Below are positions 1 through 64,000 of a stretch of DNA of 64,000 bases, in pieces (position 1 is the stretch's first letter; the number at the start of each line of letters is the position of its first letter). The notes below the pieces were generated by a model. That model was given only the letters and a program-made list of their open reading frames with translations. It searched no databases and was not told where the DNA came from. Source of the DNA: Chthoniobacter flavus (GTDB taxonomy: Bacteria; Verrucomicrobiota; Verrucomicrobiia; Chthoniobacterales; JACTMZ01); contig CAMDUL010000003.1 of assembly GCA_945878135.1 (NCBI GenBank), positions 69,972-133,971 of the forward strand, written 5' to 3'. The position numbers and the translations under genes are program-made.

Positions 1-1805
1 CCCCATTCCGGGCGGTAGAAACGTTTGAGGACGAAAACCAGCTCTTTGATGTGCTGCGGGATGGTCTCGAGCCACGCATTGTAGTCCGCGGTGAAAGCGG
101 GTGACGGCGTCAGGAGTTTGATCACCGAGCCGAGCGAACGGTCGGGGCTCAGGATGAGCCGGCGGTCGCGGCCGCGGCGGGCCGGATCGGCATACCGGCC
201 GGAGTAGTCGCGCCGGATCAACTCGTCGACGCGGTCGAAGTCGGCCTTGCAGTCGGCCACGAAAATCGGTCCCGCCAGGATGGCATCGGAAATCGGCTTC
301 GAGATCTCCGACTTGCCGCCGCCGGAGACCGTGCAGGGTTTGTGGCAAAGCGTTCCCTCGGCCATCGTGCCGATGAGTCGCCAGGCGCGTCCCGCGGGCG
401 GCTTCTCCATGTGGATCTTGTATCCGCACGGGAGCACATAGCGGTGACCGAGACGGAGCGGAAGTTCGCACGCTTCGCCGTCCTTCTCCCAACGGACCTT
501 CTGCGAGAGCAACTGGAAGCGGGCGTTCTCCGGGACGTAGCAGATATCGGGGAAAAGACGGTCGACCGCGTAACCCTCGGGCCGGACTTCGACGGTGTCC
601 CCCAGAAGTTCCATGGACTCGGCAAACCCGCGCGGCATGTCCAGCGGCAGGTCTTTCGCGGCGATCTGCTCGGCGAGGTCGTAGCTGGGGAAGATGAGCG
701 CGCCGCCCGCGTGCTCCTCCTCGGCATTGCCGAAAAGGTTGGCCGCCATGCTCAGCTGGGTTTTTACCTCCTTCTTGCAGTAGCCGAAGTAGTTGTCCGA
801 AATGACCGTCACCACGACACCGTGCTCGTCGCGCGCCGTGACCTTGAACGCCGTGCCGTCGTTGTAGAGTTCGTCCCGCGATTTCCAACACATGCCGTCG
901 CGGCGCTGGCGCTCGGTGGCCTCGTCCCATGAGGGCAGACCGAGCTCCGCTTTGGTCAGCTTGTTGAGATGCGGAGCCAAAATGACGCAACCCGTGTGGC
1001 CGGTCCAATGCTCGGTATCGAGCGCCGCGTCGTTTTCCGGGAGATTCGGATCGCCCGCGTTGCCGAAGATGCTTTCGACAAAATCCAGATTGCAAACCAG
1101 CCCGCCGGGCACGAAGAACCGCACTTCCATGCTCTTCTCGGGAGTGACTCCATGCACTTCGGGACAGACCACCGGACGGAGCAGGAGGGAAACAAAGCAC
1201 TCCGCCGGTTCCGGAAGCGTCGAAGTGAAAGGCAACCGCATCAGCTCCGGCGGCGGTTTCAGCGCCGCTTGGAGCAAACGGCCGAAAACCGCCTTGGGCA
1301 CCGCTTTTTTATCGTCGGGCACGGGCAACCCGCCCTCGGTGACATGGAATATCCCCTGCGTCGTGCGCCGGTCGCTTTTCGGATTGTGCAGCACACCCTG
1401 GCGGACCCGGTAGGAGTTGATGATATCCGAGGAAAACTCGTCGCGGTCCGGCGGCAGCGACAACTGGCGCGCCAGACCATGGCGATCGAGGACAAAGGTC
1501 TGGTTCGGCAGACGCGGCACCTCCACCTCGTCCTGCAGGTAATCGTAGAGAAAATTCTGGAGGCGCGTATCCGCCGGGCAAAGGTGCCTGGCCAGCAAGC
1601 GGTCCTTCTCGCGGTGCAGGGCCATGAGTCCGCCGAGAAGATCGGCGAACTCGGCGTCGAGTTGCACCGGAAACGTCGGGCACCCGAGATCGCGCAGCTT
1701 GAGGTTGATGTAGTAGACGCGCCGCCGCACGGCGTCCGCATCCTCCCCGCCGCCCGCCGCGCCGCGCAACGGTCCGATTTTTTTCTCCAGGAGGTCGGTG
1801 GTCAT
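1..1805 (-). CDS. Large PPi-type phosphoenolpyruvate carboxykinase-like protein (3' end cut off)
   Basis: About 601 residues are visible; the gene enters from the right and runs off the left edge, so the C-terminal part is missing. Translation from the ATG at 1803-1805 gives a soluble protein with no signal peptide. Near residue 490 is the segment TVSGGGKSEIS, which resembles the kinase-1a P-loop of PEP carboxykinases (SGTGKT-type). Other distinctive stretches are RFFVPGGL near residue 227, HWTGHTGC near 267 and FGYCKKEVKTQ near 337, which I associate with the 1,100-1,200-residue PPi-dependent PEPCK family (interconverts PEP plus phosphate plus CO2 with oxaloacetate plus PPi). This rests on recalled family features, not a search. 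The only upstream neighbour is a divergent metal-ion transporter gene, which gives no functional hint. An in-frame upstream ATG at 1814-1816 is excluded because a TGA follows within a few codons. Confidence 0.6.
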   Translation of the reverse strand, partial: MTTDLLEKKIGPLRGAAGGGEDADAVRRRVYYINLKLRDLGCPTFPVQLDAEFADLLGGLMALHREKDRLLARHLCPADTRLQNFLYDYLQDEVEVPRLPNQTFVLDRHGLARQLSLPPDRDEFSSDIINSYRVRQGVLHNPKSDRRTTQGIFHVTEGGLPVPDDKKAVPKAVFGRLLQAALKPPPELMRLPFTSTLPEPAECFVSLLLRPVVCPEVHGVTPEKSMEVRFFVPGGLVCNLDFVESIFGNAGDPNLPENDAALDTEHWTGHTGCVILAPHLNKLTKAELGLPSWDEATERQRRDGMCWKSRDELYNDGTAFKVTARDEHGVVVTVISDNYFGYCKKEVKTQLSMAANLFGNAEEEHAGGALIFPSYDLAEQIAAKDLPLDMPRGFAESMELLGDTVEVRPEGYAVDRLFPDICYVPENARFQLLSQKVRWEKDGEACELPLRLGHRYVLPCGYKIHMEKPPAGRAWRLIGTMAEGTLCHKPCTVSGGGKSEISKPISDAILAGPIFVADCKADFDRVDELIRRDYSGRYADPARRGRDRRLILSPDRSLGSVIKLLTPSPAFTADYNAWLETIPQHIKELVFVLKRFYRPEW

Positions 1806-1909
1806 GACAAACTCATGGCCAGATTTAAAGCCTGATCTTCCGCGCGGCAAGGAACACCGGACCAGTTCGCGCTTGCCTCACCGCCGGCGCAAGGGCAGAG
1901 AGTCGCCTC

Positions 1910-2821
1910 ATGGGAGAGGAACTGCCCGCACCTTCCGCCGCCGCGGAGAAGAAATTCGCCATGGCCCTGTCCGTCGCCGCGGGCCTCGTGCTGCTCGCGC
2001 TCAAGGCCCTCGCGTGGGCTTGGACCGGTTCGACGGCGATCCTCAGCGATCTGGGCGAGAGCGCCGCGCACCTCGTGGCCGTGGGCTTCGCCGCCTACAG
2101 CCTGTGGCTGACCCTCCGCCCGGCCGATGCCAACCACCTCTACGGGCACGCCAAGGCCAGTTTCTTCTCCGCCGGATTCGAGGGCGCCGCCATCATCGCC
2201 GCGGCCGCCTACATCCTTTTCGAGGCGACGCGCGCGTTCATCCGCGGTCCGGAACTCTCGCATCTTCCGGTCGGTCTGGCTCTCACCGCGGTCACCGCCG
2301 TGCTCAACGGCGCGCTCGGACGCCATCTCGTGCGCACGGGGCGGCGGCGCGGGTCGATCATCCTCGAGGCCAACGGACACCATGTGCTAACCGATTGTTG
2401 GACCAGCCTCGGGGTTCTCGCCGCCCTCACGCTGGTCGCGCTGACCGGATGGACCTATTGGGACCCGCTTTTTGCCGTTGCCGCCGCGCTCAACATCCTC
2501 CTCTCCGGCCTCCGTCTCGTGCGGCGGAGTGTCAGCGGCCTGATGGATTCCGCCGACCCGGCCGTGCACCGCATCATCGAGGAAATCGTCTCGACCGAAA
2601 CCCGGCGCCACGGCATCAGCCACCATAACCTGCGCCACCGCAACATCGGCGATGCCCATCTGGTGGAACTTCATCTGACCTTTCCGAATGCGGTGCTCCT
2701 CCGCGACGCCCACCGCGTGGCGACGGAAGTCGAGGAGGCGCTGGAAAGGAACATCCACCCGGCGGCCCACGTCATCACTCACCTCGAGTGCGATGGAGAC
2801 CACGCAGACCGCGCGCCCTAG
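1910..2821 (+). CDS. Cation diffusion facilitator family metal transporter
   Basis: This 303-residue inner-membrane protein has the hydrophobic pattern of CDF transporters, which export divalent cations such as Zn2+, Fe2+ or Mn2+ in exchange for protons. The metal site appears as LSDLGESAAH in the second helix (Asp plus Glu in place of the usual Asp-Asp pair) and HHVLTDCWTS in the fifth helix (His and Asp). A cytoplasmic C-terminal domain of about 90 residues follows and ends in a His/Asp-rich tail. Length is normal for the family. The metal specificity cannot be read from the sequence, and the Asp-to-Glu change may shift it. The gene is divergent from the PEPCK-like gene, and its stop codon overlaps that of the next, convergent gene. 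Confidence 0.88.
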   Translation: MGEELPAPSAAAEKKFAMALSVAAGLVLLALKALAWAWTGSTAILSDLGESAAHLVAVGFAAYSLWLTLRPADANHLYGHAKASFFSAGFEGAAIIAAAAYILFEATRAFIRGPELSHLPVGLALTAVTAVLNGALGRHLVRTGRRRGSIILEANGHHVLTDCWTSLGVLAALTLVALTGWTYWDPLFAVAAALNILLSGLRLVRRSVSGLMDSADPAVHRIIEEIVSTETRRHGISHHNLRHRNIGDAHLVELHLTFPNAVLLRDAHRVATEVEEALERNIHPAAHVITHLECDGDHADRAP

Positions 2822-3372
2822 CCGCGCACCGCAAGATACTCCCGCGAGAGCCGCACGTAGCGCAGCGCCCACATCTTGATCTCGTCCTGCTCGGCTTCCG
2901 AAAGGCTGCGCACAATCTTGGCCGGCGTGCCGAGAACCAGCGAACCGGGCGGAACCTCCATGGCCTGCTTGACCGTGGCATTGGCGCCGATGATCGATCG
3001 CGTGCCGATGCGGGCACCGTCGAGGATGACCGCACCCATCCCGACGAGCACCTCGTCGGCCACCGTGCAGGCGTGCACGGTGGCCTGGTGTCCGACCGTG
3101 ACCAATTCCCCGATCACGGCCGGCAGGTCATCGGCCACGTGCACCACGGCGCCGTCCTGCACGTTGGATCGCGCCCCGAGGACGATGTGCGCCACGTCGC
3201 CGCGGAGCACCGCCCGGTGCCATACGCTGGCTTCGGGGCCGATCTCGACATTGGCCACCACGGTGGCGTCGGCAGCGATGTAGGCGTCCGGCGCGATGCG
3301 CGGCGCAGTCCGGATGTTGCGGGCGATGGTCGCGGAGAATTTCTCCATGGATCCGAACGTCTGATGGCTCAT
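2818..3372 (-). CDS. Gamma-carbonic anhydrase-like left-handed beta-helix protein
   Basis: The 184-residue protein consists of hexapeptide repeats forming a left-handed beta-helix, followed by a C-terminal alpha helix, as in the YrdA/PaaY/gamma-class carbonic anhydrase family. His residues in VVHVADD, VGHQATVHAC are placed as zinc ligands. These proteins are trimeric, cytoplasmic, and hydrate CO2 or have related but undefined roles. The start at 3372 (MSHQ) is used; an internal ATG eight codons later (MEKF) is an alternative. Its TAG stop and that of the convergent CDF transporter share one CTAG sequence, so the two genes end on top of one another. Exact substrate is unproven; enzymatic activity varies within the family. 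Confidence 0.85.
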   Translation of the reverse strand: MSHQTFGSMEKFSATIARNIRTAPRIAPDAYIAADATVVANVEIGPEASVWHRAVLRGDVAHIVLGARSNVQDGAVVHVADDLPAVIGELVTVGHQATVHACTVADEVLVGMGAVILDGARIGTRSIIGANATVKQAMEVPPGSLVLGTPAKIVRSLSEAEQDEIKMWALRYVRLSREYLAVRG

Positions 3373-3413
3373 GCCTCCAACGGGCCCGCGGCGCTCGCTT
3401 GTGTCAAACTATT

Positions 3414-3440
3414 TCCCCGCCGTAAATTTCCGGGCGGGGA
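3414..3440. repeat. Short inverted repeat between divergent genes
   Basis: Eight-base arms TCCCCGCC (3414-3421) and GGCGGGGA (3433-3440) are separated by 11 bases. The element lies between the gamma carbonic anhydrase start (3372) and the HU start (3534), so it sits in a divergent control region and could be an operator or a leader hairpin. There is no T-run to make it a convincing terminator. A TTGACA hexamer follows at 3453-3458, but I see no good -10 match 16-18 bases further on. Confidence 0.4.
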
Positions 3441-3533
3441 CGCAAAGGGCCATTGACACCACCATTCCACTCGGGGAAAAACTGCGCGGTCGTTGCACCG
3501 CAACCCCCCACCAACAACCCTCACCAGCAAACC

Positions 3534-3803
3534 ATGAACAAAGTAAAACTCACGGAATTCGTCCAGAAGGAACTCGGGAGCACCAAGGCCGATGCGGAAC
3601 GCGCCGTCAATGCGGTCGTCGAAGGCCTCAAGTCGCACCTCAAAAAAAGCCGGGTCATGCAACTCGTCGGCTTCGGGACTTTCAAAGTGGTCAACCGCAA
3701 GGCCCGCATGGGCGTGAACCCGAAGACCGGCGAACGCATCAAGATCAAGGCCTCGAAAGGCGTGAAGTTCGCCGCCGGCAAGGACCTCAAGGGCAAGCTC
3801 TGA
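3534..3803 (+). CDS. HU-family nucleoid DNA-binding protein
   Basis: The 89-residue protein starts [11 protein letters not shown] and carries the HU/IHF fold: an N-terminal helical pair, the VGFGTFKV beta strand, the [12 protein letters not shown] arm and a Lys-rich end. It bends and compacts DNA as a dimer. An upstream in-frame ATG at 3453 would add 27 residues absent from HU proteins, so the start at 3534 is preferred. The gene stands alone with a strong hairpin terminator right behind it, as expected for an abundant, separately transcribed nucleoid protein. HU and IHF subunits cannot be separated reliably by eye here. Confidence 0.93.
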
Positions 3804-3828
3804 TCCTTCCATCTTTCTCCGGGAAAAT

Positions 3829-3870
3829 CCCGTTTCGCCTCTTCGCGGAACGGGGTTCTTCATTTTTGTG
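3829..3870 (+). terminator. Rho-independent terminator after the HU gene
   Basis: A 10-base-pair stem is formed by CCCGTTTCGC (3829-3838) and GCGGAACGGG (3845-3854), with one G-T wobble and a six-base loop. It is followed by GTTCTTCATTTTT. It begins 25 bases after the HU stop and precedes the malate dehydrogenase gene. Confidence 0.72.
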
Positions 3871-3921
3871 CGACGGTTTTTAGTCGAGTCCGGACCGCAC
3901 TTTGCCCCAGAATCAACGACC

Positions 3922-4908
3922 ATGAAAAAAACCATCCGTGTTGCCGTAACCGGTGCCGCCGGCCAGATCGGTTATTCCATCCTCCCGCGCCTCGCCAGCG
4001 GCCAAGTCTTCGGGTTCGACCAACCGGTCATCCTCCAACTCATCGAGATCGAACCCGGCATGGCCGCCCTCCAGGGCGTGGCCATGGAACTGCAGGATGG
4101 CGCTTTCCCCCTCCTTGAGGGCATCGAGACGACAAGCGACCTCGACCGCGGTTTCGACGGCGTGAACTGGTCCCTGCTCATCGGCAGCGTGCCGCGCAAA
4201 GCGGGGATGGAGCGCAAGGAACTCCTCGGCATCAACGGGAAAATCTTCGTCGGCCAAGGCCGCGCGATCGAGAAGAACGCCGCGTCCGACGTCCGCATCC
4301 TCGTCGTCGGCAACCCGTGCAACACGAATTGCCTCATCGCCATGAACAATGCCCGGTCCATCCCGCGCGACCGCTGGTTCGCCATGATGCGGCTGGACGA
4401 GAACCGGGCCAAATCGCAACTCGCCCAGAAGGCCGGCGTCCCGTGGCGCGAGGTGACCAACATGGCCATCTGGGGCAACCACTCGAACACGCAATTCCCC
4501 GACTTCTTCAACGCCCGCATCGGCGGCCGGCCCGCACCGGATGTCATAAACGACAACGCGTGGCTCGAAGGCGACTTCATCAAGACGGTGCAGGAACGCG
4601 GCGCCGCCATCATCAAGGCGCGCGGGCTCTCTTCCGCTTTCTCCGCCGCCCACGCGGCCATCGAGACCGTGCGCAGCCTGGCCTCGGACACGCCGGAGGG
4701 CGACTGGCACAGCGTGGCCCTCTGCTCGGACGGCTCTTACGGCATCGAGGAGGGCCTGATTTGCGGGTTGCCTGTCCGGAGCAATAACCAGCAGGCCTCC
4801 ATCGTGCCGAACCTCCCGCACAACGCCTTCGCCCGCGAGCGGATCGACAAATCGGTCAACGAACTGAAGGAGGAACGCGCGATGGTCTCGGACCTCCTGC
4901 CGCAATAG
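3922..4908 (+). CDS. mdh: Malate dehydrogenase
   Basis: This 328-residue enzyme interconverts malate and oxaloacetate with NAD(H) in the TCA cycle. The N-terminal dinucleotide site is GAAGQIGY (residues about 10-17). The catalytic region includes [13 protein letters not shown] and the active-site His in [13 protein letters not shown]. Sequence and length match the subgroup of bacterial MDHs resembling the cytosolic eukaryotic enzyme. The ATG at 3922 is chosen because [11 protein letters not shown] is the expected beginning; an upstream in-frame start at 3868 would fall within the terminator region of the HU gene. It is convergent with the methyltransferase gene, with only six bases between. 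Confidence 0.95.
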
Positions 4909-4914
4909 GGCGCA

Positions 4915-5550
4915 TCAAGTGTGCGCGGCCTCGCGCCGCGACGGCTTGCGGGGCTTTTTGCGCCGCTTGGGCTGCAGCGTGTTCTCCGACTTGTGGCAGG
5001 CCACGATGAACATCGGCGGGATGTTGGCCAGGAAGTATTCCACCTCGTGGGCTGCGAACATTCGGGTGTGGCCTTTGAGCTCCGGGGTCACTTGGTAGAC
5101 AATGAACTGCCCGTCCGGCTTCAATCCCTCGTGGACGGCGTGGAGGATTTCTTTCTTCTTCTTCGGCTCGAGATAGCTGAAAGGGATGCCTGAAATGACA
5201 TAGTCCGCCTCGAGGATGCCCAGCTCGCGCAACTCGTCGCGGAACGTGGCGGCGTCCTTCTCGTAGACGAGCACCCGGTCGTCGTCGCGGAACTGCTCGC
5301 GCAAATGCTCGGCGAGATGCGCGTCCAACTCGAAGACCAGCAACCGTGCATCCGGCGCCAGCCGTTCGGCCAGTTCCCGCGTGTAGCAGCCCTCGCCCCC
5401 GCCGAATTCGACCACCACCTTGGCGCGTTGGAAATCCACTTTGCCGAGCACGCGGCGGACGAGAGACTTGGAGCTGGGCACCACATAAGCAATCTTCAAC
5501 GGGTCGGCCAGAAAACGACGGAAGATGATGGAACTCATGGGTGGCAGCAT
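4915..5550 (-). CDS. PmtA-like class I SAM-dependent methyltransferase
   Basis: The 211-residue protein has a class I methyltransferase fold: motif I VVVEFGGGEGCYTREL near residues 46-61, an acidic strand end FELD, and a motif IV-like SGIPFSYL. The PSSK segment near the N-terminus and the NIPPMFIV segment near the end recall phospholipid N-methyltransferases of the PmtA type and related rRNA dimethylase-like proteins. The likely substrate is phosphatidylethanolamine or another membrane lipid, but this is inferred. A good ribosome site (AAGGA, eight bases before) supports the first ATG at 5550. The C-terminal 25 residues are very basic, which could favour membrane binding. It is convergent with mdh and divergent from the permease gene. 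Confidence 0.6.
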   Translation of the reverse strand: MLPPMSSIIFRRFLADPLKIAYVVPSSKSLVRRVLGKVDFQRAKVVVEFGGGEGCYTRELAERLAPDARLLVFELDAHLAEHLREQFRDDDRVLVYEKDAATFRDELRELGILEADYVISGIPFSYLEPKKKKEILHAVHEGLKPDGQFIVYQVTPELKGHTRMFAAHEVEYFLANIPPMFIVACHKSENTLQPKRRKKPRKPSRREAAHT

Positions 5551-5601
5551 GCTAGGAGTCCTTGCGATGCCGAATCAAGCGCAAGCTGGCCGCCGCCGGC
5601 C

Positions 5602-6900
5602 ATGACCGCCCCCCGGTCCGTCGGACTCGCCACCTGTGTCGCCTTGGTGGTGGCCAACATGGTCGGGACGGGAATTTTCACCAGCCTCGGCTTTCAAGTC
5701 GCGGCCATCCCCTCCCGTCCGGCCATCATGGCGCTCTGGACGCTCGGCGGCATTCTCGCTCTTTGCGGCGCCCTCTGCTACGCGGAACTCTCGGCCGCGT
5801 TCCCCCGCTCGGGCGGCGAATACCATTTCCTCGGCCGGATCTACCACCCATCGCTCGGATTCATGTCCGGGATGGTCTCGATCGTTGTCGGCTTCGCCGC
5901 ACCGGCCGCGCTCAGCGCCATGGCTTTCGGATCTTATCTGCAAGGCATCTTCCCCGCCCTCTCGCCGGTCGCGGCCTCCGCCGGCGTGGTGGTCATCGTC
6001 ACGCTCGTGCATTTGCGCAATCTGCGCGTCAGCAGCGTGTTCCAAGTCTTCTTCACCACGCTGAAGATCGCCCTCGTGTTCTTCCTCCTCGTCGCTCTTT
6101 TCGCGGCACCGGCCGCGCCGGCGACCCCGGCGGCGCCTTGGTCGTCCTACCTGCTGACTGCACCGTTTGCCGTTTCGCTGATGTTCACCCTTTACGCGTA
6201 TTCCGGCTGGAACGCCGCCACGTATATTCTCGGTGAAGTGCGGACGCCGGGCCGCGTCATTCCCGTCGCCCTGTCCGCCGGCACGGGACTGGTCATGGTT
6301 CTCTACCTCGGACTCAATGCCGCTTTCCTGCATGTCGCACCCGCGGGAGCGCTGGCCGGGCAACTCAATGTCGCGCAAGTCGCCGCGGAGAGCGTTTTCG
6401 GCGCCTCGGGAGGACGCTTGGTCGCCGCGGTCATCGCCCTGGGTCTCGTCTCGGCCATCAGCGCCATGATCTGGGCCGGCCCCCGGGTGGCCATGACCAT
6501 CGGCGAAGACTACCCGCACACGCTCGGCTGGCTGGGCCGGCGCACCGTTTCCGGCATCCCGGCTGCCGCGGTGCTGGCGCAGAGCCTGCTGACCCTCGTG
6601 CTCCTGTTCACCTCGACTTTCGAGCAGGTGCTTCTCTACACGCAGTTCGCGCTGCTCGCCTGCAGTTTTCTCACCGTCCTCGGCCTGGTGGTCTGCCGCT
6701 TCACCCAACCCGATCTTCCGCGTCCCTTCCGCGTCCCGCTCTACCCCCTGCCTCCCCTTCTTTTTCTCTCCATCAGCGCCTTCGCCATGATTCACACGGC
6801 AACGGTGAAACCGCTCGAGGCCGGCTGCGGCGCCCTCACACTCGCCGCGGGATTGGTCATTTACCGCTTGGTCGCGGCAAGGCAAAAGCAAGGCCGATGA
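5602..6900 (+). CDS. APC-superfamily amino-acid permease
   Basis: The 432-residue integral membrane protein has about 12 hydrophobic segments. It begins with the APC hallmark VALVVANMVGTGIFTSLGF in the first helix and has the helix 2-3 signature ending LCYAELSAAFPRSGGEY. This family imports amino acids or exchanges them for products. The substrate cannot be assigned. The ATG at 5602 is chosen because the preceding in-frame stretch is basic, non-hydrophobic and antisense to the methyltransferase gene. The stop overlaps the start of the following secreted-protein gene by four bases (ATGA), so the two are translationally coupled and may work together. Confidence 0.87.
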   Translation: MTAPRSVGLATCVALVVANMVGTGIFTSLGFQVAAIPSRPAIMALWTLGGILALCGALCYAELSAAFPRSGGEYHFLGRIYHPSLGFMSGMVSIVVGFAAPAALSAMAFGSYLQGIFPALSPVAASAGVVVIVTLVHLRNLRVSSVFQVFFTTLKIALVFFLLVALFAAPAAPATPAAPWSSYLLTAPFAVSLMFTLYAYSGWNAATYILGEVRTPGRVIPVALSAGTGLVMVLYLGLNAAFLHVAPAGALAGQLNVAQVAAESVFGASGGRLVAAVIALGLVSAISAMIWAGPRVAMTIGEDYPHTLGWLGRRTVSGIPAAAVLAQSLLTLVLLFTSTFEQVLLYTQFALLACSFLTVLGLVVCRFTQPDLPRPFRVPLYPLPPLLFLSISAFAMIHTATVKPLEAGCGALTLAAGLVIYRLVAARQKQGR

Positions 6901-8009
6901 AGCGACACCTCGCGCTCTGCCTGCTCGTGCTGACGGATCCCGCCCTCGCCGTGTCGCCGACCGAGTTGGGGGCATTCCTGGCCGGACGGGCACTTCCCCC
7001 GCAGAGTCCCCTGGCCGCCCTGCAGGAGTCCCCCGAATACCGCCAGCACGCCCGCGAATACGCCGCGCAGTGGTATCGCTATGACGATCTTTATTTCGCG
7101 CCCATGCGCTCGTGGTCGGCGGCCGAGTTGTCACCCCGCATCGGACCGACGTCGCGGGTCACGTATATGTTCGGCGGTCCGGACCTCGTCAGCCCGCTGG
7201 CCCTCTTTCCCGCGGCGCAGGCCTACGCGCTGGGCGGACTCGAACCCGTCGGCAAGCTGACCAACCCGCTCTCCCTCACGCCCGAGGAACTCCACGCCAG
7301 CCTCGCCATGCTGCGCAAATCGACCGAGGTCATCATGAACTTCAGCCATTTCATCACGAAGGACATGAAAACCGAACTGGCCGCGTCCCATTTCCAGGGC
7401 GTGTTCCCCATCATGCTGGTCTTCCTTTCCTTCACCGATGCCCGCATCGATCTGGCCGAGCGGCTTACCTTGCAACGCGACGGCACCCTCGCCCCGGGGG
7501 AATCTTCCGGCGGCCAACCCGCCCTGCGCATTGTTTTCCGCCCCGCGCCCGGCATGCCTCCGGCCGAGGTCGTCTACCTGCAGGCCAACCTCGCCGACAG
7601 CGCCCTCGTCTCGAACGCCGGCGTTCTTGCATGGCTCAAAGCGCAAGCTCCCGCCACCGGATACCTCAAAGCGGCGTCCTACCTCATGCACACCGGTGGA
7701 TTCACAACCATGCGCGACTTCCTGCTCGGCCACTGCTCGGCCATCGTGCAGGACGATTCGGGAATCCCCCTGTCCGTCTTCCGCGACCGGGACTGGCGCG
7801 TCATTCATTTCGGCGCCTACACCACCCCGCTCGAGATTTTCGCGAAATACGACCAACCCTCCCTCCGTTCCGCTTACAAAAGCGATGCCGTGTTCCCCCT
7901 GCCTTTCGGCTTCGGTTACCGCTGGCAGCGCGGGGAATCCACATTGCTCGTGGCCTTGCCGCCGGACGCCGCCCCGCGTGCTTTGCCCGCCCTCCCGCCA
8001 GATTATTGA
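6897..8009 (+). CDS. Uncharacterised secreted protein coupled to the permease
   Basis: This 370-residue protein begins with a signal peptide (MKRHLALCLLVLTDPALA) and has no further membrane span. Characteristic segments are TYMFGGPDLVSPLALFP, ALGGLEPVG and HGGF-type HTGGFTTMRDFLLGHC. I recognise these as typical of a conserved bacterial family of unknown function. No catalytic motif is obvious; two Cys and several His residues are scattered. It starts within the stop codon of the amino-acid permease gene, so it is probably co-expressed with it and may act in the periplasm. The 3' end is convergent with a frameshifted hydrolase gene three bases away. Confidence 0.65.
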   Translation: MKRHLALCLLVLTDPALAVSPTELGAFLAGRALPPQSPLAALQESPEYRQHAREYAAQWYRYDDLYFAPMRSWSAAELSPRIGPTSRVTYMFGGPDLVSPLALFPAAQAYALGGLEPVGKLTNPLSLTPEELHASLAMLRKSTEVIMNFSHFITKDMKTELAASHFQGVFPIMLVFLSFTDARIDLAERLTLQRDGTLAPGESSGGQPALRIVFRPAPGMPPAEVVYLQANLADSALVSNAGVLAWLKAQAPATGYLKAASYLMHTGGFTTMRDFLLGHCSAIVQDDSGIPLSVFRDRDWRVIHFGAYTTPLEIFAKYDQPSLRSAYKSDAVFPLPFGFGYRWQRGESTLLVALPPDAAPRALPALPPDY

Positions 8010-8012
8010 AGT

Positions 8013-8979
8013 TCACGCCCCGAAGAGACGGCGCAAAAATTCCGCATCGGAAAATCCCCGCCCGTCCCCGAGGCGGATGACGACCAAATCGCGGGATGGA
8101 ATCGCGTAAACGCGCTGGCCCCGCGTGCCGACCATGGTCAACAGGTCGGGCGGGGCCGGAACGGCTCAGGCATCCTTCGCGCCAAAACTCGGCACTCTGC
8201 TCGCGACCCAGCACCAATTCCACGTCGATTTCCCGCGAACCGCGGTTCAGCCAGAAACCCAAGGCATACATCCGGTTTGCCTCCGTGCCGCTGACCAAGA
8301 GCGCCCGCACGTCCCGCGGCCACTTCGCGCGCCGCATTCCAGCCAGCACTTCCCGTCCCGCAGGCAGCAACCCCGGCGCATCCATCCTCGCCCCCGTCGA
8401 AAAGAAAAACCGTCCTTTGCCATCCCGCGTCCATCGCGCAACCGCCTCGGCCCGCGCGCCCGGCACGAATTTCCGGATCCAACCCTCGAGCGACGAACCG
8501 CGCCGGGGCCGGACTTCCTCGGCCAGCACTTCCCAGTGCGACGGACCGTAGACGAAACGTCCGCTGCCACCGCGACGCAACTTGTCGAGCACCGGTTCTT
8601 TGTCCCGCAAACCCTGTGCATAAAATTCGCGGTGCGCCGGCGGCAAACCCGAGGTCTGGTTGAGCAACTCGGCCAAGACCGCGCCCCGCGCCGCACGGTG
8701 GGTGGCCGCTTGTCCCAGAGACAACCCTCCGGCCTTGGCATCGCGGATTACGCCGATCGAGACCAGGCTTTTGGTGATGCTGAAGACCCTCGGCGGCGGC
8801 GCCGCCGGATTCCGCTCCCGCTCGAAAATCGTCCGCCCAGCCTGCCAGACCAGCAGCCCGGTCTCACCCTTCGACGCGGAATAAGCCGCAGCATGGGCCA
8901 GTCCGGACGGCGCCAGGTCTGTCGCCTGCGCCACGCCGGCCGCGAGCCACAGCGTGAAGACGACCGCGCGTGGTGTCAC
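8013..8979 (-). pseudogene. Beta-lactamase-like serine hydrolase gene with a frameshift near 8150-8157
   Basis: From the ATG at 8979 the protein has a signal peptide ending in AQA, then the SxxK active-site motif in FSITKSL, then LNQTSGLPP, all typical of serine beta-lactamase/penicillin-binding-type hydrolases. The reading frame loses sense after CLSRSG near 8157. The expected C-terminal end (DLLTMVGTRGQRVYAIPSR, with the GTRGQ equivalent of the KTG box) continues one frame over and stops at 8013. Dropping one base in the run at 8148-8157 restores a 321-residue protein (CLSRSAPPDLLTM). In the unshifted frame translation would run on antisense through the convergent gene to about 7801. It could be a real mutation or a homopolymer read error. 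It overlaps the recR stop by four bases. Confidence 0.75.
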
Positions 8980-9584
8980 TGCTCCCCCGCACGCCGCCGG
9001 CCGGCCAAAGCGCGGGCCAAGGTGAGTTCGTCCGCATGTTCCAACCCGCCGCCGGCCGGCATGCCCTGCGCCAGGCGCGAAACGCGCACGCCACGCGGTG
9101 CCAGGAGGTCCGCGAGGTAATTCGCCGTCGCCTCGCCTTCCACATCCGTACTCAAAGCCAGAATCACCTCGGTGAAAGCACCACGCTCCAACCGCGCGGT
9201 CAATTCCGCCAGCCGCAGATCCTCCGGCCCCACATGCTCGAGCGGCGAGAGGCGTCCGCCCAGCGCATGGTAGAGTCCCCGGTAGGCCCCCGAGCGTTCG
9301 ATCGGCAGAATATCCGTGGCCCGCTCCACCACGCAGAGCAACGGTTCACGTCCGTCCTCCACGCAGATCACGCACCTGTCCTCCACGCTGAAAAATCCGC
9401 AGTCCGCGCAATGGCGCAAGCTCTCGCGCGCCGCGCCGAGCGCCTCCGCCAGAGCCGAGGGACGTTCCGTATCCTCGAGTAACCACAAGGCCATGCGCTC
9501 CGCGCTGCGCGGACCCACCCCGGGCAGACGCCGCAATTCGCGCACCAAGGCCTTGAAAGGCTCGGGATAGTCCGCCGTCTTCAC
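8976..9584 (-). CDS. recR: Recombination protein RecR
   Basis: The 202-residue protein matches RecR in length and layout: a helix-hairpin-helix region (RRLPGVGPRSAERMA, residues about 17-31), a C4 zinc finger (HCADCGFFSVEDRCVICVED, about 58-77), a Toprim domain (CVVERATDI, then ALSTDVEGEATANYLADLL) and the conserved ARGVPxGxxLEYxD-like end, seen here as AQGMPAGGGLEHADE. RecR forms a DNA clamp and loads RecA with RecO/RecF during gap repair. The start overlaps the upstream cyclase-like gene by four bases. The dnaX and ybaB genes that often accompany recR are not next to it here. Confidence 0.95.
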   Translation of the reverse strand: MKTADYPEPFKALVRELRRLPGVGPRSAERMALWLLEDTERPSALAEALGAARESLRHCADCGFFSVEDRCVICVEDGREPLLCVVERATDILPIERSGAYRGLYHALGGRLSPLEHVGPEDLRLAELTARLERGAFTEVILALSTDVEGEATANYLADLLAPRGVRVSRLAQGMPAGGGLEHADELTLARALAGRRRAGEQ

Positions 9585-10723
9585 GACTGGCCCGCGGTGC
9601 GGCGCGCCGCCGCGCTGCGCAGGGCGAACACCCGTGCGGCCGCATCGTCCTGCTCGCGCGCCAACGCGGCGAAGGCATTTTCAGCCTCGGCCCACTGCCC
9701 CGCCCAGAAAGCGTCCCAACCGCTGTCCCACTGGCCGGCACGTTCTTCTTTCGCCTCGCCCTCCGCGGGACCGGTGATTTCATGCAGAAGGACACGGTCA
9801 CCGTCGAATTCGCACCAAGCCAGCCGCCGCGACCGCCAACCTTCGGCCACCTCGGCGGCCAATGACTCCTCGACCAGCACGCGCGCCGCGTAGCCCCGCG
9901 CGGCCGAGGCCATGCGGCGCGCCCGGCGCAAGGGCAGACCACCGACCGTCCAACGCGCTCCGCCCGGAAATTGCCCGACCCCGGCCAGGCACTCGCCGCG
10001 GGTCAAAGACGCGCAACCGCCGGCCTCCCGGACCCATTGCCAGAGGGAGCCGACCACCTCCCGGGTCTCGGATGGTTGGCCCCACATCCCGAAGGCAATG
10101 AGCGCACCCTCGCCATCGCAGCGCTCGAGGTAGCCGCCCGTCCGCTGGAAATGCCGCGCCGCGCGTTCGGACAGGCCGGCCAAACCCTGCCAAGCGGCAT
10201 GATCACCATCGGCATGACCGGGCCAGAGCACTTCGGCCACCGCCAGCACCTCGCTGCGCGGACCATCTTCGAGATGGCGCTCGTCGATGCGCGACCGCAG
10301 GAATTCCGGGGACACGCGCCCGCCGACCAGCGATTGCCACCGCGCCCGGCGCGAACCCGCCGGGGTGAAGGAGAAACCCAGCGCGACCGCACCGGCCAGA
10401 CCGGCCGCGGTGAGCGGCACGAGGGAACTCGCCGGATACCCATAGAGCCCGGCCAGCCAGATTCCTCCGCCCAACAACCACAAGGTGGCCAACCAAATGA
10501 GAACCTTGAGCCCGCGCCGCGGGATATCGACCACGCACCAGGCCACGGCCAAGGCCATGATGACGGCAAGAATGGCTTCCGCGACCGGACTGACCACCGG
10601 CGGACGCCAACCTTGCCAAGCAGGCAGCAAGACCGGCACCCAGAGCAGCGGCAACGCGAGCACGATGGCCACGAGCGCGCAAAGGAGCGCGGCCTTAAGA
10701 TGCAGTGCCAGCGGGCGGTTCAT
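9581..10723 (-). CDS. Membrane protein with degenerate class III nucleotide-cyclase homology domain
   Basis: The 380-residue protein has about four N-terminal transmembrane segments (residues 8-118), then a cytoplasmic domain at about 137-315, then an Ala/Glu-rich helical tail. The cytoplasmic part aligns by eye with adenylate/guanylate cyclase catalytic domains: RVSPEFLRS, GGYLERCDGEGALIAFG, SLTRGECLAGVGQF and the VGG-x5-AxRM region. Both metal-binding Asp positions look like Glu (E164, E205), and the transition-state Asn of VNxAxR is replaced (PLRRARR), so it is probably inactive or altered. It may serve as a sensor or pseudo-enzyme. It overlaps the ClpX-like gene by 29 bases and recR by four. 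I do not know a named family for it. Confidence 0.6.
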   Translation of the reverse strand: MNRPLALHLKAALLCALVAIVLALPLLWVPVLLPAWQGWRPPVVSPVAEAILAVIMALAVAWCVVDIPRRGLKVLIWLATLWLLGGGIWLAGLYGYPASSLVPLTAAGLAGAVALGFSFTPAGSRRARWQSLVGGRVSPEFLRSRIDERHLEDGPRSEVLAVAEVLWPGHADGDHAAWQGLAGLSERAARHFQRTGGYLERCDGEGALIAFGMWGQPSETREVVGSLWQWVREAGGCASLTRGECLAGVGQFPGGARWTVGGLPLRRARRMASAARGYAARVLVEESLAAEVAEGWRSRRLAWCEFDGDRVLLHEITGPAEGEAKEERAGQWDSGWDAFWAGQWAEAENAFAALAREQDDAAARVFALRSAAARRTAGQS

Positions 10724-12275
10724 CGGTTGAACCCTGACGATAGGCCCGCACGACCAGGTCGCTCAAGAACTTGTCGGGCGCCTCCACCGCTTCCCGCGGG
10801 AGGACGAGCGGACCACCCCCGGCCGGACGCTGCACCAGACGGAGCCCGAACTCGTAATCTTTGAACAGCTCCGCGCAAATGTCCCGCACCGGCTTTTGCC
10901 TGGCCACAGCCATCTCCACGAGCAAGTCGAGCGCCCCGGGTGCGAACTGCAGCACGATCCCCTGCGCCTGCCCGAGCCGTTCGATGAAATCCTGCGCACT
11001 GCGCCGCAGGATGCGCAGGCGTTCGTCCTCGCCGCTGGCGCGCAATTGGGCCAGGCGCTCCGCCGGACGCTCGATGAGGTCCAGGTCGACGCGCAGCGAG
11101 TTCACCCCCGACCCCGGCAGCTCGAATTTGAAGTCGCGGAGCAAACGCTCGCACACCGTGAGCAGGCCGCGCGCCCCGGTCCCTTCCTCCGCGGCGAGCT
11201 CCGCGATGCGGTCCAGGGCCCCCTCGTCGAAAACCGCCTCGATGCCGAAGGCGAGGAAAGCCCGCTCGTATTGACGCAAGACACTCCCCTCGGACTCGGA
11301 CAAAATTTTCCGCAGATCCCCGGCCGTCAGTTCGTCACAAGCCACCCGCACCGGAAGGCGTCCGACAAATTCCGCCTCCATCCCGTATTCGATGAGGTCG
11401 GCCGTGGTCACTTCATGCTGCCACGACGGCCCGTTAGCGGCGTCCACCGGCGCGGCGAAACCGATCTGCGCCTGCTTGCGGCGCTTTTCGACGATGTCCT
11501 TCAGCCGCGGAAACGCGCCGCTGACGATGAAAAGAATGCTGCGCGTGTTGACCGACTGGCGCCCGGGCTTGCCGCCGCGCTGCAGGTCCATGACCGCCTG
11601 CATCTGCCCCGCGAGGTCCATCGGATTGCGCAAGGGCACCTCGGTCTCCTCCATCAGCTTCAGCAACGCCGTCTGCACCCCGCGCCCGCTCACGTCACGA
11701 CCGATCATGTTGCCGGACGTGGCGATCTTGTCGATTTCGTCAATGTAGACAATCCCCTGCTCGGCCCGGGCAATATCGCCATCCGCTTTCTGCACCAACT
11801 CGCGCACAAGGTCCTCGACGTCCCCGCCCACGTAGCCCGTTTCGCTGAACTTCGTCGCATCCGCTTTGACAAAAGGCACGCCGATCAACTCCGCGATGTG
11901 CCGCACGAGGTAGGTTTTGCCCACACCCGTCGGACCGGTCACTATGACATTCTGCTTGGCGTATTCGACCGGCACCGTCTCGCCGCGGCGCTCCCGCTCG
12001 CGGAGGAATTTCGCGTGGTTGTAGTGGTCGCAGACCGCGATCGAGAGGACTTTTTTGGCCTCGTCCTGCTTGATGACAAAACGGTCGAGATGCGCTTTGA
12101 TCTCGCGCGGCGTCAGGCTGAATTCAAGGACCTCGTCCCCCGCCGCCGGCTCGTTTTCCGGCGTCCCCGAGGGTTCGGCCGCCGCAGGCCGTCCGGGTTG
12201 CTGGAACGCGGACTGGAGAAACGCCTGCAGCCGCCGCTGCAATTCGTCGGGTCCGGGCAAAGTGGGATCGCTCAT
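10695..12275 (-). CDS. ClpX-like AAA+ unfoldase without zinc-binding domain
   Basis: The 526-residue protein carries a ClpX-type AAA+ module: FVIKQDEAKKVLSIAVCDHYNH, Walker A GPTGVGKT (114-121), pore loop GYVG (147-150), Walker B VYIDEIDKIA (176-185), sensor segments and the ClpP-binding IGF tripeptide at 271-273. The N-terminal 50 residues are Pro/Ala-rich with no Cys, so the usual ClpX C4 zinc domain is absent. The RKH pore loop is also missing; instead a segment of about 25 residues (216-240) is inserted there. A C-terminal extension of roughly 110 residues follows the canonical fold. It probably unfolds selected substrates, possibly for ClpP, but specificity should differ from standard ClpX. 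The start at 12275 is the only ATG that precedes the fold closely. Confidence 0.8.
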   Translation of the reverse strand: MSDPTLPGPDELQRRLQAFLQSAFQQPGRPAAAEPSGTPENEPAAGDEVLEFSLTPREIKAHLDRFVIKQDEAKKVLSIAVCDHYNHAKFLRERERRGETVPVEYAKQNVIVTGPTGVGKTYLVRHIAELIGVPFVKADATKFSETGYVGGDVEDLVRELVQKADGDIARAEQGIVYIDEIDKIATSGNMIGRDVSGRGVQTALLKLMEETEVPLRNPMDLAGQMQAVMDLQRGGKPGRQSVNTRSILFIVSGAFPRLKDIVEKRRKQAQIGFAAPVDAANGPSWQHEVTTADLIEYGMEAEFVGRLPVRVACDELTAGDLRKILSESEGSVLRQYERAFLAFGIEAVFDEGALDRIAELAAEEGTGARGLLTVCERLLRDFKFELPGSGVNSLRVDLDLIERPAERLAQLRASGEDERLRILRRSAQDFIERLGQAQGIVLQFAPGALDLLVEMAVARQKPVRDICAELFKDYEFGLRLVQRPAGGGPLVLPREAVEAPDKFLSDLVVRAYRQGSTDEPPAGTAS

Positions 12276-12314
12276 CCCGCCATCTTAGCCGCGTCCGCCC
12301 GCCGCGCAAACCCG

Positions 12315-13946
12315 CTAACCCTCGGCCATCAGCCGCTCGGCCACCCGCCGGTAGCTCTCCCACCCGGCGACACCGGGTGCGGCGGAAATCCCAAGGAAGC
12401 GCGCGAGGAGAAGCTTGGCCTCCGCCTTGTCCCCGAGAGACCAGTCGGTCACGCCCGCGACAAAAAACACCAGCGAGCCCGGACCCTCCTGCGGGTAACG
12501 CCCGAGATCATCGAGCCTGACCGGCAATCCGCGCATGCCGAAGTCCGCCGCATCGGGAAACAAATTGGCCAGGTCACGGTCCTCCACCCGGTCGGAGTAA
12601 AGACCGGCGCGGGAAAGACTCCGCCATTGGTCGCGGGCCGCATCCCCCTCGCCCGACAAGGCCAGGGCCAGGGCGAGGTTGAATGAAGCCCATTGGGCGC
12701 GCTCGCTTCGCGGGGTGGCGGACGAGGCCACGGACCGGAAGCCGTCGCGGGCGGCGGACCAATCGCCCGCGGCCAACACGGCGAGCGCCTGGTCGAGCGG
12801 GTCGGCCGCGACCTCCTCGCGCCCGGCACCGAGCACCGCGGTGCGCAGTTCCTTGATCTCCGGGCGCTCGCTGGCCAGGAAAAGCCACACCCCCGCCGCG
12901 AGCAGGAGGATCGCGGCGGCGATGGAAATCAGGGCGGCGTAAAGCCTGGTGCGGTTGGTTTCCACTTTGACCACCTCGCGGTGCGCTCGCGGCGGGCGCC
13001 CCGCGCGCTCCAGCACCTTGGCCCGCGCGAATTCCAAGTGCTCGATCAGCTCGGCGTAGGACGGGTAGCGGTCGCCGGGATTTTTCTCGAGCATGCGGTT
13101 GACCACATAAGCCGTCTCGGGCGCGACATCGGGCGCGAAGGCCTCGAGACTGACCGGCTGGCTTTTGATCTGCTTGAGCGCCACGAGGCTCGCGTTTGCC
13201 GCCTCGAAGGGCGGACGTCCGGCGATGGCGTGGAACAAAGTTCCGCCGAGGCTGTAGATGTCGCTGCGGAAATCCTCCGGTTCGTAATTCAAGCGCTCCG
13301 GCGCGATGTAATACGGCGTGCCCCAGATTTCGCCCCGCGCCTCCGCCTCCTCCTCGAGCACGCGGGCCAGCCCGAAGTCCACGATCTTTGTGGTATGCGC
13401 GTCGGCGAAGAGAATGTTGCCCGGCTTCACGTCGCGATGGATCAGACCCTTCTCGGCCGCCGCCTCGAGTCCCTGCGCGATCTGCACGCCGATGGCGAGG
13501 GCTTGCGCTTCCGATACGCGCTCCTGCACGGACATCAGGTCGTCGAGCGATCCTTTCTCGACCAGCTCCATCGCCAGGTAAAATTGTCCGTCCGCCTCGC
13601 CGAACGAATAAACACGCACGACATGCGGGTGGTTGACCGACGCGGTGACGCGCGCCTCCTGCTCGAGTTTGGTCCGCTCGTCCTCGCGGGCGCTCATTTC
13701 GCGGCGGAGAACTTTGAGCGCGACCATGCGTCCGAGATTGTGGTCGTAGGCCTTGAACACCGACCCCATGCCGCCCTCGCCGATCAGCTCGACCAGTTCG
13801 AAGTTGTTGCACATCCGCCGCGCGCGCATCCCTTCGCCGCAATGCGGGCAGAAGATCTGCGCGAAGGGCAACTCGTCGGACACGTCGATCGCACCGCCGC
13901 AGGCGGCACACGTCTCGATGATCCGGGGAGGAAGTTCCTCGTCCAC
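12315..13946 (-). CDS. Transmembrane Ser/Thr protein kinase with N-terminal zinc ribbon
   Basis: The 543-residue protein begins with a two-CxxC zinc ribbon (C13, C16, C33, C36), then a complete Hanks-type kinase domain: glycine loop GEGGMG (56-61), Lys78, HRDVKPGN (170-177), DFG (190-192) and GTPYYIAPE (209-217). A single membrane span lies at about 335-357. The region beyond is helical and TPR-like, and by topology would be outside the cytoplasm. It likely phosphorylates cytoplasmic targets in response to envelope cues; targets are unknown. It precedes the ClpX-like gene on the same strand with a 39-base gap and may share a transcript with it. Confidence 0.9.
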   Translation of the reverse strand: MDEELPPRIIETCAACGGAIDVSDELPFAQIFCPHCGEGMRARRMCNNFELVELIGEGGMGSVFKAYDHNLGRMVALKVLRREMSAREDERTKLEQEARVTASVNHPHVVRVYSFGEADGQFYLAMELVEKGSLDDLMSVQERVSEAQALAIGVQIAQGLEAAAEKGLIHRDVKPGNILFADAHTTKIVDFGLARVLEEEAEARGEIWGTPYYIAPERLNYEPEDFRSDIYSLGGTLFHAIAGRPPFEAANASLVALKQIKSQPVSLEAFAPDVAPETAYVVNRMLEKNPGDRYPSYAELIEHLEFARAKVLERAGRPPRAHREVVKVETNRTRLYAALISIAAAILLLAAGVWLFLASERPEIKELRTAVLGAGREEVAADPLDQALAVLAAGDWSAARDGFRSVASSATPRSERAQWASFNLALALALSGEGDAARDQWRSLSRAGLYSDRVEDRDLANLFPDAADFGMRGLPVRLDDLGRYPQEGPGSLVFFVAGVTDWSLGDKAEAKLLLARFLGISAAPGVAGWESYRRVAERLMAEG

Positions 13947-13999
13947 GCGGCAAACCTTGCGCGGAGCCGCGGGAACGTCCAGCGTTTCCGCGGCCCTTC

Positions 14000-14896
14000 A
14001 TGGAAACTCCGCTCACCTCCACCGCGTCGCAACGCGCCGCGCGGCTCGACCGCTGGCTCGCGACGCAATGGCCGCAACTCAGCCGCGCCCGCTGGCAAAA
14101 AGCGCTGGCCGCCGGCCTGGTCAAATTGAACGGCACCACCGCCCGCGCGTCCGATTCCGTGGCTCCGGGCGACTGCGTCGAAGCCGTGCCGCCCCCGCCC
14201 GCGGCGCCTCCGGTGCAGGCCGTGGCCGAGGACATCCCGCTCGATATCCTCCACGAGGACGACGACCTGCTCTGCCTGAACAAGCCGCCCGGCCTCGTCG
14301 TCCATCCCGCCGCGGGTCACTGGCAAGGCACGTTGGTCAACGCCATCCTCCACCACTGCGGCCTCGTCTCCTCGGGCGGCCACGCCCTGCGACCGGGAAT
14401 CGTCCACCGCCTCGACAAGGACACCAGCGGTTGCATCCTGGTCGCGAAAAACGATGCCGCCCACGCCGCGCTCGCCCGGCAATTCGCCGAGCGCACCGCG
14501 AAAAAAACTTACCTCGCCGTGGTCCGCGGCCGCCCCCGCGCCTCGGCCGGTGCCGTCCACGGCGCCATCGCCCGCCACCCCGTGCACCGCCAACGCATGG
14601 CCGTCAGCCGCCGCCCCGGGGCCCGCGAGGCCGAGACCGCATGGCGCGTGTTGGAATCGGCGGGAAACCTCTCGCTCCTCGAGTGCCGTCCCAAAACCGG
14701 CCGCACCCACCAGATCCGCGTGCATCTGAAACATCTGGGCCATCCCATTGCCGGCGACCGGGTCTACGGCGGCGGGGCCGACTTCGCCCGCCAGCTGCTG
14801 CACGCCTGGAAAATCGCGGTCATCCACCCGACCACCGGTCTCCCCTTGGAATTGACCGCGCCCGTTCCGGCCGACTTCCCGCTGCAACCCCGTTGA
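14000..14896 (+). CDS. RluA/RluD-family pseudouridine synthase
   Basis: The 298-residue enzyme has an N-terminal S4-like RNA-binding segment (LDRWLATQWPQLSRARWQKAL) and the RluA catalytic domain with the HRLDKDTSG motif, in which Asp is the catalytic nucleophile, followed by GRTHQIRVHLKHLGHPI. It isomerises uridines in large-subunit rRNA; by resemblance RluD (23S positions 1911/1915/1917) is the closest, but RluC or a mixed specificity is possible. It is divergent from the Ser/Thr kinase gene, 53 bases away, and convergent with the rhomboid gene. Confidence 0.92.
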   Translation: METPLTSTASQRAARLDRWLATQWPQLSRARWQKALAAGLVKLNGTTARASDSVAPGDCVEAVPPPPAAPPVQAVAEDIPLDILHEDDDLLCLNKPPGLVVHPAAGHWQGTLVNAILHHCGLVSSGGHALRPGIVHRLDKDTSGCILVAKNDAAHAALARQFAERTAKKTYLAVVRGRPRASAGAVHGAIARHPVHRQRMAVSRRPGAREAETAWRVLESAGNLSLLECRPKTGRTHQIRVHLKHLGHPIAGDRVYGGGADFARQLLHAWKIAVIHPTTGLPLELTAPVPADFPLQPR

Positions 14897-14914
14897 GCGG
14901 ACGGACGCGACAAC

Positions 14915-15661
14915 TCACCAGCGCCGCGGTTGCTTCTCCGCCAGCTTCTCGAGCGCCTTGCGCTCGTCGCGACTCAACCCCTCGAGGCCCTCATCCATGA
15001 CGCGCTGCAGCAGGGCCTCCGTGCGGGCCGGGCCGGCTGCGGGGTAGCGCGGACGCGGGACGGGCGCCCACCACCGGGTGAGCAAGGCCCCCGCGACCGC
15101 ACCGCCCAGATGCGCCAGGTGCCCGATCTGCGGCATGATGCGGAAAACGGCGCAAAGCAGCGAACCGATGATGATACCCCACCCGAGTGTCCGCGCTTTC
15201 ATGCTCACGGGCAGGATGAAAAAAAGCAGCGCGCGCAGCGGCAACTCGGGGTGGGCCGTGGTGAAGGAGAGCAGCACCCCGCAAACCGCGCCCGAAGCAC
15301 CGACCAGTTCCAACGCGGGCGATGAGAAAACCGTCTGGAGCAAGCCGCCGGCGATCCCCGAAAGAAAATAGAGCACCAGAAAGCGCGCCCGGCCCAGCAT
15401 CAGTTCCACCTCGGGTCCGACAAACCACAGTGCAAGCACATTGACCATGAGATGCAAAAGATTGGCGTGCAGGAAGAGGTGCGTGACCACCGTCCACCAG
15501 CGCCCGGCCGCCAAGGCCTGCCCGCTCAGCGCCCAGCCGGAAAGGTCGATGCCCCCGGCGGCGCCAAGGAAGACAACCTCCAGCACGTAACCGGCCACGC
15601 AGGCCGCAGCCAGGGACACCGTGACCGGTGCAAACCGGAATTTCTCTTTCAGCGACTCCAT
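14915..15661 (-). CDS. Rhomboid family intramembrane serine protease
   Basis: The 248-residue protein has six or more membrane spans. The rhomboid catalytic dyad is present: Ser in GASGAVCG and His in HLAHLGGAVAG. The HANLLHLMVN segment matches the conserved HxxxxHxxxN of the second core helix. Such proteases cut transmembrane or membrane-proximal segments of substrate proteins. The C-terminal cytoplasmic tail (about 45 residues, ending in QPRRW) contains a short helical SLSRDERKALEKL-like stretch seen in many rhomboids. It is divergent from the AsmA-like gene. Confidence 0.93.
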   Translation of the reverse strand: MESLKEKFRFAPVTVSLAAACVAGYVLEVVFLGAAGGIDLSGWALSGQALAAGRWWTVVTHLFLHANLLHLMVNVLALWFVGPEVELMLGRARFLVLYFLSGIAGGLLQTVFSSPALELVGASGAVCGVLLSFTTAHPELPLRALLFFILPVSMKARTLGWGIIIGSLLCAVFRIMPQIGHLAHLGGAVAGALLTRWWAPVPRPRYPAAGPARTEALLQRVMDEGLEGLSRDERKALEKLAEKQPRRW

Positions 15662-15748
15662 CGGCGCAGCCTACCAGCGCGGCTGCGCAGCGGCAACGCA
15701 CGCTTCCCGCTTTGCATCAACGCGCCGCGCGCTAAAGTGCCCGCTTCC

Positions 15749-17125
15749 ATGCGGCGCTGCCTTCGTCCCTGTCTGATTCTCCTTGCGGTTCTCGCCGTGT
15801 TGGCCGCCGCCGCGGTGATCGCCTTCAACCTCCACCTGCAATCCCCCGCCATGCAGGAAAGGCTGCGTCAAGGCGCGATGGAGACCCTCGGCCTGCCGCT
15901 CAATATCCGCAGCACCGTCTACACTCCGTGGGACGGCATCCGCTTGCGCGGCCTGGTCGTGCCGGACACGGCGAACGCCGGGGTCAATTTCCTCGAAGCC
16001 TCAGAATTCCAGATCCTCTTCCGCCTGCGGCCGCTCCTCCGCCGCGAGTTTGTCGTGAGCAGCCTCTGCCTCAAGGAAGCCGTCCTCAACTGGCGGCAGA
16101 ATCCGGAAGGCCGGTGGCGCCTGCCGCGCCAAACGGACGCGTCCGCCGTCCCCGCACGCGACAAAGCGCCGCCGGAGACCGCGCCGGAGGAACCCCCCGC
16201 GGCGAAAGCGGCCGAACCGTTCCGCATCCGCATCGAGGGCATGGAAATCCGCCGTTCGCGCATTCTTTTCGAAAACCGGGACGCGTGGCCGCTGCTCGAT
16301 GCCGAGGGCATCACCGCGCGCGCCGCCATCGATGCGGAAGGCAACGCGCGCGGCGAGGCCGAGGTGCCCGAAGCCGTGGTGGCCGGCGTGGTTGTGGCGC
16401 GTGATCTGGGCAGTCCGTTCACCTTGCAAAAAGGCAAACTCTCCCTCCCGGAAATCCGCGGCGACCTGTCGGGAGGGCGTCTCTCGGGACAAGGCAGCAT
16501 CGCCGTGCGCAAGGAAGGGTCACCTTACGAATGGCAGTTGCAACTCGACGACTTCCGCCTGGCCGACCTCCGCCTCCCCGCCTCGTTCGGCGGCACGAAG
16601 TTCGAGGGTCTCCTCGCCGCGCGGTTGGATCTTTCCGGCCGCAACGCCCCGGACCGGCAAGTGCGCGGCACCGGACGGCTCGACGTGTCCGGCGGCAAGC
16701 TGGTACCCCCGCCACATCTTCAGGAAATCGGGCGCGCCCTCGCCATCCGCGAATTGCGCGGCATGGACCTGCAGGCGGCCCGCGCCGAGTTGCGCATCGA
16801 GGACGACTTCATCCACGTCGAACCGCTCTGGCTGCGCGCCGAGGACCTGGCGATAGAAATGCGCGGCACCGTGACGCGCGCCGGCAAACTCGACCTCACC
16901 GGACGCCTGCTCCTCGCCCCGAAGTCCGCCGCGCAACTGGCCGAACGCACCGGCCGCGAATGGCCCGCCGCGGGCGACGGCGAACTGCCCGGCTACCGCG
17001 CCGTCCCGTTCAAAGTCACCGGCACGCTCGAGAAACCGGAAAGCAACCTCGCCTCGCGCCTGCTCGGCGGGGGCGTGGGCGGAAAGATCGGTGAATTTTT
17101 CCTCAACTTCCTCGGGAACCCCTGA
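15749..17125 (+). CDS. AsmA-like envelope protein
   Basis: The 458-residue protein has one N-terminal membrane anchor (LILLAVLAVLAAAAVIAF) and a long beta-rich periplasmic part. Segments such as LDLSGRNAPDRQVRGTGRLDVSGG and VTRAGKLDLTGRLLL are typical of the C-terminal region of AsmA/TamB/YhdP-like proteins, a bridge-like family linked to phospholipid traffic and outer-membrane assembly. It leads a run of lipopolysaccharide genes, three bases before rsmD. The ATG at 15749 is chosen because the upstream in-frame extension is antisense to the rhomboid gene and lacks hydrophobic character. Assignment is by motif style, not by a diagnostic active site. Confidence 0.65.
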   Translation: MRRCLRPCLILLAVLAVLAAAAVIAFNLHLQSPAMQERLRQGAMETLGLPLNIRSTVYTPWDGIRLRGLVVPDTANAGVNFLEASEFQILFRLRPLLRREFVVSSLCLKEAVLNWRQNPEGRWRLPRQTDASAVPARDKAPPETAPEEPPAAKAAEPFRIRIEGMEIRRSRILFENRDAWPLLDAEGITARAAIDAEGNARGEAEVPEAVVAGVVVARDLGSPFTLQKGKLSLPEIRGDLSGGRLSGQGSIAVRKEGSPYEWQLQLDDFRLADLRLPASFGGTKFEGLLAARLDLSGRNAPDRQVRGTGRLDVSGGKLVPPPHLQEIGRALAIRELRGMDLQAARAELRIEDDFIHVEPLWLRAEDLAIEMRGTVTRAGKLDLTGRLLLAPKSAAQLAERTGREWPAAGDGELPGYRAVPFKVTGTLEKPESNLASRLLGGGVGGKIGEFFLNFLGNP

Positions 17126-17127
17126 CC

Positions 17128-17682
17128 ATGCGCGTCATCGCCGGTAGCGCGGGCGGTCTGCGCCTCGACTGCCCGGACGGCATTGCCCGTCCCATGATGG
17201 ATCGTGTGCGCGGCGCGGTCTTCTCGAGCCTGGGCGAAGCCGTGCCCGGTGCGCGCGTGCTCGATCTTTTTTCCGGCAGCGGTGCCCTGGGCCTCGAAGC
17301 CCTGAGCCGCGGCGCCGCCTCCTGCGTGTTCGTCGACCGTCACCGCAAGGCCGTGGAGACAATCCGCGGCAATCTCGTCCGCGCCAAATTGCAGGGCACG
17401 GTGCGCGGACAAGATGTCGCCGCCTTCGTCGCCCGCGTGGAACCCGGCGCTTTCGACCTCGTCTTCGCCGATCCCCCGTTCGCTCTGGAAACATCCGACC
17501 ACGCGCATCCCGCGAGCTTGCTGGCCGGCCCGGACTTGGCCCGGGGCGTCGCACCCGGCGGGCTTTTCGTCATCGAACTGCCGGCCGAACCCCCGCCCGG
17601 CAATGCGGCTTGGGCATTGCTCCGCAGCCGCCGTTACGGGCAGGCTTGGGTTGCTTACTACCGCCGCACGCCCGAGGTATGA
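17128..17682 (+). CDS. rsmD: 16S rRNA (guanine(966)-N2)-methyltransferase RsmD
   Basis: The 184-residue enzyme shows the RsmD layout: N-terminal MRVIAGSAGG, then RPMMDRVRGAVFSSL, SAM-binding VLDLFSGSGALGLEALSRG (residues about 44-62) and the catalytic FADPPF motif near 115. It methylates guanine 966 of small-subunit rRNA. It is embedded in a cell-envelope run (AsmA-like gene upstream by three bases, Kdo transferase downstream overlapping by four). Confidence 0.93.
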   Translation: MRVIAGSAGGLRLDCPDGIARPMMDRVRGAVFSSLGEAVPGARVLDLFSGSGALGLEALSRGAASCVFVDRHRKAVETIRGNLVRAKLQGTVRGQDVAAFVARVEPGAFDLVFADPPFALETSDHAHPASLLAGPDLARGVAPGGLFVIELPAEPPPGNAAWALLRSRRYGQAWVAYYRRTPEV

Positions 17683-18962
17683 CACGCTTCCTCTACAACC
17701 TCCTTTTCCCCCTCGCCCTGGTCGTTGTTCTCCCCGGCTACCTCGGGAGGATGTTCCGGCGCGGCGGCTTCCGCGGCGACTTCGGCCAGCGCTTCGCCCG
17801 GTATGCGCCCGGCCTGCGCGAACGTTTCCGCCACGGCGAATGGATCTGGGTCCACGCGGTCAGCGTGGGCGAGTTGCTCATCGCCCTCAAGCTCCTCGAG
17901 GAATTGCACCGCCGGAACCCGTCGTGGCAATTCGTCGTTTCGAGCACCACCTCGACGGCCCACGCGCTCGCCGTGGGGCGGCAGCAGGATTGGTGGGTGC
18001 CGGTTTACACACCGGTCGATTTCGCGCCGGTTGTCCGCTGCGCCCTCGACCTCGTGCGACCACGCGCCGTCATTCTGACCGAGAGCGAAATGTGGCCGAA
18101 CTTTGTCTGGCAGGCGGCGGACCGCGGCCTGCCCGTCATGCTGGTCAACGCCCGCGTCTCGCCGCGTTCGGCCCGGCGCTACCGGCGCTTCGCCCGCCTG
18201 CTGCGCCCGTTGACCCGGCGACTCGCCGCAGTCGGACTCCAAGAAGCCGCGCACGCCGGACTCTGGGAGCATCTCGGCGTCGGACCGGAGCGCCGGCACG
18301 TCACGGGCAGCGTCAAATACGACCCCGCCGCGGCCCGCGGCGAGGCGCGCGATTTCCGTCCGCTCCTCGGACACCTCGGCTTCCGCCCCGGCGATCCGGT
18401 TCTGCTGGCCGGCAGCACGCACGAGGGGGAGGAGGAAATCCTGGCCGACGCGCTGCTCGCATTGCGCGCGCGGTTCCCTGCGGCCCGGCTGGTCATCGCG
18501 CCGCGCCATGTCGAACGGACCAATCACATTCTGGCGCGTCTCGCCCCGACCGGACTGCGCGCCGCACGCCGCACCGCGGAGCCCGATGGCACCGCGCCCG
18601 ATGTCCTTCTCCTCGATACCACCGGCGAATTGCGCGATTGGTATGCCTGCGCAGATGTCGTCTTCATCGGCAAAAGCCTCGCCGGGCGCGGCGGTCAGAA
18701 TCCGGTGGAGGCCATCCTCGCCGGACGGCCCGTGCTCTTCGGTCCGAGCATGGAAAACTTCGCCAGTCTGCGTGACGCCTTGCTCGACAACGGCGGCGCG
18801 CGGGAGGTCCGCGATGCCGGTTCGCTCGCGGAGGCGGCGGCGATCCTTCTCGCCTCTCCGGACCAACGCGAGGCCATGACCCGCGCCGCCGCCGCCGCCC
18901 TCCGGGCGCATCAAGGAGCCACGGCCAGAACCGCGGATCTCGTGGAGCAATTTGTGCCATGA
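17679..18962 (+). CDS. waaA: 3-deoxy-D-manno-octulosonic acid (Kdo) transferase
   Basis: The 427-residue protein has an N-terminal membrane anchor and a GT-B fold. It contains WIWVHAVSVGELL, SEMWPNF, and the GSTHEGEEE and GGQNPVEAI motifs characteristic of WaaA/KdtA, which adds Kdo to lipid A. The ATG at 17679 sits inside the rsmD stop, giving translational coupling; an upstream in-frame ATG at 17610 would lie inside rsmD and is less likely. KdsA follows and supplies the Kdo precursor. Confidence 0.94.
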   Translation: MTRFLYNLLFPLALVVVLPGYLGRMFRRGGFRGDFGQRFARYAPGLRERFRHGEWIWVHAVSVGELLIALKLLEELHRRNPSWQFVVSSTTSTAHALAVGRQQDWWVPVYTPVDFAPVVRCALDLVRPRAVILTESEMWPNFVWQAADRGLPVMLVNARVSPRSARRYRRFARLLRPLTRRLAAVGLQEAAHAGLWEHLGVGPERRHVTGSVKYDPAAARGEARDFRPLLGHLGFRPGDPVLLAGSTHEGEEEILADALLALRARFPAARLVIAPRHVERTNHILARLAPTGLRAARRTAEPDGTAPDVLLLDTTGELRDWYACADVVFIGKSLAGRGGQNPVEAILAGRPVLFGPSMENFASLRDALLDNGGAREVRDAGSLAEAAAILLASPDQREAMTRAAAAALRAHQGATARTADLVEQFVP

Positions 18963-19002
18963 CTCGACCGGACGTCGCGTGTATCTTGGCCTCTGCCCGT
19001 CG

Positions 19003-19818
19003 ATGAAACCCAAGCCCTGCAAAATCGGACCCGTCACCGTCGGCGGCCGGAGCCTGCTGCTCATTCTCGGGCCTTGCGTCCTGGAGGACGCCAAGTCCGC
19101 CCGTCGAAGCGCCGCGCGGCTGGTGAAAATCACCCGGGCCCTGAAAACCCCCTTCATTTTCAAAGCCTCGTGCGACAAGGCCAACCGCACCTCCGGCACA
19201 TCCTTCCGTGGTCCCGGACTGCGCGAGGGCTGCCGCATTCTGGCGGAGATCCGCGACGACTTCGGCGTTCCCGTGACCACCGATGTGCACTCGCCGGAGG
19301 ATGTCGACATCGCGGCCGAATATATCGATCTCCTGCAAATCCCCGCCTTTCTCTGCCGCCAGACCGACCTGATCCACGCCGCCGGGTCCAGCGGCCGGCC
19401 GGTCAACGTGAAAAAAGGCCAGTTCCTCTCACCGTGGGAAATCGCCCCCATCGCCAAAAAGCTCCGCGCGGCCGGGTGCCGGAATTTTTTCTTCACCGAA
19501 CGCGGCACAACCTTCGGCTACAACAACCTGGTGGCCGACATGCGTTCCATCCCGTGGATTCAGGAGCAGGGGTTTCCCGTTGTCTTCGACGCGACGCACT
19601 CCGTGCAGCGCCCCGGCGGCGGCGGCGACCGCACCACCGGCGACGGCAAACTGGCCCCCGTGCTGGCGGCCGCGGCCGTGGCGGCCGGGGCGGACGGCAT
19701 TTTCCTCGAAACGCACGAGGACCCGGCCAGGGCGCCGTCCGACGGACCGAACCAAATACCGCTTGCCCGCCTGCCCGCCGTTCTGCGCAAACTCCTTGCT
19801 GTCCGACATGCGCTGTAG
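19003..19818 (+). CDS. kdsA: 3-deoxy-D-manno-octulosonate 8-phosphate synthase
   Basis: The 271-residue enzyme condenses PEP and arabinose 5-phosphate to Kdo 8-phosphate. Diagnostic segments are LGPCVLEDA, FKASCDKANRTS, TDVHSPEDV, QIPAFLCRQTDL, NVKKGQFLSPW and FDATHSVQ. An N-terminal Cys (in GPC) and Asp/His ligands suggest the metal-dependent type, but this cannot be settled by eye. The start at 19003 (MKPKPCKIG) is chosen over 18952 because upstream residues are not conserved in KdsA. The stop overlaps the lptC-type gene start. The isomerase that makes the arabinose 5-phosphate (kdsD) lies at 33448-34422. Confidence 0.95.
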   Translation: MKPKPCKIGPVTVGGRSLLLILGPCVLEDAKSARRSAARLVKITRALKTPFIFKASCDKANRTSGTSFRGPGLREGCRILAEIRDDFGVPVTTDVHSPEDVDIAAEYIDLLQIPAFLCRQTDLIHAAGSSGRPVNVKKGQFLSPWEIAPIAKKLRAAGCRNFFFTERGTTFGYNNLVADMRSIPWIQEQGFPVVFDATHSVQRPGGGGDRTTGDGKLAPVLAAAAVAAGADGIFLETHEDPARAPSDGPNQIPLARLPAVLRKLLAVRHAL

Positions 19819-20293
19819 CCTGCTTCTCACCGCCGCCCTGCTCATCGCGCCGGCCCTTGCCCGGGCGGAGGAAAAGACAGCCGAAACGGAAGCCGAGCCC
19901 GCTGCCCCCGCGATCGAAATCCCCGTGGCCATCGGCCAGAGCGTGCGCGGAATCCGGCTGCCGCATTATGACAAGGGCGGGGACAAATTGAGCCTGCGCC
20001 TAAACGCCGATTCCGCCGAACGGGCCAGCGAGACAAAGTTCAGCTTCCAAGGCCTGCGCATCGAAATCTTCGACGAGTCCGCCGACAAGCCCGCGATGGA
20101 AGTCGTGCTCGACCGCGCTGTCTTCGACCGCGACACGAACCTGCTGACCAGCGAGAACCGGGCGGTCATCCGCGGCGAAACTTTCCAGATCACGGGCAGC
20201 CGGTTGGAATTTGATTCCAATACCCGCTCGAGCCGTATACTTGGTCCTGTTTCCATGACCATCTCCCAGATGGAGCAAGCCGCCGCGCCATGA
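19808..20293 (+). CDS. lptC: LptC-like periplasmic LPS export protein
   Basis: The 161-residue protein starts with a signal peptide or anchor (MRCSLLLTAALLIAPALARA) followed by a beta-rich domain containing RLNADSAERAS, IEIFDES and VIRGETFQITGSRLEFDSNT, a pattern of LptC/OstA-type proteins. LptC receives lipopolysaccharide from LptBFG and passes it to LptA. It starts within the kdsA 3' end and its stop overlaps the LptA-like gene by four bases. Identification rests on position and on the beta-strand repeat style; divergence from enterobacterial LptC is large. Confidence 0.7.
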   Translation: MRCSLLLTAALLIAPALARAEEKTAETEAEPAAPAIEIPVAIGQSVRGIRLPHYDKGGDKLSLRLNADSAERASETKFSFQGLRIEIFDESADKPAMEVVLDRAVFDRDTNLLTSENRAVIRGETFQITGSRLEFDSNTRSSRILGPVSMTISQMEQAAAP

Positions 20294-20859
20294 GGATCCT
20301 GTCCCTGATTTTGTTGCTCGGTGTGGCCATGGCTGCCGCACCCGCCTCCGCCCAGCAAATGCGCACGGGCGACTCGACTCCCTCGCGGAAAGACCCCCTG
20401 GGTTTCGGAGGCCTCTCCAAAGATCGCCCGAAAGGGAGCAAAACGGAAATCTCGGCCGAGCGGGAGGCGACCTTCAACGAGAAACAAAACCGTGCCGACT
20501 TCGTCGGCGGCGTCCGGGTCAAAGATGCCGCCTTCCTGCTCAGCGCCGACCGCCTCACCGTTTTCCTCAACAAAGGCCGCTCCGGTATCGACCGCGCCGT
20601 GGCCGAGGGCAATGTGGTCATCGTCCAGCAGACCAGCGGCGGCGAAAAAGGCGCGGTGGGCCGCTCGCGCCGCGCGGAATACGTCCCGTCGACCGGCGTG
20701 GTCACTCTTTCCGGCTGGCCGGAAATCCAGCAGGGCATCAACCGCCACATCGCCGCCAACGAGAGCACCCGCATGGTCCTCAACCGCGACGGCCGTGCCA
20801 CCACCGAAGGAGCCAGCCGCACGGTCATCACCGACACCGAGGGAGCCGCCGGATTTTGA
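20290..20859 (+). CDS. lptA: LptA/OstA-like periplasmic LPS transport protein
   Basis: The 189-residue protein has a signal peptide (to ASAQQ) and an OstA-type beta-jellyroll: ISAEREATFNEKQNRADFVGGVRV, FLLSADRLTVFLN, AVAEGNVVI and GRSRRAEYVPSTGVVTLSG. In the Lpt system LptA bridges the periplasm between inner and outer membranes. It lies between lptC and lptB with overlapping ends. The C-terminal segment predicted to bind LPS is short. The fold assignment is strong; the role is supported by gene order. Confidence 0.82.
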   Translation: MRILSLILLLGVAMAAAPASAQQMRTGDSTPSRKDPLGFGGLSKDRPKGSKTEISAEREATFNEKQNRADFVGGVRVKDAAFLLSADRLTVFLNKGRSGIDRAVAEGNVVIVQQTSGGEKGAVGRSRRAEYVPSTGVVTLSGWPEIQQGINRHIAANESTRMVLNRDGRATTEGASRTVITDTEGAAGF

Positions 20860-21638
20860 TGAGCACCGCCGCGCCCGAGGCCGAACCGCGGACTTCCCGC
20901 GGATCCGAGCGGGAGAAACCGCTCCTGCAAACCGACAAGCTGGTCAAAATCTACGGCGGCCGTGCCGTGGTCAACGGCGTCGACATCAATGTCAAACGCG
21001 GCGAGATCGTCGGACTGCTCGGGCCGAACGGCGCGGGCAAGACAACCAGCTTCTACATGATCGTCGGCCTCGTCCGGCCCAACTCCGGCCGCGTCTTTTT
21101 CGAAGGGAAGGACGTCACCGGCATGCCGATGTACCAGCGTGCCCGGGCCGGCATGGGCTACCTGCCGCAGGAAGAATCGATCTTCCGCAAGCTTACCGTG
21201 GAGCAGAATATCATGGCCGTCCTCGAGACGACCAAGATGTCCAAAGCCCAGCGCAAAGCCCGATGCGAGGAGCTCCTCCAACAGTTCGGCATCGAGCACA
21301 TCGCCAAAAACGAGGCCCTCACCCTGAGCGGCGGCGAGAAACGCCGCCTGACCATCGCGCGCTCCCTCGTGACCAGCCCTTCCCTGCTCATGCTCGACGA
21401 ACCGTTCAGCGGCGTCGATCCCATCGCCGTCTTCGACGTCCAACAGATCGTGACCAACCTGCGCGAATCCGGCCTGGCCATCCTCATCACCGACCACAAT
21501 GTCCGCGAGACACTCTCGATCGTCGACCGGGCCTACCTCATCTTCGAGGGACGCGTGGAGAGCGAAGGCAGCAAGGATTTCCTCCTCGACGATCCCGTCA
21601 GCCGAAAGCTGTATCTCGGCGAGAGCTTCCAGATGTGA
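20859..21638 (+). CDS. lptB: LPS export ABC transporter ATP-binding protein LptB
   Basis: The 259-residue ATPase has an LptB-specific pattern: Walker A GPNGAGKTT, FYMIVGLVRPNSG, QEESIFRKLTVEQN, signature LSGGEKRR and Walker B LLMLDEPFSGVDPIAV, then ITDHNVRET. It powers extraction of lipopolysaccharide from the inner membrane with LptF/LptG, whose genes are not in this window. About 26 residues precede the usual start of the fold. The ATG at 20859 overlaps the lptA stop; a TTG one codon earlier is less likely. Confidence 0.95.
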   Translation: MSTAAPEAEPRTSRGSEREKPLLQTDKLVKIYGGRAVVNGVDINVKRGEIVGLLGPNGAGKTTSFYMIVGLVRPNSGRVFFEGKDVTGMPMYQRARAGMGYLPQEESIFRKLTVEQNIMAVLETTKMSKAQRKARCEELLQQFGIEHIAKNEALTLSGGEKRRLTIARSLVTSPSLLMLDEPFSGVDPIAVFDVQQIVTNLRESGLAILITDHNVRETLSIVDRAYLIFEGRVESEGSKDFLLDDPVSRKLYLGESFQM

Positions 21639-22597
21639 ACCGCGTGCCCGCGAAGACCACAGCACGGACGATCAGCGTAGGTGATTTCCACCGCAAGCAC
21701 GCCGGGACCCTCGGCCTCGAGCTGGTGGCCGGCGAAAGCGGCCTCGACCGGATCATCCGCGAACCCACGGTCAACCGCCCCGGGTTGGCCCTCTCCGGGT
21801 TCTTCAGCTACTTTGCCCCCAAACGCGTGCAGGTCTTCGGCAGCGCCGAGTTGAGCTACCTCAAAAGCCTGTCCCCCACCGAACGAACCGCACGCCTGCG
21901 CCGGTTCTTCGGTTGCACCATTCCCTGCCTGGTGGTGGCCCGCAAAGCCAAGGTCCACCCCATGGTGATCAAATTGGCCAACCAGGCCGGAGTGCCCGTT
22001 TTCCGCACGCCGATGATCACCATGAAGTTCATCAACGCCGCGACCATCGCGCTGGAATTCGAATTCGCCCCCCGCCGCAGCGAGCACGGCAGCATGGTCG
22101 ACATCCTCGGCATCGGCACGCTCATCCGCGGCGCCAGCGGCATCGGCAAAAGCGAATGCGTCCTCAGCCTCCTCGAACGCGGATACAGCCTGGTCAGCGA
22201 TGACATCACCCGCTTCCGGTCCGTCGAGAACCGCGAGCTCATCGGCTCTTCGGCCGACCTGACCCGCTTCCATATGGAGGTGCGCGGCATCGGCATCATC
22301 AACGTGGCCGCCATTTTCGGGGTGAGCAGCATCCGCACCGAGAAATCCCTCGACCTCGTGGTCACCCTCGAGGACTGGCGGGAAATGGACGACATCGACC
22401 GCCACGGGCTCCAGCGCCAGACCTACAAGATCCTTGGCATCGCGGTGCCCCATGTTATTATCCCCGTTCGCATGGGGCGCGACCTCGGTCACCTGGTCGA
22501 AGTCGCAGCCCTCGACCACAAACTCAAGTCGCACGGGATGAACAGCGCGCTGGAATTCAACGAGCGGCTGATCAAGATGATGGAAGCCAAAAACTGA
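21635..22597 (+). CDS. hprK: HPr kinase/phosphorylase
   Basis: The roughly 320-residue protein matches HprK: an N-terminal domain with a regulatory role, then HGSMVDILGIGTL (His151), P-loop GASGIGKS (166-173), SDD, and the signature MEVRGIGIINVAAIFG (214-229). It phosphorylates and dephosphorylates a Ser of HPr. A GTG at 21635 overlapping the lptB stop (GTGA) is taken as start; GTG at 21644 is an alternative. It directly follows the LPS export genes and precedes HPr by one base. Neither PTS enzyme I nor EII genes are in the window, so its role may be regulatory, as in proteobacterial nitrogen-PTS loci, which also lie beside lptA-lptB. Confidence 0.95.
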   Translation: MNRVPAKTTARTISVGDFHRKHAGTLGLELVAGESGLDRIIREPTVNRPGLALSGFFSYFAPKRVQVFGSAELSYLKSLSPTERTARLRRFFGCTIPCLVVARKAKVHPMVIKLANQAGVPVFRTPMITMKFINAATIALEFEFAPRRSEHGSMVDILGIGTLIRGASGIGKSECVLSLLERGYSLVSDDITRFRSVENRELIGSSADLTRFHMEVRGIGIINVAAIFGVSSIRTEKSLDLVVTLEDWREMDDIDRHGLQRQTYKILGIAVPHVIIPVRMGRDLGHLVEVAALDHKLKSHGMNSALEFNERLIKMMEAKN

Positions 22598-22598
22598 C

Positions 22599-22904
22599 AT
22601 GGGGATCCTCGCCAAGAAATCGGCCGCCGGGAGCCAGCGCGTGACACGCGAGCTGGTCATCCTCAACCGCTACGGGCTCCACGCCCGCCCGGCCGCCATG
22701 TTCGTCAAGACCTCCAACCGGTTCAAATCGGAGGTGTGGGTGGAAAAGGACGGCGAGGAAGTCAACGGCAAGTCGATCATGGGCCTCATGATGCTCGCCG
22801 CCGGCCACGGTTCCAAAATCAGGATCAGCGCGGCCGGCACCGATGCCGAGAAATTCCTCAAGGAAATCGAGGAACTCGTGGCCAGCCGGTTCAACGAGGA
22901 TTGA
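22599..22904 (+). CDS. HPr phosphocarrier protein
   Basis: The 101-residue protein is HPr with a 13-residue N-terminal extension. The phospho-His is in YGLHARPA (His28, equivalent to His15) and the regulatory Ser is in NGKSIMGLMML (Ser59, equivalent to Ser46), both spaced exactly as in Gram-positive HPr. It can therefore be a substrate both of enzyme I and of the HprK encoded one base upstream. It could be ptsH-like or NPr-like; the MMLAAGHGS stretch is typical of both. Confidence 0.95.
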   Translation: MGILAKKSAAGSQRVTRELVILNRYGLHARPAAMFVKTSNRFKSEVWVEKDGEEVNGKSIMGLMMLAAGHGSKIRISAAGTDAEKFLKEIEELVASRFNED

Positions 22905-22931
22905 CCGCGGCGCCCCGCGGCCGCGCCGCAC

Positions 22932-24560
<1,629 letters not shown>

Positions 24561-24658
24561 GGTGCGCGCCAAGAAAACAGAGATAGGGCGCGAGGTGAAA
24601 CCCTAAATCCCGCGGTTTGGACTTGCGCCCCCCGCGTGCTGGTCCAAATTGGAGGGCG

Positions 24659-25033
24659 ATGAAAACACTTCTGCCCCTCGCCTTGGCCGCCGCTCTGCTC
24701 ACCGGTTGCGCCGCCATCGAAAAAGCCGAACGCGGCGGCACCGAGCAAATGCTGGCTGCCTCCGGATTCAACGTTGTCCCGGCTGACACGCCGGAGCGCC
24801 AGGCCTCGCTGGCCCAGCTCAAACCCTACGTCATCTCGCGCCAGTTCCGCAGCGGCCAGGTGCTCTACGTTTACCCCGACGCGCAAGGCAACTTCGCCTA
24901 CATCGGGAATCAAGCCGCTTACGACCGCTACCAGAACCTCATGGTCCAGCAGCAGATTTCTGACCAGAACCTCATGGCCGCCCAGATGGCTTCCATGCCC
25001 GGTATGTGGGGCTGGGGCTACTGGGGTTACTGA
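24659..25033 (+). CDS. Small uncharacterised lipoprotein
   Basis: The 124-residue protein has a lipoprotein signal peptide with lipobox LLTGC (Cys at about 17). The mature part includes MLAASGFNVVPADTPERQ, a VLYVYPDAQGNFAYIGNQAAYDRYQ segment (broken here at the tyrosines) and a C-terminal Gly/Trp/Met-rich tail ending WGYWGY. This resembles a widespread family of small envelope lipoproteins of unknown function. A GGAGGG stretch two bases before the ATG is a close, probably usable ribosome site. It is divergent from pgi. Confidence 0.7.
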   Translation: MKTLLPLALAAALLTGCAAIEKAERGGTEQMLAASGFNVVPADTPERQASLAQLKPYVISRQFRSGQVLYVYPDAQGNFAYIGNQAAYDRYQNLMVQQQISDQNLMAAQMASMPGMWGWGYWGY

Positions 25034-25089
25034 GCGCCGCCCGGTCGGCGAGCCTGCCGCGCCGGTTTGCCCCAACGCGGCTTCCAGAC

Positions 25090-25695
25090 GTGCGTCAGAC
25101 CATCCTTTGGATCACGGGCTGGGCCGTGCCCGCCGGGCAACTCCGGAGGTGCGCTGCCGAGGCACTCCCCGAGTTTGCTCACGAAGAAATTCCCGCCGGG
25201 CCCGGCTCCCTCGCCGCGGCCTTGTCCTCGTCCGCCGGAATGCTCGGCGGATTTTCCTTCGGAGCCCACCTTTTGCTCCACGCGGCAGATCCGCGCCCGC
25301 GCTTCCTCCTCGCTCCCTTCGCCGACCTGAAAACGGAAGCTGGCCTCGGCGGGGCCGTGGCCACCACGCAACTCCGCCAGCAACTCCGGTGGTTCAAGCG
25401 CGAACCGGACGCCGCCCTGGCCGATTTCCGGGCCCGCATCGGCGCCGAACCGCCGGCCTCGGACGAAAACCACGACCGGCCTTCGCTCCTCTGGGGCTTG
25501 GAACAAATGCTCGCCCCCGGCCGCGCCGCCGACACGCTCCCCGTGGGCTCTCACGCCATCGCCGGCGCACAAGACCCCCTGCTCGACACCGGCCTGCTGG
25601 CCCGCGGCATCCCCGGACTGCGCATCATCGACGCCGGTCATCAAATGCACCCTTTGCTCGCGGAGCTCGCGCGCCTGCGGCAGATTGACGCGTGA
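25090..25695 (+). CDS. BioH-like alpha/beta hydrolase
   Basis: The roughly 201-residue protein has a small alpha/beta-hydrolase layout: ILWITGWAVP at the N-terminus, nucleophile elbow GGFSFGAH, acid AGAQDPLLD and His in DAGHQMHP. The pairing with a BioC-like gene immediately downstream (ATGA overlap) suggests a pimeloyl-ACP methyl ester carboxylesterase role (BioH or BioG-like) in biotin synthesis. The start is uncertain: GTG at 25090 places the first strand at the N-terminus; a GTG at 25006 would add 28 residues overlapping the lipoprotein gene. It is shorter than E. coli BioH (256 residues) because the cap domain is reduced. Confidence 0.55.
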   Translation: MRQTILWITGWAVPAGQLRRCAAEALPEFAHEEIPAGPGSLAAALSSSAGMLGGFSFGAHLLLHAADPRPRFLLAPFADLKTEAGLGGAVATTQLRQQLRWFKREPDAALADFRARIGAEPPASDENHDRPSLLWGLEQMLAPGRAADTLPVGSHAIAGAQDPLLDTGLLARGIPGLRIIDAGHQMHPLLAELARLRQIDA

Positions 25696-26423
25696 TGATT
25701 CCGTCCGGCCTGCCCGATTTCGACCGCCGCGCGACCCAGTATGACTCGCACGCCGCGCCGCAACGCGAAGCCGCCAGCTGGCTCGCCGAGTGGTTGCCGG
25801 AGCAAATCCCCGCCCCGGCCCTCGAACTCGGCGCCGGCACCGGCCTTTTCACCCGCCACCTCGCGGCGCGCACGCGGGGACTCGTTGCCTGCGACGTCGC
25901 ACCGCGCATGGTTCAGATCGGACGCAACTCCTTGCCCGAAGTGGCCTGGTCGGTGGCCGAGGCCAGCCATCCGCCCGGGCCGCCGGGATACCGGTCGATC
26001 TTCAGCTGCAGCCTCATGCAATGGATACCCGATCCGCGGGAAACTTTGCGTGCCTGGCACCGCCTCGCTGCACCCGGTGCGCAGCTGATCTCGGGATGGT
26101 TCGTCCGCGGCACCCTCGCGGGCTTTTATGCGGTCTGCCCGGACGCCGCTCCTTTCCGGTGGCGAACCGGAGACGAGTGGATCGAACTGCTGCAGGAAGC
26201 CGGTTGGCGGAGCGTTCGTTCGGAAACACGCACCTTCGCCCGCCGCCACGCCAGCGCGGTCGCCATGCTGCGGGAAATGCACCGCGCCGGAACCGTCGTC
26301 CCGCACCGCTTCGGGGCAGGACGATTGCGGCACGTCCTGCGCCGCTACGATGAAACCAACCGCGAGGACGACGGCTTGCAGACCACTTTCGCTTTCCTCC
26401 GCGTGGAGGCGGTCCGCTTATGA
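25692..26423 (+). CDS. bioC: BioC-like malonyl-ACP O-methyltransferase
   Basis: The 243-residue protein begins with FDRRATQYDSHAAPQREAASWL, the BioC-type lead-in, followed by SAM motif I LELGAGTGLFT and the motif SCSLMQWIPDPRETLRAWHRL, then a GTL segment (SGWFVRGTLAGF) and a C-terminal YDE-type end. BioC methylates malonyl-ACP to open the pimeloyl pathway for biotin. Overlaps of four bases on both sides tie it to the hydrolase upstream and the MEKHLA protein downstream. No other biotin genes (bioA, bioB, bioD, bioF) are in the window, so function is inferred from sequence and from the hydrolase pairing. Confidence 0.68.
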   Translation: MMIPSGLPDFDRRATQYDSHAAPQREAASWLAEWLPEQIPAPALELGAGTGLFTRHLAARTRGLVACDVAPRMVQIGRNSLPEVAWSVAEASHPPGPPGYRSIFSCSLMQWIPDPRETLRAWHRLAAPGAQLISGWFVRGTLAGFYAVCPDAAPFRWRTGDEWIELLQEAGWRSVRSETRTFARRHASAVAMLREMHRAGTVVPHRFGAGRLRHVLRRYDETNREDDGLQTTFAFLRVEAVRL

Positions 26424-26866
26424 ATGCCGCGGACTCCGCGCAGCTCATTCTCGGCAACTACCGCCGGCTCTTCGGCCGCGACCTGGTCGACCTTCATGAT
26501 CCCTCCCGTGCCGCGGAGATCCTGTTCGAGGCGCCGCGCGCGGTGCTCTCCGCGCTCGGTCCCATCGGTTCGGATCACGTCTTCAACTACGCCAACCGCA
26601 CCGCCCTCGGGCTTTTCGGTTATGCGTGGGACGAACTCATCGGCCAGCCCTCGAGCGCCAGCGCCGAACCCGTGCACCGGGACGAACGCCGCCGCCTGCT
26701 CGATGAAGTCGGAAGGCAGGGCTTCATCGAGAACTACTCAGGCATCCGCATCAGCAAAACCGGCCGCCGCTTCCGCATCGTCAACGCCACCGTCTTCAAT
26801 CTCCTCGACCATACCGGCCACCACCTTGGGCAGGCCGCCACCTTCGAGAACTGGCAACCCGTCTGA
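26420..26866 (+). CDS. MEKHLA (PAS-like) domain protein
   Basis: The 148-residue protein consists almost wholly of a MEKHLA-type domain, related to PAS: FNYANRTALGLFGYAWDELIG, EPVHRDERRRLLDEV, then FIENYSGIRISKTGRRF and IVNATVFNLLDHTG. No signalling output domain is attached. The ATG overlaps the bioC-like stop, so it should be translated with it. Single-domain MEKHLA proteins occur in bacteria, but their function is not established; a redox or ligand sensor is possible. Its placement in this three-gene cluster is the main clue. Confidence 0.72.
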   Translation: MNAADSAQLILGNYRRLFGRDLVDLHDPSRAAEILFEAPRAVLSALGPIGSDHVFNYANRTALGLFGYAWDELIGQPSSASAEPVHRDERRRLLDEVGRQGFIENYSGIRISKTGRRFRIVNATVFNLLDHTGHHLGQAATFENWQPV

Positions 26867-26935
26867 ACCGGCCGGGTCGTCCGCTTCCGCAAATATCCCC
26901 TCCCATCCTCCCCGTTCGTGGCTTAATTTCGTTCC

Positions 26936-27877
26936 ATGACCGACCTCGGACAAACCACCTTCACCCTCGCGGACCTCGAAGCCCGCGCCAGGGGCCGAGG
27001 CCCGATCCCGCCCGAGGTCCGTCTCGCCGTCCTCGGTTCCCCGGTCGAACACTCGCTCTCGCCCGTCATGCACAACGCGGCCCTGGATGCCCTCGGTTCC
27101 CCCGCCCGCTACGCCAAAATCGAATGCCCGCCCGAGCACCTGGCCGAAGCCGTCGAAGCGGCCCGCCGCGCGGACTTTCTCGGACTTAACCTCACCATTC
27201 CCCACAAATTCGAAGCCCTCAAACTCTGCTCCGAACTCGACGACACCGCCCGCCAACTCGGCGCGGTCAATACCCTCCTCTTCGACGGCACCCGGACCGC
27301 CGGCTTCAACACCGACGGACCGGGCCTCGTCCGCGCCATCCGCGAAGTCTTCTCTTTCGACCTCCGCGACCTTCGCGTCATGGTCCTCGGCGCCGGCGGC
27401 GGCGCCGGTTCGGCCGCCGCCCTGCAATGCGCGCTGGAAAAATGCCCGCGCCTCGTCCTCGTCAACCGGACCGAAAACAAAGCCCACGACATCGCCCGGC
27501 GCGTCACGGAGCTGCTCCACACCGACCGCCTCGAAGGACCGGAGGATCCCGTCACCGTCATCCCGCTGGAGGAATCCGCCCTGCGCGAGCAACTCACCCG
27601 CACCGACCTCGTCATCAATGCCACCTCCCTCGGCATGAAGCGCACCGACCCGCGCCTCATCCCCGCCGCCATCCTCACCCCCGACCTCATGGTCTATGAC
27701 ATGGTTTACCGCCCGTCCGTCACCCGCCTCCTCGAAGACGCCAACAATGCCGGCGCCCGCACCGCCAACGGACTGTCCCTCCTCCTCCATCAAGGCGCAC
27801 TTTCCCTCGAAATCTGGCTCAATCGCCCGGCCCCATTGGATGTCATGCGCCGCGCCCTGGACCAAGCGACTGCCTGA
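26936..27877 (+). CDS. aroE: Shikimate dehydrogenase
   Basis: The 313-residue enzyme reduces 3-dehydroshikimate to shikimate with NADPH. Substrate-binding residues lie in GSPVEHSLSPVMHN and the catalytic Lys and Asp are in NLTIPHK and FNTDG. The NADP site is VLGAGGGAGSAA. The C-terminal region has ANGLSLLLHQGALSLEIW. About 20 extra residues precede the usual start, within a Gly/Arg-rich segment. Chorismate synthase lies further on at 29869-30954, and trpE/trpG near 62-64 kb, so the aromatic pathway is scattered. Confidence 0.95.
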   Translation: MTDLGQTTFTLADLEARARGRGPIPPEVRLAVLGSPVEHSLSPVMHNAALDALGSPARYAKIECPPEHLAEAVEAARRADFLGLNLTIPHKFEALKLCSELDDTARQLGAVNTLLFDGTRTAGFNTDGPGLVRAIREVFSFDLRDLRVMVLGAGGGAGSAAALQCALEKCPRLVLVNRTENKAHDIARRVTELLHTDRLEGPEDPVTVIPLEESALREQLTRTDLVINATSLGMKRTDPRLIPAAILTPDLMVYDMVYRPSVTRLLEDANNAGARTANGLSLLLHQGALSLEIWLNRPAPLDVMRRALDQATA

Positions 27878-27909
27878 TCGCGTCGTCCCGGCGCGATTTC
27901 CAGAGGTGG

Positions 27910-27930
27910 GGACGAGCGGCCCGCTCGTCC
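27910..27930. repeat. 21-base palindrome between convergent genes
   Basis: GGACGAGCGG (27910-27919) and CCGCTCGTCC (27921-27930) are perfect complements around one central base. It lies between the aroE stop (27877) and the end of the convergent gene at 27972. A near-zero-loop palindrome cannot form a normal RNA hairpin without losing pairs at the centre, but it could help to stop transcription from both sides or be an interspersed repeat. Confidence 0.6.
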
Positions 27931-27971
27931 GCTTCTTCCGCCATCGGGCACGCGAGCCGCACGCCCCTACC

Positions 27972-28490
27972 TCAATCCCCCTCCTTCGCCCCCTCCGCAA
28001 TCTCCTTCATCTTCTTCCGCGCCTCCATCATCGCCCGCTTCATCGTCTCCGGATCACTCACCGCCTTGCTCCAGAACTCCGACAGCAACGCATCCTGTTT
28101 TCGCAGCATCTCGACGACCTTCACCTCCGCCGGACGCACCGACCCATTCCGCTGCCGCACAAACGCGTTCACATCCTTCGGATCCTCCCGATAAACAACC
28201 ACCATCTCAAAAAACCCGTCACCATCCTCATCCGACTCCGTCACCGCCATGTGCGGGCCGACATAAAACGACCTCGCGTTAATTTTCCACTCCCCGCTTT
28301 TGTCCGTCCGGCTCATCACCATCATCTCCTTCTGCCCGTCCCGCGAGATGATCTCCGTCCGCACATCCGGCCGCCCATCCTTGTCACTATCCACCTCCGC
28401 CATCTTCGTGCTCAACCCGTCCGGATCTGCAGCCTCCGCTCCAGCAAAGATGGCCATCAGAAAAGCTCCGGCGACGAACATGTTTCGCAT
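27972..28490 (-). CDS. Secreted protein with EF-hand-like Asp-rich repeats
   Basis: The 172-residue protein has a signal peptide (cleavage after GAEA). Two Asp-rich loops, DSDKDGRPDVRTE and ESDEDGDGFFEM, resemble calcium-binding thrombospondin type 3 or EF-hand loops. The C-terminal 50 residues are charged and helical (KRAMMEARKKMKEIAEGAKEG). It is probably periplasmic or exported and may bind Ca2+. I do not recognise a named family. It is convergent with aroE and divergent from the toxin-antitoxin pair. Confidence 0.6.
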   Translation of the reverse strand: MRNMFVAGAFLMAIFAGAEAADPDGLSTKMAEVDSDKDGRPDVRTEIISRDGQKEMMVMSRTDKSGEWKINARSFYVGPHMAVTESDEDGDGFFEMVVVYREDPKDVNAFVRQRNGSVRPAEVKVVEMLRKQDALLSEFWSKAVSDPETMKRAMMEARKKMKEIAEGAKEGD

Positions 28491-28569
28491 CCCGTGCGTC
28501 TAGATCAGCTCAGCTTCACATGCCAGTCATTCTCACGACATAACGGCCACGACTACCAGATTCCCTCGT

Positions 28570-28607
28570 TTGACAAGCCCCGTCAATATGTCCATGATAC
28601 TGTCCAT
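28570..28607 (+). promoter_or_regulatory. Promoter and direct repeats ahead of yefM-yoeB
   Basis: TTGACA at 28570-28575 is a perfect -35, and 17 bases later CATGAT (28593-28598) is a four-of-six -10. Two direct TGTCCAT repeats (28589-28595 and 28601-28607) flank and overlap the -10 and end right at the antitoxin start codon. This is a good layout for autorepression by the YefM-YoeB complex. Confidence 0.55.
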
Positions 28608-28871
28608 ATGACCGCCATCACCTACACCGCGGCCCGCGAGAATCTGGCCTCCACGATGGACCAAGTCTGCACCGACCACGATCCGGTCATCATCACCCGC
28701 AACCGCGACCAAGCCGTTGTCATGCTCTCTCTCGAAGACTACGAATCCCTTCAGGAAACCGCCTACCTTCTGCGCTCCCCGGCCAACGCGCGTCGTTTGC
28801 TTTCTTCCATCGACAGCCTCAACAAGGGAAAAAAGATCAAAAAGAGCGTCAAGGATCTTGCTGCTGCATGA
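28608..28871 (+). CDS. YefM/Phd-family antitoxin
   Basis: The 87-residue protein starts MTAITYTAARENLASTMDQV and includes PVIITRNRDQAVVMLSLEDYESLQET, the standard YefM DNA-binding and dimerisation core. The C-terminal 25 residues (SLNKGKKIKKSVKDLAA) are Lys-rich and would wrap around the toxin. It neutralises the toxin encoded four bases upstream of its stop. Upstream in-frame sequence back to 27696 is antisense to the secreted-protein gene and is not coding. Confidence 0.92.
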   Translation: MTAITYTAARENLASTMDQVCTDHDPVIITRNRDQAVVMLSLEDYESLQETAYLLRSPANARRLLSSIDSLNKGKKIKKSVKDLAAA

Positions 28872-29128
28872 ACTTGGTTTTCTCGCCGCAGGCTTGGGAC
28901 GACTACCAGCACTGGGTGCAGACCGACCGGAAACTGGTCAGGCGAATCAACGAATTGATCAAGAATACCGCGCGCAGTCCCTACGAAGGCATCGGCAAAC
29001 CCGAACCTCTGCGCCACGCTCTGGCCGGATTCTGGTCGCGTCGCATCAACGAAGAGCACCGTATGGTCTATCGCGTCACCAGCAACAATCTCGAGATAGC
29101 CCAACTGCGCTTCCACTACGCGAAGTAG
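28868..29128 (+). CDS. YoeB/Txe-family mRNA interferase toxin
   Basis: The 86-residue protein has the RelE/YoeB fold. It has SPQAWDDYQHWVQTDRKLVRRINELIKN and the catalytic region GIGKPEPLRHALAGFWSRRINEEHRMVYRV (given in part), with the Glu46, Arg65 and His83-type residues expected of YoeB. It cuts mRNA at the ribosome. Its ATG overlaps the antitoxin stop (ATGA), and the length is complete, so the pair looks intact. Confidence 0.92.
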   Translation: MNLVFSPQAWDDYQHWVQTDRKLVRRINELIKNTARSPYEGIGKPEPLRHALAGFWSRRINEEHRMVYRVTSNNLEIAQLRFHYAK

Positions 29129-29198
29129 CTGCCGACACCGCTCACCCAGGATCACCGCGCCGCTGATCCGCGGTCATAGGGAGTCCCAGTTGGCGAAG

Positions 29199-29321
29199 TT
29201 AATCCTTGGTTCGCTCCAGTTCCCAACGCGCCATCCCATACCACCCCGGCCACGCGAAGGCGGTCAGCGCAAGCGCACCAAGCGGCACCCACAGCCACAG
29301 CGATCGGCGTCGTCGGGCCAT
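29199..29321 (-). CDS. Small single-span membrane protein
   Basis: A 40-residue reading frame starts with MARRRRSLWLWV, has a hydrophobic stretch (LWLWVPLGALALTAFAW) and ends ELERTKD. The positive N-terminus followed by a membrane span suggests a small bitopic inner-membrane protein. An AGGAG sequence precedes the ATG, though only three bases away. The gene begins 19 bases after the TlpA-like stop on the same strand, so co-transcription is likely. No family is recognised and no conservation check was possible. Confidence 0.5.
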   Translation of the reverse strand: MARRRRSLWLWVPLGALALTAFAWPGWYGMARWELERTKD

Positions 29322-29339
29322 AAACTCCTGCCGGAAGTG

Positions 29340-29804
29340 CTACTCGAGGATCTGCCCGATGTCCTCGTCGCGCAATTTCATCGGATGACCTTCCCAGACG
29401 ATCTCACCGGATTTGTTGACCAGAAACGCCTGCGGAATGCCGCTGACGCCCATTTTTTCGTTCAGCCGTCCCCCGGTGTCGGTCGCCACGGCGTAGTCCA
29501 TCGGCACTTCCTTCTGGAATTTGCGGATGACCGCGTTCGGTTCATCGGTCACGCCGACGACCAGCAGTCCGCGGTCCTTGTATTTCGCGTGGATCTCGTT
29601 GAGATGCGGGATGCTTTCGCGGCAGGGCGGACACCATGTGGCCCAGAATTCGAGAAGCAGCGGCTTGCCCTCCATCTCCGGTTTGGGTCCGAGAAAGTTC
29701 AAAGTGCCCGAAGGCAGCTTTTGCCCGACCATTTCGGCCGAGACGAGGGAGCATGCAAAACCGGCGACCAAAGCCGCCACCATCAAGGGGGATAATTTGT
29801 TCAC
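29340..29804 (-). CDS. TlpA/ResA-like secreted thioredoxin-fold protein
   Basis: The 154-residue protein has a signal peptide (through VSA) and a thioredoxin fold with the active site WCPPC in FWATWCPPCRESIPHL, a redox-active CxxC, plus the cis-Pro loop GVSGIPQAFLVN. It acts in the periplasm on disulfides, for example in cytochrome c maturation or oxidative defence. The PPC dipeptide is common in this family. No cytochrome maturation genes are adjacent. The gene is followed by the 40-residue membrane protein. Confidence 0.88.
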   Translation of the reverse strand: MNKLSPLMVAALVAGFACSLVSAEMVGQKLPSGTLNFLGPKPEMEGKPLLLEFWATWCPPCRESIPHLNEIHAKYKDRGLLVVGVTDEPNAVIRKFQKEVPMDYAVATDTGGRLNEKMGVSGIPQAFLVNKSGEIVWEGHPMKLRDEDIGQILE

Positions 29805-29868
29805 GGGCCGAAATTAGAGGGGAAGGCGCCCGCTCGGCACGGATAAAAGTCAGACCCGAAGGGACGCC

Positions 29869-30954
29869 TCACACCGCCTGCTGGGCCCGCTGGCGCAGGG
29901 CGTGGTCGGCCAGCACCAGCCAGACCATGGCTTCGACGATGGGCACGGCGCGCGGGATGACACACGGGTCGTGGCGTCCCCGGGCGGCGAGTTCGGTATT
30001 TTCACCGGCAGCGGTGACCGTTTGCTGCTTGCTGGCGATCGTGGCGGTCGGCTTGAAGGCGACGCGGAAGGTGATGTCTTCGCCATTGCTGATCCCGCCC
30101 TGCACACCGCCGGAACGGTTGGTTAGCGTGCGGGTGCGGCCTGCGCGTATTTCGAAAGCATCGTTGTGCTCGCGTCCGGTCAGCCTGGTACCCTCGAAGC
30201 CGGACCCGATTTCGAAGCCCTTGGTGGCGGGCAGACTAAGCATCGCTTTGGCCAAATCGGCCTCGAGTTTGTCGAAGGCGGGTTCGCCGAGACCGGGCGG
30301 GCACCCTCGCACCACGCACTCGATCAGTCCGCCGACCGAATCTCCGTTGGAGCGGGCTTCTTTGATGCGGGCAATCATCTTTTCCGCGGTGGCGGCATCG
30401 GGACAGCGGACCGCATTCGCCTCGATGTCCGAAGACGTGACCTTCGTCACATCGATGTTTGCCTCGATCTGGTGCACGCGGCTCACCCAAGCGAGCACGT
30501 CGATGCCGGGATGCAGCGCCTCCAACACCTTGCGGGCCACGACGCCGGCGGCGACGCGTCCGATGGTTTCGCGCGCGGAGGCCCGCCCCCCGCCCTGCCA
30601 GTTGCGGATGCCGTATTTCGCCTGGTAGGTGAAATCGGCGTGGGACGGACGGAAGGTTGTCTCCATCTCGCTGTAAGCTTCGGGACGCGCGTCCTCGTTG
30701 CGCACGAGAATGGCGATGGGCGTGCCGAGGGTCTTGCCCTGGAAGACGCCCGACAAAATTTCGCAGCGGTCGGCCTCTTTGCGCGGCGTGACAATGTCGC
30801 TTTGGCCGGGGCGGCGGCGGTCGAGTTCCTTCTGGATATCGGCCTCGGCCAGGTCGAGTTGCGGCAGGCAGCCGTCGATGACCACACCGACCCCGCCGCC
30901 GTGGGATTCCCCCCACGTGGCGATGCGGAAAAGCTGGCCGGTGCTGCTGGACAT
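29869..30954 (-). CDS. aroC: Chorismate synthase
   Basis: The 361-residue enzyme converts EPSP to chorismate using reduced FMN. Family blocks are [62 protein letters not shown] (given in part), and [15 protein letters not shown]. Length and motifs are complete. It follows a long palindromic repeat and the menB gene on the same strand; menaquinone synthesis starts from chorismate, so the neighbourhood fits. Confidence 0.97.
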
Positions 30955-31062
30955 GGCAGAAGAGCCTAGCGCACTGCGACGCCGCCGCCAATGACAACGA
31001 AGACCCGCCTGCGGTTAGGTTTTGAAACCGCAGAGGGGCAGGTTTTGAAGCTTTTGATTCGG

Positions 31063-31135
31063 TTGTAGCGGCGGTCTATGACCGTCGGTGCCTTATTCCG
31101 GTTCGTGTTCCGGCGGTCATAGACCGCCGCTACAA
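31063..31135. repeat. Perfect 22-base inverted repeat (REP-like element)
   Basis: Arms at 31063-31084 and 31114-31135 are perfect complements (left arm begins TTGTAGCGGCGGTCTATGAC) with a 29-base loop. It sits between menB and aroC, both on the minus strand. Related shorter pieces recur at 38595-38621 and, in part, around 29170 and 63943, which marks a dispersed palindromic repeat family. Confidence 0.85.
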
Positions 31136-31155
31136 ATTTGTTCGATTCCGTGCGG

Positions 31156-31980
31156 TTACGGGAAGCGCGGATATTTCGAAAAATCCGGTTTCCGCTTTTC
31201 GATGAAGGCCTGTTTCCCTTCCTTGGCTTCTTCGCTCAGGTAATAGAGAAGGGTCGCATTGCCAGCGAGGTCGAGCAGGCCCACCTGCCCGTCGCAGTCG
31301 GCATTGAGCGCCGCCTTCAGACAGCGCAAAGCCATGGGCGAAAGCTCGAGGATTTCGCGGCTCCACTTGAGCGTTTCTTCCTCGAGCTGCGCGAGCGGAA
31401 CGACGGTATTGACCAAGCCCATGTCGAGGGCCTGTTGCGCGTCGTATTGACGGCAAAGAAACCAGATCTCACGGGCTTTTTTCTGTCCGACAATACGCGA
31501 GAGATAGCTCGAGCCGAGACCGCCGTCGAACGAACCGACGCGCGGACCGGTCTGTCCGAAGCGGGCGTTGTCCGCGGCAATGGTCAGATCGCAAACAACA
31601 TGCAGCACGTGTCCTCCTCCGATGGCGTAGCCCGCGACCATGGCAATGACCGGCTTGGGCAGGCTGCGGATCTGTTTTTGCACGTCGAGGATATTGAGCC
31701 GCGGAACGCCGTCGGATCCGATGTAGCCCCCTTCCCCGCGCACTTTCTGATCACCGCCGGAGCAGAACGCTTCATTCCCCTCGCCGGTGAGGACGACCAC
31801 GCCGATCGAAGCATCCTCGCGGCAGTGGTCGAGGGCATTTTTGAGTTCTTCGACCGTCTGGGGGCGGAAGGCGTTGCGGACTTCGGGACGGTTGATCGTG
31901 ATCTTGGCGATGCCGTCATCCGTCTGCTCGAATTTCAGGTCGGTGTAATCCTTGATTTTTCGCCACGCCGTTTTTGCCAT
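31156..31980 (-). CDS. menB: 1,4-dihydroxy-2-naphthoyl-CoA synthase
   Basis: The 274-residue enzyme of the crotonase family cyclises O-succinylbenzoyl-CoA in menaquinone synthesis. It matches MenB closely: [68 protein letters not shown] and the C-terminal [14 protein letters not shown]. The ATG at 31980 (MAKTAW) is preferred, since an upstream in-frame extension to 32145 is antisense to a membrane gene's reading and not conserved. The presence of menB implies menaquinone as a respiratory quinone. Confidence 0.96.
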
Positions 31981-32026
31981 GGGGGAAGGAAAGCAGAATG
32001 TCCTCTGCGTTTCCAGAGCGGCGGCT

Positions 32027-32839
32027 CTAAAGATTGAGCGCGCGGAGCAGCAACTCGGAAATCCGACCCGCCTCCGACGCGAAGGTGGCGGCATGGGCGA
32101 GGAACTCGCGGCCGAAGCTGGCGAAGCTGACGTAGGGCGTGGCAAGGACGAGGAGGAGCGAGAGAACGAGGAGGTTCATCAGGTAGATGACCGTGAGAGA
32201 GAAGAACGTGCCGCCGTAGGCGAGGTCGGTCTGGCCGCGCGGGATCATGGACAGCGTGAAAGTGGCGTGGAACCCCCAGGTGAGACCGAGCAAGCCGTAG
32301 AGGATGCCCGCAGCCAGCTCCGCGTGGGGTTGCAGGTCGTGAAACAGCGAGACGATGCCGTAAAGGAGAATGACAAAGACGCTGTAAATCGGGATGAAAT
32401 AGGGCGCGAGCGCGATCCAGGTATTGATCTTCGACGACACAATGTAGCCGCCGTCGCTGCCGACGCGGAACTCGGAAACGCGTCCGCCCATGATCTTGAC
32501 CATGAGCGCGTGGGTCAGTTCGTGGCCGAAGACGTAAATGGTCAGCCATTTCGGCAGGCCGAAGTAAATGATGAGCCAGCAGACGAGTCCGAGGCTGAAG
32601 AACCAGAATTCGACCGTGGCCCAGAAATGGGGACGACCGGGCGCCTGCGAGGTGAAGGCATCGACGAGCGCGCTGAAGAAAGCGGCGGTCAGGATGTAGC
32701 AGAGCGGGAGAAGGAAGAGGCCGACAACGAACTTCACCCAGCGCACCGGCACGACGAGCGTGGCGTCGGCGGGGGCGGCGAAAGTCGTGTTGAGACGCGT
32801 GCCGCGCGCGGGCTTCGGGCGGCGGACGCGTTTGGCCAT
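32027..32839 (-). CDS. M50-like membrane metalloprotease
   Basis: The 270-residue protein has a short basic N-terminus and about six membrane spans. A zinc-protease motif, HELTH in FGHELTHAL, lies in an early helix and suggests an HExxH-type M50 peptidase. I cannot see a clear NxxPxxxLDG partner motif, so catalytic activity is unproven. The start ATG at 32839 ([10 protein letters not shown]) is chosen; upstream in-frame sequence runs antisense through the EF-P gene. It follows EF-P by only 14 bases. Confidence 0.65.
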
Positions 32840-32853
32840 CGGGCGGGGAGACC

Positions 32854-33411
32854 TCAGGCCCGGCCCATGTAAGCGCCGGTGCGCGTGTCGATCTTGACCA
32901 TCTCGCCTTCCTTGATGAAGAGCGGGACGTTGACGATGAGGCCGGACTCGAGGGTGGCGGGCTTTTGCACGTTGCTCGCCGTGTCGCCTCGCAGGCCTTC
33001 GGGGGATTCGACGACTTTCATCGTGACCGAGGCCGGCACTTCGACCTCGACCGCTTTGCCTTCGGCGTAAAGGACTTCGACTTTGAGATTCTCCACCAAG
33101 TAGTCTTTGGCCCCGGCGAGGAGCACCTCGTCGAGTTCGACCGTCTCGTAGCTCTCGGGGTCCATGAAATGGTAACCCTGGTGGTCCTTGTAGCTGAACT
33201 CGAGCGGACGGCGCTGCAGGTCGATGAGCTCGACTTTTTCGGTCGAACTGAACCGGACGTCGCTCGATTTGCCGGTCTTGATGCTGCGGATGATGGCCTG
33301 CACGAAGGCGCGGAGGTTGCCGGGGGTGCGGTGATGGACTTCCAACACGACGTAAGTGTCGGTGTTGTATTTGATGGCCATTCCTTTGCGGAGGTCGTTG
33401 GCAGCGGGCAT
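32854..33411 (-). CDS. efp: Elongation factor P
   Basis: The 185-residue protein has the three-domain EF-P structure with KGMAIKYNTDTYVVLEV, HHRTPGNLRAF, GTASNVQKPATLESG-like end and ATLESGLIVNVPLFIKEGE. EF-P relieves ribosome stalling at proline runs. The residue aligned with the modified Lys34 of E. coli appears to be Asn32 within PGNLR, so the protein does not carry a lysine or arginine at the tip as seen in lysylated or rhamnosylated EF-P. The gene lies between the kdsD gene and the membrane protease gene on the same strand. Confidence 0.95.
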   Translation of the reverse strand: MPAANDLRKGMAIKYNTDTYVVLEVHHRTPGNLRAFVQAIIRSIKTGKSSDVRFSSTEKVELIDLQRRPLEFSYKDHQGYHFMDPESYETVELDEVLLAGAKDYLVENLKVEVLYAEGKAVEVEVPASVTMKVVESPEGLRGDTASNVQKPATLESGLIVNVPLFIKEGEMVKIDTRTGAYMGRA

Positions 33412-33447
33412 AAAGTCGGGTTGGTTGGAAAGTTTCGGGTGTAACGT

Positions 33448-34422
33448 TCACACGCCCTGGAGGCGCGAGAGGTCTTGCGAGTCGATGATGCCGACCGGGC
33501 GGTTGTCTTCGTCCACCACGATCAGATCGTCGATGCGGTGGGTCTTTAGCACGTGCAGGGCCTCGGCGGCAAGCTTGTCCCCGCGGATGGTAACCGGGTT
33601 TTTCGTCATGAACCCGGCCACCGGTCGCGTCCCGAGGTCGGGATGGGTCTGGTAGTGACGCGCCAGATCCCCGTGGGTGAACACGCCGGCCAGCTTGCCA
33701 TCCGCGCCGACGATGGCTGCGGCACCGGAGCGGCACTTGGTCATTTCTTTGACCGCATCCATCACGGTGGCCTCGGCGGAGGCGACGGCGACCTGCGGTT
33801 CTTTGCGCATGATCTGGTTGACGCGATTGAGCAGGACGCGGCCCAAACTTCCCCCGGGATGGAAGCGCGCGAAATCGTCCTGATTGAAGCCGCGCGCCTC
33901 GAGCAGGACCATGGCCAGCGCGTCGCCGAGGGCGAGCATGGCCGTCGTGCTGGAAGTCGGGGCGAGATTGAGCGGGCAGGCTTCCTGGCTGACGGAAACA
34001 TCGAGGACGACGTCGGCGGCTTGGGCGAGCGTGGAATCGGCGCGTCCGGTCACGGCAATCAGCGTCACATCGAAGCGCGCCAGCGGCGGGAGAATGTTGA
34101 GCAACTCGGCCGTCTCGCCGCCGTAGCTGAAGACGAGGACGACATCCCCGTCGGCCACGAGCCCGAGGTCGCCGTGCAGGGCGTTGAGCGAATTGAGGAC
34201 CACGGCGGTGGAACCGGTGCTGGTCAGGGTGGCGGCAATTTTGTCCCCAATGTGGCCGGATTTGCCCACCCCGCAGACGACAACCTTGCCGCGACGGTCG
34301 GCGCACGCGCGCAGGGCCTCGATAGCGCGCCTGAAGGCCTCGCCGTCGAGGTGGTCGGCCAGGCGCCGTAATTCGTCGGCCTCGATACCGATGACGCGGC
34401 GGGCTTTGGACAGATAATCCAT
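33448..34422 (-). CDS. kdsD: Arabinose-5-phosphate isomerase
   Basis: The 324-residue enzyme makes arabinose 5-phosphate from ribulose 5-phosphate for Kdo synthesis. It has a SIS domain (VVVCGVGKSGHIGDKIAATL, LNALHGDLG, FSYGGETAE, LAPTSSTTAMLALGDALA) and two C-terminal CBS domains (from about residue 205), as in KpsF/KdsD/GutQ. The ATG at 34422 begins MDYLSKARRV. It is separate from the kdsA-waaA run at 17.7-19.8 kb. Confidence 0.95.
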   Translation of the reverse strand: MDYLSKARRVIGIEADELRRLADHLDGEAFRRAIEALRACADRRGKVVVCGVGKSGHIGDKIAATLTSTGSTAVVLNSLNALHGDLGLVADGDVVLVFSYGGETAELLNILPPLARFDVTLIAVTGRADSTLAQAADVVLDVSVSQEACPLNLAPTSSTTAMLALGDALAMVLLEARGFNQDDFARFHPGGSLGRVLLNRVNQIMRKEPQVAVASAEATVMDAVKEMTKCRSGAAAIVGADGKLAGVFTHGDLARHYQTHPDLGTRPVAGFMTKNPVTIRGDKLAAEALHVLKTHRIDDLIVVDEDNRPVGIIDSQDLSRLQGV

Positions 34423-34512
34423 CGGACGGGGGATCTTCCCGCGGGAGAGGCGCCCAAGGCGAGAGTGATTTTCGGGATTGCCCAGACGGAGCGGGATCCC
34501 GCAAGCTGGAGT

Positions 34513-34818
34513 ATGCTCCGCTTGCCTCTCCTCATGATCGCCCTGACTATCGGCGGGGCGTGCCTGGCCCAGGACTTCGTGGCCCCGCGCCAGACACGGC
34601 GCGAAATCGCCCCGCCCCCGCGCTCGGTCAGCCCGCTGGATCCGGATTCGACGATCGAGGGTGTCGTGGCCGCGGCTTTCCAGACAAGACAACCGTGGCA
34701 GTTGATCAATCCGCTCGCCGCCAAGGGATACGGGGACGGACGCTACTTGACCTCCTGGGATCCGGACGACGCGGGCAAGCCCAAGGGGTTCATCCTGTTC
34801 GGCGTCCGTTTCTGGTAG
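34513..34818 (+). CDS. Small secreted protein of unknown function
   Basis: The 101-residue protein has an N-terminal signal peptide (MLRLPLLMIALTIGGACLAQ). The mature part is Pro- and Arg-rich near the front and then has PWQLINPLAAKGYGDGRYLTSWDP and a C-terminal FGVRFW. The ATG at 34513 follows a GGAG sequence very closely; an in-frame alternative exists at 34465. It is divergent from kdsD and 30 bases upstream of the heptosyltransferase-like gene. I do not recognise a family. Confidence 0.55.
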   Translation: MLRLPLLMIALTIGGACLAQDFVAPRQTRREIAPPPRSVSPLDPDSTIEGVVAAAFQTRQPWQLINPLAAKGYGDGRYLTSWDPDDAGKPKGFILFGVRFW

Positions 34819-34848
34819 GCGCGCGGCGCGGCCGCTTTTCCCGTTTTC

Positions 34849-35907
34849 ATGCGCCTGCTTTTCGTCAAGCTTCGCCACATCGGCGATGCCCTGCTCATGA
34901 CGCCGACCCTCGCCGCGGTGAAGCAGATCATGCCGCGCAGCGAGATCTGGGTCCTGGTGCGCCGGGGCACCGAAGGGATTCTCGCCGGCTGCCCGCACAT
35001 CGACCAAGTGCGCACGGCGATGATTCCCGAGCACGGCGCGGCGCGGGAGGCACACCGCGGGGCGGACCGGAAATTGCTCGGAGAATTGCGTGCAGCGCGC
35101 TTCGAGCATGCTTTCGAGCTGAGCGGCGGGGACCGCGGACGGTGGATGACGGCGTTGTCCGGCGCGCGCGGCCGGACGGCCAACGTGGCCAACCGGAGGT
35201 TCCCTTGGTGGTGGCGGCCCGCTTTCAACCGTCCCTCGGCCAGCCGCCGCTACGGATGGCACGAGCTGCAGCGCGACTTTCTGACCGTCGGGGATGTTTT
35301 CCCGCTGCCCGCGGAAATTCCGCCCCTTCGCTTCGATCCGGCTGCCATGCGCCCATGGAATCCGGCGCGGGACCTCGGGGAATTCGCGGTCATTCATGCC
35401 GGAACGCGCTGGGCGAGGAAGTCCTGGCCCGAAGAGCGCTGGATCGAGGCCGGTCGCGCGCTGCTCGGTCGCGTGCCGCGGATCGTGTTGAGCTGCGGAC
35501 CGGATCCGCAGGAGCGGGCGCTCAACCAGCGCCTTTGCGCCGCATTCGGTGCGCAGGCAATCTCGACCGACGGGCAAACGGATTGGACACAGCTGGCTTG
35601 GCTGCTTTCGCGGGCCACACTGTTCGCCGGGGTGGACACCGCGGCGATGCATCTGGCCGCAGCCTGCAACTGCCCGACGGTGGCCCTCTTCGGGGGATCG
35701 AAATATTTCGAATGGTATCCTTGGCGGGTGCGCAGCCGGGTGGTGCGTCCGCAAGACTGGATCGGAGAGGAACGGGCCAACGGCATGCTCGACAGCGCGC
35801 TGATGCGCGAGATCCCGGTGGACAAGGTGATCGCGGCGTTCGACGAAGTGCTCGCGGGCGGCGGTTCGGTGCGCCCGTCGCAAAGTGCGCTAGTACTCGC
35901 GACGTAG
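34849..35907 (+). CDS. Glycosyltransferase family 9 (heptosyltransferase-like)
   Basis: The 352-residue protein starts MRLLFVKLRHIGDALLMTPTLAAVK, the classic GT9 beginning, and continues with VIHAGTRWARKSWP, LFAGVDTAAMHLAAACNCPTVALFG and FEWYPW. GT9 enzymes add heptose to the lipopolysaccharide inner core or similar glycans. The C-terminal end overlaps the isoprenoid synthase gene on the other strand by 18 bases. Confidence 0.9.
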   Translation: MRLLFVKLRHIGDALLMTPTLAAVKQIMPRSEIWVLVRRGTEGILAGCPHIDQVRTAMIPEHGAAREAHRGADRKLLGELRAARFEHAFELSGGDRGRWMTALSGARGRTANVANRRFPWWWRPAFNRPSASRRYGWHELQRDFLTVGDVFPLPAEIPPLRFDPAAMRPWNPARDLGEFAVIHAGTRWARKSWPEERWIEAGRALLGRVPRIVLSCGPDPQERALNQRLCAAFGAQAISTDGQTDWTQLAWLLSRATLFAGVDTAAMHLAAACNCPTVALFGGSKYFEWYPWRVRSRVVRPQDWIGEERANGMLDSALMREIPVDKVIAAFDEVLAGGGSVRPSQSALVLAT

Positions 35908-36780
35908 CATCAGGTCGGCCAGACCGCGCAGGGTCCCGCCGCGTAGACCGAGGGGTCGCAAGGCCGCGACCGCATCCGCGGTCCAACGGGCCGCGAGTTC
36001 GCGCGAGCGCGGCAGACCGAACAGGGCGGGAAAGGTCATTTTGCCGGCGGCGGCGTCTTTGCCCGCGGATTTGCCGAGCATTTTCGCGCTTTGAGTGGCA
36101 TCAAGGATGTCGTCTTGGATCTGGAAGGCGAGACCGAGGGCGAAGCCGAAGCGGTCGAGCGAGCCGACCTTCGCTCTTGGCGCCCCGGCACACATGGCGC
36201 CGAGCTTGAGTGCGGCGCGCAGCAGCATGCCGGTCTTGGCGGCGTGGATGAAATAGAGCGCGGGCTCGGAAGGTTTGCGTCCTTCCGCCTCGAGATCGGC
36301 CACTTGTCCGGCAATGAGACCGCGCGACCCGGCGGCGCGGGCCAGTTCGGCAACGAGATCGGCCGCGCTATAGGGGGCGCGCGGTTTGGCAGCGGCCAAC
36401 AGCGCAAAGGCCTCCGTGAGCAGCGCATCGCCGGCCAGGACAGCAGGGCCCTCGCCGAACACGACGTGGGAGGTCGGCTTGCCGCGGCGAAGATCGTCAT
36501 CATCCATGCACGGAAGGTCATCATGGATGAGGGAGTAAGCGTGGACCATTTCGATGGCGCAGGCCGCCGGCAAGGAAAGACGCGCGGTGCCGCCGCAAGC
36601 CTCGGACGCGGCGCAGCAAAGGAGCGGGCGCAGGCGCTTGCCGCCGGAGAGCAAGCTGTAGCGCATGGCGCGATGGATGGTTGCCGGCTTGGTTTTCGCC
36701 GCGGGGACGGACGAGCGGAGGGATGTATCGACCAGCGCGCGGGTGCGTTTGATCCAGCGGTTCAATTCGGCAGGGGTCAT
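35890..36780 (-). CDS. Farnesyl/geranylgeranyl diphosphate synthase
   Basis: The 296-residue prenyltransferase has the first Asp-rich motif in DDLPCMDDDDLRRGKPTSH, the second QIQDDILD, and GGKRLRPLL. This matches short-chain polyprenyl synthases of the IspA/GGPPS type, which extend isopentenyl diphosphate to C15 or C20. Chain length cannot be set by eye. The ATG at 36780 (MTPAELNRW) overlaps the polX stop by four bases. It may supply precursors for menaquinone or undecaprenyl lipids. Confidence 0.93.
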   Translation of the reverse strand: MTPAELNRWIKRTRALVDTSLRSSVPAAKTKPATIHRAMRYSLLSGGKRLRPLLCCAASEACGGTARLSLPAACAIEMVHAYSLIHDDLPCMDDDDLRRGKPTSHVVFGEGPAVLAGDALLTEAFALLAAAKPRAPYSAADLVAELARAAGSRGLIAGQVADLEAEGRKPSEPALYFIHAAKTGMLLRAALKLGAMCAGAPRAKVGSLDRFGFALGLAFQIQDDILDATQSAKMLGKSAGKDAAAGKMTFPALFGLPRSRELAARWTADAVAALRPLGLRGGTLRGLADLMLRREY

Positions 36781-38528
36781 GACTTGTGCGCCTTTCGCTT
36801 TGCTTCCAAGGCGGGAATGACTTGTTTCAGGGACAGACAATTCACCACGTCGTTCCTGGTCAGCCAGCCTTTGCGCGCGGCGCCGATGCCGAAGTAAAGA
36901 TTCTGCAACCCCTCGGTCGAATGGGCGTCCGGGTTGATGACGCATTTCACCCCTTTTTCTTTGGCCAAGCGCCACCAGCGCCAGTCCATATCGAGGCGGT
37001 GCGGATCGGCATTCAGCTCGATGAAAGTCCCGGTCTCCGCGGCGGCTTCGATCACGGCGGGAATATTGACGGCGTAGGAATCACGCTTGAGGAGAATACG
37101 GCCGGTCAGGTGGCCGAGCATGGTGACATGAGGATTCTCCATCGCTCGGATGAGCCGCTTGGTCATTTCGGCTTCGCCCAGGGTGAAGGACGAATGGACG
37201 CTGGCCACGACGTAGTCGAGTTGCGCGAGGACGCTGTCGCTGAAGTCGAGTGCGCCGTCCTTGAGGATATCGCACTCGGTGCCGCTGAAGAGACGGAAGC
37301 CGTCGAAGTCCTGGTTCAAACTTTTGATTTCCGCGATTTGCTTTTTCAGGCGCGCGGGGTCGAGTCCGTTGGCTTGGACGGACGCTTTGCTGTGGTCGGC
37401 GATACCGAGGTACTCGAGTCCGAGTTCCTGCGCGGCAGCAGCCATTTCGGCCAGGGTGTTGCGTCCATCGCTGGCTCGCGTGTGGTTGTGGAAGGTGCCT
37501 TTGAGCTGCTCGAGTTTGACCAGGTCGGGGAGCTTGTGCTTTGTCGCAGCCTCCAATTCGCCGCGGTTTTCCCGCAATTCGGGCTCGATGTAATCGAAGC
37601 CGAATAATTCGTAGATGTCGCGCTCGTCGCGGATCTCGGGGATTTCCGGCGCGTCTTTTCTGACCGCGGCGAGACGGTATTCGTTGAGGGTCCATCCTCG
37701 GTCCTGGGCCAAACCCCGGAGCACGATATTGTGTTCCTTGCTCCCGGTGAAATACATCAGGGCGAAGGGATACTCCTCGTCGGAGACCACGCGGAGGTCG
37801 GCTTGGAGGCCGTTCTTGAGCACGACGCTCGATTTGGTATCGCCGGCGGCGAGGACGCTTTCGACCAGCGGGTGCTCGCGGAAGGCTTGTGAGATGGCGG
37901 ACGGGTTTTTCGTCGAAACAATGATGTCGATGTCGTGGACGGTTTCGTTGCGGCGGCGCGTGCTGCCGCCGGCGGAGAGACGGATGGTGTCCGGGTGCGC
38001 CCGCAGATCGTCGAGCAAGGTGGCCGAGGCGTGGGCGGCGACGGATGCGAGATGGCGTCCCGCGCCTTGCTTGAGCGTGGCGAGACCGTGGAGGATTTTT
38101 TCCTGCGTCTTGGCGCCGAAGCCATCGAGGGTGGCGACTTTGTTGTCCTGGCAGGCTTTTTCCAGATCGGCGAGCGAAGCGACTTGGAGTTTTTCGTAGA
38201 GGGCCTTGATTTTTTTCGGACCGAGGCCGGGCACGTCGAAGAGCTCGAATAATTTCGGCGGGAACTGGGCGACGAGTTCGTCATAGTAGGGGAGCTTTCC
38301 GGTGGTGACGAGGGTCGAGATTTTTTCGCGGAGGGCGTCACCGATACCCGGGATGCCTTTCAATTTATCTTCGCGGACGAGCGTGCCGAGGTCGTCTTCG
38401 AGCATTTCGAGGGCGCGCGCGCCGTTGTGGTAGGCACGGATCTTGAATGGATTTTCGCCTTGGAGCTCGAGCAAAAGGGCGATGCGCTCGAGGACTTCGA
38501 TGACTTGGTCGCGGGTGGCGGAAGGCAT
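36777..38528 (-). CDS. polX: PolX-type DNA polymerase with PHP domain
   Basis: The 583-residue protein has the bacterial PolX layout: N-terminal 8-kDa-like and helix-hairpin-helix regions (KGIPGIGDALREKI, DVPGLGPKKIKALYEKL), a polymerase core with STRRRNETVHDIDIIVS, where Asp residues bind metal, and a C-terminal PHP domain (HNHTRASDGRNTLAEM, IADHSKAS, ADPHRLDMDW, NPDAHSTEG) giving 3'-5' exonuclease activity. It likely works in base-excision or gap repair. The stop overlaps the prenyl synthase start by four bases. Confidence 0.95.
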   Translation of the reverse strand: MPSATRDQVIEVLERIALLLELQGENPFKIRAYHNGARALEMLEDDLGTLVREDKLKGIPGIGDALREKISTLVTTGKLPYYDELVAQFPPKLFELFDVPGLGPKKIKALYEKLQVASLADLEKACQDNKVATLDGFGAKTQEKILHGLATLKQGAGRHLASVAAHASATLLDDLRAHPDTIRLSAGGSTRRRNETVHDIDIIVSTKNPSAISQAFREHPLVESVLAAGDTKSSVVLKNGLQADLRVVSDEEYPFALMYFTGSKEHNIVLRGLAQDRGWTLNEYRLAAVRKDAPEIPEIRDERDIYELFGFDYIEPELRENRGELEAATKHKLPDLVKLEQLKGTFHNHTRASDGRNTLAEMAAAAQELGLEYLGIADHSKASVQANGLDPARLKKQIAEIKSLNQDFDGFRLFSGTECDILKDGALDFSDSVLAQLDYVVASVHSSFTLGEAEMTKRLIRAMENPHVTMLGHLTGRILLKRDSYAVNIPAVIEAAAETGTFIELNADPHRLDMDWRWWRLAKEKGVKCVINPDAHSTEGLQNLYFGIGAARKGWLTRNDVVNCLSLKQVIPALEAKRKAHKS

Positions 38529-38594
38529 GAGGGAAGTGTAGCCGCGGCAGTCTGTGCGGGGCAGATAAAAACAGACGCTCCCCTCCCTCGACTT

Positions 38595-38621
38595 GTAGCG
38601 GCAATCTATGACCGCCGCTAC
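38595..38621. repeat. Short copy of the GTAGCGGC palindrome family
   Basis: Arms GTAGCGGC (38595-38602) and GCCGCTAC (38614-38621) flank an 11-base loop whose TCTATGACC text is shared with the 22-base repeat at 31063-31135. It lies between the polX start and the end of the next gene on the same strand, as a collapsed form of that element. Confidence 0.7.
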
Positions 38622-38652
38622 CGGATGGAAAGAAGGCCGCGCCTCAGCGCAG

Positions 38653-39429
38653 TCAAGGCACGTAGGTGGCGAGGCGGTTGCGCCAGCCGGGGAGCCAGCG
38701 TTTTTCGCCTCGGGCCGGGGGCGAGAGTTCGACGCGGCGGGTCAGGGCGCGGTCGGCGCTTTTGGAGAAGGCGGCGGTGGGCGACCCGGAGTCGGACATG
38801 CCGGCGAGCACTTGGAGCAAGCCCCAGCCTTCGCCTTGGTAGCGTTCGGTCGGCGAGGTCCCCTCGCCTTTGAAGTTCACGTAGTCCATGAGCGGGTACA
38901 GCCCGCCGGGAGCGTTGGCCACGCGGTAAAAATTGCGGCGGATTTTTTCGCGTTCGGATGCCGGCGCGGCGGCGAGCATCTGCGGCAACGCGCCTTCCAG
39001 ACGCAGGGCGGCGAAGCGGGCTTGCGGTCCGACCGTGGAGGCCAGCAGCGAGCGGAGTTGCTCCATGCGGGGCGAACGGAAGTCGGCCATGAAAGCGGCA
39101 CGGTCGGGCCACGGGCAGGCTTTGGCCGCGGCGAGCCAGCCGGGGAGCTTCACGCCATGCGAATCGAGATAATCTTTGAGCGCGGGGAAGCTTTCTTTGA
39201 AAGGTCCGCGCTGGCCCTGCGGATACCAGATGAAGTGACCGATGCCGAGGGACGGAAAATCCTCTCCTTTGTTCCACGCAGTTAGGCCGTCGCGGGTGCC
39301 CGCGCATTCGTTGCGCCAGATCTTTTGGCCGATGCGGTCGGCTTCGGCGTCGGAGATTTTGATTTCGCCGGCGGAGGCGGAAGCCGCCCCGAGGACGAGG
39401 AGCAGGACAGCGACGCGGCGCGGACTCAC
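38653..39429 (-). CDS. Conserved secreted protein of unknown function
   Basis: The 258-residue protein has a signal peptide (through ASASA). Typical segments are IGQKIWRNECAGTRDGLTAWN, FPSLGIGHFIWYPQGQRGPF, ESFPALKDYL and EGWGLLQVL. These recur in a bacterial family that I know only as unnamed; the WN, GHF and YP pattern recalls lysozyme-like folds, but I cannot verify catalytic residues. It precedes polX in the reverse direction and follows dnaN by 11 bases on the same strand, so it may be read from the dnaN transcript. Confidence 0.65.
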   Translation of the reverse strand: MSPRRVAVLLLVLGAASASAGEIKISDAEADRIGQKIWRNECAGTRDGLTAWNKGEDFPSLGIGHFIWYPQGQRGPFKESFPALKDYLDSHGVKLPGWLAAAKACPWPDRAAFMADFRSPRMEQLRSLLASTVGPQARFAALRLEGALPQMLAAAPASEREKIRRNFYRVANAPGGLYPLMDYVNFKGEGTSPTERYQGEGWGLLQVLAGMSDSGSPTAAFSKSADRALTRRVELSPPARGEKRWLPGWRNRLATYVP

Positions 39430-39440
39430 GGGGTGGCGCG

Positions 39441-40541
39441 TCAGGCCCCGACGCGCATGGGCATGAGCACGTAGACGAAGGGGGCGTTGATTTTGATCAC
39501 GCCGGGGCTGATGTCGTCGATGAGCTCGAAATGGATTTCGTCTTCGCTCAAGTAACGCAGCGGGGCCATGAGGAATTCGGGGTTGAAGGCGATGGAGATG
39601 TCCTTGCCTTTGTAGCTCACGGCCATTTCCTCGCGGGCCTCGCCGACTTCGGGGGTGTTCGAGGTGATTTCGATTTTGCCCTTGGTGAAATTGAGGCGGA
39701 CGGAGGCGGTTTTCTCGGTGTTGAGGAGGGAAACGCGGCGGACGGCGTTGAGCAGGGTCTCGCGCTCGACGGTGACGCGCTCGTTGACCTTGGTCGGGAT
39801 GACCTGGACGTAGTTCGGGTAGTTACCCTCGACGAGTTTGGAAATCAGGGTGGTCGGACCGCAGTCGAACTGGACCATGTTTTGCGCGAGGCGGATGACA
39901 ACCTCGCCGTCGTCCTTGAGGGCGCGCATCAGTTCGGTGATGGCTTTGGTACGGACGATGAATTCGCGCTCCTGGCTGGACGGGATCTCGAGGTCGTTGA
40001 CCTCGGCGAGGGCGAGGCGGCGTCCGTCGGTCGCCACGAGGGTGAGCTTGTCGCCTTTGAAGGAGAAAAAGATGCCATTGAGGACGTAGCGCGTCTCGTC
40101 GAGGGAGATGGCGTAATGGGTTTTGCGCAGGCCGTCCTTGAGGTCGGAGGCCTTGAGCTTGAATTCGACGGCGCTGTCGAAGGCGGGGAGACCCGGGAAC
40201 TCGGCCTCGGGCATGCCGAAGATCTTGTAGACACCGGCGCCGCTTTTCAGCGTGGCCATGCTTTTGGCGTCGACCTCGACCTCGATGTCGGTTTTGGGCA
40301 GGTCTTTGACCAGCGTGCTGATCCGGCGGGCAGGCAGCGTGGTGGCGCCGGATTTGCCGACTTTTGCTTCGACCCTGGTACGGACGGTGAAATCGAGATC
40401 GGTCGAGGTGAGGACCAACTCCCCGTTGGCGGCCTGCAGGAGGACATTGGAAAGAATAGGGAGGGTGCTGCGCGGGTTGACGGCGCTGACGGCATTTTGC
40501 AACCCCTCGGCGAAGGCGTCCTGCGGTATGGTGAATTTCAT
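39441..40541 (-). CDS. dnaN: DNA polymerase III beta sliding clamp
   Basis: The 366-residue protein is the sliding clamp, with three repeats of the clamp fold. Recognisable parts are MKFTIPQDAFAEGLQNAVSAV (start), RSTLPILSNVLL, TLPARRISTLVKDLP, GIFFSFKGDKLTLVATDGRRLA, and the C-terminal VYVLMPMRV that carries the M-P-M-R hydrophobic-pocket end. It follows dnaA by 63 bases, the usual bacterial order. Confidence 0.97.
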   Translation of the reverse strand: MKFTIPQDAFAEGLQNAVSAVNPRSTLPILSNVLLQAANGELVLTSTDLDFTVRTRVEAKVGKSGATTLPARRISTLVKDLPKTDIEVEVDAKSMATLKSGAGVYKIFGMPEAEFPGLPAFDSAVEFKLKASDLKDGLRKTHYAISLDETRYVLNGIFFSFKGDKLTLVATDGRRLALAEVNDLEIPSSQEREFIVRTKAITELMRALKDDGEVVIRLAQNMVQFDCGPTTLISKLVEGNYPNYVQVIPTKVNERVTVERETLLNAVRRVSLLNTEKTASVRLNFTKGKIEITSNTPEVGEAREEMAVSYKGKDISIAFNPEFLMAPLRYLSEDEIHFELIDDISPGVIKINAPFVYVLMPMRVGA

Positions 40542-40604
40542 GATGGGTCTTGGGCGGCGCGGAGCCTTATGTCCGAAAATAAACCTTTGCTGTCAAAGCC
40601 TTCT

Positions 40605-42077
40605 TCACCTTTGCAGCGCGGTTTCGAGGAAACGGACGATTTGGCGCAGGCTCTCCTGCTTGTCCATGCGGTTCTGCACCGTCTTGCAGGCGTGAATGAC
40701 CGTGCCGTGGTCGCGACCGCCGAAAGCTTCACCGATGTCCTGCAGGGAGGATTTGGTCAGGCGCCGGGAAATGAACATGGCGACCTGGCGCGGGAAGGCG
40801 ATGTTGGCCGGGCGGCGCTTGCTCGTCATGTCGGCCAGACGCACATCGTAATGCTCGGCCACCTTGCGCTGCACCTGGTCGATGGAGACGGCGCGGCGCG
40901 CTTCTTCCTGCAAAATGTCGCGGAGGACGTGCTCGATGGAGTCGTCGGTCAGGGGACGGCCGCTCAGCGAGGAGAAAGAGGCGACGCGCAGGAGCGCACC
41001 CTCGAGACGGCGGACGTTGGATTTGACGCGGTGGGCCAGGTATTCGAGGACGTGGTTGGGGAGGCTGACATCAAGGCCGGCGGCTTTTTTGCGCAAAATA
41101 GCGAGGCGCGTCTCCATATCCGGCGGCTGAAGCTCGGCCGTCAGGCCCCACTCGAAACGGGAGACCAGACGTTGCTCGAGTTGCGCGATCTCGCTGGGCG
41201 GCTGGTCGCTGGAGAGGACGATCTGTTTGCGGCCCTCGAACAGTGAATTGAAGGTGTGGAAAAACTCCTCCTGCGAGCGCTCCTTGCCGGCCAGGAACTG
41301 GATGTCGTCGATGAGCAGGATGTCGGCCTGACGGTAACGGCGGCGGAATTTGACCAGGGAGTTGGTCTGGATGGCGTTGATGAACTCGTTGGTGAAGGTC
41401 TCGCTGCGGACATACGCCACCTTGGTGCCGCGGCGCGAGGCGGCCAGATGGTGGCCGATCGCTTGCAGAAGGTGCGTCTTGCCGAGGCCGACCCCTCCGT
41501 GGATGAACAGGGGGTTGTAGGTGCGGGCGGGTGACTTAGCCACGGCCAAAGAGGCGGCGTGGGCAAATTCACTGTTCGCTCCGACCACAAAGGTGTCGAA
41601 CACGTAGTGCGGATTGAGTCCGCGGGCCCCGGCCACCCCGCCGGGCTCCGGCGTTTCCGCCGATGCTTCCACTTCCGGGATGGACGACGTCTCCGGGGGC
41701 GCACCATTGTCCACTTGGAAAGCGACCTTGCGCCGGCCGCCGAAGACCGTCATGAGGGCGGCTTGCAACTGGGGGCCGTAATTACTTTCGATCCACACCT
41801 GGTAGATGCTGTTGGGAATGACCAGCGTGACGCCGGATGCGTCGGCCCCGGCCAGGCTCAATGTGGAAAACCAGCGGTCGAAAACACCGTCTCCCAATTC
41901 GGCCCGCAAGGCCGATGAAATCTGGACCCAGAGGCTCCCGAGGTCGGTCCCGGGAAGGGAGTTATTCACCGGAGCGGATGGAGTTGTTTGCGCCGGTGCG
42001 GGGGTGGAGCGGGAAACGCGACCGGTGACGGCCTTGGAGGCGCGGCACTTGGGGCGCGGGGGAATCGAGCGGGGCAT
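40605..42077 (-). CDS. dnaA: Chromosomal replication initiator DnaA
   Basis: The 490-residue protein has domain I (SLWVQISSALRAELGDGVFDRWFSTL), a variable linker, AAA+ domain III (Walker A GGVGLGKTHLLQAIG, Walker B LLIDDIQFLAGK) and domain IV with the DNA-recognition signature FGGRDHGTVIHACKTV. About 45 poorly conserved residues precede domain I, so a later start is possible. It initiates replication by binding DnaA boxes; two near-consensus boxes lie upstream. It lies upstream of dnaN. Confidence 0.97.
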   Translation of the reverse strand: MPRSIPPRPKCRASKAVTGRVSRSTPAPAQTTPSAPVNNSLPGTDLGSLWVQISSALRAELGDGVFDRWFSTLSLAGADASGVTLVIPNSIYQVWIESNYGPQLQAALMTVFGGRRKVAFQVDNGAPPETSSIPEVEASAETPEPGGVAGARGLNPHYVFDTFVVGANSEFAHAASLAVAKSPARTYNPLFIHGGVGLGKTHLLQAIGHHLAASRRGTKVAYVRSETFTNEFINAIQTNSLVKFRRRYRQADILLIDDIQFLAGKERSQEEFFHTFNSLFEGRKQIVLSSDQPPSEIAQLEQRLVSRFEWGLTAELQPPDMETRLAILRKKAAGLDVSLPNHVLEYLAHRVKSNVRRLEGALLRVASFSSLSGRPLTDDSIEHVLRDILQEEARRAVSIDQVQRKVAEHYDVRLADMTSKRRPANIAFPRQVAMFISRRLTKSSLQDIGEAFGGRDHGTVIHACKTVQNRMDKQESLRQIVRFLETALQR

Positions 42078-42344
42078 GTTTTATTCTGTTAAATCCGGCC
42101 CGGAAAATTTTCGCGCCTGTCGGATCCACGGCAAGTCGTGGCGGATTCCGACCGGAAGGGACGCAAGGTCTGCTGCAACGCGCGGGGCCGGAGGCCGGAA
42201 GCCGTGGAACTCGTATTCACAAGTTGTTCACAGGAATCCTGACATTCATTCGGCGTCACAGACGCAGAGCGTATCGGGCCGGAAAATCGCGCTCAAGAAC
42301 TTTGGCGGCGTTTGTAAACTTTTTGTCAAAATCGCTTGACCCAC
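42078..42344. promoter_or_regulatory. dnaA upstream region with two DnaA boxes, candidate oriC
   Basis: This 267-base gap contains GTATTCACA (42213-42221) and TTGTTCACA (42224-42232), each one mismatch from TTATTCACA, two bases apart and in the same orientation. An A/T-rich stretch with runs of A and T lies at about 42305-42340. Such layout is usual for dnaA autoregulation and for some bacterial origins. The number of boxes visible here is small for a full origin, so I score it as a candidate only. Otherwise I see no gene here. Confidence 0.45.
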
Positions 42345-43889
42345 CTACGCCGCGCGCGGGGCTTGTGTTTTCCGGCCCAGAGCGATGCCGCAGGCCAGCG
42401 TGAGCAGACAAGTGACGGGGTAAAGCCACGCGAAGTTGATTTTCGGACGCCACGCCGCGGCCTGTTCCGTGGTGATGGCGCCGAGCGCGGCGAGGATGTT
42501 GTAAAGGTCCGGACGCGCCCAGAGCACCAGCAACACGGAAATGACGGTGCCTATGACAATACCGCGGATGTCGCGACGCAGAGGACTGAGCGCGAGGAGA
42601 AAGGCGGCGAGCATCGGACCGTAGGTATAAGCCACCATGCCGAAGGCCAACGAGAGCAGGTTGATCTGCCCGCGCACGGCCTGCAGTCCCACCGCCATGA
42701 GAATGAGCGCGATCCCCCACCCGACCACGGCGAAGCGTGATTGCACGATCAAGCGCCGTTGGTCCGCGGCCTCGAGTCCGTCCTTGCCGTGCCACAGCGC
42801 CATTGACGTCTGCGCCAACGCGGCCAACGCCGAATCCAAACTCGAAATGGCCGCGGCAAAAGCACCGGCGAGGATGAGTCCGCTCAACCCCGGAGGAAGG
42901 ACGGTGGTGATCCACACGGGAAACACCGAATCGGTATCCTTCGCGAAAAGCGCCGCCTCCGCGGGCGTTGGCGGGCGCTGTTGGTAGTAGACAAAGAGCG
43001 CCGCGCCGACCGCGAGCATGAGCACGGTGACGAGCAGCGAGATGCTGCTGGCCATGACCGCCTTCGAGGCATCCTGCGCGTTGCGGCAGCAGAACATGCG
43101 CTGGGCCATCACCTGGTCGGTGCCGAAGGCGGCCACATTCTGGAAAGGCATGGCGAGCAGGCCGACCCAGAGGGTGAATTGCACGTCGGGATTGGTCGAA
43201 AGATCGAGCACCCGCAATTTGCCGGCCGCACCGGCTTCCGCCAGGAACGCGGCGAAACCGCCGTCGATGCCGGACATGAGCACGGCAAAGGCGAGCAACC
43301 CGCCGCCGATGAAAACGAAGAACTGGATGACGTCGGTCCAGATCACCGTGGTCATGCCACCCATCAGCGTCCATCCGATGGCAAACAGCCCGATAATGAC
43401 AATGCACCACTCGAAAGCCAGGCCGGTCACGGTCCACAAAATCAGCGCGGTGACAAGCAGGCGCACGCTTTGTCCGAGGATCGATCCGACAAAAAACAGC
43501 GCCGTGGTGAAAGCCCGCGCTCCCGCCCCGAGGCGCGACTGCATGTAGTCGTAGGGGCTGAAAATGCCGCGCTCGTAGAAGACTTTGACGAACCAGATCC
43601 CGACGATGAACCGCGCCATGAGCGAGCCGATCCCCCATTGCAGGTAGGTAAAGTCGCCGCCCGCGGCAAAGACCATGCCGGGCACACCGATGAAAGTGAT
43701 CGCGCTGATCTCCGTGGCGATGATCGAACCGCTGACCGCCGGCCACGGCAACGATCGTCCCGCGAGGAAAAAATCCTGCATGGTCGACTGCTTGCCGCGC
43801 AGCGCATGGCCGATCCACGTGGTGAGCAGCAAGTAGGCGGCAAGGACCACCCAGTCGATCCAGAGAAAATGGGTATGGACGCCTTCCAT
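42345..43889 (-). CDS. Sodium:solute symporter (SSF) family protein
   Basis: The 514-residue protein has about 13 membrane spans and the SSF pattern: FFLAGRSLPWPAVSGSIIATEISAITFIGVPG (given in part), QWGIGSLMARFIVGIW, TGLAFEWCIVIIGLFAIGWTLMGGMTTVIWTD and LSGLILAGAFAAAISSLDSAL. It couples Na+ to solute uptake; the solute (sugar, proline, iodide-like or other) cannot be assigned. It sits 10 bases behind argA on the same strand and upstream of dnaA. Confidence 0.9.
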   Translation of the reverse strand: MEGVHTHFLWIDWVVLAAYLLLTTWIGHALRGKQSTMQDFFLAGRSLPWPAVSGSIIATEISAITFIGVPGMVFAAGGDFTYLQWGIGSLMARFIVGIWFVKVFYERGIFSPYDYMQSRLGAGARAFTTALFFVGSILGQSVRLLVTALILWTVTGLAFEWCIVIIGLFAIGWTLMGGMTTVIWTDVIQFFVFIGGGLLAFAVLMSGIDGGFAAFLAEAGAAGKLRVLDLSTNPDVQFTLWVGLLAMPFQNVAAFGTDQVMAQRMFCCRNAQDASKAVMASSISLLVTVLMLAVGAALFVYYQQRPPTPAEAALFAKDTDSVFPVWITTVLPPGLSGLILAGAFAAAISSLDSALAALAQTSMALWHGKDGLEAADQRRLIVQSRFAVVGWGIALILMAVGLQAVRGQINLLSLAFGMVAYTYGPMLAAFLLALSPLRRDIRGIVIGTVISVLLVLWARPDLYNILAALGAITTEQAAAWRPKINFAWLYPVTCLLTLACGIALGRKTQAPRAA

Positions 43890-43899
43890 GGAAGCCGGC

Positions 43900-45180
43900 T
43901 CAGGCGATGTCTTTCATCAGCACTTTGGACTGCCGTCCGCCAGCCTCGTATTTTTTCCGCCGCGCGGCAGGCATGATGTCCGCCGACGACTCGCGGAAGC
44001 CGCCTTTGATCTGCAGATATTTGTAGGCCTGCGTGCTCAGAGCGAAGAGCTGCCGCAACCCCTTCTCGCGCGCCAGTGCGTCAACGAAAGCCATCAACTT
44101 CCGCCCGTGCCCCTCGTTCTCGTGCTCTTTATGCACATAGAGGCACGCCAGCTCGCCGCAGCCGTTGTCCGGATAAACATGCAACGCGACGCAACCCATG
44201 ATCTTTCCGTCGATTTCCAGCACCCAGAAATCCGGCATCTGCTCGAGGATGTCGGCCCGTGTCCGCCGCACCAGTTCCTCGCTTTCCATCGACTGCCGGA
44301 TGAGCGACATGATGGCCCGCACGTCTTTTTTGAAAATCTTCCGGATCTGCTGGTATTCGTTCGAGTAGATCATCGTGCCGATCCCCTCGTTGCTGAAAAC
44401 CTCGTCGAGCAGCGCCTCGTCCACCGTCCCGTCGAGGATGTGGATCCGCGGCACGCCCTGCCGGCAGGCTTTGGCCCCGTAATCAACCTTGGAGTAAAGA
44501 TTCGGCGCCTCGCCGCTCTTCCGCTTTTTCAGCAGGTCCTCGGCCTCGACGATCCCGAGCTGCCGGGGGAGCGTGCCGCCGCCGGGCAATTTCGTGTCGG
44601 CGGACAAATAGATCACCTTGGCCGCCTGCAGAGCCTCGGCCAGTTCGGCCGCGGCGTGGTCGGAGTTGACCCGGTAGGTGTGCCCCTCGCCGTCGAAACC
44701 GAGCGGCGGCACCACCGGGATGAGTCCTTCGTGCAACAACATGTGCAGGCATTTCACATCGACCCGCTCGATCCGTCCGGTGTGGCCTTGGTCGATGCCG
44801 CCGAGGATGCCGGCCGGATGCGCGATGACCGCATTGGCATAAGCAGCCCGCAAATCGACCGAGGCCAAACCCTCGAGAATTTCGTGGGTCAAGCGCATGG
44901 CCGCATCGATGCTCACTTCGAGCGTCGCCTCGTCGGTGATGCCGGTGCCGTCCGTGTTGCTCGGCTTGAGGCCCGCCCTTTCCGCCGCGAGCTGCACCTG
45001 ATGACTCGCGCCATGCACCAGGACAACCCGGATGCTCAAAGACCGCAGGACCGCGAGGTCGAGCAGGATGTTGGCGAAGTTGGGCGAGGCGGCAATTTCG
45101 CCGTCCACGGACACCACGAAGATCTTTTCGCGGAACCGCGGCACGTATTGCAGGATTTCCCTCAGGTCACTGACGTTCAC
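43900..45180 (-). CDS. argA: N-acetylglutamate synthase
   Basis: The 426-residue protein has an N-terminal amino-acid-kinase-like domain (VVLVHGASHQVQLAAERAGL, FGDGHGH-like, VNSDHAAAELAEAL) and a C-terminal GNAT acetyltransferase domain (CGELACLYVHKEHENEGHGRKLM). This is the ArgA layout, which makes N-acetylglutamate in arginine synthesis and is often inhibited by arginine. Length matches E. coli ArgA (443). No other arg gene is adjacent; the symporter gene follows. Confidence 0.9.
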   Translation of the reverse strand: MNVSDLREILQYVPRFREKIFVVSVDGEIAASPNFANILLDLAVLRSLSIRVVLVHGASHQVQLAAERAGLKPSNTDGTGITDEATLEVSIDAAMRLTHEILEGLASVDLRAAYANAVIAHPAGILGGIDQGHTGRIERVDVKCLHMLLHEGLIPVVPPLGFDGEGHTYRVNSDHAAAELAEALQAAKVIYLSADTKLPGGGTLPRQLGIVEAEDLLKKRKSGEAPNLYSKVDYGAKACRQGVPRIHILDGTVDEALLDEVFSNEGIGTMIYSNEYQQIRKIFKKDVRAIMSLIRQSMESEELVRRTRADILEQMPDFWVLEIDGKIMGCVALHVYPDNGCGELACLYVHKEHENEGHGRKLMAFVDALAREKGLRQLFALSTQAYKYLQIKGGFRESSADIMPAARRKKYEAGGRQSKVLMKDIA

Positions 45181-45229
45181 AGCCGGAGAGTTAGGGGTTT
45201 TCCCCGGGAAAGATCAACGCGGAATCCGG

Positions 45230-45553
45230 TCAGCGCGCCCCATACATTTCGGTCAGCAATTCGTGCAAGGCCCGCGCGTCGTCCTCGGACAGCCGCCCGA
45301 TGCGCCCGGCCAAGCGCGATTTGCTCACCACGCGGATCTGGTCGGCGCAGACGTCGGCCGCCTGTCCGGCCGGGCAGACTTGCAGCCGCGTGCGCCAATG
45401 CGGTCGAAGCTGCGAGGTCAAAGGACAAACGACCACCGTGGAAAGAACCGGATTCAAAGAGTCCAAGCTGACTACCACGCACGGACGCATCTTGCCGGTC
45501 TCACCGCCCTCGACCGGATCCAGCCGGCACCAATAAATATCGGCCCGCCTCAC
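45230..45553 (-). CDS. MazF/PemK-family mRNA interferase toxin
   Basis: The 107-residue protein starts from a GTG at 45553 that overlaps the antitoxin stop (GTGA). It has the MazF pattern: ADIYWCRLDPVEGGETGKMRPCVVVS, then VVVCPLTSQ, LRPHWRTRL, QIRVVSKSRL and GRLSEDDARALHELL. It cuts single-stranded mRNA at short sequences. The pair looks intact. Confidence 0.9.
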   Translation of the reverse strand: MRRADIYWCRLDPVEGGETGKMRPCVVVSLDSLNPVLSTVVVCPLTSQLRPHWRTRLQVCPAGQAADVCADQIRVVSKSRLAGRIGRLSEDDARALHELLTEMYGAR

Positions 45554-45885
45554 TTCGATTTTCCGGCGCGCGGCATGCGCTTGGCGCGGTATTTCGCCGC
45601 TGGCCCGTTCACGCCAGCGGGCGCCGGTTCCCAAGGAATATCCTCCAGCCCGTCGGCCAGCGTGCAATCCCACTCGGACCAATCCTCGTCGGAAGCCGCC
45701 ATTTCGCGGGCGGTTTCCTCCCATGACAACTTCTGCGGCTTGACCTTCGGACGCAGGACCAGCGAATCCCCGCGGTCCTCAAGCAACACGCCATCCTCCA
45801 ATCCGTGGCGACGGATCAGGTCGGCCGGCAGCCGGATGCCACGCGAGTTGCCGATGCGGGCGAGCTTCAGCTCCGTGGCTTTCAT
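45550..45885 (-). CDS. MazE/AbrB-type antitoxin
   Basis: The 111-residue protein begins MKATELKLARIGNSRGIRLPADLI, a swapped-hairpin AbrB/MazE DNA-binding domain, followed by an acidic Trp-rich region (SWEETAREMAASDEDWSEWD) and an unusually long Pro/Ala-rich tail. It binds and blocks the toxin encoded downstream with a four-base overlap. An upstream in-frame start at 45939 is not needed, since the promoter and a start at 45885 fit better. Confidence 0.85.
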   Translation of the reverse strand: MKATELKLARIGNSRGIRLPADLIRRHGLEDGVLLEDRGDSLVLRPKVKPQKLSWEETAREMAASDEDWSEWDCTLADGLEDIPWEPAPAGVNGPAAKYRAKRMPRAGKSK

Positions 45886-45894
45886 GAGGGACTT

Positions 45895-45923
45895 ACTGTA
45901 ATTACACGCCGGGTCGGCGTCAA
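45895..45923 (-). promoter_or_regulatory. Promoter of the mazEF pair
   Basis: On the minus strand TTGACG (45918-45923) and TACAGT (45895-45900) are separated by 17 bases, good matches to -35 and -10 elements. The palindrome GTAATTAC overlaps the -10 boundary and could be the MazE operator. The start codon is only about ten bases downstream, so the leader is very short. Confidence 0.55.
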
Positions 45924-45982
45924 GTCGGGGGCGACGCACGCTCCTTTACATACCCGCGTGTCCCTGCCATTCTGCGCGGTTC

Positions 45983-46414
45983 ATGTCGATCCTGATCAAC
46001 GTCCTCATCGCCTTTCATGTGCTCATCTGTCTGCTCATGGTGGGGGTTGTCCTCATGCAACGTCCGAAAAACGAGGGCCTCGGTGCCGCGTTCGGCGGGG
46101 GCATGACGGAGAACATTTTCGGCGCGCAGACGACCCACGTTTTGCAAAAGTTCACCGTCTGGCTTGGCATCGTCTTTTTCGCCCTCACCCTGCTCTTGGC
46201 GGTGCTCTACGCCAAGCGAGGCACTGGCGAGACCGTCATTCAAAAGGAACTTCTCAGCCAACCGGTGCCCGCCGCGGCGGCCGCACCCGCTCCGGTCAGC
46301 GCCCCCACCCCGGTGGTGGTGACAACCGAACCCGTGGCCGTGGAGGAAGTCGTGGTCGAGGCCGCCGAAATTCCGGCACCCGCGAACCCCGCTGCCGCAC
46401 CGGCGGGGAACTGA
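45983..46414 (+). CDS. secG: Preprotein translocase subunit SecG
   Basis: The 143-residue protein has the SecG core: a first membrane helix (INVLIAFHVLICLLMVGVVLMQ), the loop RPKNEGLGAAFGGG, and a second helix (FTVWLGIVFFALTLLLAVLYA). It aids SecYEG in protein export. A C-terminal tail of about 60 residues, rich in Ala, Pro, Val and Glu, goes beyond the usual length of about 75-110 residues. It precedes panC by 16 bases. Confidence 0.92.
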   Translation: MSILINVLIAFHVLICLLMVGVVLMQRPKNEGLGAAFGGGMTENIFGAQTTHVLQKFTVWLGIVFFALTLLLAVLYAKRGTGETVIQKELLSQPVPAAAAAPAPVSAPTPVVVTTEPVAVEEVVVEAAEIPAPANPAAAPAGN

Positions 46415-46430
46415 TTTTTCCGCGCCGGCC

Positions 46431-47276
46431 ATGCGCAAGCTCGGCACGCCCGCTGAGATGGCGGCCTTCCGGGCCACCGCCCCCTCGAACGTGGTGCTGG
46501 TGCCGACCATGGGTGCCCTGCACGCCGGGCATGCCGCTCTGATCGATGCCGCCCGCGCCCGCGCCGGAACAGGCGGCACCGTGGTGGTCAGCATTTTCGT
46601 CAATCCGACGCAATTCGGTCCGACGGAAGACCTGACCAAATACCCGCGCACCATGGAGTCCGATCTGGAAATGTGCGATGCGCATGGCGCGGATGCGGTT
46701 TTCGCGCCGAGTGCGGACACGATGTATCCTCCGGGCGATTCGACCTTCGTGGACGAGACCGGGCTTTCGCGCGGACTCTGCGGAGCGCAGCGCCCCGGCC
46801 ATTTTCGCGGCGTCTGCACCGTGGTGGCCAAGCTCTTCAACATCATACGTCCCCACGCCGCCGTCTTCGGGGAAAAAGACTACCAGCAACTGGCCATCAT
46901 TCGCCGCATGGCCCGCGATTTGTTCTTCGGTTTGGAGATCATCGGGCATCCGACCGTGCGCGAAGCGGACGGACTGGCCATGAGTTCGCGCAACCGCTAC
47001 CTCACCACGGACGAACGCAGACGCGCCGCCGCGTTTCCCGCCGCCTTGTCCGCGGCCACCAGGGAAAGTGATCCGGCGCAGATCGTGGGCAAAGCAACAG
47101 ACATGATCACCGCCGGCACCGGGGCGGAGCCGCAATATGTCGAGTTGGTCGACGCCGAAACGCTCGCACCCCTCGCCGCCCTCGACCACCCCGCCGTGCT
47201 TGCCGCCGCGGTGAAAATCGGCGAAACACGCCTCATCGACAACGTGCGGCTCGCGCCGCGACATGCAAAAGTTTGA
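46431..47276 (+). CDS. panC: Pantothenate synthetase
   Basis: The 281-residue enzyme joins pantoate and beta-alanine with ATP. Family motifs are VPTMGALHAGHAALI (HIGH-type), VSIFVNPTQFGP, KYPRT, RPGHFRGVCTVVAKLFNI, FGEKDYQQLAIIRRM and GLAMSSRNRYL. It overlaps nadB by 14 bases in a different frame, so the two are likely coupled. Pantothenate feeds coenzyme A. Confidence 0.96.
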   Translation: MRKLGTPAEMAAFRATAPSNVVLVPTMGALHAGHAALIDAARARAGTGGTVVVSIFVNPTQFGPTEDLTKYPRTMESDLEMCDAHGADAVFAPSADTMYPPGDSTFVDETGLSRGLCGAQRPGHFRGVCTVVAKLFNIIRPHAAVFGEKDYQQLAIIRRMARDLFFGLEIIGHPTVREADGLAMSSRNRYLTTDERRRAAAFPAALSAATRESDPAQIVGKATDMITAGTGAEPQYVELVDAETLAPLAALDHPAVLAAAVKIGETRLIDNVRLAPRHAKV

Positions 47277-48852
47277 CCACATCGTCCTTGGATCCGGCAT
47301 CGCCGGCCTGACCTACGCGCTGAAAGCCGCCGCCCACGGCACGGTCGCGGTGGTGACGAAGCGCGCCAAGGCCACGACGAACACAGCGTGGGCCCAAGGC
47401 GGTGTGGCCTGCGTGACCAGCCCGGAGGATTCGTTCGAACTCCACATCAAAGACACCCTCGAAGCCGGGGCGGGGCTTTGTCACGAGGACATTGTCAATC
47501 TCGTCGTGCACGAAGGCCCGGAGCGGATCCGCGAACTGATCGAACTCGGCATGTCCTTCGACCTGCGCGAGAAACCCGACGGCGGAACCGAACTCGATCT
47601 CGGACGCGAAGGAGGACACTCCAAGCGTCGCATCCTTCACGCCCACGATTTTACCGGGCTGGAGATCGAAAAAACGCTCGTCGACGCCGTGGAAAAACAC
47701 CCTTCGATCACCGTGATGGAAGACCACATGGCCATCGACCTCATCACCACGGGCAAGCTCGGGTATGCCACGGAGGACCGCGTGGTCGGCGTTTACGTGC
47801 TCGACGAAAAATCCGGTCGTGTCCTCACCCTGCGCAGCGACCGCATCGTGCTGGCCACCGGCGGCTGCGGCAAAGTTTACCTCTACACGACCAACCCTGA
47901 CATCGCCTCGGGCGACGGCGTGGCCATGGCCTGGCGCGCCGGCGCGGCGGTCAGCAACATGGAATTCGTCCAATTCCACCCGACCTGCCTTTTCCACCCG
48001 GAAGCCAAATCGTTCCTCATCAGCGAAGCCGTGCGGGGCGAAGGCGGCATCTTGGTCGACGAACACGGCACGCCGTTCATGCCGCGCTACCACTCGCTCA
48101 AAGACCTAGCCCCGCGCGACATCGTGGCCCGCGCCATCGACGCCGAAATGAAGCGCACCGGGGCCAAATGCGTCTTCCTCGACATCACGAGCAAGCCGCG
48201 CGAATTCCTCGAAGAGCGCTTCCCGAAAATCTACGAGACCTGCGCGTCGCTCGGCATCGACATCGCGAAAGAACCGATCCCCGTTGTTCCCGCCGCCCAC
48301 TACCAGTGCGGCGGCGTGAAAACCAACGACCAAGGAGAGACCACCTTGCGCGGACTCTTCGCCATCGGCGAGGTGGCCTGCACCGGGTTGCACGGCGCCA
48401 ACCGTCTGGCCAGCAATTCGCTCCTCGAAGCCCTCGTCTTCGCCCACCGCGCTTTTCTCAAAGCGACGAAGAACCACCGCACGTCCGAGGAAATCGCCTT
48501 GCCCGAATGGCGACCCGGCAGCGTGACCGATGTCGACGAACTGGTCGTCATCTACCACAACTGGGACGAAATCCGCCGCCTCATGTGGGACTACGTCGGC
48601 ATCGTCCGCACCGACAAGCGCCTCCAGCGCGCCGCCACCCGCCTGCGCAACCTGCAGAAGGAAGTGCAGGAATTCTACTGGAACTTCAAAGTCACCACCG
48701 ACCTCTTGGAGCTGCGCAACCTCGTCACCGTCGCCGCCCTCATCGTCGACTGCGCCCTCAGCCGCAAAGAAAGCCGCGGCCTGCACTACACGCTCGATTA
48801 TCCGGAGACCGGGGAACTCTTCATCCGCGACACCGTCACGCGACGGGTTTGA
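47263..48852 (+). CDS. nadB: L-aspartate oxidase
   Basis: The 529-residue flavoprotein oxidises aspartate to iminoaspartate, the first step of NAD synthesis. It starts with the FAD site LGSGIAGLTYALKAA and has TNTAWAQGGVA, GREGGHSKRRILHAHDFTG, FVQFHPT, HYQCGGVKTN and GANRLASNSLLEALVF. It follows panC in a cofactor cluster; nadA and nadC are not in the window. Confidence 0.95.
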   Translation: MQKFDHIVLGSGIAGLTYALKAAAHGTVAVVTKRAKATTNTAWAQGGVACVTSPEDSFELHIKDTLEAGAGLCHEDIVNLVVHEGPERIRELIELGMSFDLREKPDGGTELDLGREGGHSKRRILHAHDFTGLEIEKTLVDAVEKHPSITVMEDHMAIDLITTGKLGYATEDRVVGVYVLDEKSGRVLTLRSDRIVLATGGCGKVYLYTTNPDIASGDGVAMAWRAGAAVSNMEFVQFHPTCLFHPEAKSFLISEAVRGEGGILVDEHGTPFMPRYHSLKDLAPRDIVARAIDAEMKRTGAKCVFLDITSKPREFLEERFPKIYETCASLGIDIAKEPIPVVPAAHYQCGGVKTNDQGETTLRGLFAIGEVACTGLHGANRLASNSLLEALVFAHRAFLKATKNHRTSEEIALPEWRPGSVTDVDELVVIYHNWDEIRRLMWDYVGIVRTDKRLQRAATRLRNLQKEVQEFYWNFKVTTDLLELRNLVTVAALIVDCALSRKESRGLHYTLDYPETGELFIRDTVTRRV

Positions 48853-48999
48853 GCCTGCTTCCCGAAGAGCGATGCGAGCCGCGCGGCCCATTGGCGGCGC
48901 AGCACGGCGTAGGTGAAGTATTTTTCCCGACCCGTAATTGCGCGCATGGTGCTCGACGATGGAAAGCTGCGCGCGTTTGGCCGACCACGTCCCGCGGTT

Positions 49000-50562
49000 T
49001 CATGTCCGCGGAGCGAAAACCAGCGGATACAAATTGCCGCCGCGCAGGCGATCGGCGAGGAAAAGATCGAGGACTTTTTGCGGCGCGTCCTCCGGCCCCG
49101 CCGGCACGGTGAGCGCTGCTTCCATGGCCGCCAGAAAATCGCCGGCAAAGCGCGCCGGCGAGAGTGCGGACACCGCCCCGTCCCCGAGTCCCGACGCCGG
49201 CCAGTCCGCTCCCCCGCGCGGCCAGGAGGCAAGCTGCGGGTTGACCGCATCAAGAGCGTCCCGCAGGGAGTCATCGGCATGGGCCAGAACTTCCTCCTGC
49301 GCGGTGAGGGTCAGGCGACTGAAAGGCACGACCGCTTCCTCCGTGGCGAGAAAAGCCGGTTCCCCGGCCAACGATTGCACTTCGGCCGGCAACGCGCCGC
49401 GCCAACGCAGCCACAACGCGCGTTGCCGCGACCGTTCGCGCCCTGCCGCGAACAAATCGCAGGGCACATGGATCTCGTCGTAAACGGTCGGAGCTTGCAG
49501 CCCCAAATCGAGAAGATCAGGCAACACGTTGGGCAGGGCACGGGCCACAAGCGGACGCGCCGCCGACGCCGCTTCGAGGTAAGGCAGACCGAAACCCTCC
49601 TGCAGCGAGGTCAAGGCAACCGCCTCCGCCGCGGCAATGAGCGCCGAGACGGGAGGCGCCGCGCTCTGGCCGGCGAGCACCCCCAAGTGCAGAGGCCAAC
49701 GATTTCTCTGCGCCGCATCGCGCAGTCGCGCGGCGTAAAGCTCTTCGTCCGCCGAGGTCGGGCCGCCGGTCGTGACCAAGTCCGCACCCGGACGCAGCCA
49801 GCGCACCAGCAGGAGCGCCTCGGCCATGTTTTTCCGCCGCAACAAACGGCAGGGGAGCAACCAGCTGGGCGCTTCCGAACCGGTCCGCGCGGCCAGCCAC
49901 CGACGCGCTTCGCGCTCGTCACCCGCGGTGTGGCGCGGGGCCGCGACCGCATTGGGCAGCCAGAGGACCCTCGGTCCGAAGCCCGCCGCAAGCAAGGCGT
50001 GGTCGGAACGATTGATGGCCAGGTGCACCGTGCGGGGTCCGACCGGAAAGACCGCGCGCGCGGCGTCGGCCAGCGAGGACAAGCCCGAGGCCTGCATTTC
50101 CGGCCAGCGGATCCAGCGGTTGTCGAAAAAGAAATCGTGATGGTGCAGGAGAAAGAGCGCGCCCGTGGAAGCCACCGCCTGCGACCAGGCCGCGGCCAGC
50201 GGCGCATTGCGGCCGAGGGCAAGATTGTGGGCCCAGAGGACCGCGCGCCCGCCGCCGCACCGCAGGAGAAGATCCGTCGCGGTGCGGGCGAGCCGCTCGC
50301 CGAAGCCTTCGCGACTCCCTTCAATTTCCGACCAATAGCGAAAGTCGCGCTGCACTTCCACCTGCACGGGCATGCCGCCGACCGCAACGCGCAGCCGCCG
50401 CAACCACGCGGCATCCGGCTCTTCGCCCACGGCGAGCATGATGCCGTCGAATTCCCCGGTCGCCGCCAGCGCTGGCAACGCGGTTTCTATGACACGACGC
50501 ACGCCACCCGGACGCAAATGGTAGTGCGCGACGACAAGCTGCCGGGCAGAGCGGTCCGTCAT
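49000..50562 (-). CDS. GT-B glycosyltransferase (GT4-like)
   Basis: The 520-residue protein has an N-terminal domain with VVAHYHLRPGGVRRVIETAL and a C-terminal nucleotide-sugar domain with LTSLQEGFGLPYLEAASAARPLVA, the EGFGLPxLEA motif of GT4-type enzymes. About 100 extra helical residues follow the usual C-terminal end. The substrate is unknown. The ATG at 50562 (MTDRSARQ) is preferred over an earlier start. It is divergent from another glycosyltransferase gene with 66 bases between, which hints at a joint role in glycan or compatible-solute synthesis. Confidence 0.75.
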   Translation of the reverse strand: MTDRSARQLVVAHYHLRPGGVRRVIETALPALAATGEFDGIMLAVGEEPDAAWLRRLRVAVGGMPVQVEVQRDFRYWSEIEGSREGFGERLARTATDLLLRCGGGRAVLWAHNLALGRNAPLAAAWSQAVASTGALFLLHHHDFFFDNRWIRWPEMQASGLSSLADAARAVFPVGPRTVHLAINRSDHALLAAGFGPRVLWLPNAVAAPRHTAGDEREARRWLAARTGSEAPSWLLPCRLLRRKNMAEALLLVRWLRPGADLVTTGGPTSADEELYAARLRDAAQRNRWPLHLGVLAGQSAAPPVSALIAAAEAVALTSLQEGFGLPYLEAASAARPLVARALPNVLPDLLDLGLQAPTVYDEIHVPCDLFAAGRERSRQRALWLRWRGALPAEVQSLAGEPAFLATEEAVVPFSRLTLTAQEEVLAHADDSLRDALDAVNPQLASWPRGGADWPASGLGDGAVSALSPARFAGDFLAAMEAALTVPAGPEDAPQKVLDLFLADRLRGGNLYPLVFAPRT

Positions 50563-50628
50563 GCCGCGGAAAAACCGGTGTCCATAAGGAGTTGATGATG
50601 GGCCGTTGCGCGGGGACAATCAAAATCT

Positions 50629-51849
50629 ATGGCCGATTTCTTCCAGACAGGCGCGATGGCCACCCTTCACCGCCTCGGGGAGCCCGGAGTGGAAAGACTG
50701 GAGGCGCAGCTGCGCGAATTCGTGCAGGACATGCCGATCGCCCTCGTGCTCCCGTGCCACGTCGACGAAATCGGCACACCGGCCCTGCGCGGCATCCTGC
50801 GCGAACTGGAGCAGGTCGATTACCTCCAGCAGATCGTCGTCGGCATTGACGGCGCCAGTGCGGGCGACTGGCGCAAGGCCTGCCGGTTTTTCGCCAAGTC
50901 GCGGCACGAGCCGGTCCTGCTCTGGAACGACGGTCCGGGCATGAAGCGTTTGCTGCGCAAACTGGCCGCCGCCGACCTCGATCCCGGCCGCCGGGGCAAA
51001 GGGCGCAACATGTGGCTGTGCTACGGCTATGTGCTCGCCGCCGGCCAGGCCAAGGTTATTGCCGCCCACGATTGCGACATCCTCACCTACAACCGGGAAC
51101 TGCTCGCGCGCCTGTGTTACCCCGTGGCCAACGACAGCCTCGGCTTCGATTTTTGCAAGGGCTACACCGCCCGCTTCACCCACAAACTGAACGGCCGCGT
51201 CATGCGTCTCATGTTCACGCCGCTCATCCGGTCGCTGGAAAGCATCATCGGCACGCACCCGTTCCTCAACTACATGAACACCTTCCGCTACCCCCTCTCG
51301 GGGGAAATCTGCGTCGATCTCGATGTGGTACGCCGCACACGCATGCCCTCCGACTGGGGGGTGGAAGTCGGCATGCTGGCCGAGGTCTTCCGGGTGACCT
51401 CCCCCAAGGCTATCTGCCAGGTGGAGATCGGGGAACGCTTCGACCACAAACACCAGGAACTCTCCCCGCGCGACGCTTCCAAGGGCTTGCACAAGATGGC
51501 CATCGACATCGCCCGCTGCATCTTCCGCACGGTCGCGGCGGAGGGCATCCGCATGGACAGCGGCCTCTTCGACACGCTGCTCAGCGCCTACCTGCGCAAG
51601 GCGGAGGACACCATCCGCTTCTACCATGCCGACGCGGAGATCAACGGGCTGGCCTTCGACCGCCACCAGGAAGAGCTGGCCGTGGCCACCTTCGTCCGGG
51701 GCATCCGCACGGCCGCCCGTGATTTCATGGAAGACCCTTTGGGCGAGCCGCTTATACCGAATTGGAATCGCGTCGAGTCCGCCCTGCCGGAATTCTTAGA
51801 TGAACTGCGTGAGACAGTGCATCGCGACCAGAGCCGACCGCCGGCCTGA
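50629..51849 (+). CDS. GT-A glycosyltransferase similar to glucosyl-3-phosphoglycerate synthase
   Basis: The 406-residue protein has a GT-A fold with IALVLPCHVDEIGTPALRGIL, VVGIDGASAGDW, and KVIAAHDCDILTYNRELLARLCYP, where the DCD-type motif binds metal and nucleotide sugar. The pattern recalls the GT81/GpgS and MpgS group that make glucosyl- or mannosyl-3-phosphoglycerate, a compatible-solute precursor. Substrate is not proven. A possible later ATG (MATLHRL) exists nine codons in. It is divergent from a GT4-like gene. Confidence 0.68.
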   Translation: MADFFQTGAMATLHRLGEPGVERLEAQLREFVQDMPIALVLPCHVDEIGTPALRGILRELEQVDYLQQIVVGIDGASAGDWRKACRFFAKSRHEPVLLWNDGPGMKRLLRKLAAADLDPGRRGKGRNMWLCYGYVLAAGQAKVIAAHDCDILTYNRELLARLCYPVANDSLGFDFCKGYTARFTHKLNGRVMRLMFTPLIRSLESIIGTHPFLNYMNTFRYPLSGEICVDLDVVRRTRMPSDWGVEVGMLAEVFRVTSPKAICQVEIGERFDHKHQELSPRDASKGLHKMAIDIARCIFRTVAAEGIRMDSGLFDTLLSAYLRKAEDTIRFYHADAEINGLAFDRHQEELAVATFVRGIRTAARDFMEDPLGEPLIPNWNRVESALPEFLDELRETVHRDQSRPPA

Positions 51850-51952
51850 GGCGCCGGGGCGGACCGGCGGGAACCGGACGGAGGGACGCAAAATTTGGCT
51901 GTCCATCACAGACGGTTTGCCCTTAAATGAATTGCTGGCCCAACTTATTCAC

Positions 51953-53473
51953 ATGTTTTGCCCCCGCCCAGTCTTGGCCTGCCTCTTTCTCGTGCTTCTT
52001 GCTTTCGCGCAGGTCGCGCATGCCCAGACCACGACCCAGATTCCGGGCGGCCTCGGCTTCCGGTTCAGTTACCCCGTGCGCGAGGAAGGTTCGGCCGAGA
52101 TCTTCACCGCCCCGCAACCCCCGCCCCCGGAGCCGCCGGCCGCCAGCGAGACTGCGACGACTGATTCGCCGCCGGTCAACTTGCCCGCGCCCGCCACCGT
52201 GCCGGAGCCACCTCCGCTCGATGAACCGGCCCCGGCGCCGCGCCCGGCGGCCGACCTCGAGCCGGTTTTCGCCTCTCCGACCGAGGATGGGGAAGTGGCC
52301 TTCGAACAGGTCGGCGACGGCGGCACCCTGCCGGCCGATATCGGCGAGGGCCGCTTCGGCCGCCGGCCCTTCCGTTTCAGCTTCGCCGTTTACGAAGGCT
52401 ACAACAGCAACGTCAATACCTCGGGCACCAATCCCGTCGAGAGTCCTTACACCCAGATCTCCGCCGGCGTCTCCTACGAATTCGGCTCCTCGCGACTCCA
52501 GTTGTCGACTGCCCTCTCGGCCGGTCTGGCCTTCTATTACAACAACAACGACCTGATCGACGACGGGCTTTTCCCGACGATCAACTTCGCCCTCGGCGCC
52601 AACTACTCGGCCACGCCGCGCCTCGACCTCTCGTTCAACACCGCCACCTCTTTCCTCTCGCAGCCGAACTACACCATCTCCGGAGCACCCACCACCTACG
52701 ATGGCGATTATCTGCTGAGTATCTCGACCTTCGGGGCCAAGTATCTCTGGCTGCCCAAGTTCGCCACCGAAACCAGCTACTCGCCGGTCTTCTACTACTT
52801 CACGGATCCCGACCAGAACGACATCCAGGGACGCTACGAACAGACGGTCAGCCAGCAGTTCCTCTTCCTCTGGAAACCGACCACCGCCCTGGTCGTCGAA
52901 TATGATTTCAACATGCGGAACTACTACACCGCGAAGGATCTGGACAGCATCGGCAACTTCCTCCTCGCCGGTTTCGACCATACGTTGAATCCGCGGTCGA
53001 CCGTCACCATGCGCGCCGGCGTGGAACAACGCTTCAATGAGAACCCCTACGGCGGCTCGAACACCTACGTCGGCCCGTTCGGATCGGTGAACTTCAATTA
53101 CGCTTTGGGCAAAGAGACCACCGTGGGACTCGTCTCGCGCTACGGGACCACGGCTTCCGGGTTCTCCAACTACAACCAGGCGCAGCAGTTTCTCCTCGGC
53201 CTGAATGCGGCCCACCAGTTCACCCGGCGCCTCGGGGCCACCGCCTTCTTCAACTACCAGAACAATTTCTACGACCAACCGGGCAGCGACGGGGCGGCCC
53301 CGGACTTCTACGACAACATTTTCAACACCGGCTTCAACGCCAGTTTCCTCGTCTACCGCAACTGGTCCCTCCTCGCGGGCTACGCCTTCACCACACTCAT
53401 CTCGACCGACACCAACTTCGAGCGCGATTACACGCAAAACATCGTCTTCCTCGGCGCCGAAGTGGACTTCTGA
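51953..53473 (+). CDS. Outer-membrane beta-barrel protein
   Basis: The 506-residue protein has a signal peptide (MFCPRPVLACLFLVLLAFAQ) and a Pro/Ala/Glu-rich segment at about 55-115, then a long part with alternating aromatic and polar strands (for example FAVYEGYNSNVNTSG, AFYYNNNDLID) and a C-terminal Phe (GAEVDF), the usual signal for outer-membrane barrel insertion. No known porin or transport motif is identified. The start at 51953 is used because the upstream in-frame extension to 51800 is not a plausible signal sequence. Confidence 0.75.
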   Translation: MFCPRPVLACLFLVLLAFAQVAHAQTTTQIPGGLGFRFSYPVREEGSAEIFTAPQPPPPEPPAASETATTDSPPVNLPAPATVPEPPPLDEPAPAPRPAADLEPVFASPTEDGEVAFEQVGDGGTLPADIGEGRFGRRPFRFSFAVYEGYNSNVNTSGTNPVESPYTQISAGVSYEFGSSRLQLSTALSAGLAFYYNNNDLIDDGLFPTINFALGANYSATPRLDLSFNTATSFLSQPNYTISGAPTTYDGDYLLSISTFGAKYLWLPKFATETSYSPVFYYFTDPDQNDIQGRYEQTVSQQFLFLWKPTTALVVEYDFNMRNYYTAKDLDSIGNFLLAGFDHTLNPRSTVTMRAGVEQRFNENPYGGSNTYVGPFGSVNFNYALGKETTVGLVSRYGTTASGFSNYNQAQQFLLGLNAAHQFTRRLGATAFFNYQNNFYDQPGSDGAAPDFYDNIFNTGFNASFLVYRNWSLLAGYAFTTLISTDTNFERDYTQNIVFLGAEVDF

Positions 53474-53677
53474 CCTGCCCCTGCGGGTAGCGGCGCAGCA
53501 CAGCGCGCCGGTCGCGTCAGGGACGCCACCCGGACGCCGTTGATCACCTCGTTGATCCTTGCCGGGATCCCGAACTGTCGCGCCCTTGGCGAGCCCGCCG
53601 GCCGGAGCCGCACGACGGCTGAAGTCGGAGATGCCACCGGCGCATCTATCGCGGCACGCGGACACTTGAAACGGGAA

Positions 53678-53706
53678 CGCCGCCGGGTGTCATTCACCCG
53701 GCGGCG
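53678..53706 (-). terminator. Hairpin terminator of glnN region
   Basis: Arms CGCCGCCGGGTG (53678-53689) and CACCCGGCGGCG (53695-53706) are perfect 12-base complements around a five-base loop. They follow the glutamine synthetase stop on the minus strand by 30 bases. The trailing minus-strand text TTCCCGTTTC is only weakly T-rich, so efficiency is uncertain; it may also serve the rightward barrel gene. Confidence 0.55.
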
Positions 53707-53736
53707 CCTGCCATCTTTTGAATGGGTCAGAGCCCG

Positions 53737-55890
<2,154 letters not shown>

Positions 55891-56146
55891 AATGGTGATG
55901 GTTGTTTGTTTAGGGACTGCAAAGACTTCCAGCCCCGCAGCGTGCAGCGAAGCAGAAAGTCACAGAGAAACAGTGAAGCACGAAGCATGCCAAAACGCCA
56001 AGGACGGAAGCAGCAGGCAGCTCCGCTGTCTAATCTGAGACACTTCAGCGGCGAATGGCGAATTTTGGCCACCAGCCGCGACCTGCTTGGGGGGCGAACG
56101 TTCGGGCGAGCCACTCCCATTTGACCCGGCCCCACGGGGTGGCCAA

Positions 56147-57094
56147 TCACCGCCGCGGCAACCAAGCCGGAGGATAAATCGGTCGCAATTTTGCCATGAT
56201 CAAAAATCCGAGGCCGATCAGCAGGATGAAGACCGACAAAAACTGCCCCTTGGTCAGGAGGCCGACATACCCGGCATCAGGAAAGCGGAAACTCTCCGCC
56301 AGGCTCCGCGTTACGGCATAGCCGACAAAAAACAGGCCGGTGATCACGCCGTTGGGCACGCGCACCCGCGTGCGCACCAGCCAGAGCACGGCGAAAAGGA
56401 GCAAGCCCTCGAGCAGCGCTTCGTAAATCTGCGAGGGATGACGCGGGGTGAGGTATTCCCCGACCACGCGCGCCAGATCGGCCGAACCCGGCAGGGACAC
56501 CAGGACCTCCTCCAACCCGACCGGCGCAGCAAACATTTCCTGCACCCGCCCCAGCACCTCCCTCTGCGCCTCCACCGGCGCCTCGTAAAGCTCCTTGGGG
56601 AATTTCACCGCCCAAGCCAACCCGCTCGGACGCCCGTAAAGCTCGCCGTTGATAAAGTTGGCACTGCGCCCGAAGAAAAGTCCGAGCGCCGATCCCACGA
56701 CAAGATTGTCACCGAGACCGGGCCAATTGACCTGGTGGCGCCAAGCATACCAGAGCGTATAGCAGACCACGCCGAGGATCCCCCCGTGCGCCGACATTCC
56801 GCCTTCCCAAACGCGGAAGAAGCCGAGCGGGTCCCGCATGAACCCCTCCGGGTCGTAAAACAACATGTAGCCGAGCCGCCCGCCGATCAGCACGCCGAAG
56901 ACCGCACATCCGGTGATGAAGTCGCCGACCTGGTCCGCCGGAATGACCGAGAACCCGCGCTTGGCCAAGTGCCGGTAAACAAGGTAGGCGGCCGCGAACG
57001 CCGCCAAGTAGGCCAACCCATACCACCGCACCCCGAAGCCGCCGCCGAATTGCACGGCGAACGGATCCAGATTGTGCACCCAGTAGGCGATCAT
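56147..57094 (-). CDS. lgt: Prolipoprotein diacylglyceryl transferase
   Basis: The 315-residue inner-membrane enzyme transfers diacylglycerol to the lipobox Cys of prolipoproteins. It shows RWYGLAYLAAF, GGRLGYMLFYDP, GGMSAHGGILG, GRSANFINGELYGRPS and RHPSQIYEALLEGLLLF. About seven spans are seen. A segment of about 30 residues between ELYGRP and the RHPSQ motif is longer than in E. coli. It overlaps the lipocalin gene by four bases, so the enzyme and a lipoprotein substrate are co-expressed. Confidence 0.94.
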   Translation of the reverse strand: MIAYWVHNLDPFAVQFGGGFGVRWYGLAYLAAFAAAYLVYRHLAKRGFSVIPADQVGDFITGCAVFGVLIGGRLGYMLFYDPEGFMRDPLGFFRVWEGGMSAHGGILGVVCYTLWYAWRHQVNWPGLGDNLVVGSALGLFFGRSANFINGELYGRPSGLAWAVKFPKELYEAPVEAQREVLGRVQEMFAAPVGLEEVLVSLPGSADLARVVGEYLTPRHPSQIYEALLEGLLLFAVLWLVRTRVRVPNGVITGLFFVGYAVTRSLAESFRFPDAGYVGLLTKGQFLSVFILLIGLGFLIMAKLRPIYPPAWLPRR

Positions 57095-57621
57095 TCCGCG
57101 GCCGACTGTGGCACCTTGCGGAAACGCGCCGGATCGTAACCTTGCCTGGCCAGCGCGGCCATCACCTCCGCGTAATCCGCCTCGCTCATCCGCTTCTCCC
57201 GCGCCATGACCCAGCCGTAATCACGAGAAGGATGACCCACCGCCATGAAGCGGTATTCCGGATCCAGGTAGAGCACGTAATAAGGCAAAGCAATCGGCCA
57301 AAGAAATTGTACCCGCCATTCCGCGTTGGACTTCTTGTCCACCACCCACGCGATACCGTTCATCACTTTCTGCGGACCATCGAACCCGCCCTTTCGGTAG
57401 CTGAAAATGTTGTCCATCTTCCCATCCGGACGCATGCGGTAGGTGTCCTTCGAATCGTAAGTGTCACGCTCCAGCCAATACGGAATGTGCGCGATAACCC
57501 ACCAATCGCCCATAAACCGCGGCAAATCCACATAGTCGACCGCCTTGAAAGGCGGCTTCGACGCGCACCCCGTGAACAGGGCCAAGCCGAGCAGAGGCAG
57601 GAGCCAGATCATCTTTTCCAT
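57091..57621 (-). CDS. Bacterial lipocalin lipoprotein (Blc-like)
   Basis: The 176-residue protein has a lipoprotein signal with lipobox LFTGCA and the lipocalin pattern: VDLPRFMGDWWVIAHIPYWLERDTYDSKDTY (given in part), YRFMAVGHPSRDYGWVMAREK and the C-terminal MAALARQGYDPARFRKVPQ. Bacterial lipocalins bind lipids or hydrophobic ligands at the outer membrane. It overlaps the lgt start by four bases. A second Met three residues in is an alternative start. Confidence 0.9.
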   Translation of the reverse strand: MEKMIWLLPLLGLALFTGCASKPPFKAVDYVDLPRFMGDWWVIAHIPYWLERDTYDSKDTYRMRPDGKMDNIFSYRKGGFDGPQKVMNGIAWVVDKKSNAEWRVQFLWPIALPYYVLYLDPEYRFMAVGHPSRDYGWVMAREKRMSEADYAEVMAALARQGYDPARFRKVPQSAAE

Positions 57622-57774
57622 CCCCGCAGCAAAACAGCGCGCCGCACCCGAGTCAAACCCGCCAACTCTTCACTCGTCACTCCTCACTCTTCACTTTCCA
57701 TCACTTCCTTCTTTTCCCGCGCACCCGGCCAAGTCATGCTGCCCGTTGATCTTACCGGCAGTTTTCACGAAACC

Positions 57775-59430
57775 ATGAGCGCAGACGGCAGCAACGGCAC
57801 CACCATGATCAACGTCCAGATCGACGGCCAGTGGCGCCGGTTCCCCAAGGGCACCAAACTGATCGAGGCTTGCATGCAGAGCGGCAGCTTCGTGCCGCAC
57901 TATTGCTACCACCCGGCCCTCAGCACGCCCGGCAACTGCCGCATGTGCCTGCTGGAAATCGGCGGACCGAAAATGGACGCCAACCGCCAACCCGTCATGG
58001 GTCCGGACGGACGCCCCGAAATCGCCTGGTCGCCCAAGCCGCAAATTTCCTGCGCGCTGGAAATCACCGAAGGCATGGCCGCCCGCACCAATTCCCCGCT
58101 GGTCGAGGATTGCCGCAAGGGCGTGATGGAATTCCTCCTCATCAACCACCCGCTCGACTGCCCGATCTGCGACAAGGCCGGCGAATGCCGCCTGCAGGAA
58201 TTCGCCGTCGAGTTCGGCAACGGCGGATCGAACTTCATCGAGGAAAAAGTCAAAAAGCCCAAGAACCAGGACATCGGCAAACACATCGTCCTCGACGACG
58301 AACGCTGCATCCTCTGCTCGCGCTGCGTCCGCTTCATGCAGGAGGTCGCCCACGACGACGTCCTCGGATTCGTCGACCGCGGCAGCCACACCACGCTGAC
58401 CGTCCACGAGGGACAGCGTCTCGACAGCAATTACTCGCTCAACACGGTGGACATCTGCCCGGTTGGCGCGCTGACCAGCAAAGATTTCCGCTTCAAAATG
58501 CGCGTCTGGTTCCTGCGCGAAACGAAAAGCATCTGCACGTCCTGCGGCACCGGTTGCAACACGATCATCGGCGCGCGCGAAAACGAAATCATCCGCCAGA
58601 CCCCGCGGCAGAACGACGCGGTCAATTCCTACTGGATGTGCGACCACGGACGCCTCAACTACGCCTACCTCTACCGCGAAGACCGCCTCGTCCAGCCGAT
58701 GCTCCGCGAAAACGGCACGCTGCAAAAATCCACCTGGCCCCGTGTCATCCAGCAGGTCGCGGAAAAATTGTCCGCCCTTCCCCGCGGCGAAACCGCGATG
58801 ATTGCTTCCGCCCGCATGACCAACGAGGAACTCTGGCTGGCCGGCAAAATCGCCCGCCACCTCGGCATCACTTTGCACGATGTGGTGGCGCGTCCGCAGA
58901 AAGCCGACGGAATTCTGGTCAGCGACGATGGCAACCCGAACACCACCGGCGCGCAACTCCTCGGCCTCGCCCACCAACCGGCCGGCGCCAGAGCCCCAGA
59001 GATCGCCGCCGCGGTCCGCAACGGCCAAGTCAAGGCACTCCTCTGCCTCGGAGAAGATCCGCGCCACTACGGGCTGACCGAAGCCGAACTCGCGCGCCTC
59101 GACTTGGTCGTCTGCCTCGACATCCTGCCCAACACCGCGACAAAAATCGCCGCCGCTGTTTTGCCCGGTGCCGGCTTCGCCGAAAAACGCGGTTCGATGG
59201 TCAATGTCAAAGGCCGCATCCAGCGCCTCAACCGTGCAACCCAACCCCCCGGCCAAGCCCGCGACGACTGGGAAATTCTCTCCGACCTCCTCCGCGCTGT
59301 CGGCGCCGACGCCCCGCAAACCCTCGAAGGCATTTTCAAAGAGATGTCCACCGCCGTTCCGGCGTTCGAAGGTCTCACCCTGGCCAAACTCGGCGGAGAC
59401 GGCATCCCGACAAACGCCGCAGCTTCCTGA
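57775..59430 (+). CDS. nuoG: NADH-quinone oxidoreductase NuoG-type subunit
   Basis: The 551-residue protein has the N-terminal iron-sulfur part of NuoG: a 2Fe-2S set (C44, C55, C58, C93), an HCCC cluster (H125, C129, C132, C138), a 4Fe-4S set (C178, C181, C184, C228) and the N7 set CxxCxxxCx27C (C254, C257, C261, C289). A shortened molybdopterin-oxidoreductase-like domain follows, so it is shorter than E. coli NuoG (908). It belongs to complex I or a related enzyme. Starts at 57736 and 57805 are alternatives. No other nuo gene is in this window; the next gene is on the opposite strand. Confidence 0.88.
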   Translation: MSADGSNGTTMINVQIDGQWRRFPKGTKLIEACMQSGSFVPHYCYHPALSTPGNCRMCLLEIGGPKMDANRQPVMGPDGRPEIAWSPKPQISCALEITEGMAARTNSPLVEDCRKGVMEFLLINHPLDCPICDKAGECRLQEFAVEFGNGGSNFIEEKVKKPKNQDIGKHIVLDDERCILCSRCVRFMQEVAHDDVLGFVDRGSHTTLTVHEGQRLDSNYSLNTVDICPVGALTSKDFRFKMRVWFLRETKSICTSCGTGCNTIIGARENEIIRQTPRQNDAVNSYWMCDHGRLNYAYLYREDRLVQPMLRENGTLQKSTWPRVIQQVAEKLSALPRGETAMIASARMTNEELWLAGKIARHLGITLHDVVARPQKADGILVSDDGNPNTTGAQLLGLAHQPAGARAPEIAAAVRNGQVKALLCLGEDPRHYGLTEAELARLDLVVCLDILPNTATKIAAAVLPGAGFAEKRGSMVNVKGRIQRLNRATQPPGQARDDWEILSDLLRAVGADAPQTLEGIFKEMSTAVPAFEGLTLAKLGGDGIPTNAAAS

Positions 59431-59487
59431 ACCGCACGGTCAAGCGGCAAGAGACCGCTTCCGTCTCGTCACACGTCACAAGATCGA

Positions 59488-60285
59488 TCAAGGCGGAAGA
59501 ACCAAGACCATGCCGGGCTTGAGCTTGGTCGGATCGTCCAGCGTCGCCTTGTTTGCTTCGAGGATCTTGGGCCAATTGCCGGAATTTCCGTAATACTTGC
59601 GCGCGATGCGCGCCAAGGTGTCGCCGCTCACCACGGTGTGGGAGCGCGGACCCGCCGCCACGGGCGCCGCCGCCGCGGACGCCCCTGCCGTATCAGCCGG
59701 CGGAGTCACCGGAATGGCACGCCGCACCTCCGGCTCCGGAGCGGTCGCGGCCGGCAATGGCGGAGGAGTCGCCGCCACCACCATGGCCGGCGTGGCCGCC
59801 GGGCGTGGCGCCGGCGTCGGTGCCGCACGCCCTTCCGGCGCCTTGCCGCGCAACTCCGCCAGTTGCTGACGTAACTCGAGATTTTCGTTCTTCAAGCGCG
59901 AGGCCTCCCGCGCCGGGAGAACATTCCCTTCGGCCAGACTCGACACCAGGACCAAACGCAGCCTCTCGACATAGCCCTTCACATCCGTGGCGAATTGGCC
60001 CTGCGGCGCCAATTCAAGATACCGCTCGAAATGATGCAAGGCCCCGGTCTGGTTTTTCAACTGGTCCTCGTAGACCAACCCGAGCCGGTAATGCGCCTCG
60101 GCCGAAAGCATTGTCCCGTCGAGCGCCGACTCGTAATGCTGCACCGCCCGCTGGAATTCGCCGCGCACGACTGCTTCATTGCCCTCGCGGACATGACGCG
60201 CGGACTGCGACACCGTCAGCAGGTCGCACCCGGCCACCCCGGACGCCACAGCCAACGCGGCCAGACCGCGCCCGGTTGCCTTCAT
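59488..60285 (-). CDS. LysM- and TPR-containing lipoprotein
   Basis: The 265-residue protein has a lipoprotein signal (GVAGCDLL), TPR-like helices (AVVRGEFQRAVQHYESALDG, AHYRLGLVYEDQLKNQTGALHHFERYLEL in part), a Pro/Ala-rich linker and a C-terminal LysM domain (HTVVSGDTLARIARKYYGNSGNW in part). LysM domains bind peptidoglycan. It therefore is likely to link the envelope to the wall or to septal enzymes. The start at 60285 (MKATGRG) gives a usual signal length; 60312 is an alternative. It is divergent from another lipoprotein gene. Confidence 0.82.
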   Translation of the reverse strand: MKATGRGLAALAVASGVAGCDLLTVSQSARHVREGNEAVVRGEFQRAVQHYESALDGTMLSAEAHYRLGLVYEDQLKNQTGALHHFERYLELAPQGQFATDVKGYVERLRLVLVSSLAEGNVLPAREASRLKNENLELRQQLAELRGKAPEGRAAPTPAPRPAATPAMVVAATPPPLPAATAPEPEVRRAIPVTPPADTAGASAAAAPVAAGPRSHTVVSGDTLARIARKYYGNSGNWPKILEANKATLDDPTKLKPGMVLVLPP

Positions 60286-60327
60286 GCCCAGTAGTCGAAA
60301 CATCGCGCGCATGATAGGCTCGCACGC

Positions 60328-60840
60328 ATGACTGGCAAGACTCCCCTCGTAGCGATGCTCGCCGTCCTGTCGCTCGCGGCCTGCACCCCGGTGCGGGAAA
60401 CGCCCCCGCCGCCGTCCGTTGCGGACGTCACGCCACCGCGCGTCGCCACTCCACCGAGTCCAACACCCGCGCCGGTCAAAGTCAAACCACGCGCCGTATC
60501 TGCGCCCGCGCCGGCCCGCGTCACGCCCCGCGTTGCCCCCGCTCCTTCCCGGCCGGCACCGGCCATCAATGCAAAAGTCTCCCGCGAACCCGGTGGTCAG
60601 TCGGTCTTGGTCACCCGCGGCGCCGCCGCCGAACCCGTGCCGCTATTCCGCCAAGCCATCGTGCTGGCCAACGTCCGCGCCGCCATGGCCGGACTGCCCG
60701 CACCGCCCAAAGCCGAATTCCAACGCGGTCTGCTCACGCTCACCTTCGGCCAGGCCACCTCGGAACAAATCGCCACCGCCGTCAATCGCGCCATCGAAGT
60801 CCCCGAAGTCACCCGCCTCCGCGCCAACCTCTCGCCGTAA
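60328..60840 (+). CDS. Proline-rich lipoprotein of unknown function
   Basis: The 170-residue protein has a lipoprotein signal (LSLAACTP) followed by about 60 residues dominated by Pro, Ala, Val and Arg/Lys, probably an extended linker through the envelope. The C-terminal half is a small folded part with FRQAIVLANVRAAMAGLPAPPKAEF and GLLTLTFGQATSEQIATAVNRAIEV. I do not recognise the family. It faces the LysM lipoprotein gene across a 42-base divergent gap. Confidence 0.6.
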   Translation: MTGKTPLVAMLAVLSLAACTPVRETPPPPSVADVTPPRVATPPSPTPAPVKVKPRAVSAPAPARVTPRVAPAPSRPAPAINAKVSREPGGQSVLVTRGAAAEPVPLFRQAIVLANVRAAMAGLPAPPKAEFQRGLLTLTFGQATSEQIATAVNRAIEVPEVTRLRANLSP

Positions 60841-60928
60841 TAACACACGTCATTGCCCGGATCACCGCCCCTCGCCCCTGAAGCCGCGGCACTCCGAGCC
60901 GCGCCTCCCTTCATTCGAACTTGGAGAG

Positions 60929-61000
60929 AGGCGAGGGACGGAATCGAACCGTCGCATAGGGCTTTTGCAGAGCCCGGCCTTACCACTTGGCTACCCCGCC
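60929..61000 (-). tRNA. tRNA-Cys (anticodon GCA)
   Basis: The 72-base minus-strand gene folds as a cloverleaf: acceptor GGCGGGG pairs with CCTCGCC (one G-U), the anticodon stem-loop is GGGCT-CTGCAAA-AGCCC giving anticodon GCA, and the T arm has the GGTTCGATTCC block. The discriminator base is U. CCA is not encoded. It lies between the proline-rich lipoprotein gene and rpoZ. Confidence 0.95.
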
Positions 61001-61058
61001 GTAACAGCCGTCATCAGTGACAGCGCCGGGGCGCCTTGTCAAACCCGCGAATCCGGCC

Positions 61059-61088
61059 TTGACCTTGCCCCACCCGTTCCCGTATTCT
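61059..61088 (+). promoter_or_regulatory. Possible promoter for rpoZ-smpB
   Basis: TTGACC at 61059-61064 and TATTCT at 61083-61088 are separated by 18 bases, 52 bases before the rpoZ start. The match is fair; I see no operator. Confidence 0.4.
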
Positions 61089-61139
61089 TCAGGGTCACTG
61101 GCGAAATACTCCGCCTCTGGCCATCACCCAACAATTTTC

Positions 61140-61355
61140 ATGGATCCTATGCTGCTCGAAAAAGCCCGCGAAACCGTCGGTAACGACAAAATCTTGGTCA
61201 ACCTCGTCTCGCGCCGCGTGCGCCAGCTCAACGCCACGAGCCGGCCGCTCGTCGAGGTCGAACCCGGCATGGGCTTCATCGACATCGCCCTCAAGGAAAT
61301 CGGCGAGGGCAAGATTTCCGCCCGCGCGACCGAACCCGCCGCCGAGGCCGCTTAA
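61140..61355 (+). CDS. rpoZ: RNA polymerase omega subunit
   Basis: The 71-residue protein contains the omega core ILVNLVSRRVRQLNATSRPLVEV followed by MGFIDIALKEIGEGKI. It helps assemble RNA polymerase and binds ppGpp in many bacteria. The start at 61140 (MDPMLLEKA) is chosen; an upstream start at 61017 would run through the tRNA leader. It precedes smpB by 30 bases. Confidence 0.9.
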   Translation: MDPMLLEKARETVGNDKILVNLVSRRVRQLNATSRPLVEVEPGMGFIDIALKEIGEGKISARATEPAAEAA

Positions 61356-61385
61356 GGCGCGCCCGCCGCGCCGAGGAGGCCCGCC

Positions 61386-61844
61386 ATGGGCGCCGACATC
61401 GTCACCAACCGCAAGGCGCGGCACAGCTTCCAAATCCTCGAAACCCTCGAGGCCGGCCTCGCCCTCAAAGGCACCGAGGTCAAATCCATCCGCGCCGGCC
61501 TGGCCAACATGACCAGCGCCTTCGCCCGCCTCGAGAAAGGCGAACTCTTCCTCCACGGCCTCGACATCCAGCCCTACGAGCGGGCCAGCCACGAACAACA
61601 CGAAGCCAAACGCCCGCGCCGCCTCCTCGTCCACCGCGCCGAATTGCACAAGCTGCGCGAGGCCGTGGAACAGCAAGGCTGCGCCCTCCCCGCCCTCAAG
61701 CTCTACTGGAAAGACCAGCACGTGAAGGTCCAACTCGGGCTGGCCAAGGGCAAAAAAGCCCCCGACAAACGCCACGACCTCAAGCGCCAGGTGGCCGAAC
61801 GCGAGGCCGCCCGCACCGCCGCCGCCTTCAATCGACGCGGTTAA
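61386..61844 (+). CDS. smpB: SsrA-binding protein SmpB
   Basis: The 152-residue protein has the SmpB beta-barrel: VTNRKARHSFQILETLEAGLALKGTEVKSIR (given in part), LFLHGLDIQPYE, and RRLLVHRAELHKL, then LGLAKGKKAPDKRHDLKRQ with a basic tail. It escorts tmRNA to stalled ribosomes. The tmRNA gene (ssrA) is not in this window. It follows rpoZ on the same strand. Confidence 0.95.
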   Translation: MGADIVTNRKARHSFQILETLEAGLALKGTEVKSIRAGLANMTSAFARLEKGELFLHGLDIQPYERASHEQHEAKRPRRLLVHRAELHKLREAVEQQGCALPALKLYWKDQHVKVQLGLAKGKKAPDKRHDLKRQVAEREAARTAAAFNRRG

Positions 61845-61892
61845 GTTTTCCCGTTACCCGCCACCCGCGACCCGTTACAAAAGTCGTCCTTC

Positions 61893-63383
61893 ATGCCGTC
61901 GCCCGCGATCCATCCGACCCTCGACGAATTCGCCGCCCTCGCCGCGGATCACGGCGTCATCCCGGTGTGGACCGAGCTCGCCGTCGGAGACGAAACACCC
62001 GTCACCGCCTTCGCCAAAATCGCCGGCGATGAGCCCGCCTTTCTTTTCGAGTCGGCCGAACAGGACGAGGGGAGCGGACGCTACTCCATTCTCGGCAGCG
62101 GCGCGGAACGCGAGTTCATCGCCCGCGGAGACCGTTTTGAAATCAAACGCGGGGGCACCATGGTCCGGTCGGGCACCGCTCCCGATCCCCTCGCCGAGTT
62201 GGAGAAGGAAATGTCGGGACTGCGGGCCCCCGCCGGCTCGCTCCACTTCCCCGGGGGATGCGTGGGGTATCTTTCCTATGACGCCGTCCGCTACTTCGAG
62301 CCGACCGTTTCCGCGCCGCCCAAGGACGAACTCGGACTCCCGGACCTTTACTTTTTCACCACCGACCGAGTCCTCGTCTTCGACCACGTCACGCAGAAGC
62401 TCAAGCTCATCGTCAATGCCTACCCGGACGGCGATCCCGTCGCGGCCTACACCGAGGCCTGCGCCACATTGCGCCGTCTGGCGGAGCAACTGGCCAAGCC
62501 GGCGGTCTTGACGCCGGAAACGACCGGCGACGCGGGCCGACCCGGCGAGGTGGTTTCCAACACGACCGAGTCCCGTTTTCTCGAAATGGTCGAGTGGGCC
62601 CAGCAATACATCCGCGCCGGCGACGTCTTCCAAGTCGTCCTTTCGCAGCGCTTCGCCACGCCCTACAACGGATCGCCGCTCGATCTTTACCGCGCCCTGC
62701 GCCACGTCAACCCCTCGCCCTATATGTTTCTCGTGCGCTGCCCGGGCTTCCACCTGGTCGGCAGCTCGCCGGAAGTGCACGTGCGCGTCGACGAGGGACA
62801 AATCCAGATCCGCCCGATCGCGGGAACCATCCGTCGCGGCGCCACGCCGCAGGAAGACGACGCCAACGCCGAAAAACTCCTCGCCGACCCGAAGGAACGC
62901 GCCGAGCACCTCATGCTCGTGGACCTGGCCCGCAACGACGTCGGGCGCATCGCGGAATACAAATCGGTCCGCGTCACCGATTTCATGACCATCGAGCGCT
63001 ACAGCCACGTCATGCACATCGTCTCGAATGTCGTCGGGACACTTTCACCGGGACACAGCACCTTCGACGTCATGCGCGCCACCTTCCCCGCCGGCACGGT
63101 CTCGGGCGCACCGAAGGTCCGCGCCATGCAGGTCATCAACGAATTCGAGCAAAGCAAACGCTGCAGCTACTCCGGTGCCGTGGGGTATTTCGGCTACGAC
63201 GGCAACCTCAATTCCTGCATCGCCCTCCGCACGGTCCTGCTCAAGGACGGCACCGCCTACGTCCAAGCCGGCGCCGGGGTGGTTGCAGACAGCACCCCGC
63301 AGGGCGAGTATCAGGAGACCATCAACAAAGCCATGGGCGTCATCCGCGCCATCGAACGCGCCCGCACCGCCGACCCGTCATGA
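61893..63383 (+). CDS. trpE: Anthranilate synthase component I
   Basis: The 496-residue enzyme converts chorismate to anthranilate with the amide nitrogen from component II. Signature parts are [54 protein letters not shown] and [19 protein letters not shown]. The tryptophan-binding N-terminal LLES-like site reads FLFESAEQ. It overlaps trpG by four bases (ATGA), so the subunits are made together. It uses chorismate made by aroC (29.9 kb). Confidence 0.96.
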
Positions 63384-63943
63384 TCCTCGTCCTCGATAAC
63401 TACGACAGCTTCACCTACAACCTCGTCCAATACTTCGGCGAGTTGGGGGCGGACCTCCATGTCGTGCGCAACGACCAGATCACCGTCGCGGAGATCGAAA
63501 AACTCGCGCCGGAACGCATCGTTGTCTCCCCCGGCCCCTGCACCCCGCACGAAGCCGGCATCAGCTGCGAAGTGGTCAAAACCTTCGGCCAACGCCTCCC
63601 CGTCCTCGGCGTCTGCCTCGGACATCAATGCATCGGCGAAGTCTACGGCGGCGAAGTCGTCCGCGCCGACCGCCTCATGCACGGCAAAACCTCGCCGATC
63701 CTCCACAGCGGAAAAGGTGTCTTCAAAAATCTCCCGTCCCCCTTCGAAGCCACCCGCTACCACTCTCTTATCGTCAAACGCGACACCTTGCCCGACGTCT
63801 TGGAAATCACCGCCGAAACCGCCGAAGGCGAAATCATGGGCCTGCAGCACAAAACGCTCCCCGTCCACGGCGTCCAATTCCACCCCGAATCCATCCTCAC
63901 CACCGAAGGCAAACGCCTGCTCAAGAATTTTCTGGAAGTGTAG
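63380..63943 (+). CDS. trpG: Anthranilate synthase component II (glutamine amidotransferase)
   Basis: The 187-residue class I glutamine amidotransferase has [20 protein letters not shown], catalytic Cys in GVCLGHQ and the His-Glu pair in [10 protein letters not shown]. It supplies ammonia to TrpE, but PabA use is also possible. It overlaps trpE by four bases and ends 57 bases before the window edge, so trpD could follow. The last 57 bases hold no gene I can see and begin with a GTAGCGGCGG repeat-like fragment. Confidence 0.95.
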
Positions 63944-64000
63944 CGGCGGCAGCCTGTCCACCCGTGTGCGGATCGCCGCCCCCGTCCGTTCACCAACAGG

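Follow-up and report, generated by a model that had tools for sequence, protein, structure and literature searches.

Gene content of the locus

The window, by which we mean the whole stretch of 64,000 nucleotides that was analysed (G000:C3:69972-133971), belongs to a genome of 2.64 Mb in 56 contigs, which is 90.7% complete and has a contamination estimate of 1.46%. At its left edge lies the N-terminal part of a gene for a PPi-type PEP carboxykinase (PPi-PEPCK), which begins with an ATG at position 1805 and reads leftwards without a stop codon to the edge (Table 1). The initial annotation had proposed this enzyme from three sequence blocks at 1-1805, with about 600 residues visible and no strand given. 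The interval was right to within two bases, the visible part has 601 codons, and all three blocks are present on the minus strand. The flanking sequence, which had been named as the way to check the proposal, is available on the same contig. There the complete gene (G000:C3:68282-71776, equal to L002:8283-11777, minus strand) forms a single uninterrupted frame of 1,164 amino acids plus stop, and the C-terminal half on which the proposal had been made to depend is present.

Table 1. Features at the left end of the window; the positions of the three motifs were calculated from residue numbers
Feature	Window position	Strand	Residues	Evidence or remark
PPi-type PEP carboxykinase, N-terminal 601 codons	3..1805	-		frame and matches to 6k31 and 8e1u
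SGGGKSEIS, P-loop-like phosphate-binding motif	300..326	-	494-502	invariant at every residue (24-sequence alignment)
HWTGHTGC block	987..1010	-	266-273	sequence
RFFVPGGL block	1098..1121	-	229-236	sequence
Cation diffusion facilitator transporter	1910..2821	+		listed as a neighbour; closest equivalog model is the manganese exporter MntE, with a score below its cut-off
Gamma-carbonic-anhydrase-like hexapeptide protein	2818-3372			between the PEPCK and MDH genes; NF050158 168 bits, below cut-off 250
Malate dehydrogenase (MDH)	3922..4908	+		neighbour; PRK05442 496.6 bits against cut-off 271; TIGR01759 450 against 345.65

The malate dehydrogenase that had been linked with the enzyme in the handling of C4 and C3 compounds is indeed nearby, at a distance of 2.1 kb, but the coupling is weaker than had been supposed. 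An operon of the two genes is ruled out by their opposite strands and by the three genes between them. Of the nine congeneric loci, six keep MDH as a neighbour, two are without it, and in the remaining one the contig stops before the position is reached. The 81 database loci L059-L139 showed no MDH in the flanking stretches that were fetched. The link is therefore positional only.

The cation diffusion facilitator (CDF) transporter gene is divergent from PPi-PEPCK in all nine congeneric loci (L140-L148). PEPCKs need divalent metals, and a metal link between the enzyme and this MntE-like protein was considered. Among the database loci L059-L139, the transporter stands beside PPi-PEPCK only in L071, which itself looks like the congener G294 (same truncation, 79% identity), and no metal link is claimed. 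A PFK-family gene directly follows or precedes PPi-PEPCK in two loci (L149:11451-12839 and L081:296-1690) and lies 1.6 kb from it in another (L068:4947-6335). The two of these PFKs that were scanned, with the motifs GGDG and PKTIDND, fall below the NCBIfam cut-offs, and no donor type is assigned to them. With 3 of 92 loci, such a neighbour was rejected as a general rule.

Family identity and fold

The visible 601 residues alone scored 679 and 670 bits against the two solved PPi-PEPCKs, far beyond chance. In the PDB sequence search, the full protein matched 6k31 (AiPEPCK) with 1,304 bits over residues 35-1156 and 8e1u (PPi-dependent PEPCK) with 1,261 bits over residues 28-1155, and these were the only two distinct PDB chains matching at E up to 10. 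The best matches are thus not in an unrelated family, which was the outcome that would have spoken against the initial annotation. The homology with 6k31, which we take to be the enzyme of Actinomyces israelii, runs from end to end, although that organism belongs to another phylum and about half of the residues differ. It is near full length with 8e1u, the PPi-dependent PEPCK of Propionibacterium freudenreichii (PEP carboxytransphosphorylase, EC 4.1.1.38) with malate, again from another phylum. As in the known PPi-type enzymes, a class of about 1,100-1,200 amino acids, the homology includes the C-terminal half. The P-loop-like GGGKSEIS (495-502) and the acidic DDI block (EDDITAS at 662) are conserved as they are in PPi-PEPCK, with G495-K503, D663, D664 and I665 invariant in 24 sequences. 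By analogy with the PEPCK fold, SGGGKSEIS would serve as the kinase P-loop.

The fold was judged from a model of L059, a relative 65% identical to the window protein, rather than from the window's own protein (37-row alignment, pLDDT 86.9). This model has the enlarged PEPCK fold, with TM 0.91-0.95 and 51-53% identity over the whole length against the two solved PPi-PEPCKs (TM 0.95 and Z 53.6 for 8e1u, Z 52.8 for 6k31). The next matches were ATP- and GTP-PEPCKs, with Z of about 15-17, about 480-520 aligned residues and 9-14% identity. The full-length matches and this fold together bear out the identity first read from the short blocks.

The model shows that PPi-PEPCK has a PEPCK core in common with the ATP- and GTP-dependent enzymes, though profiles miss it. 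The common core superposes, whereas the PPi-type chain is about twice as long and finds no sequence-profile match among them. A profile comparison with GTP-PEPCK, for which only three GTP-PEPCK sequences were supplied, gave 1.1% probability and detected no homology, so that kinship with the nucleotide-dependent PEPCKs is argued from structure alone. Judging by its title, the paper of Chiba et al. (2019) has probably already described such a structural relation. The full protein matched no family of Pfam and none of NCBIfam at E up to 10, the curated ATP-PEPCK and GTP-PEPCK families (EC 4.1.1.49 and 4.1.1.32) included. A 2020 review, in its passages on these enzymes, regards the PPi enzymes as evolutionarily unrelated to other PEPCKs and gives the PPi-dependent PEPCK no InterPro family (PMC8100219). 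The Pfam and NCBIfam copies that we searched thus have an annotation gap for PPi-PEPCK, and pipelines relying on them may therefore leave these genes unnamed. This may in turn mean that PEP and oxaloacetate metabolism is misread in Verrucomicrobiota genomes.

With no family model covering the protein, its name hangs on two solved relatives, and one could suppose that this PEPCK homologue no longer has PPi-PEPCK activity or takes its phosphate from another donor. However, the long frame without a stop, the whole-length identity of the close relative L059 to both solved enzymes, and the invariant P-loop and DDI blocks make this very improbable. We regard the window gene as almost certainly a PPi-type PEP carboxykinase (EC 4.1.1.38). 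It is an intact, ordinary member of a known enzyme family, and its use of PPi is predicted.

Distribution and inheritance

In a sample of 288 genomes drawn evenly from the phylum Verrucomicrobiota, PPi-PEPCK was patchy and occurred in 51. Twelve of the 28 nearest relatives have it, namely the genome studied here, nine of its ten congeners and two of the 17 others of the order. The congeneric genes occupy the same genomic place; eight are full length and one ends at residue 876, at the end of its contig. A scan of named genomes, for which the best 80 loci were listed and which is not a census, yielded chiefly Verrucomicrobiota, along with Bacteroidota, Pseudomonadota and members of other groups. 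In a tree of 89 rows, rooted at the midpoint and with SH-aLRT as the only support, the window protein groups with eight congeneric sequences at 100%, inside a part that is mostly Verrucomicrobiota. Gene order around PPi-PEPCK is kept in most congeneric loci, and the GC and GC3 of the gene resemble those of its neighbours. We conclude that PPi-PEPCK has been inherited vertically within the genus and is present patchily above it.

The same results bear on the possibility that the gene entered the assembly from another organism. The number of contigs and the contamination estimate would leave room for this, but the shared surroundings in the congeners, the matching base composition and the grouping in the tree already refute it as far as the data go, and its probability is negligible.

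In Planctomycetes, a PPi-type PEPCK has been annotated beside pckA and pfp (PMC7716947), and annotation of this enzyme thus already extends to a neighbouring phylum. The sole match among 72,556 plasmid records was found on CP012861.1 of Persicobacter sp. JZB09 (11118-14513, 50.6% identical). Another PPi-PEPCK lies on an IMG/VR contig (L139:820-4317), where the adjoining ORFs resemble phage tail genes by eye. It groups with Pseudomonadota in the tree, and the contig is probably host DNA flanking a prophage.

Metabolic setting and direction of the reaction

PPi-PEPCK catalyses the reaction PEP + CO2 + Pi <-> oxaloacetate + PPi. The P-loop-like motif in the PEPCK core would be expected to hold the phosphates in a metal-dependent phosphoryl transfer with carboxylation or decarboxylation. 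The genome carries, besides the PPi-type enzyme, a separate GTP-PEPCK on C14 (NF003253, 945 bits), pyruvate carboxylase on C13, PPDK on C9 (TIGR01828, 1,320 bits), pyruvate kinase and a membrane PPase (H+-PPase) on C1. Of its three PFK-family genes, one on C3 is above the cut-off of the PPi-PFK subfamily (NF010675, 470 bits against 273). With PPi-PFK, PPDK, the membrane PPase and the other genes in one genome, a PPi-linked central metabolism is plausible. Searches for PEP carboxylase and ATP-PEPCK found neither in this genome, whereas among 14 control genomes they were positive in 7 for the former and in 5 for the latter; because the assembly is 90.7% complete, PEP carboxylase could lie in a gap. 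In the set of relatives, PPi-PEPCK and PEP carboxylase occur together in 3 of the 12 genomes that have the former.

We lean slightly towards the view that the enzyme, predicted to depend on PPi, runs mostly in the carboxylating, anaplerotic direction, because no PEP carboxylase was found and GTP-PEPCK is there for the reverse step. Carboxylation would supply oxaloacetate to the TCA cycle and for aspartate, and its PPi would go to PPi-PFK, PPDK and the membrane PPase. Gluconeogenesis would be left to GTP-PEPCK, and the two carboxykinases would thus divide the labour between them. This role is not forced, because pyruvate carboxylase already supplies oxaloacetate.

The same enzyme might instead be mainly decarboxylating, turning oxaloacetate into PEP for gluconeogenesis at the expense of waste PPi. 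Pyruvate carboxylase as a maker of oxaloacetate and the MDH gene nearby are consistent with this direction, and in the relevant part of a study of methanotroph extracts the conversion of malate to PEP is credited to MDH plus PPi-PEPCK (PMC6860931). However, the same part of that study also gives PPi-PEPCK as anaplerotic, and in the present genome GTP-PEPCK is already available for the step from oxaloacetate to PEP, while PEP carboxylase was not found. We consider the decarboxylating direction credible but rather doubtful, and the carboxylating direction remains our preferred reading.

Association with a putative peptide-synthesis cluster in some relatives

In 8 of the best 80 named-genome loci (L062, L063, L073, L077, L078, L081, L115 and L125 of Methylomonas), PPi-PEPCK adjoins a cluster of transglutaminase-like, DUF2126 amidoligase, CP-ATPgrasp and Alpha-E genes; these 80 are best hits with many close relatives among them, and some of the loci end at contig ends. 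The order in L078 (5394-18622) is CP-ATPgrasp, Alpha-E, PPi-PEPCK, transglutaminase-DUF2126, CP-ATPgrasp-Alpha-E and transglutaminase. The genomes G301 (L160:1987-14911) and G308 (L166:6473-17736) have this same order, but with PEP carboxylase in the slot of PPi-PEPCK, for which neither genome has a match. The start codon of PPi-PEPCK in L078, and that of PEP carboxylase in L160, overlaps the stop codon of Alpha-E. Among the PEP carboxylase loci of the relatives, 2 of 11 are within the cluster, both from one genus.

Operons of Alpha-E, ATP-grasp and transglutaminase genes, frequently accompanied by the Anbu protease, have been described before, and their presumed task is the synthesis or modification of a peptide (PMC5666114, PMC3597751). 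No link of PEP carboxylase or PPi-PEPCK to the Alpha-E cluster was found among the open-licence papers searched. We suggest, tentatively and at a little short of an even chance, that in some relatives an enzyme converting PEP to oxaloacetate is a working part of this amidoligase/transglutaminase/Alpha-E cluster for peptide synthesis, with PPi-PEPCK and the unrelated PEP carboxylase interchangeable. The enzyme would then provide oxaloacetate-derived aspartate for the peptide. If this is true, it is a metabolic clue to the product of such clusters.

As a general rule, the association is unsupported. PPi-PEPCK was never near the cluster in the phylum sample; 38 of the genomes carry both PPi-PEPCK and CP-ATPgrasp, on the same contig in ten, where at least 34 kb separates the two. 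From that sample, CP-ATPgrasp loci were fetched for 73 of 75 genomes, one place in each and a second copy only where it was close by. None of these 73 loci contained PEP carboxylase or PPi-PEPCK, and one contained pyruvate carboxylase. CP_ATPgrasp_2 was found in 38 of the 51 genomes with PPi-PEPCK and in 37 of the 237 without, a count that includes one genome matching below the family cut-off and is uncorrected for relatedness or genome size. Where it occurs the pattern is genuine, but it is bound to lineages, and the window gene lies elsewhere, outside the cluster.

Pyruvate carboxylase also has a CP-ATPgrasp neighbour in the genome studied here (C13, L201:4226-9283), where the two genes are divergent and about 150 bases apart. 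We gave this adjacency no weight because the arrangement differs among the congeners: no CP-ATPgrasp was seen near pyruvate carboxylase in the fetched stretch of two of them (L205 and L206), and in three others (L203, L204 and L211) the gap between the two genes is about 1.9 kb.
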